This document shows, in pieces, positions 1-64,000 of a DNA stretch of 64,000 nt. Numbering within the stretch: the first letter of the stretch is position 1; each line of letters begins with the position of its first letter. A model generated the notes under the pieces. The model ran no database searches, was not told the DNA's origin, and saw only the letters and a list, made by a program, of their open reading frames with translations. The stretch is from Variovorax sp. ZS18.2.2. Lineage in GTDB: Bacteria; Pseudomonadota; Gammaproteobacteria; Burkholderiales; Burkholderiaceae_C. Made by a program: the position numbers and the translations under genes. Where the stretch lies: positions 2,170,001-2,234,000 of the forward strand of contig NZ_JANLNM010000001.1 of NCBI RefSeq assembly GCF_024701975.1, written 5' to 3'.

Positions 1-2
1 GC

Positions 3-341
3 CACGCGGAACTGGACTTCCACAACGGCGCGATCCTGATGATCTCGGACGAGTTCGCCGAATACAACATCCGCAGCGCCAAGACGCTGGGCGGCAGCGC
101 GGTGACGCTGCACCTGCACGTGGACGATGCGGATGCGGTGGTGGCGCGGGCCGTGGCGGCCGGCGCAACGCTCGACATGGCGCCGCAGGACCAGTTCTAT
201 GGCGAGCGCTCCGGGGTTTTTCGCGACCCCTTCGGCCACCGCTGGAACGTCGGCCACAGCATCGAAAAACTGACGCCGGAAGAGATGCAGCGGCGCTACA
301 CCGCGATGCTCACGTCCGGCGACGGGTCGTGCCAGGCCTGA
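3..341 (+). CDS. VOC (glyoxalase/PhnB-like) family protein, 5' partial
   Basis: The reading frame is open from the first bases of the window, so the N-terminus lies outside; 112 codons are visible. Residues after the window edge read HAELDFHNGAILMISDEF, then a beta-strand-rich half ending in DPFGHRWNVGHSIEKL. The closing D-P-F-G-H-x-W pattern is typical of the second half of vicinal-oxygen-chelate (glyoxalase/bleomycin-resistance) folds, especially PhnB-like members that have GHxWxxxTxxED or similar. An internal ATG at position 39 would give 100 residues but would cut into the fold. These proteins are small cytosolic metal-binding or decoy folds with varied roles; substrate cannot be read from this sequence. 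It converges on the minus-strand phosphoribosyltransferase, 11 bases away. Confidence 0.75.
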   Translation, partial: HAELDFHNGAILMISDEFAEYNIRSAKTLGGSAVTLHLHVDDADAVVARAVAAGATLDMAPQDQFYGERSGVFRDPFGHRWNVGHSIEKLTPEEMQRRYTAMLTSGDGSCQA

Positions 342-352
342 TCAACGGCTGA

Positions 353-877
353 TCAGACCGACCACTTCTCCAGCAGCTTCTCTGCACCGAGCGAGTCGTA
401 GCCCTCGAAGGGCTGGTGGATCCAGGGGTTGGTCGCCAGGTACTCGACCGAGTAGTCGGGCGTGAAGGTCGACAGCGCCTTGGTCCAGATCACCGCGCTG
501 CGCAGCTCGGTGATGGGCTTGTAGTTGTTGCGCAGCATGTCCATCACGGCATGCAGCGTGTGGCCCGAGTCGGCCAGGTCGTCCACCAGCAGCACCTTGC
601 CAGCGATCTCGCCCTTGGGCGTGGTGATGAAGCGGGCGATGTCCAGGTGGCCCTGCACCGTGCCCGCATCGGCACGGTACGAGCTGGTCGACATGATCGC
701 CAGCGGCTTGTCGAAGATGCGCGAGAGCACGTCGCCCGGGCGCATGCCGCCGCGCGCGAGACACAGGATGGTGTCGAACTCCCAGCCCGACTGGTGCACC
801 TTGATCGCGAGCTTCTCGATCAGGTTGTGATACTCGTCGTAGCTGACGTAGAGATGTTTGCCGTCTTCGGTCAACAT
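353..877 (-). CDS. Phosphoribosyltransferase (purine/xanthine-guanine type)
   Basis: A 174-residue cytosolic type I phosphoribosyltransferase. The PRPP-binding signature is the stretch VLLVDDLADSGHTL near residues 95-108, with the two acidic residues followed by the A-D-S-G-H loop. An N-terminal LARGGMRPGDVLSR segment near residue 41 forms the PPi-binding loop. Members transfer a phosphoribosyl group from PRPP to a purine base, usually hypoxanthine, guanine or xanthine, for salvage. It sits 16 bases behind purA on the same strand, so it is probably co-transcribed with AMP synthesis, which fits a purine role. The exact base specificity is inference. Length is normal for Gpt-like enzymes. Confidence 0.85.
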   Translation of the reverse strand: MLTEDGKHLYVSYDEYHNLIEKLAIKVHQSGWEFDTILCLARGGMRPGDVLSRIFDKPLAIMSTSSYRADAGTVQGHLDIARFITTPKGEIAGKVLLVDDLADSGHTLHAVMDMLRNNYKPITELRSAVIWTKALSTFTPDYSVEYLATNPWIHQPFEGYDSLGAEKLLEKWSV

Positions 878-893
878 GGGTTCTAGTTCCTCT

Positions 894-3408
<2,515 letters not shown>

Positions 3409-3452
3409 GGGGATCGGGGGCGTGGTTAAACCGGGATTCTACCGGGACCGCG

Positions 3453-3641
3453 CTACGCCAAAACCCAAAGTAGTACCAAGCCCAGCAAGATGCTGCAAAG
3501 ACCGAAGAAACGCAGCTGGCCGTCGCGCAGTTGCATCAACTGTCCGAAGCCGCGCCGCCAACCTCCCGGCGAAACGAAGGGCAGGATGCCTTCGATCACC
3601 AGGACGAGCGCGAGCGCGCTCCAGAAGGTCTCGGCGCTCAC
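3453..3641 (-). CDS. DUF2065 family small membrane protein
   Basis: A 62-residue protein starting at GTG (3639-3641), overshadowed by a longer open frame that runs antisense-like through hflC. It begins VSAETFWSALALVLVIEGI and has two hydrophobic segments (about residues 7-23 and 46-61) separated by a short polar loop with GGWRR and LRDGQLR. This matches the DUF2065 (YjeT-like) family that follows hflC in many proteobacteria. It is probably an inner-membrane protein translated with hflC, whose stop lies 16 bases upstream. Function is unknown; the conserved place suggests a link to the HflKC complex, which is inference. Confidence 0.85.
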   Translation of the reverse strand: MSAETFWSALALVLVIEGILPFVSPGGWRRGFGQLMQLRDGQLRFFGLCSILLGLVLLWVLA

Positions 3642-3657
3642 GAAGCCCCGGAGCGGA

Positions 3658-4557
3658 TCAGCGGCGGGGTGCGTTGCCTGCCGAGCCGGAGCCCTGCATG
3701 GCACGGAAGAAGTCGGACGACGGGTCGACCACCAGCACGTCGCTCTTCTTGTTGAAGCTCTGCTTGTAGGCCTCGAGGCTGCGATAGAACTGGGCGAACT
3801 GCGGGTCGCGGCCGAAGGCCTCGCTGTAGGAAGCGGCAGCCTGGGCATCACCCTCGCCCTTGATCTTCTGGGCATCGCGGTAGGCGTTCGCCACGATCAC
3901 TTCGCGTTGGCGATCGGCATCGGCGCGGATCTTTTCGCCTTCGGCCGTACCGGTCGAGCGCAGTTCGTTGGCCACGCGCTTGCGCTCGGCTTCCATGCGG
4001 CGGTAAACCGATTCGGTGATGGCTTCCACGTAGTCCACACGGGTGATCCGCACGTCGACCACATCCACGCCCCAGGGTTTGGCACCCTTCACCACGCCCA
4101 GCACTTCGCGCTGCACATCGGCCATGAGGGCTTCGCGACGCAACGAGATCAGGTCGCGCACGGTGCGCTTGTTGATGTTTTCCTGGAACGCATTGCGCAC
4201 CACGCGGTTCAGTTGCATGGCACCCGCGTTTTCGTCGAGGCCGACGTTGCGGATGTAGGCCTGCGGATCGCTGATACGCCAGCGCACATACCAGTCGATC
4301 ACCACGCGCTGCTTTTCAGCCGTGAGCATGGGTTCGGTGTCGATGCTCGACAGCGTCAAGAGGCGCTTGTCGATGTACGACACGTTTTGGAACGGCGGCG
4401 GCAGCTTGAAGTTGAGGCCGGGCTCGGTGATGACGCTCTTGATCTGGCCGAGGGCGTAGACCACGCCGAACTGGCGTTGGTCGACCACGAAGAGGGTCGA
4501 GCTCAGCAGCACGAGCAAGACGAGGATCGACGAGGCGATGAATCCGATTCTGTTCAT
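3658..4557 (-). CDS. hflC: Protease modulator HflC
   Basis: HflC is a SPFH/prohibitin-family inner-membrane protein that with HflK forms a large periplasmic cage around FtsH and tempers its proteolysis of membrane proteins. It is 299 residues with an N-terminal signal anchor (FIASSILVLLVLLSSTLFVV, about residues 6-25), a band-7 domain starting QRQFGVVYALGQI, and a helical region rich in Arg/Glu/Ala (RTGTAEGEKIRADADRQRE) typical of the family's coiled coil. The stop lies 16 bases before the DUF2065 start, and hflK ends 17 bases upstream of the ATG, so hflK-hflC-DUF2065 form one unit. Confidence 0.96.
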   Translation of the reverse strand: MNRIGFIASSILVLLVLLSSTLFVVDQRQFGVVYALGQIKSVITEPGLNFKLPPPFQNVSYIDKRLLTLSSIDTEPMLTAEKQRVVIDWYVRWRISDPQAYIRNVGLDENAGAMQLNRVVRNAFQENINKRTVRDLISLRREALMADVQREVLGVVKGAKPWGVDVVDVRITRVDYVEAITESVYRRMEAERKRVANELRSTGTAEGEKIRADADRQREVIVANAYRDAQKIKGEGDAQAAASYSEAFGRDPQFAQFYRSLEAYKQSFNKKSDVLVVDPSSDFFRAMQGSGSAGNAPRR

Positions 4558-4574
4558 GTTCTTCTAGGCCTTTT

Positions 4575-5951
4575 TCAGCGCACGTCGCGGTCACGCGAAC
4601 GACCGTCGCGTGCACGGGTCTCGCCCGTGGGCGGCGCCACCGGGATCACCGACGACTGGGTCGGTGCGGTGCCGGCCACGCTCGGGCTGGCGGCATCGAC
4701 GGGTGTGGCGGCCGCATTGTTGCCGCTCAATTGCATGATCTTGTCGAGCGGCAGGTACAGCAGGTTGGAGCCCGCCTTGGTGTCGACCAGCACCTTGGTC
4801 GTGCTGGCGTAGATCTGCTGCATGGCGTCGGTGTACATGCGGTCGCGGGTGACCTGTGGCGCCTTCTGGTACTCGGCCAGCACCGCACTGAAACGGCCGG
4901 CATCACCCTGGGCCTGCGCAATGATGCGCGCCTTGTAGGCCTCGGATTCTTCCTTCAGGCGCGAAGACGTACCGGTGGCGAGCGGCACCACGTTGTTGGC
5001 GTAGGCCTGTGCATCGTTCTTTGCGCGCTCGCGCTCCTGGCCAGCCTTGAGCACGTCGTCGAACGCTGCCTGCACCTGCTCGGGAGGACGCACACCACCC
5101 TGCTGCAGGTTGATGCCGACGACTTCGACGCCGATCTTGTAGCGGTCGAGGATGGTCTGCATCAGCGCGCGGACGCGCGGAGCGATCTGGTCGCGCTCCT
5201 CGGCCAGTGCCGCGTCCATCTTCATCTTGCCGACCACTTCGCGCACGGAGCTTTCAGCCACCTGAACGATGGTTTCGGCCGGTGATTTGCTTTCGTAGAG
5301 CCAGGCCTGCGCATTGCTCAGGCGGTACTGCACGGCGAACTTGATTTCGACGATGTTCTCGTCTTCGGTCAGCATGGCCGATTCGCGCAGGCCCGTGGAA
5401 CGCACGATGGCGTCGCGGCCCACGTCGGTGGAGCGGATCTGCGTGGTCACCACCACCTCGTGGCGCTGGATCGGGTACGGCAGGCGCCAGTTGAAGCCGG
5501 CGTTCACCGTCGACTTGTAGCGGCCGAACTGCGTGACCACGGCCTGCTGGCCTTCGTTCACGATGAAGAAGCCGGTGCCGAGCCAGATCAGGATCGCCAC
5601 GGCAGCCACCAGGCCGAGGCCGAATCCTGCGTTTTTCATGTCGGGTCTGTAGCCGTTGCCGCCACCGCCGCTGTTGCCGCCGTTGGGACGGTTGCCACCG
5701 CCCTTGCCGCCGCCGAAGAAACCACCGAGCTTGCGATTGAGATCGCGCCAGAGTTCATCGAGGTCGGGCGGGCCCTGGTTGGGGCCTTGGCCGCGGGGGC
5801 GGTTGCCGTTGTTATTGTTGTTGCCCGAAGGCGGGGGCGTCGGTGCGCCCGGAGGATCGGCATCGGGGGGCCGGTTGCCGGCTGGGCGGTCGCCGTTGGA
5901 GGACGACGGCTCGTCCCCGCGACCCCATCGGCCATCGTTCAGATTGAACAT
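4575..5951 (-). CDS. hflK: FtsH protease activity modulator HflK
   Basis: HflK is the larger partner of HflC in the SPFH complex regulating FtsH. The cytosolic N-terminus is long and unusual: Asn, Gly and Pro-rich runs (NNNNNGNRPRGQ; GGGKGGGNRPNGG) through about residue 100, then a transmembrane segment (GFGLGLVAAVAILIWLGTGF) and the band-7 domain beginning NEGQQAVVTQFGRY. The start is taken as ATG 5949-5951 (MFNLNDGRWGRGDEP), preceded by GAGAGGG about 9 bases upstream. An in-frame ATG at 5985-5987 would add 12 residues and cannot be excluded. Total length from the chosen start is 458 residues. It lies immediately downstream of hflX. Confidence 0.94.
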   Translation of the reverse strand: MFNLNDGRWGRGDEPSSSNGDRPAGNRPPDADPPGAPTPPPSGNNNNNGNRPRGQGPNQGPPDLDELWRDLNRKLGGFFGGGKGGGNRPNGGNSGGGGNGYRPDMKNAGFGLGLVAAVAILIWLGTGFFIVNEGQQAVVTQFGRYKSTVNAGFNWRLPYPIQRHEVVVTTQIRSTDVGRDAIVRSTGLRESAMLTEDENIVEIKFAVQYRLSNAQAWLYESKSPAETIVQVAESSVREVVGKMKMDAALAEERDQIAPRVRALMQTILDRYKIGVEVVGINLQQGGVRPPEQVQAAFDDVLKAGQERERAKNDAQAYANNVVPLATGTSSRLKEESEAYKARIIAQAQGDAGRFSAVLAEYQKAPQVTRDRMYTDAMQQIYASTTKVLVDTKAGSNLLYLPLDKIMQLSGNNAAATPVDAASPSVAGTAPTQSSVIPVAPPTGETRARDGRSRDRDVR

Positions 5952-6025
5952 GCCCAGAAACCCTCTCCACGCTGGCTTTGCATTCATTCGCTTCGTTCTC
6001 TTGTCAGTGGCGGGATTGTGCCCAA

Positions 6026-7195
6026 TCAAAGGGCAGCATCGTGCAATTCAGTGTCGTCCGCAGGGGTCATCGTATCGGCTACGGAGCCCGATAGCCGGGC
6101 CAGCTCGGCGCGCAGCAACGGTACGCCCTCGCCGCTTTTGGCGCTGAGGAAGATGCGGGGGACCTGAACGCCGTCGATTTCCATCTCGTCCTGCAGATGC
6201 AGTGGACGTTGCGCGCTTTCAAGAGCGTCGAGCTTGTTGAATACCAACAGTTGCGGAACGGCGTCCGCGCCGATCTCGCGCAGGACGGACTGAACCTCGG
6301 CCATCTGCTCGGGGTAATGGGGATTGGAGGCGTCGATCACGTGCAGCAGCAGGTCGGCATCGACCGCCTCCTGCAGCGTGGCCTTGAACGCGTCGACCAG
6401 GCCGTGCGGCAGGTCGCGGATGAATCCGACGGTATCGGAAATCGACACCTGGCGCTTCGCATCGCCCAGGTAGAGGTTGCGGGTCGTGGTGTCGAGCGTG
6501 GCGAAGAGCTGGTCGGCCGCATAGGCGCGCGCCTTGACGAGCGCATTGAAGAGCGACGACTTGCCCGCGTTGGTGTAACCCACCAGCGAGATGTTGAAGG
6601 TCTCGCGGCGCTCCCGCTGCCGGCGTTGCGTGCCGCGCTGCTTCTGCACCTTGGCCAGGCGCTCGCGCGTGCGCTTGATCGACTCGCTGATCATCCGGCG
6701 GTCGAGCTCGATCTGTTTCTCGCCCGGGCCGCCGCGCACACCTGCACCGCCGGTCTGGCGCTCCAGGTGGGACCAGCGGCGGACCAGCCGCGTGCTGAGG
6801 TACTGCAAGCGAGCCAGTTCGACCTGCAGCTTGCCTTCGTGAGAACGCGCGCGCTGGGCGAAGATTTCGAGAATGAGGAAAGTGCGGTCGTAGACAGCGA
6901 CGTCGAGCTGGCGCTCGAGGTTGCGCTGCTGCGCCGGGCTCAGGGACTGGTCGAAGATGACTTCGCTAGCCCGGTGCATGGCGGCGAGTTCTTTGATCTC
7001 ATCGGCCTTGCCGCTGCCAACGAACAGCGCCGCATCGGGCGCCTTGCGTTTGCAGGTGAGTCGGGCGACAGGCGTGAGGCCCGCGGTCTGCGCGAGCAGG
7101 CCGAGTTCCTCGAGTTCGCTGTCGAAATGGGGCAGCCCAAAGTCGACGCCGACGAGAACGGCGGCGCCTTCCTGGCGGTGGATCAGTTCAGACAA
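6026..7195 (-). CDS. hflX: GTPase HflX
   Basis: HflX is a ribosome-associated GTPase that splits stalled 70S or hibernating ribosomes, notably after heat stress. It is 389 residues. The N-terminal HflX domain includes the nucleotide-contacting GSGKADEI and the FDQSLSPAQQRNLE segment. A basic coiled-coil linker (RRMISESIKRTRERL) follows, with the family motif GGAGVRGGPGEKQIE before it. The G domain carries G1 GYTNAGKSS, G3 DTVGFIRDLP and G4 NKLD. The gene follows hfq after 57 bases that contain a terminator-like hairpin (7213-7243), so its expression relative to hfq may be attenuated. Downstream hflK starts 74 bases after the stop. Confidence 0.97.
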   Translation of the reverse strand: MSELIHRQEGAAVLVGVDFGLPHFDSELEELGLLAQTAGLTPVARLTCKRKAPDAALFVGSGKADEIKELAAMHRASEVIFDQSLSPAQQRNLERQLDVAVYDRTFLILEIFAQRARSHEGKLQVELARLQYLSTRLVRRWSHLERQTGGAGVRGGPGEKQIELDRRMISESIKRTRERLAKVQKQRGTQRRQRERRETFNISLVGYTNAGKSSLFNALVKARAYAADQLFATLDTTTRNLYLGDAKRQVSISDTVGFIRDLPHGLVDAFKATLQEAVDADLLLHVIDASNPHYPEQMAEVQSVLREIGADAVPQLLVFNKLDALESAQRPLHLQDEMEIDGVQVPRIFLSAKSGEGVPLLRAELARLSGSVADTMTPADDTELHDAAL

Positions 7196-7212
7196 GCGGA
7201 ATCAGAAAATGG

Positions 7213-7243
7213 AAAAAGCGCGACGGAGGGGGCTCCGCCGCGC
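7213..7243 (-). terminator. Intercistronic terminator/attenuator between hfq and hflX
   Basis: Read on the minus strand there is an 11-base-pair stem (7233-7243 with 7218-7228) containing one G-U pair and a CCCC loop, followed at once by five T (plus-strand AAAAA at 7213-7217). It lies 9 bases after the hfq stop and 18 bases before the hflX start. The structure fits a Rho-independent terminator that would stop part of the hfq transcript before hflX. Confidence 0.75.
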
Positions 7244-7252
7244 TCCGCGCGA

Positions 7253-7498
7253 TCAGGCTGCGGCGTCGTCGTTCTCGGCAGCCGAGAAGTTGACGGCACG
7301 ACCCGGCACGATGGTGGAAATGGCGTGCTTGTAGACCATTTGCGTCACTGTGTTGCGGAGCAACACGACGTATTGGTCAAAAGACTCGATCTGGCCCTGC
7401 AGCTTGATGCCGTTCACCAAATAAATGGAAACCGGCACATGCTCGCGACGCAGGGTGTTCAGAAACGGGTCTTGCAGAAGTTGCCCTTTATTGCTCAC
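7253..7498 (-). CDS. hfq: RNA chaperone Hfq
   Basis: Hfq is a hexameric Sm-like protein that pairs small RNAs with mRNAs. The 81-residue sequence has the full Sm1 motif ([20 protein letters not shown], then [18 protein letters not shown]) and the Sm2 motif [10 protein letters not shown], with a short acidic tail (AAENDDAAA). The frame is open upstream, but the start is GTG at 7496-7498: it gives the invariant (M)SNKGQ N-terminus and is preceded by GGAGAATATC, a good ribosome binding site. der lies 175 bases upstream, so hfq may also have its own promoter in that gap; I could not place one with confidence. Confidence 0.97.
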
Positions 7499-7673
7499 GA
7501 TATTCTCCGTGTTCAAGAGTAGTTGTTGGAGAGATGACCTTAACACAGGGTTTCTGCGCTGCAGCAATCGGGGCCAAAAGCCTTGAGAAAATAACGGTTC
7601 TCAAAAGACGGAACTTCCGTTCCAGCTGCAACTCATCGGCCGCCATCGGTGGCCAAGCGCGCCCAAACGCAAT

Positions 7674-9017
7674 TCAGCTGTCCTTGTCCGCAAATGGATT
7701 TTGCGAGCTTTTGAACTGGATCCGCAAGGGCGTGCCCACCAGGTCGAATTCCTTGCGGAAGCGCCCTTCCAGGAATCGCTTGTACGCATCGGTCACGTGC
7801 TCCAGCGAATTGCCGTGGATGATGATCACCGGCGGATTCATGCCGCCCTGGTGCGCATAGCGCAGCTTGGGCCGGAACATGCCGCCGCGCTGGGGCGCCT
7901 GGAATTGCACCGCCTCCAGCAACAGGCGCGTAAGCACCGGCGTCGACATCTTGCGGGTGGCCGATTTGTGCGCCTGCGCAATTGCCTGCCACACCGGGCC
8001 GAGGCCCTGACGCTTGATGGCCGAGATGAAATGCAATGACGCGAATTTCAGGAACGGCAACCGGGTTTCGATCTGCCGCTGAATCTGCTCGCGCTGGTAG
8101 CTGTCGACCGCATCCCACTTGTTGATGGCGATCACCACTGCGCGGCCGCTCTCCAGGATGTAGCCAGCAATGTGCGCGTCCTGGTCGGTCACGCCTTGCG
8201 TGGCGTCCAGCAGCAGCAGCACGACGTTGGCCGACTCGATGGCCTGCAGCGTCTTGACCACCGAGAACTTCTCGATCGCCTCGAACACCTTGCCCTTGCG
8301 GCGCAGGCCGGCGGTGTCGATCAGCTCGAAGCGCTGGCCGTTGCGCTCGAACGGCACCGAGATGGCGTCGCGCGTGGTGCCCGGCATGTCAAAGGCCACC
8401 AGGCGCTCTTCGCCGAGCCAGGTGTTGATCAACGTGGACTTGCCGACATTGGGCCGGCCGGCCACCGCCAGCTTGATGGGCTTGTTGACGTCGTCTTCGT
8501 CGGCCTCATCGTCCGGATCCGGCAGGTTCAGCGGCTCGAGGGCCAGCTCGACCAGGTCGCGCATGCCCTGCCCGTGCGCGGCGGACACGCCGTGCACGTC
8601 GCCAAAGCCCAGTTCGTAGAAGTCGACCAGCTTGGTGCCGTCGTGCATGCCTTCGGCCTTGTTGGCCGCCAGCACGCAGGGCTTGCCCAGCCGGCGCAGC
8701 TCGTTGGCGATGTCGTGGTCTTGCGCCGAGAGGCCTTCGCGGGCATCGACCACGAAGATCACCACATCGGCCTCGGCCACGGCCTGCCGTGTCTGCTTGG
8801 CCATTTCCTTGTAGATGCCGCTGCCCGCGTCGGGCTCGAAGCCGCCGGTGTCGATCACGATGAACTCGTGCTTGCCCAGGCGGCCGTTGCCGTAGTGGCG
8901 GTCGCGCGTAAGGCCGGCGAAGTCGGCGACGATGGCGTCGCGCGTCTGGGTCAGGCGGTTGAAGAGCGTCGACTTGCCGACGTTGGGACGGCCGACCAGG
9001 GCCACGACCGGCTTCAT
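7674..9017 (-). CDS. der: Ribosome biogenesis GTPase Der (EngA)
   Basis: Der is the essential tandem-GTPase that acts in late 50S subunit assembly. Two G domains are visible: the first opens [20 protein letters not shown] at residue 4, the second [20 protein letters not shown] near residue 183, each followed by its own DTGGF or DTAGLRRKG switch. A C-terminal KH-like domain ([20 protein letters not shown]) closes the protein. An acidic linker ([14 protein letters not shown]) separates the domains. Length is 447 residues, normal for the family. bamB ends 60 bases upstream on the same strand. Confidence 0.97.
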
Positions 9018-9077
9018 GGCCGGCCTTTCGATGGCGCGGTTTTCATGGTCGGGCCTTGAGAGTGGGAAAAGAAGAAA

Positions 9078-10220
9078 TTATTCAGGGCGATAGCCAAACA
9101 CGCCGCCCTTGGCAGTCACGACCACGACCGTGTTGCCGGCCAGGACCGGCGCAACGGTGATGGCGGAGCCATCGGGCGTAACGCGATTGAGCAGCGCGCC
9201 GTCTTCGCGCGAAACGAAATGCAGGGACCCGGTGTCCTCGCCGAGGATCAGCGAGCGGCCCACCGCGAGCGGCGAGGTCAGCACACGGTTCTTGAAACGG
9301 GTCGATTGCCAGGCGCGTTCACCGTCGCCGCGGCGCCAGGCCGTGACGCTGCCGTCGGATTCGGTGCCGTAGACAAAGCCTTCGTCGCCGGTGACGCCGT
9401 CCGCGCCCGAGGCCGGCTTGCTCCAGACCAGCGCACCGCGCTGGGTCTCGACGCAGCCGACGCTGGCGTAGTAGGCACGGGCGCAAACGCTGTCGCCGAA
9501 GCGGCTCACGCTGCCTGTCAGGTCGACCAGGCGCTCCACGTCGTTGGTGCCGCGCGGTGCCGCGATGGGCGACTCCCAGCGCGACGTGCCGTTGGCCGGG
9601 TTGATGCCGACCAGCCGGCCGCCGATGCCGGCGACCAGGGTGTCGCCCACGGCGATCAGCACGCCCGACTTGCGCAGCACGAGGTTTTCACCGGGGCGCT
9701 GCTGCAGCCAGAGGCGGCGGCCGCTCTGGCCGTCCCAGGCGCTGATGCTGCGGTCCGCGGTCTGCACGAACACGCGGCGACCTGCGACCAGCGGTGCGGT
9801 GAAGGCCTGGGCCGACAGCTTCTGCTTCCACAGGACCTTGCCGCCTTCGATGGCAACGAGTTCGTTGTTGGTGGTGACGACCGCGGCCATCGTGCCATCG
9901 CTGCCGACGCCTGCCGCCAGCGTGGCGCCCGCGTTGGCGCGCCAGGTTTCGCGGCCGGCACGGGCGTCGATGGCCACGATGGTGCCGTCGCTGCCGGCCA
10001 CGGTCACGATGTCGCCGCTGACGTCGGCGGTGAGCGGGAAGCTCACTTCCGGAATCTTCACGCTCCAGGCCTGGCGCACGCCGAGCAAGGCGGGGTTGGC
10101 GGGCAGCTCGGCCGGCTTCGGCTTGCTGGTGCCCGAACAGGCGGCCAGCAGCGCTACCAAAACAAGAGCGGAACCTGCGCGCAAGGCGCCCGATTCAGGC
10201 ATGAGACGCTTGAAATTCAT
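9078..10220 (-). CDS. bamB: Outer membrane protein assembly factor BamB
   Basis: BamB is the beta-propeller lipoprotein of the BAM complex, which inserts beta-barrel proteins into the outer membrane. The N-terminus is a lipoprotein signal (SALVLVALLAACSG, lipidated Cys at about residue 28). The rest is made of PQQ/WD40-like repeats with recurring A-W/R-G-D-G patterns such as AGSDGTIVAIDARAGRETW and SAWDGQSGRRLW. The open frame continues further upstream, but ATG 10218-10220 (MNFKRLMPE) directly precedes the signal peptide. Length is 380 residues. The yfgM-like gene ends 7 bases upstream; bamB next to yfgM and der is the usual order. Confidence 0.95.
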   Translation of the reverse strand: MNFKRLMPESGALRAGSALVLVALLAACSGTSKPKPAELPANPALLGVRQAWSVKIPEVSFPLTADVSGDIVTVAGSDGTIVAIDARAGRETWRANAGATLAAGVGSDGTMAAVVTTNNELVAIEGGKVLWKQKLSAQAFTAPLVAGRRVFVQTADRSISAWDGQSGRRLWLQQRPGENLVLRKSGVLIAVGDTLVAGIGGRLVGINPANGTSRWESPIAAPRGTNDVERLVDLTGSVSRFGDSVCARAYYASVGCVETQRGALVWSKPASGADGVTGDEGFVYGTESDGSVTAWRRGDGERAWQSTRFKNRVLTSPLAVGRSLILGEDTGSLHFVSREDGALLNRVTPDGSAITVAPVLAGNTVVVVTAKGGVFGYRPE

Positions 10221-10227
10221 GATGCGG

Positions 10228-10920
10228 TCAGGAGTTTTTGGGGGCTGCGGGTGTGACAGTGATGGTCGGCGCCAGGCTCTTCGGGTCGACACCGACCGCG
10301 TTCAGCTTGATCTCCACCAGTCGGCGGTAGTCGGAGGTCGCGCCCAGGCCCGTCCAGGCCTTGCGGTATTCCTGCTGCGCCTCGTCGCGCTTGCCCTGTG
10401 CCATGTAGATGTCGCCCTTGCGGTCGGCCACCAGCGGCTCGAAATCCTTGGGCACCTTGCCGTCGAGTTGCTTGAGGGCTTCGTCGTACGACTTGCCGTC
10501 GAGCAGTTCGGCCGCTAGCCGCAGCTTCGCGATGGCCTGGTAGCCCGGGTCGATGGCGCTCTGCGCCACCCAGCCCAGCGCGGCACGCGATTCCTCGACC
10601 TTGCCCTTTTCGTACAGCGTCTTGGCGGCCAGCAGGCCAGCCTGCTGCGCATAGGCGGTGCCGGCGAAACGTTCCTTCATGTCGCCCAGCACGCGCTGGA
10701 TGCGCTCGACGTCGCCGGACTGCGTGCTGCGCTCGACCTCGTCGTAAAGGGCCGCAGCCTGGGCTGCCTTGCTGCGCTGGAAGTACTGCCAGCCGTTCCA
10801 GGCCACGAAGGCGCCGGCGACGAGCAGCACGACCCAAGTGATCAGGGTGCCGTAGGTGTTCCAGAAATGCTTGAGCTGGTCGAGCTGTTCCTGTTCTTCG
10901 AGATCGAGATGAGTTGCCAT
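10228..10920 (-). CDS. yfgM: YfgM-like TPR protein (SecYEG ancillary factor)
   Basis: A 230-residue bitopic inner-membrane protein. A short cytosolic start rich in Glu (HLDLEEQEQLDQLKHFWNTY) leads to one transmembrane helix (ITWVVLLVAGAFVAWNGW, about residues 28-45). A periplasmic tetratricopeptide-like helical region follows, with AQQAGLLAAKTLYEKGK and KGDIYMAQGKRDEAQQEY repeats. E. coli YfgM associates with SecYEG and PpiD and helps periplasmic chaperone traffic. The family match is by architecture and by the place between hisS and bamB. The stop is 7 bases before bamB and the start is 6 bases after the hisS stop, so translation is probably continuous. Confidence 0.88.
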   Translation of the reverse strand: MATHLDLEEQEQLDQLKHFWNTYGTLITWVVLLVAGAFVAWNGWQYFQRSKAAQAAALYDEVERSTQSGDVERIQRVLGDMKERFAGTAYAQQAGLLAAKTLYEKGKVEESRAALGWVAQSAIDPGYQAIAKLRLAAELLDGKSYDEALKQLDGKVPKDFEPLVADRKGDIYMAQGKRDEAQQEYRKAWTGLGATSDYRRLVEIKLNAVGVDPKSLAPTITVTPAAPKNS

Positions 10921-10926
10921 GCGCTG

Positions 10927-12237
10927 TCAGGTGTTGGGAGCCGGGGATTGTAGGGTGGCGGCCCAGGTGGCCACTTCGGCGAGCGGCCGGGCGATTTGCG
11001 CGCCGCTGCGGTCGCGCAACGCCTTGAGAGTCACTTCGCCGCGTGCAAGTTCATCGGCGCCGAAGATCAGCGCGTAGGTCGCGCCGCTGTTGTCGGCTTT
11101 CTTCATCTGCGACTTGAAGCTCGCCAGGCCCTCGGCCGTGGCGCCGTGCATCTGCACACGCACGCCGGCTTCGCGCAACTGCTGCAGCGTGCGCAGCACC
11201 TGCGGCATGGAGGTCGCGTCGGGCACGACGGCGTAGGCATCGGGAGCCGGCGCGGGAATGTCTGAGCCCTGCTCTTTCAGCAAGTCGAGGACGCGCTCCA
11301 CACCCATGGCCCAGCCCACGGCCGGTGCAGGCTTGCCGCCAATCTGCTCGATCAGGCCGTCGTAACGGCCGCCGCCGCAAACGGTGCCTTGCGCACCGAG
11401 GCGATCGGTGACGAACTCGAACACCGTGAGGTTGTAGTAGTCGAGCCCGCGCACGAGACGCGGGTTGATCGTGTAGGCGATGCCGTTGGCCTGGAGGATG
11501 GCCTGCAGCCCCTCGAAGTGCGCGATCGATTCGGCTCCGAGAAACTCGCTCAGCTTGGGCGCCGACTCGACCACATCCTTCATGGCCGGGTTCTTGGTGT
11601 CGAGGATGCGCAGCGGGTTGCTGTGCAGGCGGCGCTTGCCGTCTTCGTCGAGCTTGTCGGCATGCTGCTCGAAGTGGGCGATGAGCTGAGCACGGTGCAA
11701 CGCGCGCTCGGCGGGCTGGCCCAGGCTGTTGAGTTCGAGCCGCACATCGGTCAGGCCGATGGCCTTCCAGAGCGCGCTGGCCAGCAGGATCAACTCTGCA
11801 TCGACATCGGGACCGGCAAAGCCGAGCGCCTCGGCGCCGATCTGGTGGAACTGGCGATAGCGCCCGCGCTGCGGCTTCTCGCGGCGGAACATCGGACCCG
11901 TGTACCAGAGGCGCCGGGGACCGTCATAGAGCATGTTGTGCTCGATCACGGCGCGCACGAGGCCGGCCGTGTTCTCCGGACGCATCGCGAGATGCTCGGC
12001 CTGGCCGTGCTTGTCGGAGCGGTCCTCGAAGGCGTACATCTCTTTTTCGACGATGTCCGTGACCTCGCCGATACCGCGCACAAACAGCGCCGTGTGCTCG
12101 AGGATCGGCGTGCGCACGTTGCGGTAGGCGAAGCGGCCCATCTGCTCGCGCACGGTGGCCTCGAGCCACTCCCAGCGCGCCGATTCGGGCGGCAATATGT
12201 CGTTCATGCCTTTGACGGCATTCAATTTTTCAGCCAT
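10927..12237 (-). CDS. hisS: Histidine--tRNA ligase
   Basis: HisRS charges tRNA(His) in the cytosol. It is a 436-residue class II synthetase. Visible are the N-terminal [20 protein letters not shown], motif 2 [16 protein letters not shown] with the tRNA-facing [19 protein letters not shown], the histidine-A motif [15 protein letters not shown], and the GGGRYDGL motif. The C-terminal anticodon-binding domain ends with an Ala/Pro tail. It differs from hisZ in this window by keeping the intact catalytic motifs and the C-terminal domain. It lies 15 bases behind ispG. Confidence 0.97.
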
Positions 12238-12252
12238 GAGTCTGCGGAGGTG

Positions 12253-13547
<1,295 letters not shown>

Positions 13548-13551
<4 letters not shown>

Positions 13552-14504
13552 GATGTCACCTCGAAACGCGCCACGCCGCCGCCGCGCGTGACAGGCTTCA
13601 GATCGTAGGCCTTTCCGCGCACCTGCACATCGACGGCCGAGGCACGGCCCACCACCACCGAGAGCGGCAGCGTGCCCGACAGCCCGACGGTTTCGCCGGC
13701 CTGCAAGCTGCGGCGCAGCAGTTGCTTGCCGCCGGCTTCGGTCACGGTGATCCAACACTCTTCGCGTGCCACGAAAACCAGTTGCTGGCTGCTGTTTGCA
13801 GCGGCAACGGGAGATGCCGATGCGGGCGCGACGGCTGCAGGGACAACCGGGTTTGCATTGGCGGCCGCGGCGAGTGCATCGCCTGCCGGGCCCGTGGGCG
13901 CGACAGCTTGCACGGGAACGTTCTCGGCAACAACGCCCGACGTGCCCGAAGCCGATCCGGCCGCAGGCGCCTCACCCGTCGAAGCCGCATCGGGCGCGCT
14001 GCGCGACGTGAGGCGCGAGACCGAGGCGCCGATCTGATCGAAGACCGACTGCGGCAGCCAGAACAGCGCGCCCGCGCCGATCAGCAGCAGCACGACCACC
14101 GTCAGCAGCGCCCGTGACGGCAGCACGCTGGAGCGCCCGCCGTTCCAGCGCGGCGTGCCGGAAACGATGTTGGTCTTGAGGGTGCGGTCGGCCACGGCCA
14201 GCGCTGTGTGCTGGGTGCTCGGCAGCTTGGCGAGCACGGGCGCCGGATCGATGCGCAGGGCCCGGCAGACGCTGCTGGCCAGGGCGCGCGCAAAGACCGG
14301 GTCGGGCAGCGAAGCGATGTCGTCCGCCTCGAGCGCCATGAGCTTTTGCGGCGGCACCTTGAGGGCGGCCGCGACCATTTCGATGTGCAGTCCGTGCGCC
14401 TCGCGCGCTTCGCGCAGCAGGTCGCCGGCCGTCTTGTGCGTGATGTCGCCTTCCTCGAGCGGCAGTGCCGCGGAAGTGCCGAACTCCGAAACCCGTTCAG
14501 TCAT
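13548..14504 (-). CDS. rodZ: Cytoskeletal protein RodZ
   Basis: RodZ is a bitopic membrane protein that links MreB filaments to the elongation machinery and sets rod shape. The cytosolic N-terminus has a Cro/CI-type helix-turn-helix ([20 protein letters not shown], about residues 27-46), the MreB-contact fold in E. coli. A single transmembrane segment ([19 protein letters not shown]) lies near residue 135. An Ala/Pro/Ser-rich periplasmic linker follows, then a DUF4115 domain with [19 protein letters not shown]. Length is 318 residues. The gene overlaps the pilW stop by 8 bases and the ispG start by GTGA. Confidence 0.92.
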
Positions 14505-15351
14505 TGAAATTCCCGCGCTCGTACGCTGATGCCTCCCGCGATTGGGGGAAGCGGCGTTGCAGTTGGCCTCCCAACTGCGCGATGGCCTCGCGGTTGTTGA
14601 GCTTGCGTTCGATCTTGATGCCGAGCCAGAGCGTCTCGGAGCTGGCCGAGGGGCTGTTGTTGACGCGGCGAATGTAGAACTGCGCGCGCTGCCACTCCTC
14701 GCGCTGCGCCAGCACCGACGCCAGGTTGAAGCCGACCACTGGATTGCCGGCGTCGATTTCGTAAGCCTGCAGGAGGCTGCGCTCGGCCTGCGGGCGCAGC
14801 CCGGCCTTGAGCTCGCAGACGCCCTGCGTCATGAGCGTCTTGGCGCGGTCGTTGTAGCTGGGCACGGCGAGCGCTTCGGTGAACTGCTGGGCGGCGTCGC
14901 CAAAGCGGTTCTGCTGGCAGAGCAGCCAGCCGTAGTTGTGGCGGATGTTGGGATCGCGCGGGGCGATCGCGATCGCGCGGCGGAAGCTGTCTTCGGCCAG
15001 GCCCGCATCTTCCAGGCGCATGTAGACGAGGCCGCGCAGGTTGTAGGCGTCCGCGTAGTTGGGGTCGGCCACCAGCGCCTGCTTGATTTCGTCGAGCGCG
15101 ACGGTGGTCTGTCCATGTTCGAAATAGCCCGAAGCCAGTTCCATGCGCAGGCGCGCGCGGCGCTGGCGGTTGGTTTCGTCGGACTCCGTCACCATCTCGG
15201 TGGCCTTGCCCGAGCTGGTGTCGGCCAGGCTGGTGGTAGTGGTCCGCGTGTTGACGCAGCCCGCGAGCAGAAACGCCACGGCGACACCGGCAAGGCTTGC
15301 AGCCAGCATGCGCTGCGTGCTCGCGGTGATCATCGGAAAGGCCTTGCTCAT
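14497..15351 (-). CDS. pilW: Type IV pilus biogenesis/stability protein PilW (PilF)
   Basis: PilW (PilF in Pseudomonas) is an outer-membrane lipoprotein pilotin needed for secretin PilQ assembly. The N-terminus is a lipoprotein signal (LAGVAVAFLLAGC, Cys near residue 28). Several TPR units follow: ASGYFEHGQTTVALDEIKQ, YADAYNLRGLVYMRLEDAG and IRHNYGWLLCQQNRFGDA. The chosen start is ATG 15349-15351 (MSKAFPMIT), giving 284 residues; a second ATG at 15331-15333 is possible. It lies 4 bases after the rlmN stop and overlaps rodZ. The neighbourhood rlmN-pilW-rodZ is conserved in betaproteobacteria. Confidence 0.93.
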   Translation of the reverse strand: MSKAFPMITASTQRMLAASLAGVAVAFLLAGCVNTRTTTTSLADTSSGKATEMVTESDETNRQRRARLRMELASGYFEHGQTTVALDEIKQALVADPNYADAYNLRGLVYMRLEDAGLAEDSFRRAIAIAPRDPNIRHNYGWLLCQQNRFGDAAQQFTEALAVPSYNDRAKTLMTQGVCELKAGLRPQAERSLLQAYEIDAGNPVVGFNLASVLAQREEWQRAQFYIRRVNNSPSASSETLWLGIKIERKLNNREAIAQLGGQLQRRFPQSREASAYERGNFND

Positions 15352-15355
15352 CGGT

Positions 15356-16510
15356 TCAATGCTCCTGGGGGACGGTGGGGTTCTTGCGCATCGGGTGCAA
15401 GACAACGGGACGTTCGGTTGCACGGCGCTGGGCCATGCGTTCGGCGGCGCGGGTGCGGTCCTTGACGTCGCCAGCGAGCTGCCCGCAGGCGGCATCGATG
15501 TCGTCGCCGCGCGTCTTGCGCACAGTGGTCACGAGGCCCGCTTCGCTCAGCGTCCGGGCGAACGCCAGCACGCGCGGCTGCGGCGAACGCAGAAGGCCCG
15601 AGGCCGGAAACGGGTTGAACGGAATCAGGTTGAACTTGCACGAGACATCGTGCTTGCGCACGAGCTCGACCAGCTGGCGCGCATGCTCGGGCTGGTCGTT
15701 CACGCCGTCGAGCATGCAGTACTCGAAAGTGATGAAGTCGCGCGGCGCGTGTTCGAGGTAGCGCTTGCAGGCTTCGAGCAGTTCTGCAATCGGGTACTTG
15801 CGATTCAGCGGCACGAGGTCGTCGCGTAGCGCATCGTTGGGCGCGTGCAGCGAAACGGCCATGGCCACCGCGCAGTCGCTGCCAAGGCGGTCGATCATCG
15901 GCACGACGCCCGAGGTCGACACGGTGACACGGCGGCGCGACAGCCCGTAGGCGTTGTCGTCGAGCATGGTGCGCAATGCGGGCACCAGCGCGGTGTAGTT
16001 CTGCAGCGGCTCGCCCATGCCCATCATCACCACGTTGGAGATGACGCGCTCGTCGCGCTTCAAGTGCTTGCGCAGGAAGTGTTCGGCAAACCAGAGCTGG
16101 GCGACGATTTCGCCCGTGCTCAGGTTGCGGCTGAAGCCCTGATGCCCGGTCGAGCAAAAGCGGCAACCGACCGCACAGCCGGCCTGGGACGACACGCACA
16201 GCGTGCCGCGGTCGTCCTCGGGAATGAATACGGCTTCGACGGCATTGCCATCGCCGACGTCGAACAGCCACTTGATCGTGCCGTCCTTGGATTCGTGCTG
16301 CGTGAGAACCGGCAAGGCCTCCACACGCGCGGTGGTCGCGAGTTTCTCGCGCAGCGACTTGGCCAGATCGGTCATCTGGGTGAAGTCGCTGGCGCCACGC
16401 TGGTGGATCCAGCGGAACAGCTGCGTGGCGCGGAAACGCTTCTCGCCGAGTTTTTCGCAGAACGCAGCCAAACCCTCGAGATCGAAGTCGAGCAGGTTGG
16501 CCGTGGTCAT
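15356..16510 (-). CDS. rlmN: 23S rRNA/tRNA adenine-C2 methyltransferase RlmN
   Basis: RlmN is a radical-SAM enzyme that methylates C2 of A2503 in 23S rRNA and A37 in some tRNAs. The radical-SAM cluster motif is CAVGCRFC near residue 106, embedded in [20 protein letters not shown]. Later GMGEPLQNY and the sequence around [16 protein letters not shown] (catalytic Cys region) are family hallmarks. Length is 384 residues. It lies 21 bases after the ndk stop and 4 bases before pilW. Confidence 0.97.
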
Positions 16511-16531
16511 GGAATCAGTCGGCAGACAGCT

Positions 16532-16957
16532 TCAGCGTGCGTAGACGTTGAGGCCGGCGAAGAAGAACGAGACTTCGTTCGCTGCGGTTTCGGGAGCGTC
16601 CGAACCGTGCACGGCGTTGGCGTCGATGCTGTCGGCGAAGTCGGCGCGGATGGTGCCGGCGGCTGCCTTCTTGGGGTCGGTGGCGCCCATCAGGTCACGG
16701 TTCTTGGCGATGGCGTTTTCGCCTTCGAGCACTTGCACGAACACGGGGCCCGAGATCATGAACTCGACCAGATCCTTGAAGAAGGGACGATCCTTGTGGA
16801 CCGAGTAGAACTGTTCGGCTTCGTTGCGCGACAGATGCACCAGCTTGGCGGCGACGATCTTGAGGCCGGCAGCTTCGAAGCGGGAAACGATCTTGCCGAT
16901 GACGTTCTTGGCGACAGCGTCGGGCTTGATGATGGAGAGGGTACGTTCGATAGCCAT
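16532..16957 (-). CDS. ndk: Nucleoside-diphosphate kinase
   Basis: Ndk equilibrates nucleoside di- and triphosphates through a phospho-histidine. The 141-residue protein starts [15 protein letters not shown] at ATG 16955-16957, with AGGAAG about 7 bases upstream. The active-site histidine lies in [12 protein letters not shown] near residue 117. Longer in-frame starts exist, but the conserved [12 protein letters not shown]-terminus and the ribosome binding site fix this one. It heads the ndk-rlmN-pilW-rodZ-ispG-hisS string; a 157-base gap separates it from rluB upstream, so a promoter probably lies there. Confidence 0.97.
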
Positions 16958-17114
16958 TGAAATGCTTCCTGCAGCTTTGATTTTGAAGTGTTTTGTCACA
17001 ACTGCAACGAGTTTGTTTCGTCACGAGTCGACAAAGCCTCTGATTTTAACCGGCGCGGCCTTCGGGATTGGTGAAAACCCCGCGAAAGCCGCGCCGCGCC
17101 GTGACGGCTGGCTT

Positions 17115-18887
17115 TCAGCGTCCGCGGCGGCGTGAGCCGGCCGGGCCGCCGTAACCACCACCGCCCGAAGCACCACCGCCACCGCTGCGGCGCCCCCCCG
17201 GTCCTCCGCGCTGCTCCTTGCGCTGGCGCGAGAAGCTGTCGGCACCGATGTAGCCCAGCGAGGTCTTCATCGGATCGGGTTGGTTGGCGCCACTCGGCTG
17301 GCGATCGTCGCCCTGCTGGCGATTGCCGCCGCCCTGCCCCTGGCGGTTATTGCCACCGGCATTGCCGCGGCGCTGCTGCGGGGGGCCGCCGTTGCCGCCA
17401 CCGCCGCCGCGGTTGGCTCGGCCACCGCGACCGTCGCCCAGCGGACTCGGAATGGGCGCCTCGCGCCCCTCATCGCGCATTTCGCGCGGCTGCTGGCCTT
17501 GCCCTTGACCCTGTCCACCGCCATTGCGGTTGCCGCGGCGCTTCTTGTTGCGTCCGTTGCGACCACCGCCTTCGGGACCACCAGGGCCACGTTGCTGAGG
17601 CGCTGCAGGGCGCGCAACCGCACCGCCGGAGGCCTGGAACAGCGCACGGATGTCGCGCTCGTCCAGTTCCATCCAGGCGCCACGTTTCAGGCCGCGCGGC
17701 AGCACCATCGCGCCATAGCGGATGCGAATCAGCCGGCTGACCGCATGGCCCACCGACTCGAACAGCCGGCGCACTTCGCGGTTGCGACCTTCGGAAATGG
17801 TGACGCGGTACCAGCAGTTGGAGCCTTCGCCGCCACCCTCTTCGATGGTGCCGAACTGGGCCATGCCGTCTTCGAGGCGCACGCCGTCGAGCAGCTTCTG
17901 CTTCTCTTCGCTGCTGAGGGCACCCAGCACGCGCACCGCGTACTCGCGCTCCAGGCCGAAGCGCGGATGCATCAGTTGATTGGCCAGGTCGCCGGAGCTG
18001 CTGAACAGCAACAGGCCTTCGGTGTTCAGGTCAAGGCGGCCGACCGATTGCCACTTGCCCTGCTGCAGGCGCGGAAGCTTGCGGAACACGGTGGGCCGAT
18101 TCTGCGGATCGTCATGCGTGACCACTTCCCCGACGGGCTTGTGGTACGCGATCACGCGCGGCGGCGGCGGCGCGATGCGGTAGCGGATCGGCTTGCCGTT
18201 GATCTTGACCTGGTCGCCGTACTGGATGCGCTGGCCGATGTGGGCGGGCTCGTTGTTGACCGAAATCCGGCCCTGCAGGATCAGCCCCTCCATCTCGAGC
18301 CGCGAACCCAGGCCGGCCTGCGCGAGCACCTTGTGCAGCTTGGGCGAATCGGCTTCGGGCAGCAGCACACGCTTGAGCGGCGGCACCTCGGGGCTTTCCT
18401 CGTCGGCGTCGAACTGGCCCGAGATGACGTCCGCGAAGCGGATCGGCTCGGGCGGCAGTGCGTTGCGCTGCTCGCGCTCGGCGGCACGGCGGGCGCGGTC
18501 GAGGTCGTCTTCTTCCTCGTCGGGCTCTTCGTCTTCGTCCTCGTCGTCGTCCTGATCGCTCTGGTCGCTCTGGTCGCCCCGGGGAGCGTCCTCTGTCAGG
18601 CGCTCTTGCCGAGCGGCTTCGACCGGCGCGGCAGCGGCAACCGGCAACTCGACCGCGGGCTCTACAGGCTCGGCCTGCGCGACCACGGGCGATGCCTCGG
18701 CCTCATCGGCAGCAGCCTCGATGACCTTCTTCTTGCGCGGGCGCCGCTTCTTGGGAGCCTCGCCATCGGCAGGCGCAGCGGAATCGATCGCAGCATCCGC
18801 AGCCTGTTCGGGCGCTTGCGCCTCTTTCTTCTCGGATTCAGGCGCGATCGGCAGGATTCCCGCGTCGTCGATGTCAGATGGGCTCAT
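17115..18887 (-). CDS. rluB: 23S rRNA pseudouridine synthase RluB with long disordered ends
   Basis: RluB makes pseudouridine 2605 in 23S rRNA. The folded part is ordinary: an S4 RNA-binding domain ([20 protein letters not shown], about residues 181-240) and the catalytic domain with [13 protein letters not shown], catalytic Asp at about 286, then [14 protein letters not shown]. The rest is not ordinary. Residues 1-170 are Ala/Pro/Glu-rich with a basic patch (KKRRPRKKK) and an acidic run ([18 protein letters not shown]), and residues 425-590 are Gly/Arg/Asn/Gln-rich. Total length is 590 residues, about twice E. coli RluB. The start chosen is ATG 18885-18887 ([10 protein letters not shown]), overlapping the scpB stop by 14 bases. 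Confidence 0.93.
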
Positions 18888-19773
18888 GGGGTTTTTCCGG
18901 AGGAACTGCGTGGGGATCGACCTCGTCCTGGGACGCGGCATCGGGGTCGGAGTCGGTAGTAATGGGGGTGGGCTCGGCTTCGACGGGAGATTCGGCCTCT
19001 TCGCCTGTGGGAAGCAGGGTTTCATCCGCTTCGGCCACATCGGCAGCTGCGGCGTCTTCGGCAACCTGCGCAGCGGCGGCTTCCACCACTTCGGGTGCGG
19101 CTTCGACGGAGTCGCTGACCGGCAGCGGCGCCTCTTCCGGCATCACATCCGCATCGCCATCGGCGGATGCATCAGCATCCGATTCGGCGACCGCGTCCAT
19201 GGGCAGGCCTGGCTGGTTGCCAGAGGCCTGCTCGAGCGCATCGACCAGCGCGGCCTGCTGCGCAGGAGTTTCGATCAGCGGCAACTGGTCGAGCGAGGCA
19301 AGACCGAGATCATCGAGAAACTGGCGGGTGGTCGCATACAGCGCGGGCCGACCGACGGTTTCGCGGTGGCCGATCACCTCGACCCAGCCGCGGTCCTCGA
19401 GCTGCTTGAGGATCAGCGAGTTGATCGTGACACCCCGGATGTCTTCCATGTCGCCGCGCGTGGCCGGCTGACGGTAGGCAATGATGGCGAGCGTTTCGAG
19501 GGCGGCGCGCGTGTAGCGCGGCGGTTTCTCGGGGTGCAGGCGATCGAGGTGGTCGCGCATCTCGGGCCGGCTCTGGAAGCGCCAGCCGCTGCCGACGCTC
19601 ACCAGCTCCAGGCCGCGTTGCGCCCAGTCTTCCTGCAGTTCAAGCAACAGCACCTTGATGGTGTCCACACCCAACTCGTCGTCGAACAGCACGCGCAGAT
19701 CGCGCACCGGCAACGGCTGGCTCGAACAGATCAAGGCGGTTTCGAGAATGCGCTTGGCATCCGCCGTATTCAT
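18874..19773 (-). CDS. scpB: SMC-Scp complex subunit ScpB
   Basis: ScpB is the winged-helix partner of ScpA and SMC in chromosome condensation and segregation. Tandem winged-helix domains span about residues 5-160, with [18 protein letters not shown] and the beta-wing motif [18 protein letters not shown] typical of the family. From about residue 185 to 299 the protein is an acidic, Ala-rich tail that is not part of the usual fold. The end overlaps the start of rluB by 14 bases, so the two are probably translated together; scpB-rluB pairing is common in proteobacteria. Confidence 0.93.
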
Positions 19774-19790
19774 GGTTCGCGTTATCCGGG

Positions 19791-19811
19791 AAAAAGGCGC
19801 CGAGTGGGCGC
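19791..19811 (-). terminator. Candidate Rho-independent terminator after rluD
   Basis: On the minus strand a 5-base-pair GCGCC/GGCGC stem with a 5-base loop (19797-19811) is followed by C and five T (plus-strand AAAAA at 19791-19795). It lies between the rluD stop and the scpB start. The stem is short but fully GC, so termination is plausible rather than sure. Confidence 0.5.
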
Positions 19812-19903
19812 TTGTTCAGAAGGATGAAAGAAGGAGGCGTTGCCGGCACACGGCGAGTGCAACGCAGGGCCGGCTTCGGGGGGCCGGCGCGGCCCTTGGG
19901 CCG

Positions 19904-20872
19904 TCAGGCGCGATTGTAGTCCAGCCCCCAGGACTGCAAAGCCTGAACAAGGTCCGGCGGCGGTGGCGAACGGAACTCGAGCGCAGCCTGCGTGACGGGG
20001 TGCACGAAGGCCAGCCGGAACGCATGGAGCGCCTGGCGCGCCAGCCCGACGGCCGGGGCGCCGCCGTAAAGCGCATCGCCGACCAGCGGATGGCCGATCG
20101 ACGCCATGTGCACGCGGATCTGGTGGGTGCGGCCCGTTTCGAGCGTGCAACGCACCACACAGCCCTCCGAATGGCTGTCGAGCCGCTCGATCAGCGTGCG
20201 GGCCGTCTTGCCCGCGTTGCGCTCCAGATCGACCACGGCCATGCGCAGCCGGTTGCGCGGATCGCGCCCGATCGGGGCATCGACCTGGCGGGCCGCGGCG
20301 CTGATCCACGGCTTGTGTCCGATGGCGAGGTACTGCCGCTTGACCTCGCGCGCGGCGATCAGCGCCACCATCGCGTCCATCGCGGCGCGGGTGCGCGCGA
20401 CGACCATCAGCCCGCTGGTGTCGCGGTCGAGCCGATGCACGATGCCCGCGCGGGGCAGCAGCACGGCCTTCGGGTCCAGCGCCAGCAGCCCGTTCAGGAG
20501 CGTGCCGCTCCAGTGGCCCGGGGCCGGATGCACGACCAGGCCGGCCGGCTTGTCGACGATGCGCAGGTGCTCGTCCTCGAACACGGTGACCAGGTCCATC
20601 GGCTCGGGCCGAAAGGCCTGGCTCTGGGGCGTGGGGCGCAGTTCGATGTGCCCTGCCTGCCCGGCGCGCACGGTGGCCGAAGCCTTGGTCAGCGTGCGGC
20701 CCTGGAACTCGACCGCACCGGCCTCGATCAACTGCTGCAGGTAACTTCTGGAAAATTCGGGCACCAGGGCGGTCAGCGCCCGGTCGAGCCGCTGACCGTG
20801 CAGTGCTTCGCTGACCACAAAGGGGCGCAACTCGCTCGGCTCGACCGGATCGGCGCCCTCTTCGAGCTCCAT
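19904..20872 (-). CDS. rluD: 23S rRNA pseudouridine(1911/1915/1917) synthase RluD
   Basis: RluD modifies three uridines in helix 69 of 23S rRNA. It has an S4 domain (LHGQRLDRALTALVPEFSRS) and the RluA-family catalytic motif GIVHRLDRDTSGLMVVART with the catalytic Asp. Start choice: ATG at 20870-20872 (MELEEGADPVEP) gives 322 residues and has GGAAACC upstream. An upstream GTG at 20927-20929 would give 341 residues, but it has no ribosome binding site and would place the bamD -10 box inside the gene. Divergent bamD begins 71 bases away. Confidence in family is high, in the start moderate. Confidence 0.93.
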   Translation of the reverse strand: MELEEGADPVEPSELRPFVVSEALHGQRLDRALTALVPEFSRSYLQQLIEAGAVEFQGRTLTKASATVRAGQAGHIELRPTPQSQAFRPEPMDLVTVFEDEHLRIVDKPAGLVVHPAPGHWSGTLLNGLLALDPKAVLLPRAGIVHRLDRDTSGLMVVARTRAAMDAMVALIAAREVKRQYLAIGHKPWISAAARQVDAPIGRDPRNRLRMAVVDLERNAGKTARTLIERLDSHSEGCVVRCTLETGRTHQIRVHMASIGHPLVGDALYGGAPAVGLARQALHAFRLAFVHPVTQAALEFRSPPPPDLVQALQSWGLDYNRA

Positions 20873-20905
20873 GGTTTCCGGGGGATCGGCCAAAGGGTCG
20901 GTCGA

Positions 20906-20911
20906 TATAAT
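20906..20911 (+). promoter_or_regulatory. Consensus -10 box for bamD
   Basis: A perfect TATAAT lies 33 bases before the bamD ATG in the rluD/bamD divergent gap. No good -35 box is visible 16-18 bases upstream, so this may rely on other contacts; the call rests on the exact hexamer and its place in an otherwise GC-rich region. Confidence 0.55.
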
Positions 20912-20943
20912 TGAAGTCAACTGTTTCACGAAAGCCGTATGTG

Positions 20944-21750
20944 ATGTTTCGCGCCAAATTATCGGTCCCCGCCTGGATCGCGCTCAGCGCGGCGGCTCTG
21001 CTCGCTACCGGCTGCTCCTCCACCAAGGAAGACAAGACCGCTTCCTGGAGCCCCAACCGCATTTACTCGGAAGCCAAGGAAGAATCCAGCTCGGGCGCCT
21101 ACGACAAGGCCGTGCCGCTGTACGAAAAGCTCGAAGGCCGCGCCGCCGGCACCCCCCTCGCGCAGCAGGCCCAGCTGGAAAAGGCCTACGCCCAGTACAA
21201 GGGCGGCGAAAAGGCCAATGCCATCGCCACCATCGACCGCTTCATGAAGCTGCACCCGGCCAGCCCGGCGCTCGATTACGCGCTCTACCTCAAGGGCGTG
21301 ATCAACTTCAACGACGACCTGGGCATGTTCGCGTTTCTGACCCGCCAGGACCTGTCCGAGCGCGACCAGAAGGCGGCCAAGGAATCGTTCGAGTCGTTCC
21401 GCGACCTCGTGACGCGCTTCCCCGATTCGCGCTATGCCCCCGACGCGCGCCAGCGCATGAACTACATCGTGAACTCGCTCGCGCAGTACGAGGTTCACGT
21501 GGCGCGCTACTACTACACGCGCGGCGCCTACCTGGCGGCCATCAACCGGGCGCAGATCGCGCTGTCCGACTACCGCGAAGTGCCGGCGCTCGAAGAGGCC
21601 CTGTACATCATGGTGAAGTCGTACGACGCCCTCGGCATGAAGGACCTGCGCGACGATGCCCAGCGCGTGCTGACCACCAACTATCCGCAGAGCACCTACC
21701 TGGCGAACGGCTTCAAGGGCAACAACGACCCTTGGTGGAAGGTCTGGTAG
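20944..21750 (+). CDS. bamD: Outer membrane protein assembly factor BamD
   Basis: BamD is the essential TPR lipoprotein of the BAM complex that binds BamA. The signal peptide ends at the lipobox LLATGCSS (Cys near residue 23). Repeats follow: YDKAVPLYEKLEGRA, KANAIATIDRFMKLHP, and the typical RDQKAAKESFESFRDLVTRF and ARYYYTRGAYLAAINRAQ. An in-frame ATG at 20911 would add 11 residues, but ATG 20944 directly precedes the signal and lies the right distance after the -10 box. Length is 268 residues. Both bamB and bamD are in this window, though in separate units. Confidence 0.95.
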   Translation: MFRAKLSVPAWIALSAAALLATGCSSTKEDKTASWSPNRIYSEAKEESSSGAYDKAVPLYEKLEGRAAGTPLAQQAQLEKAYAQYKGGEKANAIATIDRFMKLHPASPALDYALYLKGVINFNDDLGMFAFLTRQDLSERDQKAAKESFESFRDLVTRFPDSRYAPDARQRMNYIVNSLAQYEVHVARYYYTRGAYLAAINRAQIALSDYREVPALEEALYIMVKSYDALGMKDLRDDAQRVLTTNYPQSTYLANGFKGNNDPWWKVW

Positions 21751-21760
21751 TCAGCGCCGA

Positions 21761-23827
21761 CTAGCCGGGATTCCTGAGGGCGCCGATGGCGCTCTCGAAA
21801 TCCGCCTCGGTTTCCAGCCGCCGCATCGGCGGCAGCGCCGCCAGCAAGCGGCGGCCATAACCCATCGCCACCAGCCGCGTGTCGCAGATCGCCAGCACCC
21901 CGCTGTCGGTCTCGCGGCGAATCAAACGCCCCGCCCCCTGCTTGAGCGCCACGGCCGCCTCGGGCAACGAGTAGTCGCTGAACGAACTGCGCCCTTGCGC
22001 TTCCAGGCGCTGTGACCGGGCCTCGACCAGCGGATCGTTGGGCGGCGGGAACGGCAGCTTGTCGATCACCACCAGCTGCAGCGCATCGCCGGGCGCATCG
22101 AAGCCCTCCCAGAACGACGCCGACGCCACCAGCACGCAGCCGGCACGGCCCTCGTTCGCGCCTTCGCGGAATCGCTCCATCAGCACGCGCTTGGGCAGCT
22201 CGCCCTGGACCAGCACCTCGGGCCGCACCGCCGCATCGAGCAGTTCGAAGTGCTGCTTCATCGCATCACCGATGGTGCGCAATGCGCGCAGCGTGGTCGT
22301 CAGCACCAGCGTGCGCCCGCCAAGCTCGGCGGCACCGCGTGCGGCCAGTTGCGCGACCTTCGCACTGTGCGAAGCGTCGTTGGGTTTCGGAAAAACGCGC
22401 GGCACGTAGAGCGCCGCTTGCGAGGCGTAGTCGAACGGGCTCTGCACGCGCAGCACCTCGGCATCGCCCAAGCCGCAGGGCTCGGTGAACCAGCGCAGCG
22501 TCGGCTCGTCGCCCAGCGTGGCGGAGGTGAAGACCCAGGCCCGGCGGTCGTGTTCCCGCTCTTGTGCCGGAGGGCGCTCGCCGTACGCGTCGGTGTCGCT
22601 GTCGTCGCCGTCTTCCGGATCGCTGATCTTGAGCACGCGCTTGCGCATCGCCTCGGCAATGTCGAGTGGCGATTCGATCAGCCGCAGCTGCGAGCCCACG
22701 TCCACCCAGCGCACCGAATCGACCGCACACGGCAGTGCGAAGCGCGCCGAGCGCTTGGCGAGCTGCTGCGCCCGCTCGTGCAGGCGCACGAAGTCGGGAG
22801 AAATCTCGCTGACGGTATCGAGCCCTTCGGCTGCGAGTTCGAACGAATGCTGCAGATCCTCGAGCGACCTCTGCCAAGCCCCCGGATCGACGCCCTCCGG
22901 CGACTCGCCCAGCCAGCGCAGCTTGGCGCCGGGCCATTGCTTGCCGACCACGAGCCGCAGCTCGCGCGCAGCCCGCTCGACCGCCGCCACCAGTTGCTGC
23001 CAATCGACCAGCCCGCGCGCATGCTGCAGGCCGGCGCCCAGCATGTCGCGTGCGAAATCGAGCGCCTGGCCGCTGCCCAGTTGCGCGCCGAGAAATTGCA
23101 CGCCAGTTTCGTTGAGCTGATGCGCTTCGTCGAACACCACCACGCTCACGCTCGGCAGCAACTCGGCCATGCCGGTCTCGCGCACCGCGAGATCGGCAAA
23201 GAACAGGTGATGGTTGATGACCACGATGTCGGCCGCCAGCGCCTCGCGCCGCGCCAGATTCACGTGGCAGGGCTTGAACTGCGGGCACTGCGCGCCCAGG
23301 CAGTTCTCGCGTGTGGACGTGATCAGCGGAATGAGCGGCGAGCGCTCGTCGAGCCCCGGCAGCTCGGCCAGGTCGCCGGTGCGCGTGGCCTTGGACCATT
23401 GCTCGATCTTGGCGAGCGTTCGCAGGCTGCCGCGTTCGGGCAAGGAAGCGTCGTGGCGCGCCGTGTCGAGCCGGTGCAGACACAGGTAGCTGCCGCGCCC
23501 CTTCAAGAGTGCCGTGCGCACCGGCAGGCCGAAGGCCTCGACCAGCCTCGGCAGATCGCGACCGAACAGCTGATCCTGCAACGTCTTGGTCGCAGTCGAC
23601 AGCAACACGCGCTCACCGCTCAGCAGCGCCGGCACGAGGTACGAGAAAGTCTTGCCGACGCCGGTGCCGGCCTCGACCACCAGCACGCCGCCCTGGTCGA
23701 TGGTGCGGGCCACCGCCATGGCCATGTCGGTCTGGCCCGAGCGTTCGCGGAACTGATCGGCGGCATGCGAAAGCACCCCGCCCTGCGCGAACGCGTCGCG
23801 CACCTTGTCCTCGAGCGTCTCGGTCAC
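21761..23827 (-). CDS. DinG/YoaA-type ATP-dependent DNA helicase
   Basis: An iron-sulfur superfamily 2 helicase of the XPD/DinG class, which unwinds DNA 5' to 3' and helps clear replication or R-loop problems. Walker A is VEAGTGVGKTFSYLVP near residue 52, the DEAH box is VVFDEAHQLNE, and four cysteines between them (YLC, NCLGAQC, KPC) fit the cluster domain. Late motifs SFWEGFDAPGDAL and QGAGRLIRRE are present. The start is GTG 23825-23827, overlapping the YdcH-like stop as GTGA, giving 688 residues; longer readings upstream run through another frame's gene. It converges on bamD, 10 bases apart. Confidence 0.92.
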   Translation of the reverse strand: MTETLEDKVRDAFAQGGVLSHAADQFRERSGQTDMAMAVARTIDQGGVLVVEAGTGVGKTFSYLVPALLSGERVLLSTATKTLQDQLFGRDLPRLVEAFGLPVRTALLKGRGSYLCLHRLDTARHDASLPERGSLRTLAKIEQWSKATRTGDLAELPGLDERSPLIPLITSTRENCLGAQCPQFKPCHVNLARREALAADIVVINHHLFFADLAVRETGMAELLPSVSVVVFDEAHQLNETGVQFLGAQLGSGQALDFARDMLGAGLQHARGLVDWQQLVAAVERAARELRLVVGKQWPGAKLRWLGESPEGVDPGAWQRSLEDLQHSFELAAEGLDTVSEISPDFVRLHERAQQLAKRSARFALPCAVDSVRWVDVGSQLRLIESPLDIAEAMRKRVLKISDPEDGDDSDTDAYGERPPAQEREHDRRAWVFTSATLGDEPTLRWFTEPCGLGDAEVLRVQSPFDYASQAALYVPRVFPKPNDASHSAKVAQLAARGAAELGGRTLVLTTTLRALRTIGDAMKQHFELLDAAVRPEVLVQGELPKRVLMERFREGANEGRAGCVLVASASFWEGFDAPGDALQLVVIDKLPFPPPNDPLVEARSQRLEAQGRSSFSDYSLPEAAVALKQGAGRLIRRETDSGVLAICDTRLVAMGYGRRLLAALPPMRRLETEADFESAIGALRNPG

Positions 23828-24069
23828 GCGGGCTCTCTCGGATCGAGCATGTTCTCCACGCGCGTGATCTGGTCGCGCAGCGCGAGACGGCGCTTCTTCA
23901 GGCGCCGCAGCAGGAGCTCGTCTTGCGGCGAGGCTTCGGCCAATCGGTCGATGGTGGCATCGAGATCGGCGTGCTCGATGCGCAGTTCGATCAGCTGGCG
24001 GGAAAGGGAGTGGAGATTGGAGTCCAACGGTGGGTGTGCGAACGCAGGGTTGGCGCGGCGCATGTTCAT
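23824..24069 (-). CDS. YdcH/DUF465 family small protein
   Basis: An 81-residue soluble helical protein with heptad-like Leu spacing (LSRQLIELRIEHADLDATID, then LLLRRLKKRRLALRDQITRVE). This is the DUF465 (YdcH/SlyX-like) pattern of two helices joined by a short turn with the conserved EHADLD and LKKRRLxLRDQI segments. Function is unknown. The start could be 24069 or the ATG two codons later. Its stop overlaps the helicase GTG, so the helicase is probably translated by coupling to this gene. Confidence 0.82.
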   Translation of the reverse strand: MNMRRANPAFAHPPLDSNLHSLSRQLIELRIEHADLDATIDRLAEASPQDELLLRRLKKRRLALRDQITRVENMLDPREPA

Positions 24070-24135
24070 TCGATAATACGTCCTGATACGAATTTACGAG
24101 AAGACAGGAAGCGCGCCTTTGGCGCACATGTGCTC

Positions 24136-24927
24136 ATGACCCAAGGCTTTCGACTTGCCGCCGCCACCGGACTCCACAAGGGAGACCGCCCCTATCAACA
24201 GGACCAGGTGTTGATGATGAGCCATCCGCGCACGCCGGGCTGTGTCCTTGGCGTCATCGCCGATGGCATGGGCGGCCGCAGCGGGGGCCGCAAGGCCTCC
24301 GACCAGGTGCTGATGACGGCACGCCAGCTCTTCACCCGCTACCACCCCGACCGCGACGACCCCGAGGCCATCCTGCGCCAGTTGCTCGACGACGCGCACA
24401 CGGTCATCAAGCTCACCGCGATCTCCAGCGAGCAGGAGCCGCACAGCACGCTGGCGGCGTTCCTCATGAACCCCAAGGGCGATTGCGCCTGGATTCATGC
24501 GGGCGACTCGCGCATCTATCACTTCCGAGACGGGCAACTGGTCAAGCGCACGCGCGACCATTCGTATGTGCAGGCGCTGGTCGACCGTGGCCAGATCAGC
24601 GAGGCCGAGGCCAATGTGCATCCCCAGGGCAACATCCTGCTCGGCTGCCTGGGCATGGCCACGACGCCGCCGCCCATCGACCCGCACTACATCCCGAAGA
24701 TGCAGCCGGGCGACCTGCTGATGGCGTGCAGCGACGGGCTCTGGCACTACTTCAGCCCCGCGGAGCTCGCAAGCGTGCTGTACGCGCAGCCGCCGCGCGA
24801 TGCGGTCGAGATCCTGGTGGGGGAAGCGCGCCGCCGGGCCCGCGGCACGGGTGACAACATCTCGATCGCCGTGCTGAAGCTCGATCCGTTGCCGACAACG
24901 GCAACGGCCGCCACCGCAACGGCCTGA
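24136..24927 (+). CDS. PP2C-family protein serine/threonine phosphatase
   Basis: A 263-residue metal-dependent phosphatase (PPM/PP2C, Stp1-like). Metal-binding motifs are visible in order: TGLHKGDRPYQQDQ (the RxxNED-type position, here with QQD), GVIADGMGGRSGG, HAGDSRIYHFRDG, ACSDGLWHYFSP and TGDNISIAVLK. The asparagine/glutamate of the classical NxD site is replaced by Gln-Gln-Asp. Start is ATG 24136, the first after a GTG at 24130; no clear ribosome binding site separates them. No kinase or FHA partner lies nearby, so its substrate is unknown. It diverges from the YdcH-like gene and converges with the next gene. Confidence 0.88.
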   Translation: MTQGFRLAAATGLHKGDRPYQQDQVLMMSHPRTPGCVLGVIADGMGGRSGGRKASDQVLMTARQLFTRYHPDRDDPEAILRQLLDDAHTVIKLTAISSEQEPHSTLAAFLMNPKGDCAWIHAGDSRIYHFRDGQLVKRTRDHSYVQALVDRGQISEAEANVHPQGNILLGCLGMATTPPPIDPHYIPKMQPGDLLMACSDGLWHYFSPAELASVLYAQPPRDAVEILVGEARRRARGTGDNISIAVLKLDPLPTTATAATATA

Positions 24928-24959
24928 TCGCCGCCGCGCGCCTTCAGCGCGCCGGCGAT
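24927..24959. terminator. GC-rich inverted repeat between convergent genes
   Basis: An interrupted inverted repeat, ATCGCCG ... CGGCGAT with an inner CGCGC/GCGCG pair, spans the end of the PP2C gene and the end of the next minus-strand gene. It has no T-run, so it could reduce read-through in both directions but is not a classical terminator. Confidence 0.35.
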
Positions 24960-25612
24960 GACGCGGGCGCCGCCGCCGGCGGCAGCGGTGCGCCGCGCGG
25001 CTTGGAGCGGTTGGCGTTCTGACGCTCGCGGCTCGCCTTGTGCTCTTCCGCCTTGCGCTGCTTTTCTGCAAAACGCTCCGCTTCGGCGGGCCCCTCGGCG
25101 CGGCGCTGAGCAGCCTTGGCTTGGGTGTCGGCATGCGCCTTCTGCTTGTCGTCGAACTGCTTCTGGCGCTCGGCGGCTTCGCCCGCGGTGGCGGCCCGGC
25201 TGGTGGCATGGTCGGCAGCGCGCTGTTCGCGGTCCTTCTGCTCCTTGGCCGACTGGTCGCGCTTGTCCTGGGTGTCCGCCGGACGCTGCGTGGCGGCCTT
25301 CTGGTCGAGCTTCTGCTGTTCCGCCGCACCGGCGCGCTGGCGCTGGATGTCGTTGATGGCCGTTTCCTGGCGCTTGATGCTGTCGAGCTCCGTGCGCCGC
25401 CGGCCACGGCTTTCGCGCAGGCAGTCTTCGACCGCAAACTTCTTGTAGCAGACCGCCCGCTCCTGGACGAAGCGCGCTTCGATCGCTTCGCGCTCGGCGG
25501 ACAGTCGGCCGCGTTCGGCTTCGAGGTTGGCGTTGCCGGCCGCGGCATTCGACTGCGCCCAGAGCGGAAGGCTGGCCAAGGTCATCAGCAAGGCAAGGGC
25601 GATTTTTTTCAT
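24944..25612 (-). CDS. Secreted charged coiled-coil protein, unknown function
   Basis: I do not recognise a named family. The 222-residue protein has a clear signal peptide (MKKIALALLMTLASLPLWAQ, cleavage after residue 20). Two cysteines nine residues apart (VCYKKFAVEDC, at 55 and 64) follow, able to form a disulfide in the periplasm. From about residue 75 on it is almost all Arg, Lys, Glu, Gln and Ala, predicted as long helix or coiled coil, ending in a Pro/Ala tail. Similar proteins with a C-x8-C motif next to zapE occur in betaproteobacteria as far as I recall. Its ATG overlaps the zapE stop (ATGA), so the two are co-translated. Confidence 0.75.
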   Translation of the reverse strand: MKKIALALLMTLASLPLWAQSNAAAGNANLEAERGRLSAEREAIEARFVQERAVCYKKFAVEDCLRESRGRRRTELDSIKRQETAINDIQRQRAGAAEQQKLDQKAATQRPADTQDKRDQSAKEQKDREQRAADHATSRAATAGEAAERQKQFDDKQKAHADTQAKAAQRRAEGPAEAERFAEKQRKAEEHKASRERQNANRSKPRGAPLPPAAAPASSPAR

Positions 25613-26709
25613 GTGAGTCGGGTATCGACGATGCGGCGTTCCAGGGAGAGGAACTCGCTCGACTGCATTTCGGTGAGCCGGGAGACCGTGCGCGGAAACT
25701 CGTGCGCCAGCGGACCCTCGGTGTACAACGCCTCGGGCGGAACCTCGGCCGACATGATGAGCTTCACGCGCCGGTCGTACAAGACGTCGACCAGCCAGGT
25801 GAAACGGCGTGCCTCCGAGGCCATGCGCACCGGCATGTGCGGCACGTCGGACAAGAGCACGGTGTGGAACTGGCTGGCGATCTCCAGGTAGTCGTTCTGC
25901 GAACGCGGTCCGCCGCAGAGCGTCTTGAAGTCGAACCAGACCACGCCGCCGGCCTTGCGCCGCGCGCGGATCTCGCGCGCCTCGATGTGCAGCACCGGGT
26001 TCTCGTCGGCCGTCTCGGCCAGCTTGTCGAAGGCCTTGCGCATTTCCTTCTCGGCCGACGCGTCGTTCGGCGTGAGGTACATGCGCAATTGCTCGAGCGT
26101 GCGGCGCCGGTAGTCGGTGCCGTTGTCCACGCTCAGCACTTCGAGCTTCTCGTTGAGCAGCGCGATCGCAGGCAGGATGCGGTCGCGATGCAGCCCGCCG
26201 GGATACAGGTCGTCGGGCTTGAAATTGGAGGTGGTGACGAAGCCCACGCCGTTCTCGAACAGCGACACCAGCAGCCGATGAAGAATCATCGCGTCGGTGA
26301 TGTCCGCCACGTGGAACTCGTCGAAGCAGATCAGCTTGTAGCGCCTGGAGATGCGCAGCCCCAGCTCGTCGAGCGGGTTGACCGTGCCCTGCAGTTCGCG
26401 CAATTCACGGTGCACCTCGCGCATGAACTCGTGGAAGTGCAGCCGCGTCTTGCGGCGCAGCGGCACCGCGTTGAAGAACAGGTCCATCAGGAAGCTCTTG
26501 CCCCGCCCGACGCCACCGTACATGTAGACGCCACGCGGCAGCTCGGGCCGGTTGATGAACTTCTTCAGCGCATTCGAACGCTGGGCCTTGTACTCCGCCC
26601 ATTCGTTCGCGCAGCGATCCAGCGCCTCCACGGCGTGCAGTTGCGCGGGATCGCTGTGGAACCCGCGCGCGGCGAGCTCCTTTTCGTAAGCCTCTTTGAC
26701 GCTGGCCAA
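25609..26709 (-). CDS. zapE: Cell division ATPase ZapE (AFG1-like)
   Basis: ZapE is an AFG1-family P-loop ATPase that acts at the Z-ring in late division or under stress. It is 366 residues. Walker A is YMYGGVGRGKSFLMDLFF near residue 67, Walker B is ICFDEFHVADITDA, and LHFHEFMREVH lies between. RRFTWLVDVLYDRRVKL near the C-terminus is also typical. It lies 12 bases behind lpdA of the suc operon and may be read through from it. Confidence 0.94.
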   Translation of the reverse strand: MASVKEAYEKELAARGFHSDPAQLHAVEALDRCANEWAEYKAQRSNALKKFINRPELPRGVYMYGGVGRGKSFLMDLFFNAVPLRRKTRLHFHEFMREVHRELRELQGTVNPLDELGLRISRRYKLICFDEFHVADITDAMILHRLLVSLFENGVGFVTTSNFKPDDLYPGGLHRDRILPAIALLNEKLEVLSVDNGTDYRRRTLEQLRMYLTPNDASAEKEMRKAFDKLAETADENPVLHIEAREIRARRKAGGVVWFDFKTLCGGPRSQNDYLEIASQFHTVLLSDVPHMPVRMASEARRFTWLVDVLYDRRVKLIMSAEVPPEALYTEGPLAHEFPRTVSRLTEMQSSEFLSLERRIVDTRLT

Positions 26710-26721
26710 GGGATCAGCGCA

Positions 26722-28152
26722 TCAGAAGTTGAGTGTGCGCTTGTCCACCGCCAGGGCGGCTTCCTTCGTGGCTTCCGACAGCGACGGGTGCGCGTGGCAG
26801 ATGCGCGCGATGTCCTCGGCGCTCGCCTTGAACTCCATGGCCACCACGGCTTCGGAGATCAGTTCGCTGACCTGCGGGCCCACCATGTGCACGCCCAGGA
26901 TCTCGTCGGTCGCGGCATCGGCCAGGAACTTGACCATGCCGGTCGTGTCGCCCAGCGCGCGTGCGCGGCCGTTCGCGAGGAACGGGAAGGTGCCGGCCTT
27001 GTAGGCGCGGCCTTCGGCCTTGAGCTGCTGCTCGGTCTGGCCGACCCACGCGATTTCGGGGTGCGTGTAGATCACCCACGGGATCGTGTTGAAGTTGACG
27101 TGACCATGCTGGCCGGCAATGCGCTCGGCCACGGCAACGCCCTCTTCCTCGGCCTTGTGCGCGAGCATCGGGCCGCGCACCACGTCGCCGATCGCCCACA
27201 CGTTGGGCAGGTTCGTCTTGCAGTCTCCGTCCACGGTGATGGCACCGCGCTCGTCGAGCGCCAGGCCCACGGCATCGGCGGCCAGGCCGATGGTGTTGGG
27301 CACGCGGCCGATCGACACAATCAGCTTGTCGACGTCCAGCACCTGGGCTTCGCCCTTGGCGTTGGTCCAGGCAATCGAGACGCCCTTCTTGCCCGACTTG
27401 ATCTCGCCGACCTTCACGCCCAGTTCGATCTTCAGGCCCTGCTTGTCGAACGCCTTCTTGGCTTCCTTGGCAATCTGCTCGTCCACCGCACCCAGGAACG
27501 TGGGCAGTGCTTCGAGCACCGTCACTTCCGAGCCGAGACGGCGCCAGACCGAGCCCATTTCCAGGCCGATCACGCCCGAGCCGATCAGCGCGAGCTTCTT
27601 GGGCACAGCGCCGATGCGCAGCGCGCCGTCGTTCGAGAGGATGTTCTCTTCGTCGAAGGCCGCACCCGGCAGCGCGCGGGCGTTGGAGCCCGTGGCCACG
27701 ATGATGTGCTTGCCGACGATGGTTTCCTCGGCGGCGCCCGCCACCTTGATCTCGTAGCCGCCTTCGGCGGCCTTCACGAACGAGCCACGGCCGTGGAACG
27801 ACGTGATCTTGTTCTTCTTGAACAGGTAGGTGATGCCGTCGTTGTTCTGCTTCACGACCTGGTCCTTGCGGGCCAGCATCTTGTCGATGTCGAGCGCGAG
27901 GCCCGACACCTTGATGCCGTGGTCCGCAAAGCCGTGGCCGGCGTGCTCGAAGTGCTCCGACGATTGCAGCAGCGCCTTCGAAGGAATGCAGCCTACGTTC
28001 GTGCAGGTGCCGCCGAGCGCGGGACCGCCCTTGGCGTTCTTCCACTCGTCGATACAGGCCACGTTGAAGCCCAGTTGCGCCGCACGGATCGCGGCGATGT
28101 AGCCGCCGGGGCCGCCGCCGATCACGACGACATCGAATTGTTTGGTGGTCAT
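26722..28152 (-). CDS. lpdA: Dihydrolipoyl dehydrogenase (E3 of 2-oxoglutarate dehydrogenase)
   Basis: E3 reoxidises dihydrolipoamide with FAD and NAD+. The 476-residue protein has FAD-binding [20 protein letters not shown] at residue 8, the redox disulfide [19 protein letters not shown]-binding [19 protein letters not shown], and the C-terminal HAHPSLSEA catalytic His-Glu region. It has no N-terminal lipoyl domain, unlike the second E3 in this window (40963-42792). Its place as last gene after sucA-sucB-GNAT assigns it to the 2-oxoglutarate complex. Confidence 0.96.
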
Positions 28153-28167
28153 TTGATTTCCGAAAAT

Positions 28168-28632
28168 TTAGTGATGAACGTTCCGCACCATCTCGATGTG
28201 CGGTATCCCGTCTTCGTCGTAGGGCTCGCCCACTGTGGCAAAGCCCGCCGACTCATACAACCTCTGCAGGTACGCCTGCGCGCCGATCCGGAGCGCGGCA
28301 TTCGGCCAGAACCCGTTCGCATGCACGAGACCTCGGCTCAGGAGCTCCTGCCCGAGGCCCTGGCCACGGTATGCAGCGCCCGTCAGGACGCGTCCGATCG
28401 AGGCTTCCTCGTACGACACGCCCGGCGGCAGGAGCCGCAGGTATGCAGCCACCTGCGGCCGTCCCTCTGCGCCATCGTCCAGCGCGAAGAGGTGGTGCGC
28501 CTGCGCGTCCTTGCCGTCCGGATCGAGGTACACGCAGCGCTGCTCCACGACAAAGACTTCGCTGCGCGCCGACAGAATCGCGTAGACCTCGCGCGCGGTC
28601 AGCGCGTCGAAAGGCTTGCAATACCACTCCAT
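28168..28632 (-). CDS. GNAT family N-acetyltransferase (ElaA-like)
   Basis: A 154-residue acetyltransferase of the ElaA type. The N-terminus WYCKPFDALTAREVYAILSA and VFVVEQRCVYLDPDGKDAQA match ElaA's opening, and the acetyl-CoA pyrophosphate loop reads GRVLTGAAYRGQGLGQELL (R-G-Q-G-L-G). Substrate is unknown. It lies inside the suc operon, 16 bases after sucB and 15 bases before lpdA, which makes it an insertion in an otherwise standard E1-E2-E3 order. Any regulatory acetylation of the complex is only a guess. Confidence 0.88.
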   Translation of the reverse strand: MEWYCKPFDALTAREVYAILSARSEVFVVEQRCVYLDPDGKDAQAHHLFALDDGAEGRPQVAAYLRLLPPGVSYEEASIGRVLTGAAYRGQGLGQELLSRGLVHANGFWPNAALRIGAQAYLQRLYESAGFATVGEPYDEDGIPHIEMVRNVHH

Positions 28633-28648
28633 CGGCAGCGCGCGTGGA

Positions 28649-29914
28649 TCAGATGTCGAACAAGAGGCGCGACGGATCTTCCAGCGCTTCCTTCATGGCG
28701 ACCAGGCCCAGCACGGCTTCGCGGCCGTCGATGATGCGGTGGTCGTAGCTCATGGCCAGGTAGTTCATCGGGCGGATGACGATCTGGCCGTTCTCCACGA
28801 CAGCGCGGTCCTTGGTGGCGTGCACGCCGAGGATGGCCGACTGGGGCGGGTTGATGATCGGCGTCGAGAGCATCGAACCGAAGGTGCCGCCGTTCGAGAT
28901 GGAGAAGGTGCCGCCGGTCATCTCTTCGATGCCCAGCTTGCCGTCCTGTGCCTTCTTGCCGTACTCGGCGATCTTCTTCTCGATGTCGGCAAAGCTCATC
29001 TGGTCAGCGTTGCGCAGGATCGGCACCACCAGGCCGCGCGGCGAACCGACGGCGATGCCGATGTCGAAATAGCCGTGGTACAGGATGTCGTTGCCGTCGA
29101 CCGACGCGTTGATCACCGGGTACTTCTTGAGCGCGTGCACGGCGGCCTTCACGAAGAAGGACATGAAGCCCAGCTTCACGCCGTGTTCCTTGGTGAAGCT
29201 GTCCTGGAAGCGCTTGCGCAGTTCCATGACGGGCGCCATGTTCACTTCGTTGAAGGTCGTCAGGATCGCGTTGGTCGATTGCGACTGGATCAGGCGCTCG
29301 GCAATGCGGGCGCGCAGGCGGCTCATCGGCACGCGCTGCTCGGGGCGCTCGCCCAGGTCGGACGAACCCACCGGTGAGGCGACCTGCGGCAGTGCGGGTT
29401 TGGCAGCCGGTGCGGGAATGGCGGCAGCCGCGGGCTTGGCGCCCGAAGCCACGGCGCCGAGCACGTCGCCCTTGGTGACGCGGCCGTCCTTGCCGGTACC
29501 GGCCACGTCGCCGGTCTTCAAGTTGTTGTCGGCCAGCAGCTTGGCGGCGGCGGGCATGGCAACGTCGGACTTCGAACCCCCGGTGGCGGCGGCAGCGGCT
29601 GCCGGAGCAGGCGCGGCAGCAGCCGGCGCAGCGGCAGCGGGTGCTGCAGCCGGGGCAGCGGCGCTGGCCTTGCCTTCGGTGTCGATCTTGGCGATCAGCT
29701 GGTCGGCCACCACGGTGGCGCCATCGGGCTGCACGATTTCGGCCAGCACGCCAGCCGAGGGCGCGGGCACTTCCAGCACGACCTTGTCGGTCTCGATCTC
29801 GATCAGGATTTCATCGACGGCGACGGCGTCGCCGGCCTTCTTCTTCCAGGTGAGCATGGTGGCTTCGGCCACGGATTCGGAAAGCTGGGGGACTTTGACT
29901 TCTACGATAGACAT
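28649..29914 (-). CDS. sucB: 2-oxoglutarate dehydrogenase E2 (dihydrolipoyl succinyltransferase)
   Basis: SucB transfers the succinyl group from lipoyl-lysine to CoA and forms the core of the complex. It has one lipoyl domain ([17 protein letters not shown], lipoyl-Lys in [11 protein letters not shown] at about residue 43), an Ala/Pro linker, an E3-binding domain ([19 protein letters not shown]) and the catalytic domain ending in [13 protein letters not shown] with the catalytic His. Length is 421 residues. ATG 29914 is preceded by GGAG about ten bases upstream. sucA lies 54 bases upstream. Confidence 0.97.
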
Positions 29915-29968
29915 TTGGAGATTGCTCCGTGTTTTTCTTGAGGGTGTTCGTGTGAAAAGAGACTTGGA

Positions 29969-32845
29969 TTACTTGGTCAGCACGAAGCCCTTGAGCTTGC
30001 CAAATGCGCCATCGACGAGCGCCTTCTGCTGTTCCTGGTGCAGGTGCGAGTACCCGACCGCCGGCGATGCCGAAGCGGCACGGCCGGAGTAGCCGAGCTT
30101 CTGGCCGTCCTGCATGTTTTCGTGGATGTAGTGCTGCACGAAGAACCAGGCGCCCTGGTTCTGCGGTTCGTCCTGGCACCACACCACGTCGGCGAGGTTC
30201 GGGTACTTCTTGATCTCGGCGGCAAAGGCCTTGTGCGGGAACGGATAGAGCTGCTCGACGCGGATGATCGCCACGTCGTCGCTGCCCTGCTCTTCGCGCT
30301 TCTTGGCCAGGTCGTAGTAGACCTTGCCCGAGCAGGCGATCAGGCGCTTGACCTTCTCGGCCTTCAGGCCCTTGCTGTCGGGAATGACGGTCTGGAAGCT
30401 GCCCTTGGTGAACTCGGACAGCGGCGAGGTCGCGTCCTTGTTCCGCAGCAGCGACTTGGGCGTCATGATGATCAGGGGCTTGCGCAGGTTGCGCACCATC
30501 TGGCGGCGCAGCACGTGGAAGATCTGGCTGGCCGTGGTGGGCTGCACCACCTGCATGTTGGTGTCGGCGCTCAGCTGCATGAAGCGCTCCAGGCGTGCCG
30601 AGCTGTGCTCGGGGCCCTGTCCTTCGTAGCCGTGCGGCAGCATCATGGTCAAGCCGTTGACGCGGCCCCACTTCACTTCGCCCGAAGCGATGAACTGGTC
30701 GATCACCACCTGCGCGCCGTTCACGAAGTCGCCGAACTGGGCTTCCCAGATGACGAGCGTGTTCGGATCGTTCGAGGCGTAGCCGTATTCGAACGCGAGC
30801 ACGGCCTCTTCCGACAGGATCGAGTCGATGACGACGAACGGCGCCTGGTTTTCAGCCACGTTCTGCAGCGGCGTGAAGGTGCCGGTGTCGAACTTCTCGC
30901 GGTTCTGGTCGTGCAGCACGGCGTGGCGGTGCGTGAACGTGCCGCGGCCCGAGTCTTCGCCCGACAGGCGCACCGGGTAGCCGCTGGCCACCAGCGAGGC
31001 GAAGGCCATGTGCTCGCCCATGCCCCAGTCGACGTTGACGTCGCCGCGGCCCATGGCGGCGCGGTCGTCCAGCACCTTCTTCACGAGCGGGTGCACCGTG
31101 AAGCCGGCCGGCACCGTGGTGATCTTCTCGGCCAGGCGCTTCCACTCGGACGACGGAATGGCGGTGTCGCCGGCGTCGGTCCACTTCTTGTTGAGGTACG
31201 GGCTCCAGTCGACGGCGTACTTGCTCTTGAAGTTGGTGAGCACCGGATCGACGGTGTTCTTGCCTTCGTCGAAAGCGGCGCGCTGCGCCTTGACCATGTC
31301 GTCGCCGAGCGTGTCGCCCAGGCCCTGAGCGGCCAGCTTGTCGGCGTACAGCTTGCGCGTGCCGGGGTGCTGGGCGATCTTCTTGTACATCAGCGGCTGG
31401 GTGAGCGAGGGGGTGTCCTGCTCGTTGTGGCCCAACTTGCGGAAGCAGATGATGTCCACGACCACGTCCTTCTGGAATTCCATGCGGAATTCCAGCGCGA
31501 GCTGGGTGGCGAGCACCACGGCTTCGGGGTCGTCGCCGTTCACGTGCAGCACCGGTGCATCGACCATCTTGACGATGTCGGTGCAATATAGCGTCGAGCG
31601 GCTGTCGCGCGGGTCGCTGGTGGTGAAGCCGATCTGGTTGTTGATGACGATGTGCACCGTGCCGCCCGTGGAATAGCCACGGGTTTCGGCCAGCGCCAGC
31701 GTTTCCATCACGACGCCCTGGCCTGCGAAGGCGGCGTCGCCGTGCACGATCACGGGCAGCACCTGCTTGCCCAGCGGGTCGGCGCGGCGGTCCATGCGGG
31801 CGCGCACCGAGCCTTCGACCACGGGGTTCACGATCTCAAGGTGCGAGGGATTGAACGCGAGGCTCAGGTGCACCGGGCCGCCGGGGGTGGTCACGTCCGA
31901 GCTGAAGCCCTGGTGGTACTTGACGTCGCCGCTGGGCAATTCTTCGGGGGCGGTGTGGTCGAACTCGGCGAACAGGTCGGCCGGCATCTTGCCGAGCGAA
32001 TTGACCAGCACGTTCAGGCGGCCGCGGTGGGCCATGCCGATCACGATTTCCTGCACGCCCTTGGCGCCGGCCTGGGTGATCAGCTCGTCCATCGAGACGA
32101 TGAAGCTCTCGCCGCCTTCGAGCGAGAAGCGCTTCTGGCCGACGTACTTGGTGTGCAGGAAGCGCTCGAGGCCTTCGGCCGCGGTCAGACGGTTGAGCAC
32201 GTGCTTCTTCTGCTCTGCGCTCAGCTTCGGGTTGGTGCGCGCGCTTTCGAGCTTCTGCTGCCACCAGCGCTTGTGGTTCTGGTCGGTGGTGTACATGTAC
32301 TCGGCGCCCATCGTGCCGCAGTACGTTTCGCGCAAGGCATTGAGCAGGTCGCGCAGCGACATGGTCTCCTTGCCGAAGAAGGTGTTGCTGGTGTTGAACA
32401 CCGTCTCGAGGTCGGCATCGGCGAAGCCGTAGAACGAGGGCTCGAGCTCCGGAATGGCCGGGCGCTCGGCGCGCTTGAGGGGATCGAGGTCGGCCCAGCG
32501 TGCGCCGACGTTGCGGTAGGCGGCGATCAGCTGCTGGACGGAGGTGCGCTTGCGGCCGAGTTCGGAGTCGGCGCCGCTGGCCTGCACGACCTTGGTCGTG
32601 CCCTGCTTCGCGCGCTCGGCGAAAGCGTTGATGACCGGCAGGTGCGGGACGTCGCGGGTGTTGGTGCCGTCGGCCGCGGGAACGTTCTGCAGGGCGTCGA
32701 AGTACGAACGCCAGTTGTCGGGAACGCTGCCGGGATTGGAGAGGTAGTTTTCGTACATCTCTTCGACATAGGGCGCATTGCCGCCGAAGAGATAAGTGTT
32801 GCCTTGATAGGCGCTGTACGCCGATGGCGTCGATGAATCGCTCAT
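29969..32845 (-). CDS. sucA: 2-oxoglutarate dehydrogenase E1
   Basis: SucA is the thiamine-diphosphate decarboxylase of the TCA-cycle complex. Its 958 residues begin with NTYLFGGNAPYVEEMYENYL, the E1o N-terminal segment, and contain FGKETMSLRDLL, the ThDP region GMAHRGRLNVLVN and HGDAAFAGQGVV, and the C-terminal transketolase-like part with MLPHGYEGQGPEHSSARLER. The operon reads sucA-sucB-GNAT-lpdA. A 178-base gap lies upstream; in it, a short GCTTCC/GGAAGC hairpin (32861-32877) sits in the likely 5' leader. I could not assign a promoter with confidence. Confidence 0.97.
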   Translation of the reverse strand: MSDSSTPSAYSAYQGNTYLFGGNAPYVEEMYENYLSNPGSVPDNWRSYFDALQNVPAADGTNTRDVPHLPVINAFAERAKQGTTKVVQASGADSELGRKRTSVQQLIAAYRNVGARWADLDPLKRAERPAIPELEPSFYGFADADLETVFNTSNTFFGKETMSLRDLLNALRETYCGTMGAEYMYTTDQNHKRWWQQKLESARTNPKLSAEQKKHVLNRLTAAEGLERFLHTKYVGQKRFSLEGGESFIVSMDELITQAGAKGVQEIVIGMAHRGRLNVLVNSLGKMPADLFAEFDHTAPEELPSGDVKYHQGFSSDVTTPGGPVHLSLAFNPSHLEIVNPVVEGSVRARMDRRADPLGKQVLPVIVHGDAAFAGQGVVMETLALAETRGYSTGGTVHIVINNQIGFTTSDPRDSRSTLYCTDIVKMVDAPVLHVNGDDPEAVVLATQLALEFRMEFQKDVVVDIICFRKLGHNEQDTPSLTQPLMYKKIAQHPGTRKLYADKLAAQGLGDTLGDDMVKAQRAAFDEGKNTVDPVLTNFKSKYAVDWSPYLNKKWTDAGDTAIPSSEWKRLAEKITTVPAGFTVHPLVKKVLDDRAAMGRGDVNVDWGMGEHMAFASLVASGYPVRLSGEDSGRGTFTHRHAVLHDQNREKFDTGTFTPLQNVAENQAPFVVIDSILSEEAVLAFEYGYASNDPNTLVIWEAQFGDFVNGAQVVIDQFIASGEVKWGRVNGLTMMLPHGYEGQGPEHSSARLERFMQLSADTNMQVVQPTTASQIFHVLRRQMVRNLRKPLIIMTPKSLLRNKDATSPLSEFTKGSFQTVIPDSKGLKAEKVKRLIACSGKVYYDLAKKREEQGSDDVAIIRVEQLYPFPHKAFAAEIKKYPNLADVVWCQDEPQNQGAWFFVQHYIHENMQDGQKLGYSGRAASASPAVGYSHLHQEQQKALVDGAFGKLKGFVLTK

Positions 32846-32860
32846 GATCCGCTGACCTTC

Positions 32861-32877
32861 GCTTCCCTGAAGGAAGC
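32861..32877. promoter_or_regulatory. Small inverted repeat in the sucA leader
   Basis: GCTTCC CTGAA GGAAGC, a 6-base-pair stem with a 5-base loop, lies 16 bases before the sucA ATG (minus-strand gene). It could be a leader hairpin or a protein site. There is no T-run. Confidence 0.3.
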
Positions 32878-33023
32878 ACTAGCTGGTTAAGAAACCTTCC
32901 GCGACACGGCTGGACCGATTGGCGGATGCGACTGTGGCTGGGGAAGGGCCTGAGTACCTTGGCATTGTGCCACGTCAACCATATGACGGCCGGCCGCAGC
33001 TTCGCAAGGCCCGCAACCCTCAC

Positions 33024-34937
33024 TCAGGACAAAGAAAGCAGCTGTTTGATCTGCTGCAGCGTGGCGGGGTCGTCGATGGTGGTCAGGTCGCCCGGGTCGC
33101 GCTGCTCGCAGACGGCCTGGATGGCGCGGCGCAGCAATTTTCCGCTGCGGGTCTTGGGCAGCCCCGAGACGAAGCGCACGCGGGCGGGTCTTGCAAGGGC
33201 ACCGAGCTGATCGGCCACCACTTCCATGATCTCGCCTTCGAGCTTCAGCGCCGCATCGGCGTCGGTCACGGCGCGGCCGTCCTTCGGGACGACGAAGGCC
33301 ATCGCCACCTGTCCCTTGAGCGCATCGGCCACGCCGACCACCGCGACCTCGGCCACGTTGGCATGGCCCGAGATGCTCTCCTCGATCTCGCGCGTGCCGA
33401 GCCGGTGCCCCGCGACGTTGATCACGTCGTCGGTGCGGCCGAGGATGTAGAAGTAGCCGTCCGCATCGCGGATGCCCCAGTCAAAGGTCGAATAGACCAT
33501 CTTGCCGGGCACGCTCTTCCAGTAGGTGTTAATGAAGCGCGCGTCGTCCTTCCACACGGTCTGCATGAAGCCAGGCGGGGTCGGGCCGTCTACCACGACC
33601 ACGCCCTTCTCATTCGGCGCCGTGAGTTCCTCACCGGTCGATTCATGCAGGATCTTGATGCGGTAGCCATACATCGGAATCCCCGGGCTGCCGAACTTGC
33701 TCGGCTTGGCCTCGACGCCGTTGGCGATGGTGATCATCGGCCAGCCCGATTCGGTCTGCCAATAGTTGTCGATGATCGGCACGCCCAGGCCCTCGCTGAT
33801 CCAGCGCGCGGTCGGCTCGTCGAGCGGCTCGCCTGCGAGGAACAGCGCACGCAGGGTCGAGAGGTCGTACTTCTTCAGCAGCGCGGGGTCCTGCTTCTTG
33901 AGCACGCGCACCGCGGTGGGCGCGCTGAACATCACCGTCACCTTGTACTTCTCGACCAGGCGCCACCAGATGCCGCCGTCGGGCTGCTGGTCGATGCCCT
34001 GGGTCGGCAGGCCCTCGTACATGATGGTCGCCATGCCGGCAATCAGCGGGCCGTAGACGATGTAGCTGTGGCCCACGACCCAGCCGATGTCGCTGGTCGA
34101 GAAATACGTTTCGCCGGGCCGGCCGTCGAAGATGTGCTTCATGCTCGCGGCCAGCGCCACGGCATAGCCGCCCACGTCGCGCTGCACACCCTTGGGCTTG
34201 CCGGTGGTGCCGCTCGTGTAGATGGTGTAGCTGATGTCGGTCGAGGCGAGCCACGTGCAGAGCACTTGCGCATCGATGTGCTTCTGCCGCAGTTCGCTGG
34301 CCAGGTGGTCGCGGCCGGCGGTCAGGTCCATGGGTGCGAGGCCGCGGTCGGTCAGGAGCACGGCGGCCGGCTTGTACTTCGACAGGCGGATCGCCTCGTC
34401 CAGCAGCGGCTTGTACGCGATGACCTTGCCGCCGCGCGAGCCGGCATCGGCGCTCACGACGACCTTGGGCTCGGCGTCCTCGATGCGCGTGGCGAGCGAA
34501 CCGCTCGCGAAGCCGCCGAACACCACGCAATGGATCGCGCCGATGCGCGCGCAGGCCAGCATCGCGAAGGCGGCCTCGGGAATCATCGGCATATAGATCA
34601 GTACGCGATCGCCCTTCCCCACGCCGAGCTCGATCAGGCTGGCGGCGGTGCGCTGCACCTCGGCGTGCAGCTCCTTGAAGCTGTAGCTCTTCTCGACGCC
34701 GGTCTCGGTGGAAACGAAGATCAGTGCCGGCTGGTCGCCGCGCGCAGCCAGATGCCGGTCGACCGCGTTGTGGCACAGGTTGGTGGTGCCACCGACGAAC
34801 CAGCGCGCGAACGGCGGCTGGCTGGCGTCGAGGATCTGCTCTGCGGGGGTCTGCCAGTCGATCAGCTTCGCCTGCTCGGCCCAGAAGGCCTCGGGCGCGT
34901 CGATGGACTGGCGATAAAACTCTTCGTAGCGGCTCAT
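33024..34937 (-). CDS. prpE: Propionate--CoA ligase (acetyl-CoA synthetase family)
   Basis: A 637-residue AMP-forming acyl-CoA synthetase. The adenylation motif is YTSGTTGKPKGV, followed by the WVVGHSYIVYGPL and NYWQTESGWPMI segments and the hinge-region FYILGRTDDVINVAGHR. The C-terminal KTRSGKLLRR holds the lysine that is acetylated by Pat in this family. Starting MSRYEEFYRQSIDAPEAFWAEQ and lacking the longer N-terminus of Acs, it fits PrpE, which activates propionate in the 2-methylcitrate route; acetate may be used too. No prpBCD genes are nearby. A good AGGAGAC site precedes ATG 34937. Confidence 0.92.
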   Translation of the reverse strand: MSRYEEFYRQSIDAPEAFWAEQAKLIDWQTPAEQILDASQPPFARWFVGGTTNLCHNAVDRHLAARGDQPALIFVSTETGVEKSYSFKELHAEVQRTAASLIELGVGKGDRVLIYMPMIPEAAFAMLACARIGAIHCVVFGGFASGSLATRIEDAEPKVVVSADAGSRGGKVIAYKPLLDEAIRLSKYKPAAVLLTDRGLAPMDLTAGRDHLASELRQKHIDAQVLCTWLASTDISYTIYTSGTTGKPKGVQRDVGGYAVALAASMKHIFDGRPGETYFSTSDIGWVVGHSYIVYGPLIAGMATIMYEGLPTQGIDQQPDGGIWWRLVEKYKVTVMFSAPTAVRVLKKQDPALLKKYDLSTLRALFLAGEPLDEPTARWISEGLGVPIIDNYWQTESGWPMITIANGVEAKPSKFGSPGIPMYGYRIKILHESTGEELTAPNEKGVVVVDGPTPPGFMQTVWKDDARFINTYWKSVPGKMVYSTFDWGIRDADGYFYILGRTDDVINVAGHRLGTREIEESISGHANVAEVAVVGVADALKGQVAMAFVVPKDGRAVTDADAALKLEGEIMEVVADQLGALARPARVRFVSGLPKTRSGKLLRRAIQAVCEQRDPGDLTTIDDPATLQQIKQLLSLS

Positions 34938-34992
34938 CTCGGTTTGTCTCCTGTTATTCGTCCGGCTTCGGCAGTCTCGCCAAAACTGAATT

Positions 34993-35002
34993 CATAATTA
35001 TG
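34993..35002. promoter_or_regulatory. 10-base palindrome upstream of prpE
   Basis: CATAATTATG is a perfect palindrome in an AT-rich pocket 56 bases before the prpE start and 71 bases from the end of the next upstream gene. It could be part of the prpE promoter or an operator; no regulator gene lies next to it. Confidence 0.3.
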
Positions 35003-35072
35003 GAGGCCGATCTTGCAGCAAGCTGACGACCGGAACAATCCGGCCGCGCCCTGCCCGGCAGCCGCGACCCGG

Positions 35073-35675
35073 CTATCGAACCAGCGCGAGAACCTCAGGA
35101 AACGCGGGGTGTTCCGCGGTGCGCAGCCACTCGAAGGCGACCATCTCGGTCGTCACGAGTTCGGCACCGGCGCCAGCCAGCCGGTCGAAGGCGGCGTCCC
35201 GATTGCGCTCGGTGCGCGAGCCGCAGGCGTCGGTGACGACCCAGACTTCGAATTCTTCTTCGAGCAGGTCGAGCGCGGTCTGCAGCAAGCAGACGTGGGC
35301 TTCGCAGCCGGCGATCACGATGGTGTTGCGTTCTTCGGCCGCGGCGGCCGGCTTCTGCAGATGCTTGGGCAGGCTGCGGGCGTTGCCCTGCGGCGCCTTG
35401 GCCGGCACGCGCAGCCATTCGCCCAGGCCCTCTTCCACGCCGCTGAAATGCATCTTCGGCAAGGTGCGCTGGCACAGCGCGCGGATGTCGGGCACGTTCT
35501 CGCCCAGCTTGGATGGGTTGTGCTCGGTGCCGAACACCGGCACCTCGAACAGCCGCGCCAGCTTGCCCAGCCGCACCGCGTTCTGCGCGACCGCTTCGCT
35601 CTCGAAGATCGCCGGCATCAGCCGCGCCTGGTAGTCGACCAGAACGAGTTGGGAGAGCGAGGCGTCGAGCAGCAT
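35073..35675 (-). CDS. Isochorismatase-like cysteine hydrolase
   Basis: A 200-residue YcaC/nicotinamidase-fold hydrolase. The Asp-Lys-Cys triad is visible: Asp14 in LVDYQARLM, Lys74 in TLPKMHFSG, and Cys129 in IAGCEAHVCLLQTA. Members hydrolyse isochorismate, nicotinamide or other small amides; the substrate here is not evident. It lies 12 bases behind the tetR gene and may share its transcript. Confidence 0.88.
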   Translation of the reverse strand: MLLDASLSQLVLVDYQARLMPAIFESEAVAQNAVRLGKLARLFEVPVFGTEHNPSKLGENVPDIRALCQRTLPKMHFSGVEEGLGEWLRVPAKAPQGNARSLPKHLQKPAAAAEERNTIVIAGCEAHVCLLQTALDLLEEEFEVWVVTDACGSRTERNRDAAFDRLAGAGAELVTTEMVAFEWLRTAEHPAFPEVLALVR

Positions 35676-35687
35676 GAACGGTATCTT

Positions 35688-36392
35688 TCAGGTATCGGTT
35701 GAATTGGGCTGAACCGTACCACCGAAAAGATCGGGTTGGCCTGCCTCGACCGGCTCGCCGGCATCTTCATTCATCGCCGGGGCGGCGGAACGCTGCGTCA
35801 GTTGCGCCAGATAGGTCTTGAACAAGGCATCGGCCGACTGCCGAAACATCCGGATGCGGCCGGTGTGCTGCATCAGCAGCAGGCCGACGCCGTGCGCGAA
35901 GAGCGCCGTGTTTTCCTGCAGCGCGAGGGCGTCGCCCAGGCCCATGGCCAGCAGTGCGCCTTCGCAGGGGCGCAGCGCGTCGTAGAGGCGGTCGTTCAGT
36001 TCGTGGTCCAGCTCGCTGGTCAGCCCACGGGGGCGCATGCCGTGCACCAGATAGAAACCGAGGTCGAGGTCGCGCGGGTTCGCCGCATAGAAGTCGAACC
36101 AGGCCTGCGCCTTGGAGGCCAGGGTCTTGTCCGGCCGGGACTTGGACACCTTCGCCTCGGCCACGGCGGCCTGCAGGCGCATCAGCGATTCGTCGAGCAG
36201 CGCGGCATAGATCGCTTCCTTGCTCTCGAAGTACGAATAGATGGCGCCCGGCGTGTAGCCGGCCTTCTTCGCGATCTCCCGGATGCTCGCGTCCTCGATC
36301 CCCGCATCCGAAAACACCGTGCGGGCAGCGTCGAGCACCAGGGCACGGCGGGCGTCGATGAGGGCCTGGCGGCGTTGGAGCTTGGCGTGCAT
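35688..36392 (-). CDS. TetR family transcriptional regulator
   Basis: A 234-residue TetR repressor with the N-terminal helix-turn-helix (LVLDAARTVFSDAGIEDASI, then REIAKKAGYTPGAIYSYFES). The ligand domain is helical and ends with an acidic tail. Start ATG 36392 is preferred; a GTG at 36399-36401 would add three residues and neither has a strong ribosome site. It diverges from the dehydratase-like gene, and the 115-base gap holds inverted repeats that suit autoregulation and control of that neighbour. Confidence 0.9.
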   Translation of the reverse strand: MHAKLQRRQALIDARRALVLDAARTVFSDAGIEDASIREIAKKAGYTPGAIYSYFESKEAIYAALLDESLMRLQAAVAEAKVSKSRPDKTLASKAQAWFDFYAANPRDLDLGFYLVHGMRPRGLTSELDHELNDRLYDALRPCEGALLAMGLGDALALQENTALFAHGVGLLLMQHTGRIRMFRQSADALFKTYLAQLTQRSAAPAMNEDAGEPVEAGQPDLFGGTVQPNSTDT

Positions 36393-36424
36393 GGGCGGCA
36401 CTATAAGTCTCGGATTACGTTCTA

Positions 36425-36467
36425 GTTCATATTTTTTAACATTGATATAAAAAATGAACAGTGTTCA
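36425..36467. promoter_or_regulatory. TetR-type operator/promoter region
   Basis: In an AT-rich gap between divergent genes, TGAAC AGT GTTCA (36455-36467) has perfect 5-base arms. In addition GTTCAT at 36425-36430 and ATGAAC at 36454-36459 form a wider pair flanking two A/T-rich stretches. TATAAA at 36446-36451 could be the plus-strand -10. This is the expected layout for a TetR repressor binding between its own gene and its target. Confidence 0.6.
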
Positions 36468-36507
36468 AATATTTGCGACGACGATCAAAAAAGCACGGAG
36501 ACAAACG

Positions 36508-38127
36508 ATGAACGCCCCGCTCCCCGCCGCCCTCATGTCCGGCGCCGACTACCGCGAATCGCTGCGCCGCTACAGCCCCAACGTGTTCGTCGATGGCCGC
36601 CGCGTCGACAGCGTGGCCGACGAAGCCGCGTTCCAGCCCGGCATCAATGCCATCGCCCTCACCTACGACTACGCCTTGAAGGCCGAGTACGAGCCCCTGA
36701 TGACCGCCGTGCAGCACACCAGCGGCAAGCGGGTGAACCGGCTCTCGCACATCGACACCAGCTCGGGCGACCTGCTCAACAAGCTGGAGGCCGTGCGGCT
36801 GGTCTGCCAGGAAACCGGCTGCGCCCAGCGCTACCTGACGCACGACGCGCTCAATGCCATCGCTCAGGTGTCGGCGCGCATCGACGACGCGCGCGGCAGC
36901 ACCGAGCACACCGCGCGCTTCCACGAGTACCTGCACCGCGTGCAAGACCAGGACCTGACCCTGGGCGTCGCCATGACCGACGCCAAGGGCGACCGCAGCC
37001 GCCGGCCGCACGAGCAGGCGAACGTCGACAGCTACCTGCACGTGGTCGAGCGCAATGCGCGCGGCATCGTCATCTCGGGCACGAAGGCCATCGTGACCGG
37101 CGCGCCTTATGTGCACGAACTGCTCGTCATGCCCTGCCGCAACATGGGCCGCGAAGACGCCGACTTCGCCGTCTGCTGCGCCGTGCCGCTCGATGCGCCC
37201 GGCCTCACCATCGTCGCCCGACCGGCCGGCCGCCCCGGCGAAAAGCTCGAACACGGCGACGCCCTCTTCAGCCGCAAGTACGGCCAGAGCACCGGCGTGT
37301 GCATGTTCGACCGCGTCTTCGTGCCGTGGGAGCGCGTGTTCTACGCCGGCGAATGGGAGCACTCCGGCCACCTCACCTACAGCTACGCCACGCACCATCG
37401 CCACAGCTGCATCGGCGCGCGCGCCGGTTTCGGCGACCTCCTGATCGGTGCCGGCGCGCTGATGTGCGAGGCCAACGGCTTCGACCCCGGCAAGGAAAGC
37501 CACCTGCGCGAGCAGATGGTCGAACTCATCACCATCACCGAGAGCTTCTTCGCCTGCGGCGTGGCCGCCAGCGTCTACGGCAAGGCCGACGCGCACTGCG
37601 AAGTCTTCATGCCCGACCCGGTGTTCAGCAACATCGGCAAGCTGCTGCTGGCCACGAAGATCTACGACATGCACCGCATCGCGCACTACGTGAGCGGCGG
37701 GCTCATCGTCACCCTGCCCGGCCCCGACGAAGACCACAACCCCGAGACCGCAGCACGCCTCTCGGACGTGCTGCGCGCCAACCCGGCGATTCCCTACGAG
37801 CAGCGCATCGAGACGGCCCGCTTCATCGAAGACCTCACGGCCGGCTACCAGGGCGGCTGGTACAGCGTGATCAGCCTGCATGGCGGCGGCTCGCCGGCGG
37901 CGATGAAGCAGGAGATCTGGCGCAACTACCCGGTGGGCTCCAAGGTCGAGCTGGTCGAGCGCATCCTGGAACGCGGCATTGCGGCGGACGGATCGCCCGC
38001 CGCGGCGCCGCACGATCCGGCACGCGCCATCACGAAGAACCGCCAGCCCGGCAAATGCTGCGACACCGGCTGCACCACGCCCGGCCAGCCGGTGATGGTC
38101 GACCTGCCGGCCTCGCGGCGCGCCTAG
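36508..38127 (+). CDS. 4-hydroxybutyryl-CoA dehydratase/HpaB-family protein
   Basis: A 539-residue acyl-CoA-dehydrogenase-fold flavoprotein of the 4-hydroxyphenylacetate 3-hydroxylase/4-hydroxybutyryl-CoA dehydratase family. It parallels the clostridial dehydratase (AbfD) along its length, for example in TDAKGDRSRRP, the ITESFFACGVAAS region and SLHGGGSPAAMK. AbfD binds [4Fe-4S] through three Cys and one His. By my remembered alignment Cys105 and His297 are kept, but Tyr109 and Ala304 stand where two Cys should be. A C-terminal tail holds KCCDTGC at 516-522. Start ATG 36508 has GGAG seven bases upstream. True reaction, dehydration or flavin-dependent hydroxylation, is open. It is likely controlled by the divergent TetR. 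Confidence 0.82.
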   Translation: MNAPLPAALMSGADYRESLRRYSPNVFVDGRRVDSVADEAAFQPGINAIALTYDYALKAEYEPLMTAVQHTSGKRVNRLSHIDTSSGDLLNKLEAVRLVCQETGCAQRYLTHDALNAIAQVSARIDDARGSTEHTARFHEYLHRVQDQDLTLGVAMTDAKGDRSRRPHEQANVDSYLHVVERNARGIVISGTKAIVTGAPYVHELLVMPCRNMGREDADFAVCCAVPLDAPGLTIVARPAGRPGEKLEHGDALFSRKYGQSTGVCMFDRVFVPWERVFYAGEWEHSGHLTYSYATHHRHSCIGARAGFGDLLIGAGALMCEANGFDPGKESHLREQMVELITITESFFACGVAASVYGKADAHCEVFMPDPVFSNIGKLLLATKIYDMHRIAHYVSGGLIVTLPGPDEDHNPETAARLSDVLRANPAIPYEQRIETARFIEDLTAGYQGGWYSVISLHGGGSPAAMKQEIWRNYPVGSKVELVERILERGIAADGSPAAAPHDPARAITKNRQPGKCCDTGCTTPGQPVMVDLPASRRA

Positions 38128-38137
38128 ACTCCGGCGG

Positions 38138-38911
38138 ATGCAGATTCTTCTGGCTGCTCTTTGCGCTGCGCTGCTAGCCACCGGGTGCGGCGGCCTGCGC
38201 ACGGCCAAGGCGCCGCTGGAGACCACACTCGAAAAAAGCACCTGCACACCGAACGCCGACACGCTCGTCGTGATGCTGCCCGGCGCCTACTCGCACCCCG
38301 ACGAGTTCGTGCGCGAAGGCTTCGTCAGCGCCCTGAACGACAACAGGCTCGCGGTGGACGTGATGCGGGTCGACGCCCATCTCGGCTACTACAACAGCAA
38401 GACCATCCTCGAGCGCTTGAGCCAGGACGTGATGGCACCGGCGCGCAGCCAAGGCTACAAGTCGATCTGGATCGTCGGCATCTCGGTCGGCGGCTTCGGC
38501 GGGCTGCTCTACGCGCAGACCCACCCCGGCGAACTCGCGGGCCTCGTCACCCTTGCGCCCTATCTCGGAGAACGCGGACTCAGCACCGACATCGCCAATG
38601 CCGGCGGGATCGCCCGCTGGACCGGGCCGGTGAGCGATCCGCCCGGCAACGACCCACGCACGCCGAACGAAACACAGCTCTGGCAATGGCTGCGCGGCTA
38701 CGTCGGCACCACCGCCACCTTCGGCGCACGGCCACCGCTCTATCTCGGGTACGCGATCGACGACCGCTTTGCCTTCAGCCACCGGCTGCTGGCGGCGGCG
38801 CTGCCAGCGGATCGCGTCTTCACGACGGAAGGCGGCCACGACTGGCCCGAGTGGACGCGGCTCTGGCGCCGCATGCTGCCGACCCTGCCGCTGCCGGGCT
38901 GCCCCGGCTGA
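38138..38911 (+). CDS. Alpha/beta hydrolase lipoprotein
   Basis: A 257-residue predicted lipoprotein (signal ending LLATGCGG, Cys at residue 17) with an alpha/beta-hydrolase core. The opening strand is TLVVMLPGAYSHPDEFV, the nucleophile elbow is IVGISVGGFGG with the serine in G-x-S-x-G, and the late EGGHDWPEWTRLW supplies the catalytic His. The acid residue probably lies in GYAIDDRFA. Substrate unknown. It follows the dehydratase-like gene by 10 bases on the same strand, so the two are probably co-transcribed. Confidence 0.82.
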   Translation: MQILLAALCAALLATGCGGLRTAKAPLETTLEKSTCTPNADTLVVMLPGAYSHPDEFVREGFVSALNDNRLAVDVMRVDAHLGYYNSKTILERLSQDVMAPARSQGYKSIWIVGISVGGFGGLLYAQTHPGELAGLVTLAPYLGERGLSTDIANAGGIARWTGPVSDPPGNDPRTPNETQLWQWLRGYVGTTATFGARPPLYLGYAIDDRFAFSHRLLAAALPADRVFTTEGGHDWPEWTRLWRRMLPTLPLPGCPG

Positions 38912-38920
38912 AACGGCCCC

Positions 38921-40051
38921 TCAGTTCGGACGCAGGCGCAGCAGCTTGCCGTCGGCCTCGTCCGTCAACACATAGAGCAGGCCATCCGGCCCCTGCCTCA
39001 CGTCACGGATGCGTGCCCGGCCGTCTGCCAGCAGCTTGTGCTCGGCGACCACCTTGCCGTCCTTCAGTTCGATGCGATCGAGGTAGCCGAACTTCAGCGA
39101 GCCCACGAAGAGGTTGCCCTTCCAGGCGGTGCCGTAGCGGTCGCTCGTCAGGAACGCCATGCCCGATGTCGCGATCGACGGCACCCAGTAATGCAGCGGC
39201 TGCTCCATGCCGTCCTTGGCCGTGATGCCGTCGCCGATCTTCCCGCCGCCGTAGTTCTCGCCGTAGGTGATCACCGGCCAGCCGTAGTTGCGGCCGGCCT
39301 GCGGGATGTTGATTTCGTCGCCGCCCTGCGGGCCATGCTCGGTCATCCAGAAGCGGCCGTCGGGCGCGAGCGCAGCGCCTTGCCCGTTTCGGTGGCCGTA
39401 GCTCCAGATCTCGGGCAGCGCGCCTGCCTTGCCGACGAAGGGGTTGTCCTTCGGCACCGAGCCGTCCTTGTTGATGCGCACCACCTTGCCCAGGTGGTTG
39501 TCGAGCTTTTGCGCGTCTTCTTTCCGGCTGAAGCGTTCGCCCAGCGTGAGAAACAGCGTGCCGTCGCGCGCCTCGACGATGCGGCAGCCGAAGTGCAGGC
39601 GACTTGCCGCCTTGGGCTTCTGGCTGAAGATGATCTTCAGGTTCTCGAGCCGGGCGCCGTCGGCCGAGAGTTGCGTGCTCGCCAGCGCGGTGCTGTTGCT
39701 TGAACCACCGGCCTCGGGTTCGGAGAAGCAGAAGTACAGCGTGCGGTTCTTCTCGAAGCCCGAGTCCGCCAGCACATCGAGCAAACCGCCCTGGCCGCCC
39801 GCCGCGATGGGGGGTAAGCCTGCAATGGGGGCGCCGATCTTGCCGTCCGCGCCAACCAACCTCAGGCGCCCGGGGCGTTCGGTCACGACATAGCGGCCAC
39901 CCGGCAGAAAGCTCACGCCCCAAGGGTTCTCGAGGCCGGAAGCCACCGTTTCAGGCCGCGCCTGTGCCAGGGCGAAGCCGCAAAAACCCATGCCAGCGAC
40001 CACGGCGGCGCGGCGCACAAGACGAACAACGGCCTTAAATCGAAAGTTCAT
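38921..40051 (-). CDS. PQQ-dependent sugar dehydrogenase homologue (YliI/Asd-like)
   Basis: A 376-residue secreted six-bladed beta-propeller of the soluble glucose/aldose dehydrogenase family. The N-terminal segment VVAGMGFCGFALAQA is a signal peptide. Typical propeller phrases are ENPWGVSFLPGGRYVVTERP, FGCRIVEARDGTLFLTLGER, SYGHRNGQGAALAPDGRFW and HGPQGGDEINIPQAGRNYGW, the last close to the PQQ site. The product would oxidise sugars in the periplasm with PQQ. No pqq synthesis genes are present here. It converges on the lipoprotein gene 9 bases away. Confidence 0.9.
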   Translation of the reverse strand: MNFRFKAVVRLVRRAAVVAGMGFCGFALAQARPETVASGLENPWGVSFLPGGRYVVTERPGRLRLVGADGKIGAPIAGLPPIAAGGQGGLLDVLADSGFEKNRTLYFCFSEPEAGGSSNSTALASTQLSADGARLENLKIIFSQKPKAASRLHFGCRIVEARDGTLFLTLGERFSRKEDAQKLDNHLGKVVRINKDGSVPKDNPFVGKAGALPEIWSYGHRNGQGAALAPDGRFWMTEHGPQGGDEINIPQAGRNYGWPVITYGENYGGGKIGDGITAKDGMEQPLHYWVPSIATSGMAFLTSDRYGTAWKGNLFVGSLKFGYLDRIELKDGKVVAEHKLLADGRARIRDVRQGPDGLLYVLTDEADGKLLRLRPN

Positions 40052-40154
40052 GTCTTTTCCGGGTAATTGAGCCCATCTTGGCGGGAAATAGCGTCAGCAC
40101 CCAGTCCTTCCGACAGTTCACCCCGACGGCGAAGGCCCATTCGAAACGAATCAC

Positions 40155-40167
40155 TTATGGGCCATAA
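40155..40167. promoter_or_regulatory. Perfect 13-base inverted repeat in divergent gap
   Basis: TTATGG g CCATAA has six-base perfect arms around one base, in the 241-base gap between the sugar dehydrogenase and the NlpC/P60 gene. A second repeat, GCAAAT ... ATTTGC (40214-40230), lies closer to the peptidase promoter. Either could be an operator. Confidence 0.4.
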
Positions 40168-40256
40168 AGGTCGACCGTTACATTTTTTCTTCGGCCGGAT
40201 CGAAAAACATCAAGCAAATCAACGATTTGCAGACACATTCGCTAATTCAGATTAAA

Positions 40257-40285
40257 TTGACATAACCGCGCGTCATCAATATCCT
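40257..40285 (+). promoter_or_regulatory. Sigma-70 promoter for the NlpC/P60 gene
   Basis: TTGACA (40257-40262), a 17-base spacer and TATCCT (40280-40285) give a near-consensus promoter. The expected start of transcription, about seven bases after the -10, falls at or next to the ATG at 40293, so the mRNA may be leaderless; there is no ribosome binding site before that ATG. Confidence 0.65.
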
Positions 40286-40292
40286 ACGCGCC

Positions 40293-40874
40293 ATGCGTTT
40301 TTTCGTCCTACCCGCGTCCCTCCTGTTTGCCCTCGCTGCCCACGCAGCCCCCCAACAGGACCGAACCGATGACGAGATGGCCCGCTTGCTCGCAGACAAA
40401 GGTCTGATCGGGCAGTTGCAGCAGGTCCGTCAAACAGTCACAGAGCGAACGTCCGACCTGGTGGTGACCGCCATCGGTTTCCTCGGCGTTCCCTACCGCC
40501 GCGGGGGCAACACGGCGGAGTCCGGGTTCGATTGCAGCGGCTTCGTCCGCGCGATGTACAACCAGACCGTCGGCCACATGCTCCCCCGCCGCGCCGAAGA
40601 GCAAGCCGCCGCCACCGAAAAAATCGACCGCAGCCAGCTCAAGCCCGGCGACCTCGTGTTCTTCAACACCATGCGCCGCGCCTTCAGCCATGTCGGCATC
40701 TATGTCGGCGAAGGCAAGTTCATCCACTCCCCCCGCTCGGGCGCCCAGGTTCGTGTCGAAGACATGAACGGCAGCTACTGGCAACGCCGCTTCGACGGCG
40801 CCCGCCGCGTACTCGGCGGCGCACCGACCGAAGAAATCAAGGCCGCAGCGGCCACCGCCCGCACCGGCGACTGA
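40293..40874 (+). CDS. Secreted NlpC/P60 (C40) peptidoglycan peptidase
   Basis: A 193-residue exported cysteine peptidase that would cut peptidoglycan stem peptides. The signal peptide MRFFVLPASLLFALAAHA ends near residue 18. The catalytic set is Cys81 in GFDCSGFVRAMY, His133 in FSHVGIYVGEG, and a third polar residue, His145, in KFIHSPRSG. The protein is single-domain with a short N-terminal helical region and an Ala-rich tail, like Spr/MepS enzymes. A near-consensus promoter lies directly upstream and a bidirectional terminator follows the stop by 30 bases. Confidence 0.92.
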   Translation: MRFFVLPASLLFALAAHAAPQQDRTDDEMARLLADKGLIGQLQQVRQTVTERTSDLVVTAIGFLGVPYRRGGNTAESGFDCSGFVRAMYNQTVGHMLPRRAEEQAAATEKIDRSQLKPGDLVFFNTMRRAFSHVGIYVGEGKFIHSPRSGAQVRVEDMNGSYWQRRFDGARRVLGGAPTEEIKAAAATARTGD

Positions 40875-40904
40875 TCCGACTTCCGATCCCCCGGGGTCAG
40901 GACG

Positions 40905-40933
40905 AAAAAAATCCCGCCGCGGCGGGATTTTTT
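40905..40933. terminator. Bidirectional Rho-independent terminator
   Basis: The palindrome TCCCGCCGCGGCGGGA is flanked by seven A on the left and six T on the right. It serves the plus-strand peptidase and the minus-strand lpdA that end on either side. It is the clearest terminator in the window. Confidence 0.9.
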
Positions 40934-40962
40934 GTGGGCGCTCGATGGCGCCTCTGTCTCTG

Positions 40963-42792
40963 TCAGGCCGCCTTCTTCGTCGGCGGCAGGTCGGTACAGG
41001 TACCGTGCGCCACTTCCGCCGCCATGCCGATGCTTTCGCCCAGCGTCGGATGCGGGTGGATGGTCTTGCCGATGTCGATCTCGTCCGCGCCCATCTCGAT
41101 GGCCAGCGCGATCTCGCCGATCATGTCGCCCGCATGCGTGCCGACGATGCCGCCGCCCAGGATGCGATGCGTCTCGGCATCGAACAGCAGCTTGGTGAAG
41201 CCTTCGTCGCGGCCGTTGGCGATGGCGCGGCCCGACGCGGTCCACGGGAAGTGGCCCTTCTTGACCTTGATGCCTTCGGCCTTGGCCTGATCTTCCGTGA
41301 GGCCGACCCACGCCACCTCGGGGTCGGTGTAGGCCACGCTGGGGATCACGCGGGCGTTGAAAGCGGCGCTGGAGAGCTCCTTGTCGCCCTTCTGCTCGCC
41401 GGCGATCACCTCGGCCGCCACGTGCGCCTCGTGCACCGCCTTGTGCGCCAGCATGGGCTGGCCCACGATGTCGCCGATGGCGAAGATGTGGGGCACGTTG
41501 GTGCGCATCTGGATGTCCACCGGAATGAAGCCGCGGTCGCTCACCGCGACGCCGGCCTTCTCGGCGCCGATCTTCTTGCCGTTGGGGCTGCGGCCCACGG
41601 CCTGCAGCACCAGGTCGTACACCTGCGGCTCCTTCGGCGCGTTCTCGCCCTCGAAGGTGACCTTGATGCCTTCCTTCGTGGCCTCGGCACCGACGGTCTT
41701 GGTCTTCAACATGATGTTGTCGAAGCGCGGCGCGTTCATCTTCTGCCAGACCTTCACCAGGTCGCGGTCGGCGCCTTGCATGAGGCCGTCGAGCATTTCG
41801 ACCACATCGAGGCGCGCGCCCAGCGTCGAATACACCGTGCCCATCTCGAGGCCGATGATGCCGCCGCCCAGCACAAGCATGCGCTTGGGGTCCGTGCCCA
41901 TTTCGAGCGCGCCGGTGGAATCCACGATCCGCGGATCGCCCTTGGGCATGAACGGCAGGCTGACCGACTGCGAGCCCGCCGCGATGATCGCGTTGCGGAA
42001 CTTGACGGTCTGCTTCTTGCCCGTGGTGTCCCAGCTGGTGCCGGAGGTTTCTTCGACTTCCAGGTGGTACGGGTCGATGAAGTTGCCCACGCCGCGCAGC
42101 ACTGTCACCTTGCGCATCTTGGCCATGGCGGTGAGACCGCCGGTGAGCTTGCCCACCACCTTGTTCTTGTGGCCGAGCAGCTTGGCGCGATCGACCGTGG
42201 GCGCAGCGAAGCTCACGCCGAGGTCGGCGAAGTGCTTCACTTCATCCATGACGGACGCCACGTGCAGCAGCGCCTTCGAGGGGATGCAGCCGACGTTCAG
42301 GCACACGCCACCGAGCGTGGCGTAACGCTCGATCAGCACGACCTTGAGGCCCAGGTCGGCCGCACGGAACGCTGCCGAGTAGCCGCCGGGGCCGGCACCG
42401 AGCACGATGACATCGCACTCGACATCGACCTTGCCGCCGTAGGTGGAAGCGACAGGCGCTGCAGCAGGAGCCGGCGCGGGTGCCGCAGCCTTGGGCGCAG
42501 GAGCCGCAGCGGCAGGCGCTGGCGCGGCAGCAGCCGGAGCAGCAGCCGCTGCACCGTCCACATCCAGCGTCAGCACGACCGAGCCTTGCTTGACCTTGTC
42601 GCCCACCTTCACGGCAATGGCTTTCACCACGCCAGCGGCAGACGACGGAATCTCCATCGAAGCCTTGTCCGATTCGACCGTGATCAGCGACTGCTCGGCC
42701 TTGACCGTGTCTCCGACATTGACCAGCACCTCGATCACCGCGACTTCGTCGAAGTCGCCGATGTCAGGCACCTTGATTTGTTGTTCGCTCAT
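40963..42792 (-). CDS. lpdA: Dihydrolipoyl dehydrogenase with N-terminal lipoyl domain (PDH E3)
   Basis: The E3 of pyruvate dehydrogenase, 609 residues. An N-terminal lipoyl domain ([15 protein letters not shown], lipoyl-Lys in [13 protein letters not shown]) is joined by an Ala/Pro linker to a full E3: FAD site [19 protein letters not shown], disulfide [19 protein letters not shown] site [19 protein letters not shown] and C-terminal HPHPTLGES. The fused lipoyl domain is a known betaproteobacterial trait. It is nearly the same as the first lipoyl domain of aceF in this operon. Its ATG overlaps the stop of the proteasome-like gene (ATGA). Confidence 0.96.
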
Positions 42793-43382
42793 TTGGACAC
42801 TTTCAGTTTGAGTGTGAGAACGTCGACCGGTGGGGCCGAATTGCGATCGAATTCGCAGGCGGCGGCGATCCCCGCCTCCGCCACGTCGCGCGCGCTGCGC
42901 GACTTGATGTCATAGGCCGCGTGCATGGCACCGAGGGCAAAGCTGCGTCCCGAGCCGATGGCCCAGAACTCCTTGAACTCGAACACCTCGCGGTAGCTGT
43001 AGATGCCGTAGATGCCGCTCTGGTTGGCCATCAGCATCGTGAACTGGCTCGACTCGTAGGGCTCGTGCTCGTCTTCCTTGGTCTGCATGAAGAACGAGTC
43101 CTTGAGCACCGGATGCAGCATCGTGAAGGTGCGAAAGATCTCGTGCTTGCTGCCGAACAGGAGCTTCTCGCGCTCCTGCGCAGCCAGCGCGTGCTGCAGC
43201 ACCAAAAAATGCGCCGCGGCGCCGGCCATGGCGAACAGGCTGGTGCCCGCCGCGTCCTCGACGGTGAAGATCTTCTGGTTCTTCTCGGCACGGTGCGAGA
43301 GCCGCGTGTCGCCGAAGGTCACCAGAGAGTCGGCTGCCATCGTGACCTGGCCGCCTTTGCGGACGGCCACTACGGTGGTCAT
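42789..43382 (-). CDS. Proteasome-like Ntn hydrolase (BPH-type, HslV-related)
   Basis: A 197-residue N-terminal-nucleophile hydrolase. After Met removal it starts [18 protein letters not shown], so Thr1 is the nucleophile; Asp17 and Lys33 (RAEKNQKIF) complete the proteasome/HslV catalytic set. Length and sequence are HslV-like at the start but differ later ([18 protein letters not shown]). I believe it belongs to the betaproteobacterial proteasome homologue (BPH) family, a self-compartmentalising double ring; that name is from memory. No HslU, ClpX or other ATPase is adjacent. It sits between aceF and lpdA, with ATGA overlaps at both ends. Substrates and any link to the PDH complex are unknown. 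Confidence 0.85.
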
Positions 43383-45055
43383 AACAGGATTCGGCGATAG
43401 TCCGCGAGCACCTGGCCCAGGTAGGCGTTGAAGCGCGCAGCCAAGGCACCGTCGATCACGCGGTGGTCGTAGGACAGCGACAGCGGCAGCGTGAGACGCG
43501 GCACGAACTGCTTGCCATCCCACACCGGTTTCATCTGGCCCTTGGAGAGGCCGAGGATGGCCACTTCGGGGGCGTTGATGATGGGCGTGAAGTGCGTGCC
43601 GCCGATGCCTCCAAGCGAGCTGATCGACATGCAACCGCCCTGCATGTCGGCCGAGCCGAGCTTGCCGTCGCGCGCCTTCTTGGCGAGTTCGCCCATCTCG
43701 GCGCTGATCTGAAGGATGCCCTTCTTGTCGGCATCTTTCAGCACCGGCACCACGAGCCCGTTGGGCGTGTCCGCGGCGAAGCCGATGTTGAAGTACTGCT
43801 TGTAGACGAGCTGGTCGCCATCGAGGCTCGCGTTGAAGTCGGGGAATTTCTTCAGCGCCGCAACCACCGCCTTGATCACGAAGGCCAGCATCGTGACCTT
43901 CACGCCCGACTTCTCGTTCTCCTTGTTGGTGGAGACGCGGAAGGCTTCGAGCTCGGTGATGTCGGCTTCGTCGTTGTTGGTGACGTGCGGAATCATCACC
44001 CAGTTGCGGTGCAGGTTCGCGCCGCTGAGCTTCTTGATGCGCGAGAGGTCCTTGCGCTCGACCGCGCCGAACTTGGTGAAGTCGACCTTGGGCCACGGAA
44101 TGAGGCCCAGCGCGGCACCATCTGCGCTGCCGCCACCGGCCGGCGCCTTGGCCGCCGAGGCCTTGGTGCTGGTCTGGCCGCTCATCACGGCCTTGGTGAA
44201 GCCCTGGACGTCTTCCTGCGTGATGCGGCCCTTGGGACCGGAGCCCTTGACCTCTTCGAGCGGCACGCCGAGTTCGCGGGCGAACTTGCGCACCGAGGGC
44301 GAGGCGTGCGGCAGGTTGGCGCTGGGCGCCGCGGTGGGATCGTGCGGTGCAGCGGCGGCTGCCGGGCTTGCGGCCGGGGCCGGCGAAGCAGCGGCCGGCG
44401 CGGGGGCACTGGCGGTTGCTGCGGCCGGCACTGCTGCGGCAGCTTGCGCAGGCGCAGGTGCCGCACCCGCCGAACCTTCCAGGATCGCGATCAGGTCGCC
44501 GATGTTGACCGTGTCGCCGACCTTGACCTTGAGTTCCTTCAGCACGCCGGCACCCGACGACGGAATCTCCATCGAGGCCTTGTCCGATTCCACGGTGATC
44601 AGCGACTGGTCGGCCGCGATCGTGTCGCCGGGCTTGACCAAGAGCTCGATGACCGCGACGTCCTTGAAGTCGCCGATGTCCGGCACCTTGATCTCGACCG
44701 GACCGGAGGCTGCGGCGGGCGCGGCAGCCGGTGCAGGCGCCGCGGCTGCGGGCGCCGGAGCGGCAGCCGCAGGAGCTGGAGCTGCTGCAGGCGCGGGGGC
44801 CGCTGCGGCGGCGGCACCTTCGGCCTCGAGCACGAGCACCACCGAGCCCTCCTTCACCTTGCCGCCGATCTCGACCTTGATTTCCTTGACCACACCGGCC
44901 GTCGACGACGGAATCTCCATCGACGCCTTGTCCGATTCCACCGTGATGAGCGACTGCTCGGCCTTGACCGTGTCGCCCACCTTCACGAGCACCTCGATCA
45001 CCGCGACTTCATCGAAATCGCCGATGTCCGGCACCTTCACTTCCACTGCTGCCAT
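43379..45055 (-). CDS. aceF: Pyruvate dehydrogenase E2 (dihydrolipoyl acetyltransferase)
   Basis: AceF transfers acetyl groups to CoA and forms the PDH core. The 558 residues hold two lipoyl domains (lipoyl-Lys in [13 protein letters not shown], near residues 42 and 161), long Ala/Pro linkers, an E3-binding domain ([18 protein letters not shown]) and the catalytic domain ending [17 protein letters not shown]. The start is ATG 45053-45055 with GGGAG upstream; longer open frames belong to the shadow of aceE. It lies 49 bases behind aceE and its stop overlaps the proteasome-like ATG. Confidence 0.97.
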
Positions 45056-45104
45056 ATCGTTGTCTCCCGCCGCGAGGCGCCGTTCGTTCGTTGGTTGTTG
45101 ATGT

Positions 45105-47834
45105 TCAAGCGTAGAGCGGGTTGACCTTGTCGACATTGATGCCGTACTTCTTGATCGCTTCCACCACCTTGGCCACCGGCACGGTGCCATCTTCGCTCAG
45201 CGCCTTGAGCGCGGCCACCACGATGTAGTGACGATTGATCTCGAAGTGTTCGCGCAGCTTGTTGCGGAAGTCGCTGCGGCCGAAACCGTCGGTGCCCAGC
45301 ACCTTGTAGGTGCGGCCCTTCGGGATGAAGGGGCGGATCTGCTCCGCATAGGCCTTCATGTAGTCGGTCGATGCCACCACCGGGCCGGTCGTCGGCGCCA
45401 GTTGCTCGGCCACGAAGGACACGCGCGGGGTCTGGTCCGGGTGCAGCAGGTTCCAGCGGTCGGCGTCCTGGCCGTCGCGGGTGAGCTCGTTGAAGCTCGG
45501 GCAGCTCCACACGGAAGCCGACACGCCCCAGTCCTTCTCGAGCAACTCCTGCGCCGCGAAGCTCTCGCGCAGGATGGTGCCGCTGCCTAGCAGTTGCACG
45601 GTCGGCGCTTCCTTGCTGCCCTTGGCCGCCTTGACCACCGGGCCCTGTTTCGACAGGTACATGCCCTTGATGATCTGCTCTTCGGTGCCGGGCTGCAGGC
45701 CAGGCATCGCGTAGTTCTCGTTGAGCAGCGTGATGTAGTAGTAGACGTTGTCCTGCTTCTCGACCATGCGCTTCAGGCCATGGTGCAGGATCACGCCCAC
45801 TTCGTGCGCGAAGGTCGGGTCGTAGCTCACGCAGTTCGGGATGGTGTTGGCCAGGATGTGGCTGTGACCGTCTTCGTGCTGCAGGCCTTCGCCGTTGAGC
45901 GTGGTGCGCCCCGAGGTGCCGCCCAGCAGGAAGCCGCGCGCCTGCATGTCGCCGGCTGCCCAGGCCAGGTCGCCGATGCGCTGGAAGCCGAACATCGAGT
46001 AGTACACGTAGAACGGCACCATGATGCGGTTGTTCGTGCTGTACGAGGTGGCCGCAGCGATCCAGCTGGACATGCCGCCGGCCTCGTTGATGCCTTCCTG
46101 CAGGATCTGGCCGGCCTTGTCTTCCTTGTAGTACATGACCTGGTCTTTATCGACCGGGGTGTACTGCTGGCCAGCGGGGTTGTAGATGCCGATCTGGCGG
46201 AACAACCCTTCCATGCCGAAGGTGCGGGCCTCGTCCACCAGGATGGGCACCACGCGCGGGCCGAGCGCCTTGTCGCGCAAAAGCTGCGTGAGGAAGCGCA
46301 CGTAGGCCTGCGTCGTCGAGATCTCGCGGCCTTCGGCCGTGGGCTCCATCACCGACTTGAAGGTATCGAGCGAGGGCACCGTGAAGCTCTCGTCGGCCTT
46401 GGTGCGGCGGTGCGGAAGGTAGCCGCCCAGGGCCTTGCGACGCTCGTGCAGGTACTTCATTTCCGGGGTGTCGTCGGCCGGCTTGTAGAACGGCAGGTCG
46501 GCGATCTGGCTGTCCGGGATCGGAATGTTGAAGCGGTCGCGGAAGGCCATGATGTCCTCGTCGCTCAGCTTCTTGGTCTGGTGGACGTTGTTCTTGCCCT
46601 CGCCGATCTTGCCCATGCCGAAGCCCTTGACCGTCTTGATCAGGAGCACCGTGGGCTGGCCCTTGTGCTTGACGGCCGCATCGAAGGCCGCGTAGACCTT
46701 CTGCGAGTCGTGGCCGCCGCGGCGCAGCTGCCAGATGTCGTCGTCGCTCATCTTGGCGACCATTTCCAGCGTGCGCGGATCGCGGCCGAAGAAGTGCTTG
46801 CGAACGTAGGCGCCGTCGTTGGCCTTGAACGACTGGTAGTCGCCGTCGTTCGTCTCCATCATGATCTTGCGCAGCGCCCCTTCCTTGTCGCGTGCGATCA
46901 GCTGGTCCCAGCCGCTGCCCCAGATCAGCTTGATGACGTTCCAGCCCGAGCCGCGGAATTCGCCTTCGAGCTCCTGGATGATCTTGCCGTTGCCGCGCAC
47001 CGGGCCGTCCAGGCGCTGCAGGTTGCAGTTGATGACGAAGACGAGGTTGTCGAGACCTTCGCGCGCCGCGAGGCCGATGGCGCCCATCGATTCGACTTCG
47101 TCCATTTCGCCGTCGCCGCAGAACACCCAGACCTTGCGGTTCTCGGTGTTGGCGATGCCGCGGGCGTGCAGGTACTTGAGAAAGCGCGCCTGGTAGATCG
47201 CCATCAGCGGGCCGAGGCCCATCGACACCGTGGGGAACTGCCAGAACTGGGGCATCAGCTTGGGATGCGGGTAGCTGGAGAGACCCTTGCCGTCCACTTC
47301 CTGGCGGAAGTTGAGCAGTTGCTCTTCGGTCAGGCGGCCTTCGAGGTAGGCGCGGGCATAGATGCCGGGGGAGACGTGGCCCTGGATATAGAGGCAGTCA
47401 CCGCCGTGGTTCTCGCTCTCGGCGTGCCAGAAGTGGTTGAAGCCGGCACCGAACATGTTCGCCAGCGAGGCGAAGGAGCCGATGTGGCCGCCGAGGTCGC
47501 CGCCTTCGGCGGGGTGGTGGCGGTTGGCCTTGACCACCATCGCCATCGCGTTCCAGCGCATGTACGCGCGCAGGCGCTCCTCGATCTCCAGGTTGCCTGG
47601 GCAGCGCTCTTCCTGATCAGGCTCGATGGTGTTGACGTAGGCGGTGTTGGCAGAGAACGGCTTGTCGATGCTGTGCTGCCGGGCATGTTCGAGCAGTTGC
47701 TCGAGAAGGAAGTGGGCCCGCTCGGGACCCTCGCTCTGGATGACGGAAGACAGTGCATCCATCCATTCACGGGTCTCCTGGGCGTCCGCATCGTTTGCGG
47801 CCGAGCCGAACAGGTTCTCGGGATTTGCCGACAT
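45105..47834 (-). CDS. aceE: Pyruvate dehydrogenase E1, homodimeric
   Basis: AceE is the ThDP-dependent decarboxylase of pyruvate dehydrogenase. The 909-residue homodimeric type starts with [15 protein letters not shown] and carries [19 protein letters not shown], the ThDP-binding [19 protein letters not shown] and [19 protein letters not shown] segments, and the C-terminal transketolase domain. AAGGAGAG precedes the ATG. A 217-base divergent gap separates it from a histidine kinase gene. The operon reads aceE-aceF-proteasome-like-lpdA and ends at the strong terminator at 40905-40933. Confidence 0.97.
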
Positions 47835-48051
47835 GCTTGTCTCTCCTTTTAGGGCTGTGGCTGTAATTTAGTGCGCTCTGCAATAAACGCGGGCGAGTTT
47901 CGCATAGAAACTTTCCAATTTCAAATGGCGCTCGATGATTTCTTAATGTGATATTTTTGTGACTTTCCCCTGACAAACCGCGACCGCGACGGGATCAATG
48001 GCACTGACGCTTTTCCGGCGTTTCCCGAGGGGCGCCCCTTAAACTCGCGCG

Positions 48052-50592
48052 ATGCCTTTTTCCTCTCCGCTGGCGGTTGCCCGCAGTGCCGTGAATGCCT
48101 CGCCGCTCTCCTGGTGGCGCCGCTGGTGGCGTCGGCAAACGCCGGTGCTCCAGGACGCGGTTGCCATGCTGGCGCCGATGGCCGCGGTGCTGCTGTTCCT
48201 CGCCGCCATCGTTTCCGCCTTCTGGTACCTGCGCACCGAGGAGGTCGAGCGCGAGCAGGAGTCGGTGCGTCGCGATGTCGAATACGCTCAGCAGCGCATG
48301 CGCCTCCGGCTCCTGGAGCGCCAGGAACAGCTGATGCGCATCGCGCGCGATGCCTCCAACCGCGAGATCGACCCCACCGAGTTCACGAGCCGCGCCGAAT
48401 CGCTGGTGAGCCAGTTCCCCGAGTTGCAGACCATCACCTGGATCGACGACCGCCGCCGCTTCAAGGCCGGCTATGCCGCCCCCAGCGTGCATCCCGCGCA
48501 GCAGCACCTGATCGGCGACGTGCTCCGGCCCGGCGACATCGAAAGCAACTACGCCCTAGCGCGCGAACTGCGCCAGCCGGTGTATTCGCAGCCGGTGGCC
48601 GGCGGCGACCCGGCCGCGATGCTTCAACTGCACATCCCTCTTTTCGACCAGGGCCTGTTCGCGGGTGTCGTGCTCGGCGAGTTCTCGGTCGACGGACTGC
48701 TGCGCTACGGCATGCCCTCCGAGGTACAGGCACGCTACGCGGTCTCGCTGCTTGACGCCAAGGGCAACGTCATCGCCGGCAACACGACCAACCTGAAGGA
48801 CAGCGGCACGCGGCTGCTGCCCTGGTCGGAGCGGACCAACGAGTACGAGGTGCCCGTATCGCCCGTCGGCAATGCGTTGCTGCTGCGCGCGCAGGCCTAT
48901 CGCACCTCGCAGGGCGTGGTGGGCAACGGGCTCTTCTGGCTGGTCTGCGCGCTCAGCGTGCTGACCAGCTGGATGCTGATCGGCACATGGCGCCACACGC
49001 GCCGACGCCTGCAGGCCCAGCAACGTCTGGTCGCCGAGACCAACTTCCGTCGCGCGATGGAAAACTCCATGCTGACCGGCATGCGCGTGCTCGACCTGCA
49101 AGGCCGCATCACTTATGTGAACGCCGCGTTCTGCGCGATGACCGGCTGGAGCGAAGCCGAACTGGTCGGCCAGTCGCCGCCCTTCCCCTACTGGCTCGAA
49201 TCCGACCGTGAAGTGATGAACGAGCGGCTCGAAGAAGAACTGCACGGACGCGCCCTGCCCGGCGGCTTCCAGGTGCGAGTGAAGCGCAAGAACGGCAGCG
49301 TGTTCAACGCGCGGCTCTACGTCTCTCCACTGATCGACGCGCGCGGTCACCAGACCGGCTGGATGACGTCGATGACTGACATCACCGAGCCCACGCGCAT
49401 CCGCGAGCAGCTGTCGGCGTCGTACGAACGGTTCACCACGGTGCTTGAAGCGCTCGACGCTGCGGTGTCGGTTGCGCCCATCGGCAGCGAAGAGCTGCTG
49501 TTCGCGAACAAGCTGTACCGTCTCTGGTTCGGCTCCGACACCGTGGGCCATCTCGGCATGGTGGCGCAGGCCGGCGTGCCGGCGTCGAACGCACATGACG
49601 AGGGCCTGGACGACGTGGACCCGTACGCGGGTCTTCCGATCGACACGCTCACTGCAGCGCAAGCCGCGAACAACGAAATCTTCGTGCCCCACCTGGGCAA
49701 ATGGCTCGAAGTGCGCTCGCGCTACCTGACATGGGTGGACGGCCGCCTCGCGCAACTGGTGATCGCCACCGACATCACACCGCGCCGCGATGCCGAAGAG
49801 CAGGCCGCCGCGCAAGCCGACAAGGCGCAGGCCGCGAGCCGCCTGATCACGATGGGCGAGATGGCTTCGAGCGTCGCGCACGAGCTCAACCAACCACTCA
49901 CGGCCATCACCAACTACTGCAACGGGATGATGTCCCGCATCAAGGGGCAGACGATCGACACCGAGGCGCTGCTCGCGGCGCTGGAGAAGACCTCGAAGCA
50001 AGCCCAGCGCGCGGGTCAGATCATCCAGCGCATCCGCTCCTTCGTGAAGCGCAGCGAGCCCAACCGCACGCCCGCCGACGTGGCCACCATGGTGAGCGAA
50101 GCCGTTGAACTCGCGGGCATCGAGCTGCGCCGGCGCAACGTGCGCCTGAACCACTACGTGGCCGCGCGGCTGCCGGTGGTGCGGGTCGACCCGATCCTGA
50201 TCGAGCAGGTGATGGTCAACCTCCTGAAGAACGCGGCTGAATCCATCGACCTCGCCGACCGGCCGCTCGCGCGCCGCAGCGTCGAACTGCGCGTGCTGCC
50301 CAAGACCATCGAGGGACAGAACGCCATCGAGTTCTCGGTGCAGGACACCGGCAAGGGCCTCTCGCCCGAGGTGATGGACCGGCTGTATGAAGCCTTCTTC
50401 TCCACCAAGCCCGAAGGCATGGGCATCGGGCTGAATTTGTGCCGCACCATCGTCGAGTCGCACCGTGGCCGGATGCAGGCGGAGAACATCTACAATGGGC
50501 CGGATGTGATCGGATGCCGTTTTTCCTTCTGGATTCCGGTGTTGGACGCTATCAGTTCCGTAGCTAGCGACGAGGCAAAGGTACCTGCATGA
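48052..50592 (+). CDS. PAS-domain sensor histidine kinase
   Basis: An 846-residue membrane kinase. Two transmembrane helices (APMAAVLLFLAAIVSAFWYL near residue 42; GLFWLVCALSVLTSWMLIG near 295) bracket a periplasmic sensor region. Then come two PAS-like domains (NSMLTGMRVLDLQGRITYVN; TVLEALDAAVSVAPIGS), the H-box ASSVAHELNQPLTAI with the phospho-His at about 610, and a HATPase domain with NLLKNAAESI and DTGKGLS. The HELNQPL form is that of FixL/NtrB-like kinases. It overlaps the response regulator by ATGA and diverges from aceE, so it may control that operon; the signal is unknown. The start lacks a clear ribosome site. Confidence 0.92.
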   Translation: MPFSSPLAVARSAVNASPLSWWRRWWRRQTPVLQDAVAMLAPMAAVLLFLAAIVSAFWYLRTEEVEREQESVRRDVEYAQQRMRLRLLERQEQLMRIARDASNREIDPTEFTSRAESLVSQFPELQTITWIDDRRRFKAGYAAPSVHPAQQHLIGDVLRPGDIESNYALARELRQPVYSQPVAGGDPAAMLQLHIPLFDQGLFAGVVLGEFSVDGLLRYGMPSEVQARYAVSLLDAKGNVIAGNTTNLKDSGTRLLPWSERTNEYEVPVSPVGNALLLRAQAYRTSQGVVGNGLFWLVCALSVLTSWMLIGTWRHTRRRLQAQQRLVAETNFRRAMENSMLTGMRVLDLQGRITYVNAAFCAMTGWSEAELVGQSPPFPYWLESDREVMNERLEEELHGRALPGGFQVRVKRKNGSVFNARLYVSPLIDARGHQTGWMTSMTDITEPTRIREQLSASYERFTTVLEALDAAVSVAPIGSEELLFANKLYRLWFGSDTVGHLGMVAQAGVPASNAHDEGLDDVDPYAGLPIDTLTAAQAANNEIFVPHLGKWLEVRSRYLTWVDGRLAQLVIATDITPRRDAEEQAAAQADKAQAASRLITMGEMASSVAHELNQPLTAITNYCNGMMSRIKGQTIDTEALLAALEKTSKQAQRAGQIIQRIRSFVKRSEPNRTPADVATMVSEAVELAGIELRRRNVRLNHYVAARLPVVRVDPILIEQVMVNLLKNAAESIDLADRPLARRSVELRVLPKTIEGQNAIEFSVQDTGKGLSPEVMDRLYEAFFSTKPEGMGIGLNLCRTIVESHRGRMQAENIYNGPDVIGCRFSFWIPVLDAISSVASDEAKVPA

Positions 50593-51221
50593 GTTTGATT
50601 CCGAAGAAGGGCACGGTCTACGTCGTCGACGATGACGAAGCCGTACGCGATTCGCTGCAATGGCTGCTCGAAGGCAAGGACTACAGAGTCCGCTGTTTCG
50701 ATTCCGCCGAATCCTTTCTCTCCCGATACGACCCGCGCGAAGTCGCCTGTTTGATCGTCGACATCCGCATGGCCGGCATGACCGGCCTCGAATTGCAGGA
50801 TCGACTGATCGAGCGACGCTCCCCGTTGCCGATCGTGGTCATCACCGGCCACGGCGACGTGCCGATGGCGGTCGACAGCATGAAGAAGGGCGCAATGGAT
50901 TTCATCCAGAAGCCCTTCAATGACGAAGAGCTCGTCACGCTGGTCGAGCGCATGCTCGAACATGCGCGCGGCGCATTCACCCAGCATCAGCAGTCAGCCA
51001 GCCGTGATGCGCTGCTGTCCAAGCTCACCGGCCGCGAGGCGCAGGTGCTCGAGCGCATCGTCGCCGGCCGCCTGAACAAGCAGATCGCCGACGACCTGGG
51101 CATCAGCATCAAGACGGTGGAGGCGCACCGCGCCAACATCATGGAAAAGCTCAACGCCAACACCGTGGCCGATCTGCTCAAGATCGCCCTCGGGCAGGCC
51201 GCTCCGGCCGCCAAAGCCTAG
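50589..51221 (+). CDS. FixJ/TtrR-type response regulator
   Basis: A 210-residue response regulator. The receiver domain has acidic residues in [12 protein letters not shown] and the phospho-acceptor Asp58 in [13 protein letters not shown], with Thr and Lys in VVITGHGD and FIQKPFND. The C-terminal LuxR-type helix-turn-helix reads [20 protein letters not shown] then [20 protein letters not shown]. It is the partner of the upstream kinase, joined by an ATGA overlap. Target genes are unknown; the divergent PDH operon is the obvious candidate. Confidence 0.94.
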
Positions 51222-51223
51222 AA

Positions 51224-51278
51224 GCTATCCGTCCGATAGCCATGGATGTCCCCCACGCCTGCGCAAGCGGGCGTTTTT
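51224..51278 (+). terminator. Terminator after the two-component genes
   Basis: Two hairpins lie in the 76-base gap before folD. The first is GCTATC CGTCC GATAGC (51224-51240). The second, ACGCCTGC GCAA GCGGGCGT (51255-51274), has eight pairs with one G-U, a GNRA-type loop and ends in a five-T run. The second is a good Rho-independent terminator and separates folD from the regulator genes. Confidence 0.8.
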
Positions 51279-51297
51279 ACTTGGAAAATCGAAACCG

Positions 51298-52149
51298 ATG
51301 ACCGCCCAACTGATCGACGGAAACGCTCTCGCCAAAACCATTCGCGCCGAGGTCGCCGGCCGTACCGCTGCACTGAAGGCCGCTGGCGTGAACCCGGCCC
51401 TCTCCATCATCCTCGTGGGCGACGATCCGGCCAGCCAGGTCTACACCAAGCACAAGGTCAACGACAGCACCGAGACCGGCCTGCAGGCCACGCTGGAGCG
51501 CTACCCCGCGGACATGAGCGAGGCCGACCTGCTGGCCCGCATCCGCGCTCTCAACGACAACCCGAAGGTGCACGGCATCCTGGTGCAGCTGCCGCTGCCC
51601 AAGCACATGGACAGCCAGAAGGTCATCGAGACGATCTCGCCCGCCAAGGACGTCGACGGCTTCCACGTCGCCAGCGCCGGTGCGCTGATGACCGGCGCGC
51701 CCGGCTTCTGGCCCTGCACGCCGCACGGCTGCATGAAGATGCTCGAAGCCATCGGCTACGACCTGCGCGGCAAGCACGCGGTGGTCATCGGCCGCAGCAA
51801 CATCGTCGGCAAGCCGATGGCCATGATGCTGCTGGCCAAGAGCGCCACCGTGACCATCTGCCACAGCGCCACGCAGGACCTGGGCGCCATCACGCGCCAG
51901 GCCGACGTGATCGTCGCCGCCGTCGGCAAGCTGAACCTGCTCACCGCCGACATGGTGAAGCCCGGCGCAGTCGTCATCGACGTCGGCATGAACCGCAAGC
52001 CGGACGGCAAGCTCGCCGGCGACGTCGATTTCGACGGCGTGAAGGAAGTGGCCGGCTGGATCACGCCGGTACCCGGCGGCGTCGGTCCCATGACCCGCGC
52101 CATGCTGCTCGTCAACACCCTTGAAGCAGCCGAACGCGCCGCAAAGTAA
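51298..52149 (+). CDS. folD: Methylenetetrahydrofolate dehydrogenase/cyclohydrolase
   Basis: FolD interconverts methylene-, methenyl- and formyl-tetrahydrofolate in the cytosol with NADP. The 283-residue protein starts [19 protein letters not shown], has [19 protein letters not shown] with the catalytic Lys, the QLPLPKHMD segment, [16 protein letters not shown], and the NADP motif [18 protein letters not shown] and [14 protein letters not shown]. The gene stands between a terminator and the M3 peptidase gene 5 bases downstream, which is probably on the same transcript. Confidence 0.97.
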
Positions 52150-52154
52150 CTTCC

Positions 52155-54212
52155 ATGGCCATCACGAACAACCCCCTCCTCGACTTCACCGACCTCCCGC
52201 TGTTCGACCGCATCAGGCCCGAGCACGTGTCGCCCGCCGTGGACACATTGCTGGCCGATGCCGAGGCCGCACTGCAGGCCGTGACGGCGCCCGAGTTCCC
52301 CGCCGACTGGAACGCGATCTCGAAGGTGCTCGACGTGGCCTCCGAGCGCTTCAGCCGCGCCTGGGGCGCCGTCGGCCATCTCAACGCCGTGGCCGACACG
52401 CCCGAGCTGCGCGCCGCCTACAACGAGGCCATGCCGCGCGTCACCGCCTTCTGGACCCGCCTGGGCTCCGACGAACGGCTTTACGCGAAGTACAAGGCCA
52501 TTGATGTCGCCACGCTCAACGCCGAGCAACGCCAAGCGCATCGCAACGCCGTGCGCAACTTCGTGCTCGGCGGCGCCGAGCTGCAGGGCGACGCCAAGAA
52601 TCGCTTCGCCGACATCCAGGAACGCCAGGCCGAGCTGAGCCAGAAGTTCAGCGAGAACGCCCTCGACGCGACCGACGCCTTTGCGTACTACGCCAAGCTG
52701 GGCGAACTCGAAGGCGTGCCTGAAGACGTGGTGAGCGCAGCGCGCTCTGCCGCCGAGGCCGAAGGCAAGGACGGCTACAAGCTCACGCTCAAGATGCCGT
52801 GCTACCTGCCGGTGATGCAGTTCGCCAAGAGCAGCGCACTGCGCGAAACGCTCTATCGCGCCTACGTCACGCGTGCGAGCGAATTCGGCGATGCCGCCTT
52901 CGACAACACCGCGCTCATCACCGAGATCCTCGCGCTGCGCGAAGAAGAGGCCAAGCTCCTGGGCTACAAGAATTTCGGCGAGCTCTCGGTCGTGCCGAAG
53001 ATGGCCGAATCGCCCGAGCAGGTCGTCAAGTTCCTGCGCGATCTGGCGACCAAAGCCAAGCCGTATGGCGAACGCGACCTCGCCGACCTGCGCGCCTTCG
53101 CGGCCGAACAACTGAGCATCACCGATCCGCAACCCTGGGACTGGAGCTACATCGGCGAGAAGCTCAAGGAAGCGCGCTATGCCTTCAGCGAGCAGGAGGT
53201 GAAGCAGTACTTCCCCGCGCCGAAGGTGATGGCCGGGCTGTTCAAGATCGTCGAGACGCTGTTCGAAGTGTCGATCCGCCGCGACAGCGCGCCGACGTGG
53301 CACCCGAGCGTCGAGTTCTATCGCATCGAACGTGGCGGCCAGAAGGTCGGCCAGTTCTACCTCGACCCCTCCGCCCGCGCCGCCAAGCGCGGTGGAGCCT
53401 GGATGGACGACGTGCGCGCCCGCTGGCTGCGCCCCGACGACGGCGTGCTGCAGACGCCGGTCGCACAGCTGGTCTGCAACTTCGCAAGCGGTGTCGACGG
53501 CAAGCCGCCGCTGCTCACGCACGACGACGTGACCACCCTCTTCCACGAGTTCGGCCACGGCCTGCACCACATGCTCACGCAGGTGAACGAGCGCGATGTC
53601 TCGGGCATCAGCGGCGTCGAGTGGGACGCGGTCGAGCTGCCGAGCCAGTTCATGGAGAACTTTTGCTGGGAGTGGGATGTGCTCAGCCACATGACGGCCC
53701 ATGTCGACACCGGCGAACCACTGCCGCGCGCGCTCTTCGACAAGATGACCGCCGCCAAGAACTTCCAGAGCGGCCTGCAGACGCTGCGCCAGATCGAGTT
53801 CTCGCTGTTCGACATGCTGCTGCACACCGAGTACCACGCAGCTGCCGCGAAGCCCGGCGACGTGATGGCGCTGCTCGGCAAGGTGCGCACCGAAGTGGCC
53901 GTGATGCCCTCGCCGGCTTTCAGCCGCACGCCGAATACTTTCAGCCACATTTTCTCGGGCGGTTACGCGGCCGGCTACTACAGCTACAAGTGGGCCGAGG
54001 TGCTGAGCGCCGACGCCTACGCGGCTTTCGAGGAAACCGTGGGTGCCGACGGCGAGCCGAACATCGAGACCGGCCGCAAGTACCGCCAGGCCATCCTGGA
54101 GGCCGGCGGCAGCCGCAGCGCCATGGATTCGTTCAAGGCTTTCCGCGGCCGCGAGCCCCAGCTTGATGCATTGCTGCGACACCAGGGCATGGCCGAGGCC
54201 CAGCCTGCTTGA
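52155..54212 (+). CDS. prlC: M3 family oligopeptidase (oligopeptidase A-like)
   Basis: A cytosolic zinc peptidase that clears short peptides, including cut signal peptides. The 685-residue sequence starts NPLLDFTDLPLFDRIRPEHV, typical of oligopeptidase A, and has the zinc motif HEFGH at residues 463-467 (TLFHEFGHGLHHML) followed by the Glu ligand in FMENFCWEWDVL. It ends with FRGREPQLDALLRHQGM. It follows folD by 5 bases, the usual betaproteobacterial pair. Confidence 0.93.
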   Translation: MAITNNPLLDFTDLPLFDRIRPEHVSPAVDTLLADAEAALQAVTAPEFPADWNAISKVLDVASERFSRAWGAVGHLNAVADTPELRAAYNEAMPRVTAFWTRLGSDERLYAKYKAIDVATLNAEQRQAHRNAVRNFVLGGAELQGDAKNRFADIQERQAELSQKFSENALDATDAFAYYAKLGELEGVPEDVVSAARSAAEAEGKDGYKLTLKMPCYLPVMQFAKSSALRETLYRAYVTRASEFGDAAFDNTALITEILALREEEAKLLGYKNFGELSVVPKMAESPEQVVKFLRDLATKAKPYGERDLADLRAFAAEQLSITDPQPWDWSYIGEKLKEARYAFSEQEVKQYFPAPKVMAGLFKIVETLFEVSIRRDSAPTWHPSVEFYRIERGGQKVGQFYLDPSARAAKRGGAWMDDVRARWLRPDDGVLQTPVAQLVCNFASGVDGKPPLLTHDDVTTLFHEFGHGLHHMLTQVNERDVSGISGVEWDAVELPSQFMENFCWEWDVLSHMTAHVDTGEPLPRALFDKMTAAKNFQSGLQTLRQIEFSLFDMLLHTEYHAAAAKPGDVMALLGKVRTEVAVMPSPAFSRTPNTFSHIFSGGYAAGYYSYKWAEVLSADAYAAFEETVGADGEPNIETGRKYRQAILEAGGSRSAMDSFKAFRGREPQLDALLRHQGMAEAQPA

Positions 54213-54242
54213 TGCAGCGCTGAAGCTTGCGATACTCGGGAC

Positions 54243-54887
54243 ATGTATCTGACCCCTTACAAATTCCCGTCGCATCGCCTGACCGGACTAGCCCTGCTGC
54301 TCGTCGCCGCAGGCGCGATGGCCCAGCCGATCTATCGCAACGTCGACAAGAACGGCAAGGTCACGTTCTCGGACCGCGCGCCCGCCGCCAGCACCGAGCC
54401 TGCTGCGGGGCCGCAAGGTGCCGCCGCGCCGGCCAGCACGGCGGGGCTGCCCTATGAACTTCGTCAGGTGGCGCAACGCTATCCCGTCACGCTCTACACC
54501 AGCGAAGACTGCGCGCCCTGCAGCCAGGCCCGCTCGCTGCTCACTACACGCGGCATTCCGTTCGACGAACGCACGGTCAAGAGCAATGAAGAAATCGAGG
54601 CGCTGCAGCGCCTGAGCAGCCAGAGTTCGCTGCCGCTGCTCACCATCGGCTCGCAGCAGCTCAAGGGCTATGCGGACAACGAGTGGTCGCAGTACCTCGA
54701 TGCGGCGGGCTATCCCAAGAGCAACAGCCTGCCCGCGGGCTATCGCAATGCGCCGGCCCGGCCCCTGGTTGCCGCGCAGCAGGCGGCGCCGGCGCCCCGC
54801 GCTGCGGCTCCCGCCGCACAACCCGCGCCCCCGCCCGCTGCGCCCAGCGATGCGGGTGCAGGCAACCCGGCCGGCATCAAGTTCTGA
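54243..54887 (+). CDS. Secreted DUF4124/glutaredoxin-domain protein
   Basis: A 214-residue exported protein. The signal peptide ends near AMAQP at residue 28. A DUF4124 segment (IYRNVDKNGKVTFSDRAP) follows, then a glutaredoxin-like fold with VTLYTSEDCAPCSQARSLL: a C-x-x-C redox site (CAPC), a later SSLPLLTIGSQQLKGY cis-Pro region, and a Pro/Ala-rich tail. It probably acts as a periplasmic thiol/disulfide protein or a cell-envelope factor; the partner is unknown. It starts 30 bases after the M3 peptidase. Confidence 0.85.
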   Translation: MYLTPYKFPSHRLTGLALLLVAAGAMAQPIYRNVDKNGKVTFSDRAPAASTEPAAGPQGAAAPASTAGLPYELRQVAQRYPVTLYTSEDCAPCSQARSLLTTRGIPFDERTVKSNEEIEALQRLSSQSSLPLLTIGSQQLKGYADNEWSQYLDAAGYPKSNSLPAGYRNAPARPLVAAQQAAPAPRAAAPAAQPAPPPAAPSDAGAGNPAGIKF

Positions 54888-54896
54888 CGCTGGGTG

Positions 54897-54916
54897 GTTC
54901 GCCTCCTCAGGCGAAC
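54897..54916. terminator. Hairpin between convergent genes
   Basis: GTTCGCC TCCTCA GGCGAAC, a perfect 7-base-pair stem with a 6-base loop, covers the rpiA stop codon and lies 10 bases after the upstream plus-strand stop. It lacks a T-run, so termination would be weak or Rho-aided. Confidence 0.4.
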
Positions 54917-55629
54917 TGCATCGTCTTCACGCCCGTCGCGGTGCCCAGCAGGCACACGTCGGCCTTCTGGTGGGCGAAGACGCCGACCGTCACCACGCCG
55001 GGCCACTGACTCACCTCGGACTCGAAAGCCAGCGGATCGACGATCTTCAGGCCCGTCACGTCGACGATGTGCTGGCCGTTGTCGGTGACCAGCGGCAGGC
55101 CGTCCTTCTCGCGCACCTGGGCAATGCCACCCAAGGCGGCAAACTGGCGCATCACACGGCGTACCGCCATCGGGATCACCTCCACCGGCAACGGGAAGGC
55201 GCCCAGCGTCTCGACCAGCTTGGAGGCGTCGGCAATGCAGACGAAGCGCTTCGACTGCGCCGCGACGATCTTCTCGCGCGTGAGCGCCGCGCCGCCGCCC
55301 TTCACCATGAAGCCCCGGTGATCGATTTCGTCGGCGCCGTCGATGTAGACAGCCAGTTCTTCCACCTCGTTGCTGTCGAACACCGGGATGCCCAATGCGC
55401 GCAAGCGTTCGGTCGATGCCTCCGAGCTCGAGACGGCACCCTTGATCTCGTCCTTGATCGTCGCCAGCGCGTCGATGAACTTGTTGACCGTGGAGCCGGT
55501 GCCCACACCGACGATCTCGCCCTTGACCACATAGGCCAGTGCGGCAAGGCCGACCTGGGCCTTGAGTTCGTCCTGGGAAAGCGTTGCGGGGGCAGCGGGC
55601 GCGGAAGTTGGGGAGGCGGGTGCGGTCAT
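54907..55629 (-). CDS. rpiA: Ribose-5-phosphate isomerase A
   Basis: RpiA interconverts ribose 5-phosphate and ribulose 5-phosphate. The core shows [57 protein letters not shown] and [20 protein letters not shown], with catalytic Asp, Lys and Glu in the usual motifs. The start is taken at ATG 55627-55629 (MTAPASPTS), preceded by AAGGA nine bases upstream, giving 240 residues; an ATG 7 codons earlier (55648-55650) has no ribosome site. An Ala/Pro/Ser N-terminal leader precedes the fold. It diverges from pyrD. Confidence 0.94.
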
Positions 55630-55674
55630 CGCGGAGAATCCTTGGCTCATTGAAGTCGAGACGAGAATTATCCG

Positions 55675-56748
55675 ATGCCCCTGCTGCCCTCTTCGCTCTA
55701 CGGCCTGGCCCGCCCTTTCCTGTTCGGTTTCGATCCCGAACACGCCCATGAGATCACCCTCGACGGCCTGGCCCGTACGCAGAACACGCCGCTGGCCTGC
55801 GCCTACTCCGCCCCGCGCGTGGACGACCCCGTCACGCTGGCCGGGCTGACCTTTCCGAACCGCGTGGGCCTGGCGGCCGGGCTCGACAAGAACGCCCGCT
55901 GCATCGACGCCTTTGCCGCCATGGGCTTCGGTTTCGTCGAGGTCGGCACGGTAACGCCCAAGGCGCAGCCGGGCAGCCCCAAGCCCCGCATGTTCCGCCT
56001 GCCGCAACGCGATGCACTGATCAACCGGCTCGGCTTCAACAATGAAGGGCTCGACGCCTTCCTGACCAACGTGCAGAAGGCGCGTTTCCGCAAGAGCGGC
56101 GGCAGCAAGACGCCGATGCTGCTCGGCCTGAACATCGGCAAGAACGCCGCCACGCCGATCGAACGCGCGGTGGACGACTACCTCGCCTGCCTCGACGGCG
56201 TGTACCCGCATGCCGACTACGTGACGATCAACATCTCGAGCCCCAACACGGCCAACCTGCGCACGCTGCAGAGCGACGAGGCGCTCGATGCGCTGCTCGG
56301 CGCGGTGGCTGAGCGGCGCGAGGCGCTGGCCACTCGCCACGGCAAGCGCTCGCCGCTGTTCGTGAAGATCGCACCCGATCTCGATGAAGCCCAGGTCGCG
56401 GTCATTGCCACCACGCTGCAGCGCCACGGCATGGATGGCGTGATCGCCACCAACACCACGCTGGCCCGCGATGCGGTGGCCGGTCTACCGCACGCTGAAG
56501 AAGCCGGCGGCCTGTCAGGCGCGCCGGTGCGCGAGGCGAGCAATCGCGTGATTGCGCAGCTGCGCGCGGCACTGGGGAAGGACTTCCCGATCATCGGCGT
56601 GGGCGGCATCCTGAGCGCAGCCGATGCCAAGGCCAAGATCGCCGCGGGCGCGGACGTGGTGCAGATCTACACCGGTCTGATCTACCGCGGCCCGGCGCTG
56701 GTCCGCGAGACGGCCCAGGCGCTGCTGCGCGATCGCAGCAAGGCCTGA
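55675..56748 (+). CDS. pyrD: Dihydroorotate dehydrogenase (quinone), class 2
   Basis: PyrD oxidises dihydroorotate to orotate in pyrimidine synthesis and passes electrons to quinone at the inner membrane. The 357-residue protein has the class 2 N-terminal helices ([19 protein letters not shown]), [20 protein letters not shown], the catalytic Ser region [16 protein letters not shown] and the FMN-site [15 protein letters not shown] with [11 protein letters not shown]. Divergent rpiA starts 45 bases away, so both promoters lie in that short gap or inside the genes. Confidence 0.96.
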
Positions 56749-56767
56749 GACTTCTTTCTCTCTTCCT

Positions 56768-57478
56768 TCAGCGCATGCGCCAGAGAATCGGCGCGATGAC
56801 TGCTGCCCAGCGCAGCAGGCGCTTCGGGCGGATCACTACCACAACGGCCGCAGCGGCCACGCCAGCAGCCACGGGATGCGCCCGGGCGATCCGCAGCGCG
56901 GCGGCGGTGGCCGTTTCATTCGGCGGAGGTGCCTCGCGCCCGGTGCCCGCCGGCTGCGCCTCGCGGCCACCCTGCAGGGTCGCGATGCGCTCGCGCTGAA
57001 TTGCCATTCGCGCCAGCAATTCCTCGCGCGTGGCCGGACGCGCGGGACGCGGTGCTTCTTCGTCTTCCGGATCTTTGCCGAGCCCGAAACTGTCCTGCAC
57101 CCAGGCCCAGTCGCGCTCGAACTCCTGGCGTGCCGGAATGAAGCTGTTGGAGGCATTGCGCAGGGTCAGCAGCAGGCCAGCGGCAGCGCCCAGCCAGAGC
57201 ACGATCCACACGCCGGCCACCGACCACGCGGCCGTGACGCGATACGGCGTTTCCCAGAAATGCACCACCACCGCCATCGACAGCAGGGCCACCGTGACAG
57301 TTGTCAGCCCCAGCACGGCCACCACGAGGATGAGCATCAGCTTCAGGCGCTGCTTCTCGTCCTCCCAGGCCATGCGCAACAGCTGCACCCGGTCTTCGGC
57401 CGCCAGTGCACCTTCGGCGGCGGCAATTCGCAGCCGGCGGATGCGGCCACTCAGCCCGAACAGGGAGAGCAGCCTCAT
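56768..57478 (-). CDS. YqjE-type membrane protein fused to a YqjK-like tail
   Basis: A 236-residue inner-membrane protein. The N-terminal part matches YqjE/phage-holin-like DUF1469: a helix with AAEGALAAEDRVQLLRMAWEDEKQR, then two transmembrane segments (LMLILVVAVLGLTTVTVALL; WIVLWLGAAAGLLLTL). The C-terminal part, ARAHPVAAGVAAAAVVVVIR and LRWAAVIAPILWRMR, resembles YqjK. In E. coli yqjD, yqjE and yqjK are separate genes; here the last two appear as one. Start ATG 57476-57478 has GGAG seven bases upstream, better than ATG 57484. It follows the YqjD-like gene. Confidence 0.8.
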   Translation of the reverse strand: MRLLSLFGLSGRIRRLRIAAAEGALAAEDRVQLLRMAWEDEKQRLKLMLILVVAVLGLTTVTVALLSMAVVVHFWETPYRVTAAWSVAGVWIVLWLGAAAGLLLTLRNASNSFIPARQEFERDWAWVQDSFGLGKDPEDEEAPRPARPATREELLARMAIQRERIATLQGGREAQPAGTGREAPPPNETATAAALRIARAHPVAAGVAAAAVVVVIRPKRLLRWAAVIAPILWRMR

Positions 57479-57547
57479 AGGCATGCTCCAACCCCGCTCA
57501 GCGAGCGGCAGCGAACGGTCCGGCGGTGCGCGCTTGGATCAGCGCGA

Positions 57548-57844
57548 TCAGCGGCGGCCAAGCAACAGACCCACCAGCACGCCGACGGCCAGTGCGGCGC
57601 CTGCGATCTGCCAAGGTTCGTCGTGGGCGTAGGCGTTGGTGGCGGAGGCCGCCTCGCGCGCCTTCTTGGCGGCGAGCTTGCTCTTCTCGGCGGCGAGCTC
57701 GCGCGCGATGGCGAGCTTGGTGTCGATGCGCTGGCGCAGCGCCTTGATGTGGGGAACCGAATCCAGGTCCTTGCTGGCCAGCACGCCGCGCACGTCGCTT
57801 GCGATGTCTTCGGCTGCTGCTTCAAGATTGTTGGATGCACTCAT
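57548..57844 (-). CDS. DUF883 family protein (YqjD/ElaB-like)
   Basis: A 98-residue membrane protein of the YqjD/ElaB/DUF883 type, which in E. coli binds ribosomes and tethers them to the membrane in stationary phase. It has a long soluble helix (NLEAAAEDIASDVRGVLASK; LRQRIDTKLAIARELAAEK) and a C-terminal transmembrane segment (IAGAALAVGVLVGLLLGRR). Start ATG 57842-57844 is fixed by a strong GGAGGAA ribosome site. It is transcribed with the YqjE-YqjK gene downstream. Confidence 0.88.
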   Translation of the reverse strand: MSASNNLEAAAEDIASDVRGVLASKDLDSVPHIKALRQRIDTKLAIARELAAEKSKLAAKKAREAASATNAYAHDEPWQIAGAALAVGVLVGLLLGRR

Positions 57845-57974
57845 TGGAATCTTTCCTCCGTGATGACACCGGCACCGCGCCGGCGGCTTCACGCCAGCAT
57901 ATGGCGTGGTGGCATGTTACAGGCTCGAAAGCCCCTCATGCGTGGCAGATGTGCAGACTTGTGCGTGCGATGGC

Positions 57975-59078
57975 TCAGGCGTCGGCCAGCAGCCGGGCGA
58001 CATGGGCGCCGATCGCGAGGCTGCTGGTGAGCCCCGGCGATTCGATGCCGAACAGGTTGACCAGCCCCGGCACGCCGTGCGAGGCGGGGCCGTCGATCCT
58101 GAAGTCGGCGGCCGGCTCGCCCGGGCCCGAGATCTTGGGCCGCATGCCGGCGTAGCCCGGGATCAATCCGCCATCGGGCAGCGCAGGCCAGTACTTGCGC
58201 ACCTCGGCATAGAAGCCGTCGCCGCGGGCAGGATTCACCACGAGGTCGTCGGCCGACTCGACCCACTGCACGTCGGGGCCGAACTTGGCCTGGCCGCCAA
58301 GGTCGACCGTCAGGTGAACGCCGAGGCCACCAGGCTCGGGCACAGGGTAGATGAGGCGGCTGAAAGGGGCGCGGCCCGAGAGGGTGAAGTAGTTGCCCTT
58401 GGCGAAATACTCCGTCGGAATCGCCACAGCGGGCAACCCTTCGAACCGCCGGGCCAGCGCCGGAGCGCTGAGCCCCGCCGCATTGACAACGCTGCGGCAG
58501 CGCAGCGCCGTACCGTCCTCGGCGATCAGGACGATGCCGCGGTCATTGCATTCGGCGTGTGTGATACGCGACTTCAGCGCCAACATGCCACCCGCGTTCT
58601 CCAGGTCGCCGAGCAGGCTCAGCATGAGCGCGTGGCTGTCGACGATGCCGGTGCTGGGCGAATGAAGCGCCGCCGTGCAATGCAGTTGCGGCTCCATCTC
58701 CCGGGCCTGCTGTGCCGTGATCTGCACGAGGTCGTCGACGCCATTGGCGGCTGCTTTCACGCGGATCGCTTCGAGTTGGCCCACCTGCTCGGCCGACGTC
58801 GCCACGATGAGCTTGCCGCAGCGCCGGTGCGGCACGCCGCGCTCCGCCGCATACGCGTAGAGCGAATGCCGCCCTTCGACACACAGGCGCGCCTTGAGCG
58901 AGCCCTGCGGATAGTAGATGCCAGCGTGAATGACTTCGCTGTTACGCGAACTGGTCCCGGTGCCGATGGCACCTTCGGATTCGAGCACCAGCACTTCGCG
59001 GCCCGCGAGCGCCAAGGCGCGCGCCACTGCCAGCCCCACCACACCACCGCCGATGACGGCGCAATCGAGTTCGTCCAT
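57975..59078 (-). CDS. FAD-dependent oxidoreductase, LhgO/DAO family
   Basis: A 367-residue DAO-type flavoprotein resembling L-2-hydroxyglutarate oxidase. The dinucleotide site is [20 protein letters not shown] at residue 6 with the acidic strand end VLVLESE, and the sequence [20 protein letters not shown] is characteristic of the LhgO group. Later parts include [29 protein letters not shown] and [20 protein letters not shown]. It likely oxidises a 2-hydroxy acid; substrate is inference. It runs alone on its strand. Confidence 0.88.
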
Positions 59079-59110
59079 GGCACGAGCTTATCGCGGCTCG
59101 CGCGGCGGAT

Positions 59111-59233
59111 TCACGAAACGGAGGGCGGCGGCTCCGGGTCCGTGGGCTCGTCGGGCGGTGTGCTCGGTCCCTCGTCGGGCTCTACGGGCAGGTTGGGTGT
59201 GACGGGGGTTGGAAGATCGGGATGCGTGGCCAT
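59111..59233 (-). CDS. Tiny proline-rich acidic protein, unknown function
   Basis: A 40-residue protein (MATHPDLPTPVTPNLPVEP, then more Pro, Asp, Glu and Ser), with about one third Pro. AAAAGGAGACGACC before the ATG is a strong ribosome site, which supports real translation. No domain is recognised; I recall similar small proteins in Variovorax-like genomes. It has no membrane segment. It lies 32 bases upstream of the LhgO-like gene's start on the minus strand. Confidence 0.65.
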   Translation of the reverse strand: MATHPDLPTPVTPNLPVEPDEGPSTPPDEPTDPEPPPSVS

Positions 59234-59454
59234 GGTCGTCTCCTTTTCCCTCTCTTCTATGCCGTTGTCATAGATGGCCAGCCAGCATGCAACGGCACTT
59301 GACGTCAGCGCGAGCCGACAGTTCGGACCAAAGTCTTGCTCCGCTTCAAAGAAGAAGATCGAATCCAATGAGCGCCCATACTTAAGATCCGCATCCGACG
59401 CTGCGGACATCCGATCCGGACGCGCACACGTTTCAAAAAACTGGAGGGAAATCA

Positions 59455-60252
59455 ATGGGCATCAGAGACACGCTCGGGCATGCGCTGCTCGACAACGAGA
59501 AGCTTCATTTCGGCACCGCGGAGACACTCACTGCAGAAGAGCAATGGCTGGTCACGCTGAGCGCGCCGTTGTCCGCGTTCAATGGCGATCACGTGAACGC
59601 CGTGGCCACCGGAAAAGACGACGACGCGTTGCGCGAGGGCATCTCGGAAGTCTGGAGCGTGCACGACCGGGAGAGTTTCAAGGAAACGGCCCGCTGGCTC
59701 GCGGAGGAAGGACAGCGTTCAACCTACCTGTCCACCTGGCAGGCCATTTCGGCGATCGACGCGGCAACGCAGAGCACGCCGGCCGCGCTGCGGCTGGTCA
59801 TGGATGCGTGGTTTCCCGCGTTCTTCCAGATCAAGGCGCGAAAGAGCCTGGACTACCGCGCGTTGGCGGCCGAGAGTGGACGGTCGGTGACGGACCTGAC
59901 CCAACTGACGACGGGCAGCCCGAGCTGGGTCAATGCCTTGCGCAAGCACTTCAAGGTTGCGCCGCCCCAGATCTCCAGCCTGGTCGCCTGGGACGCCGTG
60001 CGATTGGCCAGCCTGTCGCGGTGGGCGGTGCAGCTGGGCTTCATCGAACGCGGGGAATTCGCGGGCTTCGCCGGCGCACTGACCTCGCAGGTGCGCGAGG
60101 CCTATGCCGACTGGTCGCAAGTGAGTGCCGCGTACATCGCCGGCGGCTTGATCTGGCGGTATTCCGACGCGCGCGAAGAACACCTTCTGCGCACGAACCG
60201 CATGCTGCTGAACGACGCCCGCAGCCCCTATCGCAGCGTGCCCTTTCGCTGA
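59455..60252 (+). CDS. DUF1266 domain protein
   Basis: A 265-residue protein. The C-terminal half (SLVAWDAVRLASLSRWAVQL, then YADWSQVSAAYIAGGLIWRY) follows the DUF1266 pattern of E. coli YbeR/YbeU, in which aromatic and small residues alternate around a W-D-x-x-R motif. No catalytic site is known. GGAGGG lies just before the ATG. It begins the accessory-looking end of the window, 3' of the small proline-rich gene and upstream of a gene-poor stretch, and Rhs and nuclease genes follow. Confidence 0.75.
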   Translation: MGIRDTLGHALLDNEKLHFGTAETLTAEEQWLVTLSAPLSAFNGDHVNAVATGKDDDALREGISEVWSVHDRESFKETARWLAEEGQRSTYLSTWQAISAIDAATQSTPAALRLVMDAWFPAFFQIKARKSLDYRALAAESGRSVTDLTQLTTGSPSWVNALRKHFKVAPPQISSLVAWDAVRLASLSRWAVQLGFIERGEFAGFAGALTSQVREAYADWSQVSAAYIAGGLIWRYSDAREEHLLRTNRMLLNDARSPYRSVPFR

Positions 60253-60611
60253 CATCGGCAGCACCAACGAAAACGGCACCCAAAGGTGCCGTGTCGTGGA
60301 ATTATGGTGGCGGTGGAGAGATTGAAAGATCGCCTGCGACCCGCATGGACGCTCACTTCTCGTTCATCGTTTCTCAATTTGTCCCCCCCTCTGTACCCCC
60401 GCTTTGCGTTCGCTACCCTTTCGCGGGTGACTCTGGCGCTGGGCTTTGAGGCGGTGCGCAGGGCACCTTGAAATATCTTGTGGTGTGTCGCGTTGCGCCA
60501 ACGGGAGCATCCGCATACCCGCCAGCGCGCCGCGAAATGACGCCGCTGTTGCCGCCCTGGACAAGCTCGCCGTTACAGCACCCCTGAAACGCCGCAACGC
60601 CACCGCCTTCG
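60253..60611. other. 359-base stretch without a supportable gene
   Basis: No frame here has both a plausible start and family resemblance, and short open frames differ between strands. It opens with a hairpin (60273-60292) that looks like a terminator stem missing its T-run. The following sequence, C/T-rich around 60376-60410, may be remnant DNA from an insertion or deletion. I see no tRNA fold or inverted-repeat ends. Confidence 0.5.
60273..60292. terminator. Terminator-like hairpin after the DUF1266 gene
   Basis: ACGGCACC CAAA GGTGCCGT is a perfect 8-base-pair stem with a 4-base loop, 20 bases after the DUF1266 stop. The usual T-run is replaced by GTCGTGG, so it may be a truncated terminator. 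Confidence 0.5.
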
Positions 60612-61271
60612 CTACCTCTCAGCAGCGCGCAGCTGAATCCTGGATCGGCAACGCAGCTTCGCGAAGTTAGTACAGCCCCAAAACAGTGGCCCTCCGCTCT
60701 TGGGCTCACGCACAACCATTTTTATGCCGCAACTCGCGCAGGTCGGGCGCCAGTACTCGCCCTGATACGCGGTCTCCAGCAAGAGGACTTGTTGAGCGGG
60801 CGTCCGAGTTGCGATCAGGTTCAATAACCCTTCGCGATTTTGCGCGCTGATCCCGTGTGCACTGGCGAAGGCGGACGCTTCGGAGGTAAACGTGGCACTG
60901 GTCGCGAAGATGCCGCGCTCAAGATCGTGGGATTTGAGCACGCCAAAGAAAGCCCGTACATCGTCCACCGCTACCTTGCGTGACCAGTGTTTGCATTGCA
61001 CGATCATCGGCTTGCTCGCGTGCTGCAGGTATAGCCAGATATCCACCCCTCCATCCGCGCCATGCGACTGCGATTCGGTGCGCACGCCGGCTTGGCCATA
61101 CAAAGCCTCGCACAAAGCTTCGAAGCGACGCCATTCAATGTGGTCAAAGACCTCCGGCCCCCACGTCCGTGCTTGCGGTGCGAAGGACTCCGATTCGATC
61201 TGTTGAGCAGTGCGCGCGATGGGATTGCCAGCAACTGCTGTAGTTGGTGGATTGCGTCTTGGCCAGGGCAT
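60612..61271 (-). CDS. Mrr-type restriction endonuclease with topoisomerase zinc ribbon
   Basis: A 219-residue nuclease. The Mrr-like PD-(D/E)xK core reads EWRRFEALCEALYGQAGVRT, HGADGGVDIWLY (catalytic Asp) and MIVQCKHW (Q-x-K). The C-terminal zinc ribbon CASCGIKMV ... FWGCTNFAKLRC matches topoisomerase C4 ribbons. Full relatives, as I recall, have a longer N-terminal region with membrane helices; here only about 30 residues precede the core, so it may be truncated. Start ATG 61271 has GGAGAGG seven bases upstream. It would cut modified or foreign DNA. It lies behind the Rhs module on the same strand. Confidence 0.75.
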   Translation of the reverse strand: MPWPRRNPPTTAVAGNPIARTAQQIESESFAPQARTWGPEVFDHIEWRRFEALCEALYGQAGVRTESQSHGADGGVDIWLYLQHASKPMIVQCKHWSRKVAVDDVRAFFGVLKSHDLERGIFATSATFTSEASAFASAHGISAQNREGLLNLIATRTPAQQVLLLETAYQGEYWRPTCASCGIKMVVREPKSGGPLFWGCTNFAKLRCRSRIQLRAAER

Positions 61272-61344
61272 GCAGATTCCTCTCCTGCAGCAAATATAGC
61301 CGCTGACAGGCAGGCCCGAGCAGTCAATCGGGCAGAGCATCGAT

Positions 61345-61533
61345 GTGACCGCGAAGCTCCAGACGTTGCAGATGGGACGCGAGCGCGATCGTCACCGGCA
61401 ACCGATCAACAGCATCGCGCAAACAGTCGAGGAATCCAGCGCGTTTGCACAAGGCAAGAAGCTGGTCGAGCGTCACCCGTTCCTGACGGGGTTGCTCGGA
61501 CCGTCGATTGTTCGGAAGCTGTTCGGACGGTGA
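61345..61533 (+). CDS. Possible small protein or gene fragment, unknown
   Basis: A 62-codon frame opening at GTG 61345. Its codons have strong third-position G/C, like real genes here, and the product ends ERHPFLTGLLGPSIVRKLFG with a basic, helical look. No ribosome site is evident before the start and no family is recognised. It is the only candidate in the 336 bases between the nuclease and the immunity-like gene, and it may be the remnant C-terminus of a longer gene. Confidence 0.3.
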   Translation: MTAKLQTLQMGRERDRHRQPINSIAQTVEESSAFAQGKKLVERHPFLTGLLGPSIVRKLFGR

Positions 61534-61607
61534 TGAGCAAGGCCCGGCGGGGAAGGCTGGGTTGCCGCCCCCGGGAGATCGAGCGCCGCTGTTTGATGGC
61601 GCTACGC

Positions 61608-61871
61608 CTAAGACGAAGAGTCGATTAGCGCAGCAAGGCGGCGAAGCTCAGAAATGAGATATGGCACGTCTTGGCGTGCGTTGGCCATGAAATCGATGTC
61701 GGCATCAGACGCACCGTCAAGATCAATGCCACCACTTGCCCTGGATATGCAACTCGACCCACTTAAGTGGTCACGGCCCTCGATCATTCCTTTCCACGGT
61801 CCAGGTGCAGCAGCAGTCGCCCGCGCCTGAATTTCTGAAATTCGTTGCTCGTCGAAAAGATTTTTTTTCAT
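61608..61871 (-). CDS. Candidate Rhs immunity protein
   Basis: An 87-residue soluble protein starting MKKNLFDEQRISEIQARATA at ATG 61869-61871, 10 bases after the Rhs stop. It has the pattern A-A-P-G-P-W near residue 23 and a late D-x-D-F-M-A-N-A-R-Q-D-V-P-Y-L helix, as in small phage-borne Ea22-like proteins (memory-based). Small genes directly behind an Rhs toxin tip usually encode its immunity protein. Base composition is lower in GC than the Rhs core, as for the toxin tip. The ribosome site is weak. A longer in-frame start at 61946 would lie inside the Rhs gene and is unlikely. Confidence 0.6.
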   Translation of the reverse strand: MKKNLFDEQRISEIQARATAAAPGPWKGMIEGRDHLSGSSCISRASGGIDLDGASDADIDFMANARQDVPYLISELRRLAALIDSSS

Positions 61872-61881
61872 TGGGGGAGGC

Positions 61882-64000
61882 CTATTGATTTGGATTCGGA
61901 ACCACTGGTGTAAACAATCTTTCAGCCTGCGCTGGGGTAATGCCACACATCAAGCAATGGTCAGGATTTTTCGGGGTTGGGTCGGGCACCACATCGCCCC
62001 CCAATCGGCGAACATCTCCGACAGTCGTCACGCCCATCTTGGGGTTTGGAATCCCTGTTGAGAGCTCTTGAACGGACTTGCCAGCTGCGGAATTTACGCT
62101 TGCCCGGCACATCTTTCCCGCCGAATCAATAGTTACTCCGGATCCACCGGCAAATCGATCTGCGGTGCAAAGTCCCCCGCGGCAGACATATGCCGAATCA
62201 GGTAAAGGTGGATTGATCGTGCCTCTACCAGCTCCAGCACCAGCCAGTGCTCTCGCCCCCGCCCCTGCTGCACCCGCTTGAGAGCCTCTCATCGCCTCTG
62301 CTATGCCGGATAACAGCCCGTTCGACACAGCTCCTCCCCCAGGAAGAGGCACTCTCGGAGTCGAGCGCGGAGGACCGCCTGCCAACCCCTCAGGATCAAC
62401 AAAGCTCATCGGGTTAGCGTCCACATACGAAAACCGATTCCACCCTCCATCAAGCCCGATAGGGTCGCCTTGTGTATAGCGACCGATAGTCGGGCTGTAG
62501 GTCCTGAACCCGTTGTAAAACAACCCCGACTCCGCATCCGCATACTGCCCCGGATACCGCAGGTTGAACTTCACCTCCGAGATGTTCGTGGTGCCCGGAT
62601 TCGGCGTCACCTCCAGATTCGCAAACCGGTTCTTCGCCACCGTCGGCTTGTCTTCCCCGAACGCGCTGTAGCTCCACTGCCAGACCGCTTGCCCGTCCGC
62701 GTTCGTGAGCCTGCGCGGCGTGTTCAGGTGATCGCTGTGCACCGCATACGTGGCGCCGTCGATCACCGCCGCGATCGGCATCGGCCCATTGGCCGTGGGC
62801 AGGTAGATGTACTGCGCCTGGCCCGCGCTGTTCGTGCCGCCGCTGCCCACCTCTGCGATGAGGGTGCCCTGCTCGTCGTAGACATACGCATAGCCCAGCT
62901 GCTCGGCCTGCGTGGTCGAGGGGCTCCACAGCTTGGTGAAGAACGCGATCAGGCTCTGCATGAAGCCCGGGTCGGCCTCGTCGCCTTGGCTGGGCGGGTA
63001 CAGCGGCTCGGTCTTGAAGACACGCTGGCCCAGCGCGTTGTGCGCGTAGCGCGTGGTCGGGCTGGTGTCGGTGGCGCCGGTGGTGGAGGCCGCCAGGCGC
63101 CCTTCGGCGTCGTAGGTGTAGCTGCGCAGGCCATCGCCGAGCAGGTCGCCGTTGGCGTTGTAGCCGTAGGTGACGCTGGTGTTGCTCGTGCCGCTCATGC
63201 TCTGCGCGAAGCCCGAGAGGCGATTGCTCGTGGCGTCGACCGTATAGGTGCGGCTGGTGCCCAGACTGCCCAGCACGCGCGTGCTGTTTGAGCGGTTGCC
63301 GTTGGCGTCGTAGCCGAAGCTCGCAGTGTTGCCAGTGGCGCTGAAGCCGGCGATGCGGCCCACCGTGTTGTAGGCGACGGTCCATGTGACGTTGCCGCTG
63401 CCGATGGTGCTGTGCGTGGGGTCGGAATCGCCGGGTTGGTGGAGGTTCTGCGTGAGGCTCGTGATGCGGCCGGCGGCGTCGTAGACGTAGCTGCTGAAGT
63501 CCGTGGCCGTCATGCGACCCGCGGTGTCGTAGCTGCGGCTCGCGACAGTCGCCGGGCTTGCAAAGGCCCAGGTCCAGGCGATGGGTTGGCCCAGCGGGTT
63601 CCAGGCGACGTTGGTGACGAGCGGCGTGCCGTTCAGGCTCAAGCCCGTGAGGCGGCCGGTGCTGTCGTACAGGTGCGTGAGCGTGGAGCCGTTGGGGTAG
63701 CCAATGCTGGCGATCGTGCCGTTGGGGTTGTAGGCGTAGCTCACCTGCTGCACGCTGCCGTTGATCAACGTCTGCTTCTTGAGCGTCACGCGGCCGAAGG
63801 CATCGCGCGTGTACTCGGTGGTGCCGCTGCGGTCGATGATCTCCGACAGATACCCCTTGCTGTTGGCCGAGAGGTCGTAGCGCAGCGTGGTGGTCTTGCC
63901 GTCGGCGAAGACCAGGCCAATCGGGCGGCCCAAGGCATCGCGCGTGATCGTCGTTGCCTGGCCCAGCGCATCGGTGATCTGGCTGGGCAGGCCGAGGTTG
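61882..64000 (-). CDS. Rhs protein with C-terminal toxin domain, 5' partial
   Basis: The C-terminal 705 codons of an Rhs (YD-repeat) protein; the frame is open to the window edge. Many YD repeats are visible, such as GRVTLKKQTLINGS, YAYNPNGTIASIGYPNGST and YDAEGRLAAST, which build the cocoon-like shell. The Rhs core ends with HSDHLNTPRRLT, YNGFRTYSPTIGRYTQGDPIG and the autocleavage-type motif DPEGL (62383-62397). The last 166 residues are a separate tip: a Gly/Ala-rich linker, then YVCRGGLCTADRF, GVTTVGDVRRLGGDVVPDP and NPDHCLMCGITPAQAERLF. I do not recognise the tip as a characterised toxin. Such proteins are delivered by type VI or related secretion for competition. Confidence 0.9.
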   Translation of the reverse strand, partial: NLGLPSQITDALGQATTITRDALGRPIGLVFADGKTTTLRYDLSANSKGYLSEIIDRSGTTEYTRDAFGRVTLKKQTLINGSVQQVSYAYNPNGTIASIGYPNGSTLTHLYDSTGRLTGLSLNGTPLVTNVAWNPLGQPIAWTWAFASPATVASRSYDTAGRMTATDFSSYVYDAAGRITSLTQNLHQPGDSDPTHSTIGSGNVTWTVAYNTVGRIAGFSATGNTASFGYDANGNRSNSTRVLGSLGTSRTYTVDATSNRLSGFAQSMSGTSNTSVTYGYNANGDLLGDGLRSYTYDAEGRLAASTTGATDTSPTTRYAHNALGQRVFKTEPLYPPSQGDEADPGFMQSLIAFFTKLWSPSTTQAEQLGYAYVYDEQGTLIAEVGSGGTNSAGQAQYIYLPTANGPMPIAAVIDGATYAVHSDHLNTPRRLTNADGQAVWQWSYSAFGEDKPTVAKNRFANLEVTPNPGTTNISEVKFNLRYPGQYADAESGLFYNGFRTYSPTIGRYTQGDPIGLDGGWNRFSYVDANPMSFVDPEGLAGGPPRSTPRVPLPGGGAVSNGLLSGIAEAMRGSQAGAAGAGARALAGAGAGRGTINPPLPDSAYVCRGGLCTADRFAGGSGVTIDSAGKMCRASVNSAAGKSVQELSTGIPNPKMGVTTVGDVRRLGGDVVPDPTPKNPDHCLMCGITPAQAERLFTPVVPNPNQ

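Follow-up and report, generated by a model that had tools for sequence, protein, structure and literature searches.

An apparent subfamily allied to 4-hydroxybutyryl-CoA dehydratase that lacks two cluster ligands and carries new invariant cysteines

In the rare enzyme 4-hydroxybutyryl-CoA dehydratase (4HBD), a flavin works together with a [4Fe-4S] cluster to generate a radical of the substrate. A gene of Variovorax sp. ZS18.2.2 encodes a relative of this enzyme in which two of the four cluster ligands are replaced, which raises the question of what such a protein might do with the scaffold. The gene lies in the window analysed here, a 64,000-nucleotide stretch of contig NZ_JANLNM010000001.1, and its product belongs to a group of closely similar proteins that we call the clade. 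A clade that adjoins 4HBD, lacks the canonical cluster site and has new fixed cysteines constitutes a natural experiment on the other uses of this scaffold. We recognized no paper describing the clade in open-licence PubMed Central.

The gene and its relatives

The open reading frame could begin at an upstream ATG (position 36454), but the start at 36508 is preferred because the upstream ATG falls inside a conserved palindrome (Table 1) and because GGAG precedes 36508. Both Pfam domains of the product score above their cut-offs (HpaB_N, 296 bits against 35; HpaB, 178 bits against 25), and a profile search finds one HpaB-domain gene in the 7.2 Mb host genome. The closest matches in a relatives search come from Variovorax. 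Many more distant relatives bear the name 4-hydroxyphenylacetate 3-hydroxylase, and this Pfam-derived name would mislead for the clade protein. Among proteins of the PDB, the 4HBDs of Nitrosopumilus maritimus (6vjr, 296 bits) and Clostridium aminobutyricum (1u8v, called AbfD, 281 bits) match along the length of the protein, whereas the best HpaB, from Thermus thermophilus, reaches only 122 bits. The full-length alignment with AbfD that had been proposed from the sequence alone is thus borne out.

Table 1 Features of the window that bear on the clade gene
Feature	Position	Strand	Basis or conservation
Propionate--CoA ligase PrpE	33024..34937	-	Neighbour in Comamonadaceae-type loci only
Isochorismatase-like hydrolase	35073..35675	-	Within 4 kb in 76/97 loci
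Divergent TetR-family regulator	35688..36401	-	Within 4 kb in 58/97 loci
Candidate TetR operator ATGAACAGTGTTCAA, consensus TTGAACNNTGTTCAA	36454..36468	.	Motif match in upstream sequences
4HBD/HpaB-superfamily protein, probable flavoenzyme, 539 aa, Pfam HpaB_N + HpaB	36508..38127	+	ORF, Pfam, alignment, tree, model
CQETGCAQRY, codons 100-109: Cys100 (new), Cys105 (AbfD C99), Tyr109 (AbfD C103)	36805..36834	+	Each of the three 99/99
HRHSCIGA, codons 297-304: His297 (AbfD H292), Cys301 (AbfD Y296), Ala304 (AbfD C299)	37396..37419	+	Each of the three 99/99
C-terminal motif QPGKCCDTGCTTP, codons 513-525	38044..38082	+	Cys517, 518 and 522 invariant, after a variable linker

Conservation was assessed on 99 clade sequences (98 of them distinct), which remain from 112 alignment rows after removal of 13 second copies from the same genome place; 10 further repeats had been left out earlier. 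Eighty-four of them, including that of the window, are of Comamonadaceae type; they are close to one another rather than independent, as the 80 loci kept from the relatives search are the best of the 397 related stretches that it found. The other 15 come from another class of the phylum, probably Alphaproteobacteria as judged from kinship within the phylum, and their proteins are 63–69% identical to the window protein. Overall, 174 of the 539 columns are invariant.

Among 398 genomes sampled from across the phylum, 8 hold a clade member (at least 68% identity), the window's genome included, in a survey that scored at most three candidates per genome for most genomes. Members were found in 3/244, 6/61 and 6/199 genomes of three orders (centres included), counts that are not unbiased rates because each order was picked for holding a member. 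The survey of one order also uncovered five genomes with relatives of 35–36% identity, and the three that were put in a tree fall among the 4HBDs. On a contig from a viral collection (L165, 1825-3273) lies a gene for a 4HBD-like protein in which none of the four ligand residues is replaced.

The cluster-ligand site and the C-terminal tail

We take the Cys3His site of AbfD to consist of Cys99, Cys103, His292 and Cys299, and the alignment agrees, with Cys, Cys, His and Cys at these AbfD positions. The clade protein keeps two of the four, Cys99 as Cys105 and His292 as His297, and has Tyr109 in place of Cys103 and Ala304 in place of Cys299; every one of these states is found in all 99 clade sequences. 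The anchoring segments are CFQRC in AbfD against CAQRY in the clade protein, and HRQSYGGC against HRHSCIGA, and MAFFT alignments give the same ligand states as the pairwise alignment with the PDB entry. This is the pattern of retention and substitution that the sequence-only reading had described, and the two cysteines that it had pointed out close by, Cys100 and Cys301, are likewise present in 99 of 99. Because Cys100, Cys105, Tyr109, His297, Cys301 and Ala304 are each identical throughout, a sequencing error, random loss or a decaying gene is an unlikely cause of the altered site.

All four ligands are kept in 8 of the 10 rows that form the 4HBD-like group of our tree (from Fusobacterium, Cetobacterium, Bradyrhizobium, Sphingomonas, three further genomes and one viral-collection contig), and these eight rows have Gly at the column of Cys100, which is therefore new to the clade. 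The other two rows, L116 and L090, likewise lack canonical ligands; the clade is thus not alone in missing the site. The placement of these two is unsure.

The changes extend beyond the ligands. Four further AbfD residues, E455, E257, Y296 and K300, presumably have catalytic roles. The clade has Ile455, Cys301 and Arg305 at the positions of E455, Y296 and K300 (99/99 each), and E257 aligns at Ser261/Thr262 (96/99 each). In contrast, T190 and Q101 of AbfD are kept as Thr197 and Gln107 (99/99 each), and the clade also shares the TDxKGDR motif with the solved 4HBDs. Since both the cluster ligands and the four AbfD residues are changed, we do not file the clade protein as a 4HBD.

Eight of the 13 cysteines of the window protein are invariant (positions 100, 105, 224, 301, 350, 517, 518 and 522), and the last three of these lie in a C-terminal motif that, like Cys100 and Cys301, the clade has in addition to what the 4HBDs carry. 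Specifically, the solved 4HBDs align up to residue 486 only, after which a variable linker (residues 486-512, 1 of 27 columns invariant) leads to the tail QPGxCCxxGCxxP (513-525), where 7 of 13 columns are invariant and Pro514 is present in 98 of 99 sequences. Beyond residue 525 the end is variable again (0/14). The CCxxGC motif was not seen in the aligned 4HBD and HpaB rows. Neither this motif nor the substitutions at AbfD E455, E257, Y296 and K300 had figured in the sequence-only reading. Among 966 ORFs called in 97 neighbourhood loci, 95 carry it within their last 45 residues; QPG precedes it in 94, and a clade member with QAG (L080) has it too. A Pfam search with the last 52 residues returned no family at E values up to 10. 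The tail resembles a motif, CCxSGC, of the Oxidored-like proteins in Pfam.

A plasmid of Mycolicibacterium gilvum, pMSPYR101, carries the C-terminal part only of a clade member (L112, 10001-10663; 58% identity over 205 residues). The same tail is present in this partial copy and is thus not confined to Pseudomonadota. A short gene for an acyl-CoA dehydrogenase (middle domain) lies downstream of the copy, and an IS1380-family transposase gene lies about 1 kb upstream.

These cysteines bear on an alternative that we consider possible but somewhat unlikely, namely that an iron-sulfur cluster or a single metal is still held by a shifted set comprising Cys105, His297, Cys301 and a fourth ligand from Cys100, a tail cysteine or the substrate. 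Consistent with this idea is the fact that Cys100, Cys105, His297, Cys301 and the three tail cysteines are each found in 99 of 99 sequences. Moreover, Cys301, at the position of AbfD Tyr296, lies four residues past His297 on the same predicted helix (283-322), and the His-to-Cys spacing varies even among ligand-keeping 4HBDs (HRQSYGGC versus HRRSYV-C). However, the predicted helix that precedes Cys105 contains Cys100, whose counterpart in the alignment is the Gly of 4HBDs rather than Cys103. The genera named here, which we take to be aerobic, also speak against an iron-sulfur cluster, but this counts little, as 6vjr is titled an oxygen-tolerant 4HBD.

Fold model and trees

An AlphaFold2 model of the protein has a mean pLDDT of 70.7, is weak over most of residues 396-497 and falls below 50 for the tail (507-539). 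Its top Foldseek hits are 1u8v and 6vjr, and VIA-align Z values are 43–44 to these two 4HBDs, 32–36 to HpaB, TftD and HadA, and about 21 to acyl-CoA dehydrogenases. Foldseek, VIA-align and the trees described below agree on a 4HBD fold and on 4HBDs as closest kin; the predicted fold class and the ancestry are common to the clade protein and 4HBD.

Phylogenetic comparison with AbfD and HpaB had been named in the sequence-only reading as a check, and it sets the clade with the 4HBDs. In a 40-row IQ-TREE analysis (rows hand-picked; L111 absent; L118, where the ORF read past a stop, trimmed to 500 residues), the 18 clade rows form one group (100/100) that joins the eight ligand-keeping 4HBDs (100/99), with 12 HpaB/TftD rows on the opposite side (100/99). 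IQ-TREE gave a long-branch warning, and the join between clade and 4HBDs is among the branches concerned; this join stands at 100/100 in a tree from which four long rows (L116, L090, L103 and L099) were removed. When the eight ligand-keeping 4HBDs were removed instead, the clade remained separate from HpaB/TftD (100/99) and joined L116 and L090. The trees are unrooted, and calling the clade sister to the 4HBDs presupposes a root on the HpaB side.

The same reading had also offered an HpaB-type hydroxylase, which our results do not support. We reject membership of the HpaB group on the trees, all three of which place the clade with 4HBDs or outside HpaB/TftD, and on the substrate residues: R100, Y104 and H142 of T. 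thermophilus HpaB align with L110, A114 and V154 of the clade protein. We therefore do not file it as an HpaB hydroxylase. A two-component, FADH2-dependent monooxygenase of HpaB/TftD type acting on a non-phenolic substrate would fit the Pfam HpaB_N and HpaB domains and the many monooxygenases in the superfamily; the overall fold, too, is shared with HpaB, TftD and HadA. We consider it quite improbable, given the separation from HpaB/TftD at 100/99 or 100/100 and the HpaB substrate residues that are not kept. One query for a RutF-type flavin reductase (source L119) matched 17 loci, of which the 16 besides L119 are of HpaB/TftD type; within the loci searched, this single query of the RutF kind matched no clade locus.

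Neighbouring genes, a candidate operator and a proposed function

Neighbours within 4 kb were compared in 97 loci (the best 80 of the 397 relatives and 17 others), with bit-score limits that we set ourselves, and truncated contigs included, which lowers the counts. The TetR gene is always upstream on the opposite strand, and it occurs in 46 of 82 Comamonadaceae-type loci and 12 of 15 loci of the other class. The isochorismatase-like hydrolase gene is upstream on the opposite strand in 75 loci and downstream in one (L041), with 72/82 and 4/15 loci of the two origins. An AidB-type acyl-CoA dehydrogenase is encoded in 11 of the 97 loci (7/82 and 4/15) in four different arrangements; its identity rests on PF18158 (L160), with NCBIfam NF008594 below its cut-off for L121. 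In the window's genome the best AidB match, for which NF008594 is above cut-off, is unlinked and lies elsewhere. The locus L120 encodes a TetR protein 51% identical and a hydrolase 42% identical to those of the window. Because these neighbours recur in the other class, the linkage spans two classes, firmly for TetR and less so for the hydrolase and AidB.

Other neighbours, which were called with a crude purpose-written gene caller, differ between genomes. PrpE genes cluster in 57 loci, with no locus of the other class among them, and a part for PrpE in the system is uncertain. A gene for an ACC deaminase (TIGR01274, over cut-off) lies 7 bases from the clade gene in L151 (6780-7796), and another is present in L153 (5348-6424). 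In L157 (6639-10864), genes for the alpha and beta subunits of nitrile hydratase start 63 bases after the clade gene, from which TetR and hydrolase genes diverge. Liv-type transporter genes adjoin the clade gene in L120, L150 and L160. This variety leaves a small acyl or nitrogenous substrate as only a guess. Downstream in the window (38138-38911), a small alpha/beta-hydrolase-like gene falls in a cluster whose 22 loci include none from the other class, and it is probably outside the system.

The palindrome ATGAACAGTGTTCAA lies between tetR and the clade gene, differs from the consensus TTGAACNNTGTTCAA by one mismatch and overlaps the alternative start at 36454. A match to the consensus (at most 2 mismatches, at most 300 bases upstream) is present in 47 of 57 loci with a TetR gene versus 3 of 40 without, where one locus with a TetR match 2.5 kb away (L155) was entered as TetR-less. 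Shuffled upstream sequences reach such a match in 0.2% of cases. The consensus was picked after viewing the same sequences, so the TetR-less loci are the better control, and these also differ by lineage. We regard the palindrome as a good candidate operator.

We read the clade as a new subfamily within the HpaB superfamily that falls on the side of 4HBD and is apparently distinct from canonical 4HBD. It may be flavin-only, as the sequence-only reading had also suggested, or may bind a cluster or metal through other residues. The idea that the protein works as a 4HBD or vinylacetyl-CoA isomerase whose cluster is altered deserves very little credence: the closest solved relatives are indeed 4HBDs, but two ligands and E455, E257, Y296 and K300 are changed, and none of the 30 neighbours named, which are a subset of all neighbours, is a gene for GABA or 4-hydroxybutyrate use.

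The explanation that we favour overall, at a little short of an even chance, is a 4HBD-lineage FAD enzyme with a rebuilt pocket, a tail that acts as an arm, repression by TetR, and the hydrolase and AidB in the same pathway. The protein is predicted to bind FAD and would perform flavin chemistry (dehydrogenation, isomerization or elimination), with a small compound that is an acyl or contains nitrogen as the putative substrate; it may resemble flavoenzymes of the acyl-CoA dehydrogenase fold in the way it works. Where 4HBD has its cluster pocket, the clade protein would have a pocket of Cys105, His297 and Cys301, which the CC tail may serve as a flexible arm for thiol or metal. The divergent TetR protein would repress the clade gene through the palindrome, and the pathway would also involve the isochorismatase-like hydrolase and, in some genomes, AidB. 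Together, the Cys/His pocket and the tail could accommodate a different metal or thiol cofactor. A fuller version is a good deal more doubtful: the 4HBD scaffold would have been converted to a metal or thiol site at Cys105, His297 and Cys301 with a mobile CCxxGC arm, much like the C-terminal cysteine arms of mercuric and thioredoxin reductases, working with a cysteine hydrolase and AidB in a detoxification or catabolic pathway.

Two described systems invite comparison. BbuA, a gamma-butyrobetainyl-CoA trimethylamine-lyase, is a putative flavoenzyme whose C4 elimination its authors compare with that of 4HBD, at an identity to 4HBD of about 10% or less (PMC8364193). Its likeness to the clade protein is by description, by way of 4HBD.

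In Pseudomonas aeruginosa, a TetR regulator gene (PA3973) adjoins that of an AidB homologue (PA3972) in a cluster with PA3971, and the motif reported for PA3973, SAAGRNMTGAACG, contains TGAAC, as does the half-site of the clade palindrome (PMC9736018). Unlike the clade loci, this cluster has no 4HBD-like gene mentioned in the accessible part of that report, and the TetR likeness is at the family level. A double mutant without the AidB homologue and a thioesterase is described there as growing poorly with hydroxylamine or hydroxyurea (PMC9736018). By analogy with this work and from the AidB link, a first guess is that the clade responds to some reactive compound of nitrogen or carbon. The occurrence of AidB beside clade genes may also help to clarify the role of AidB.
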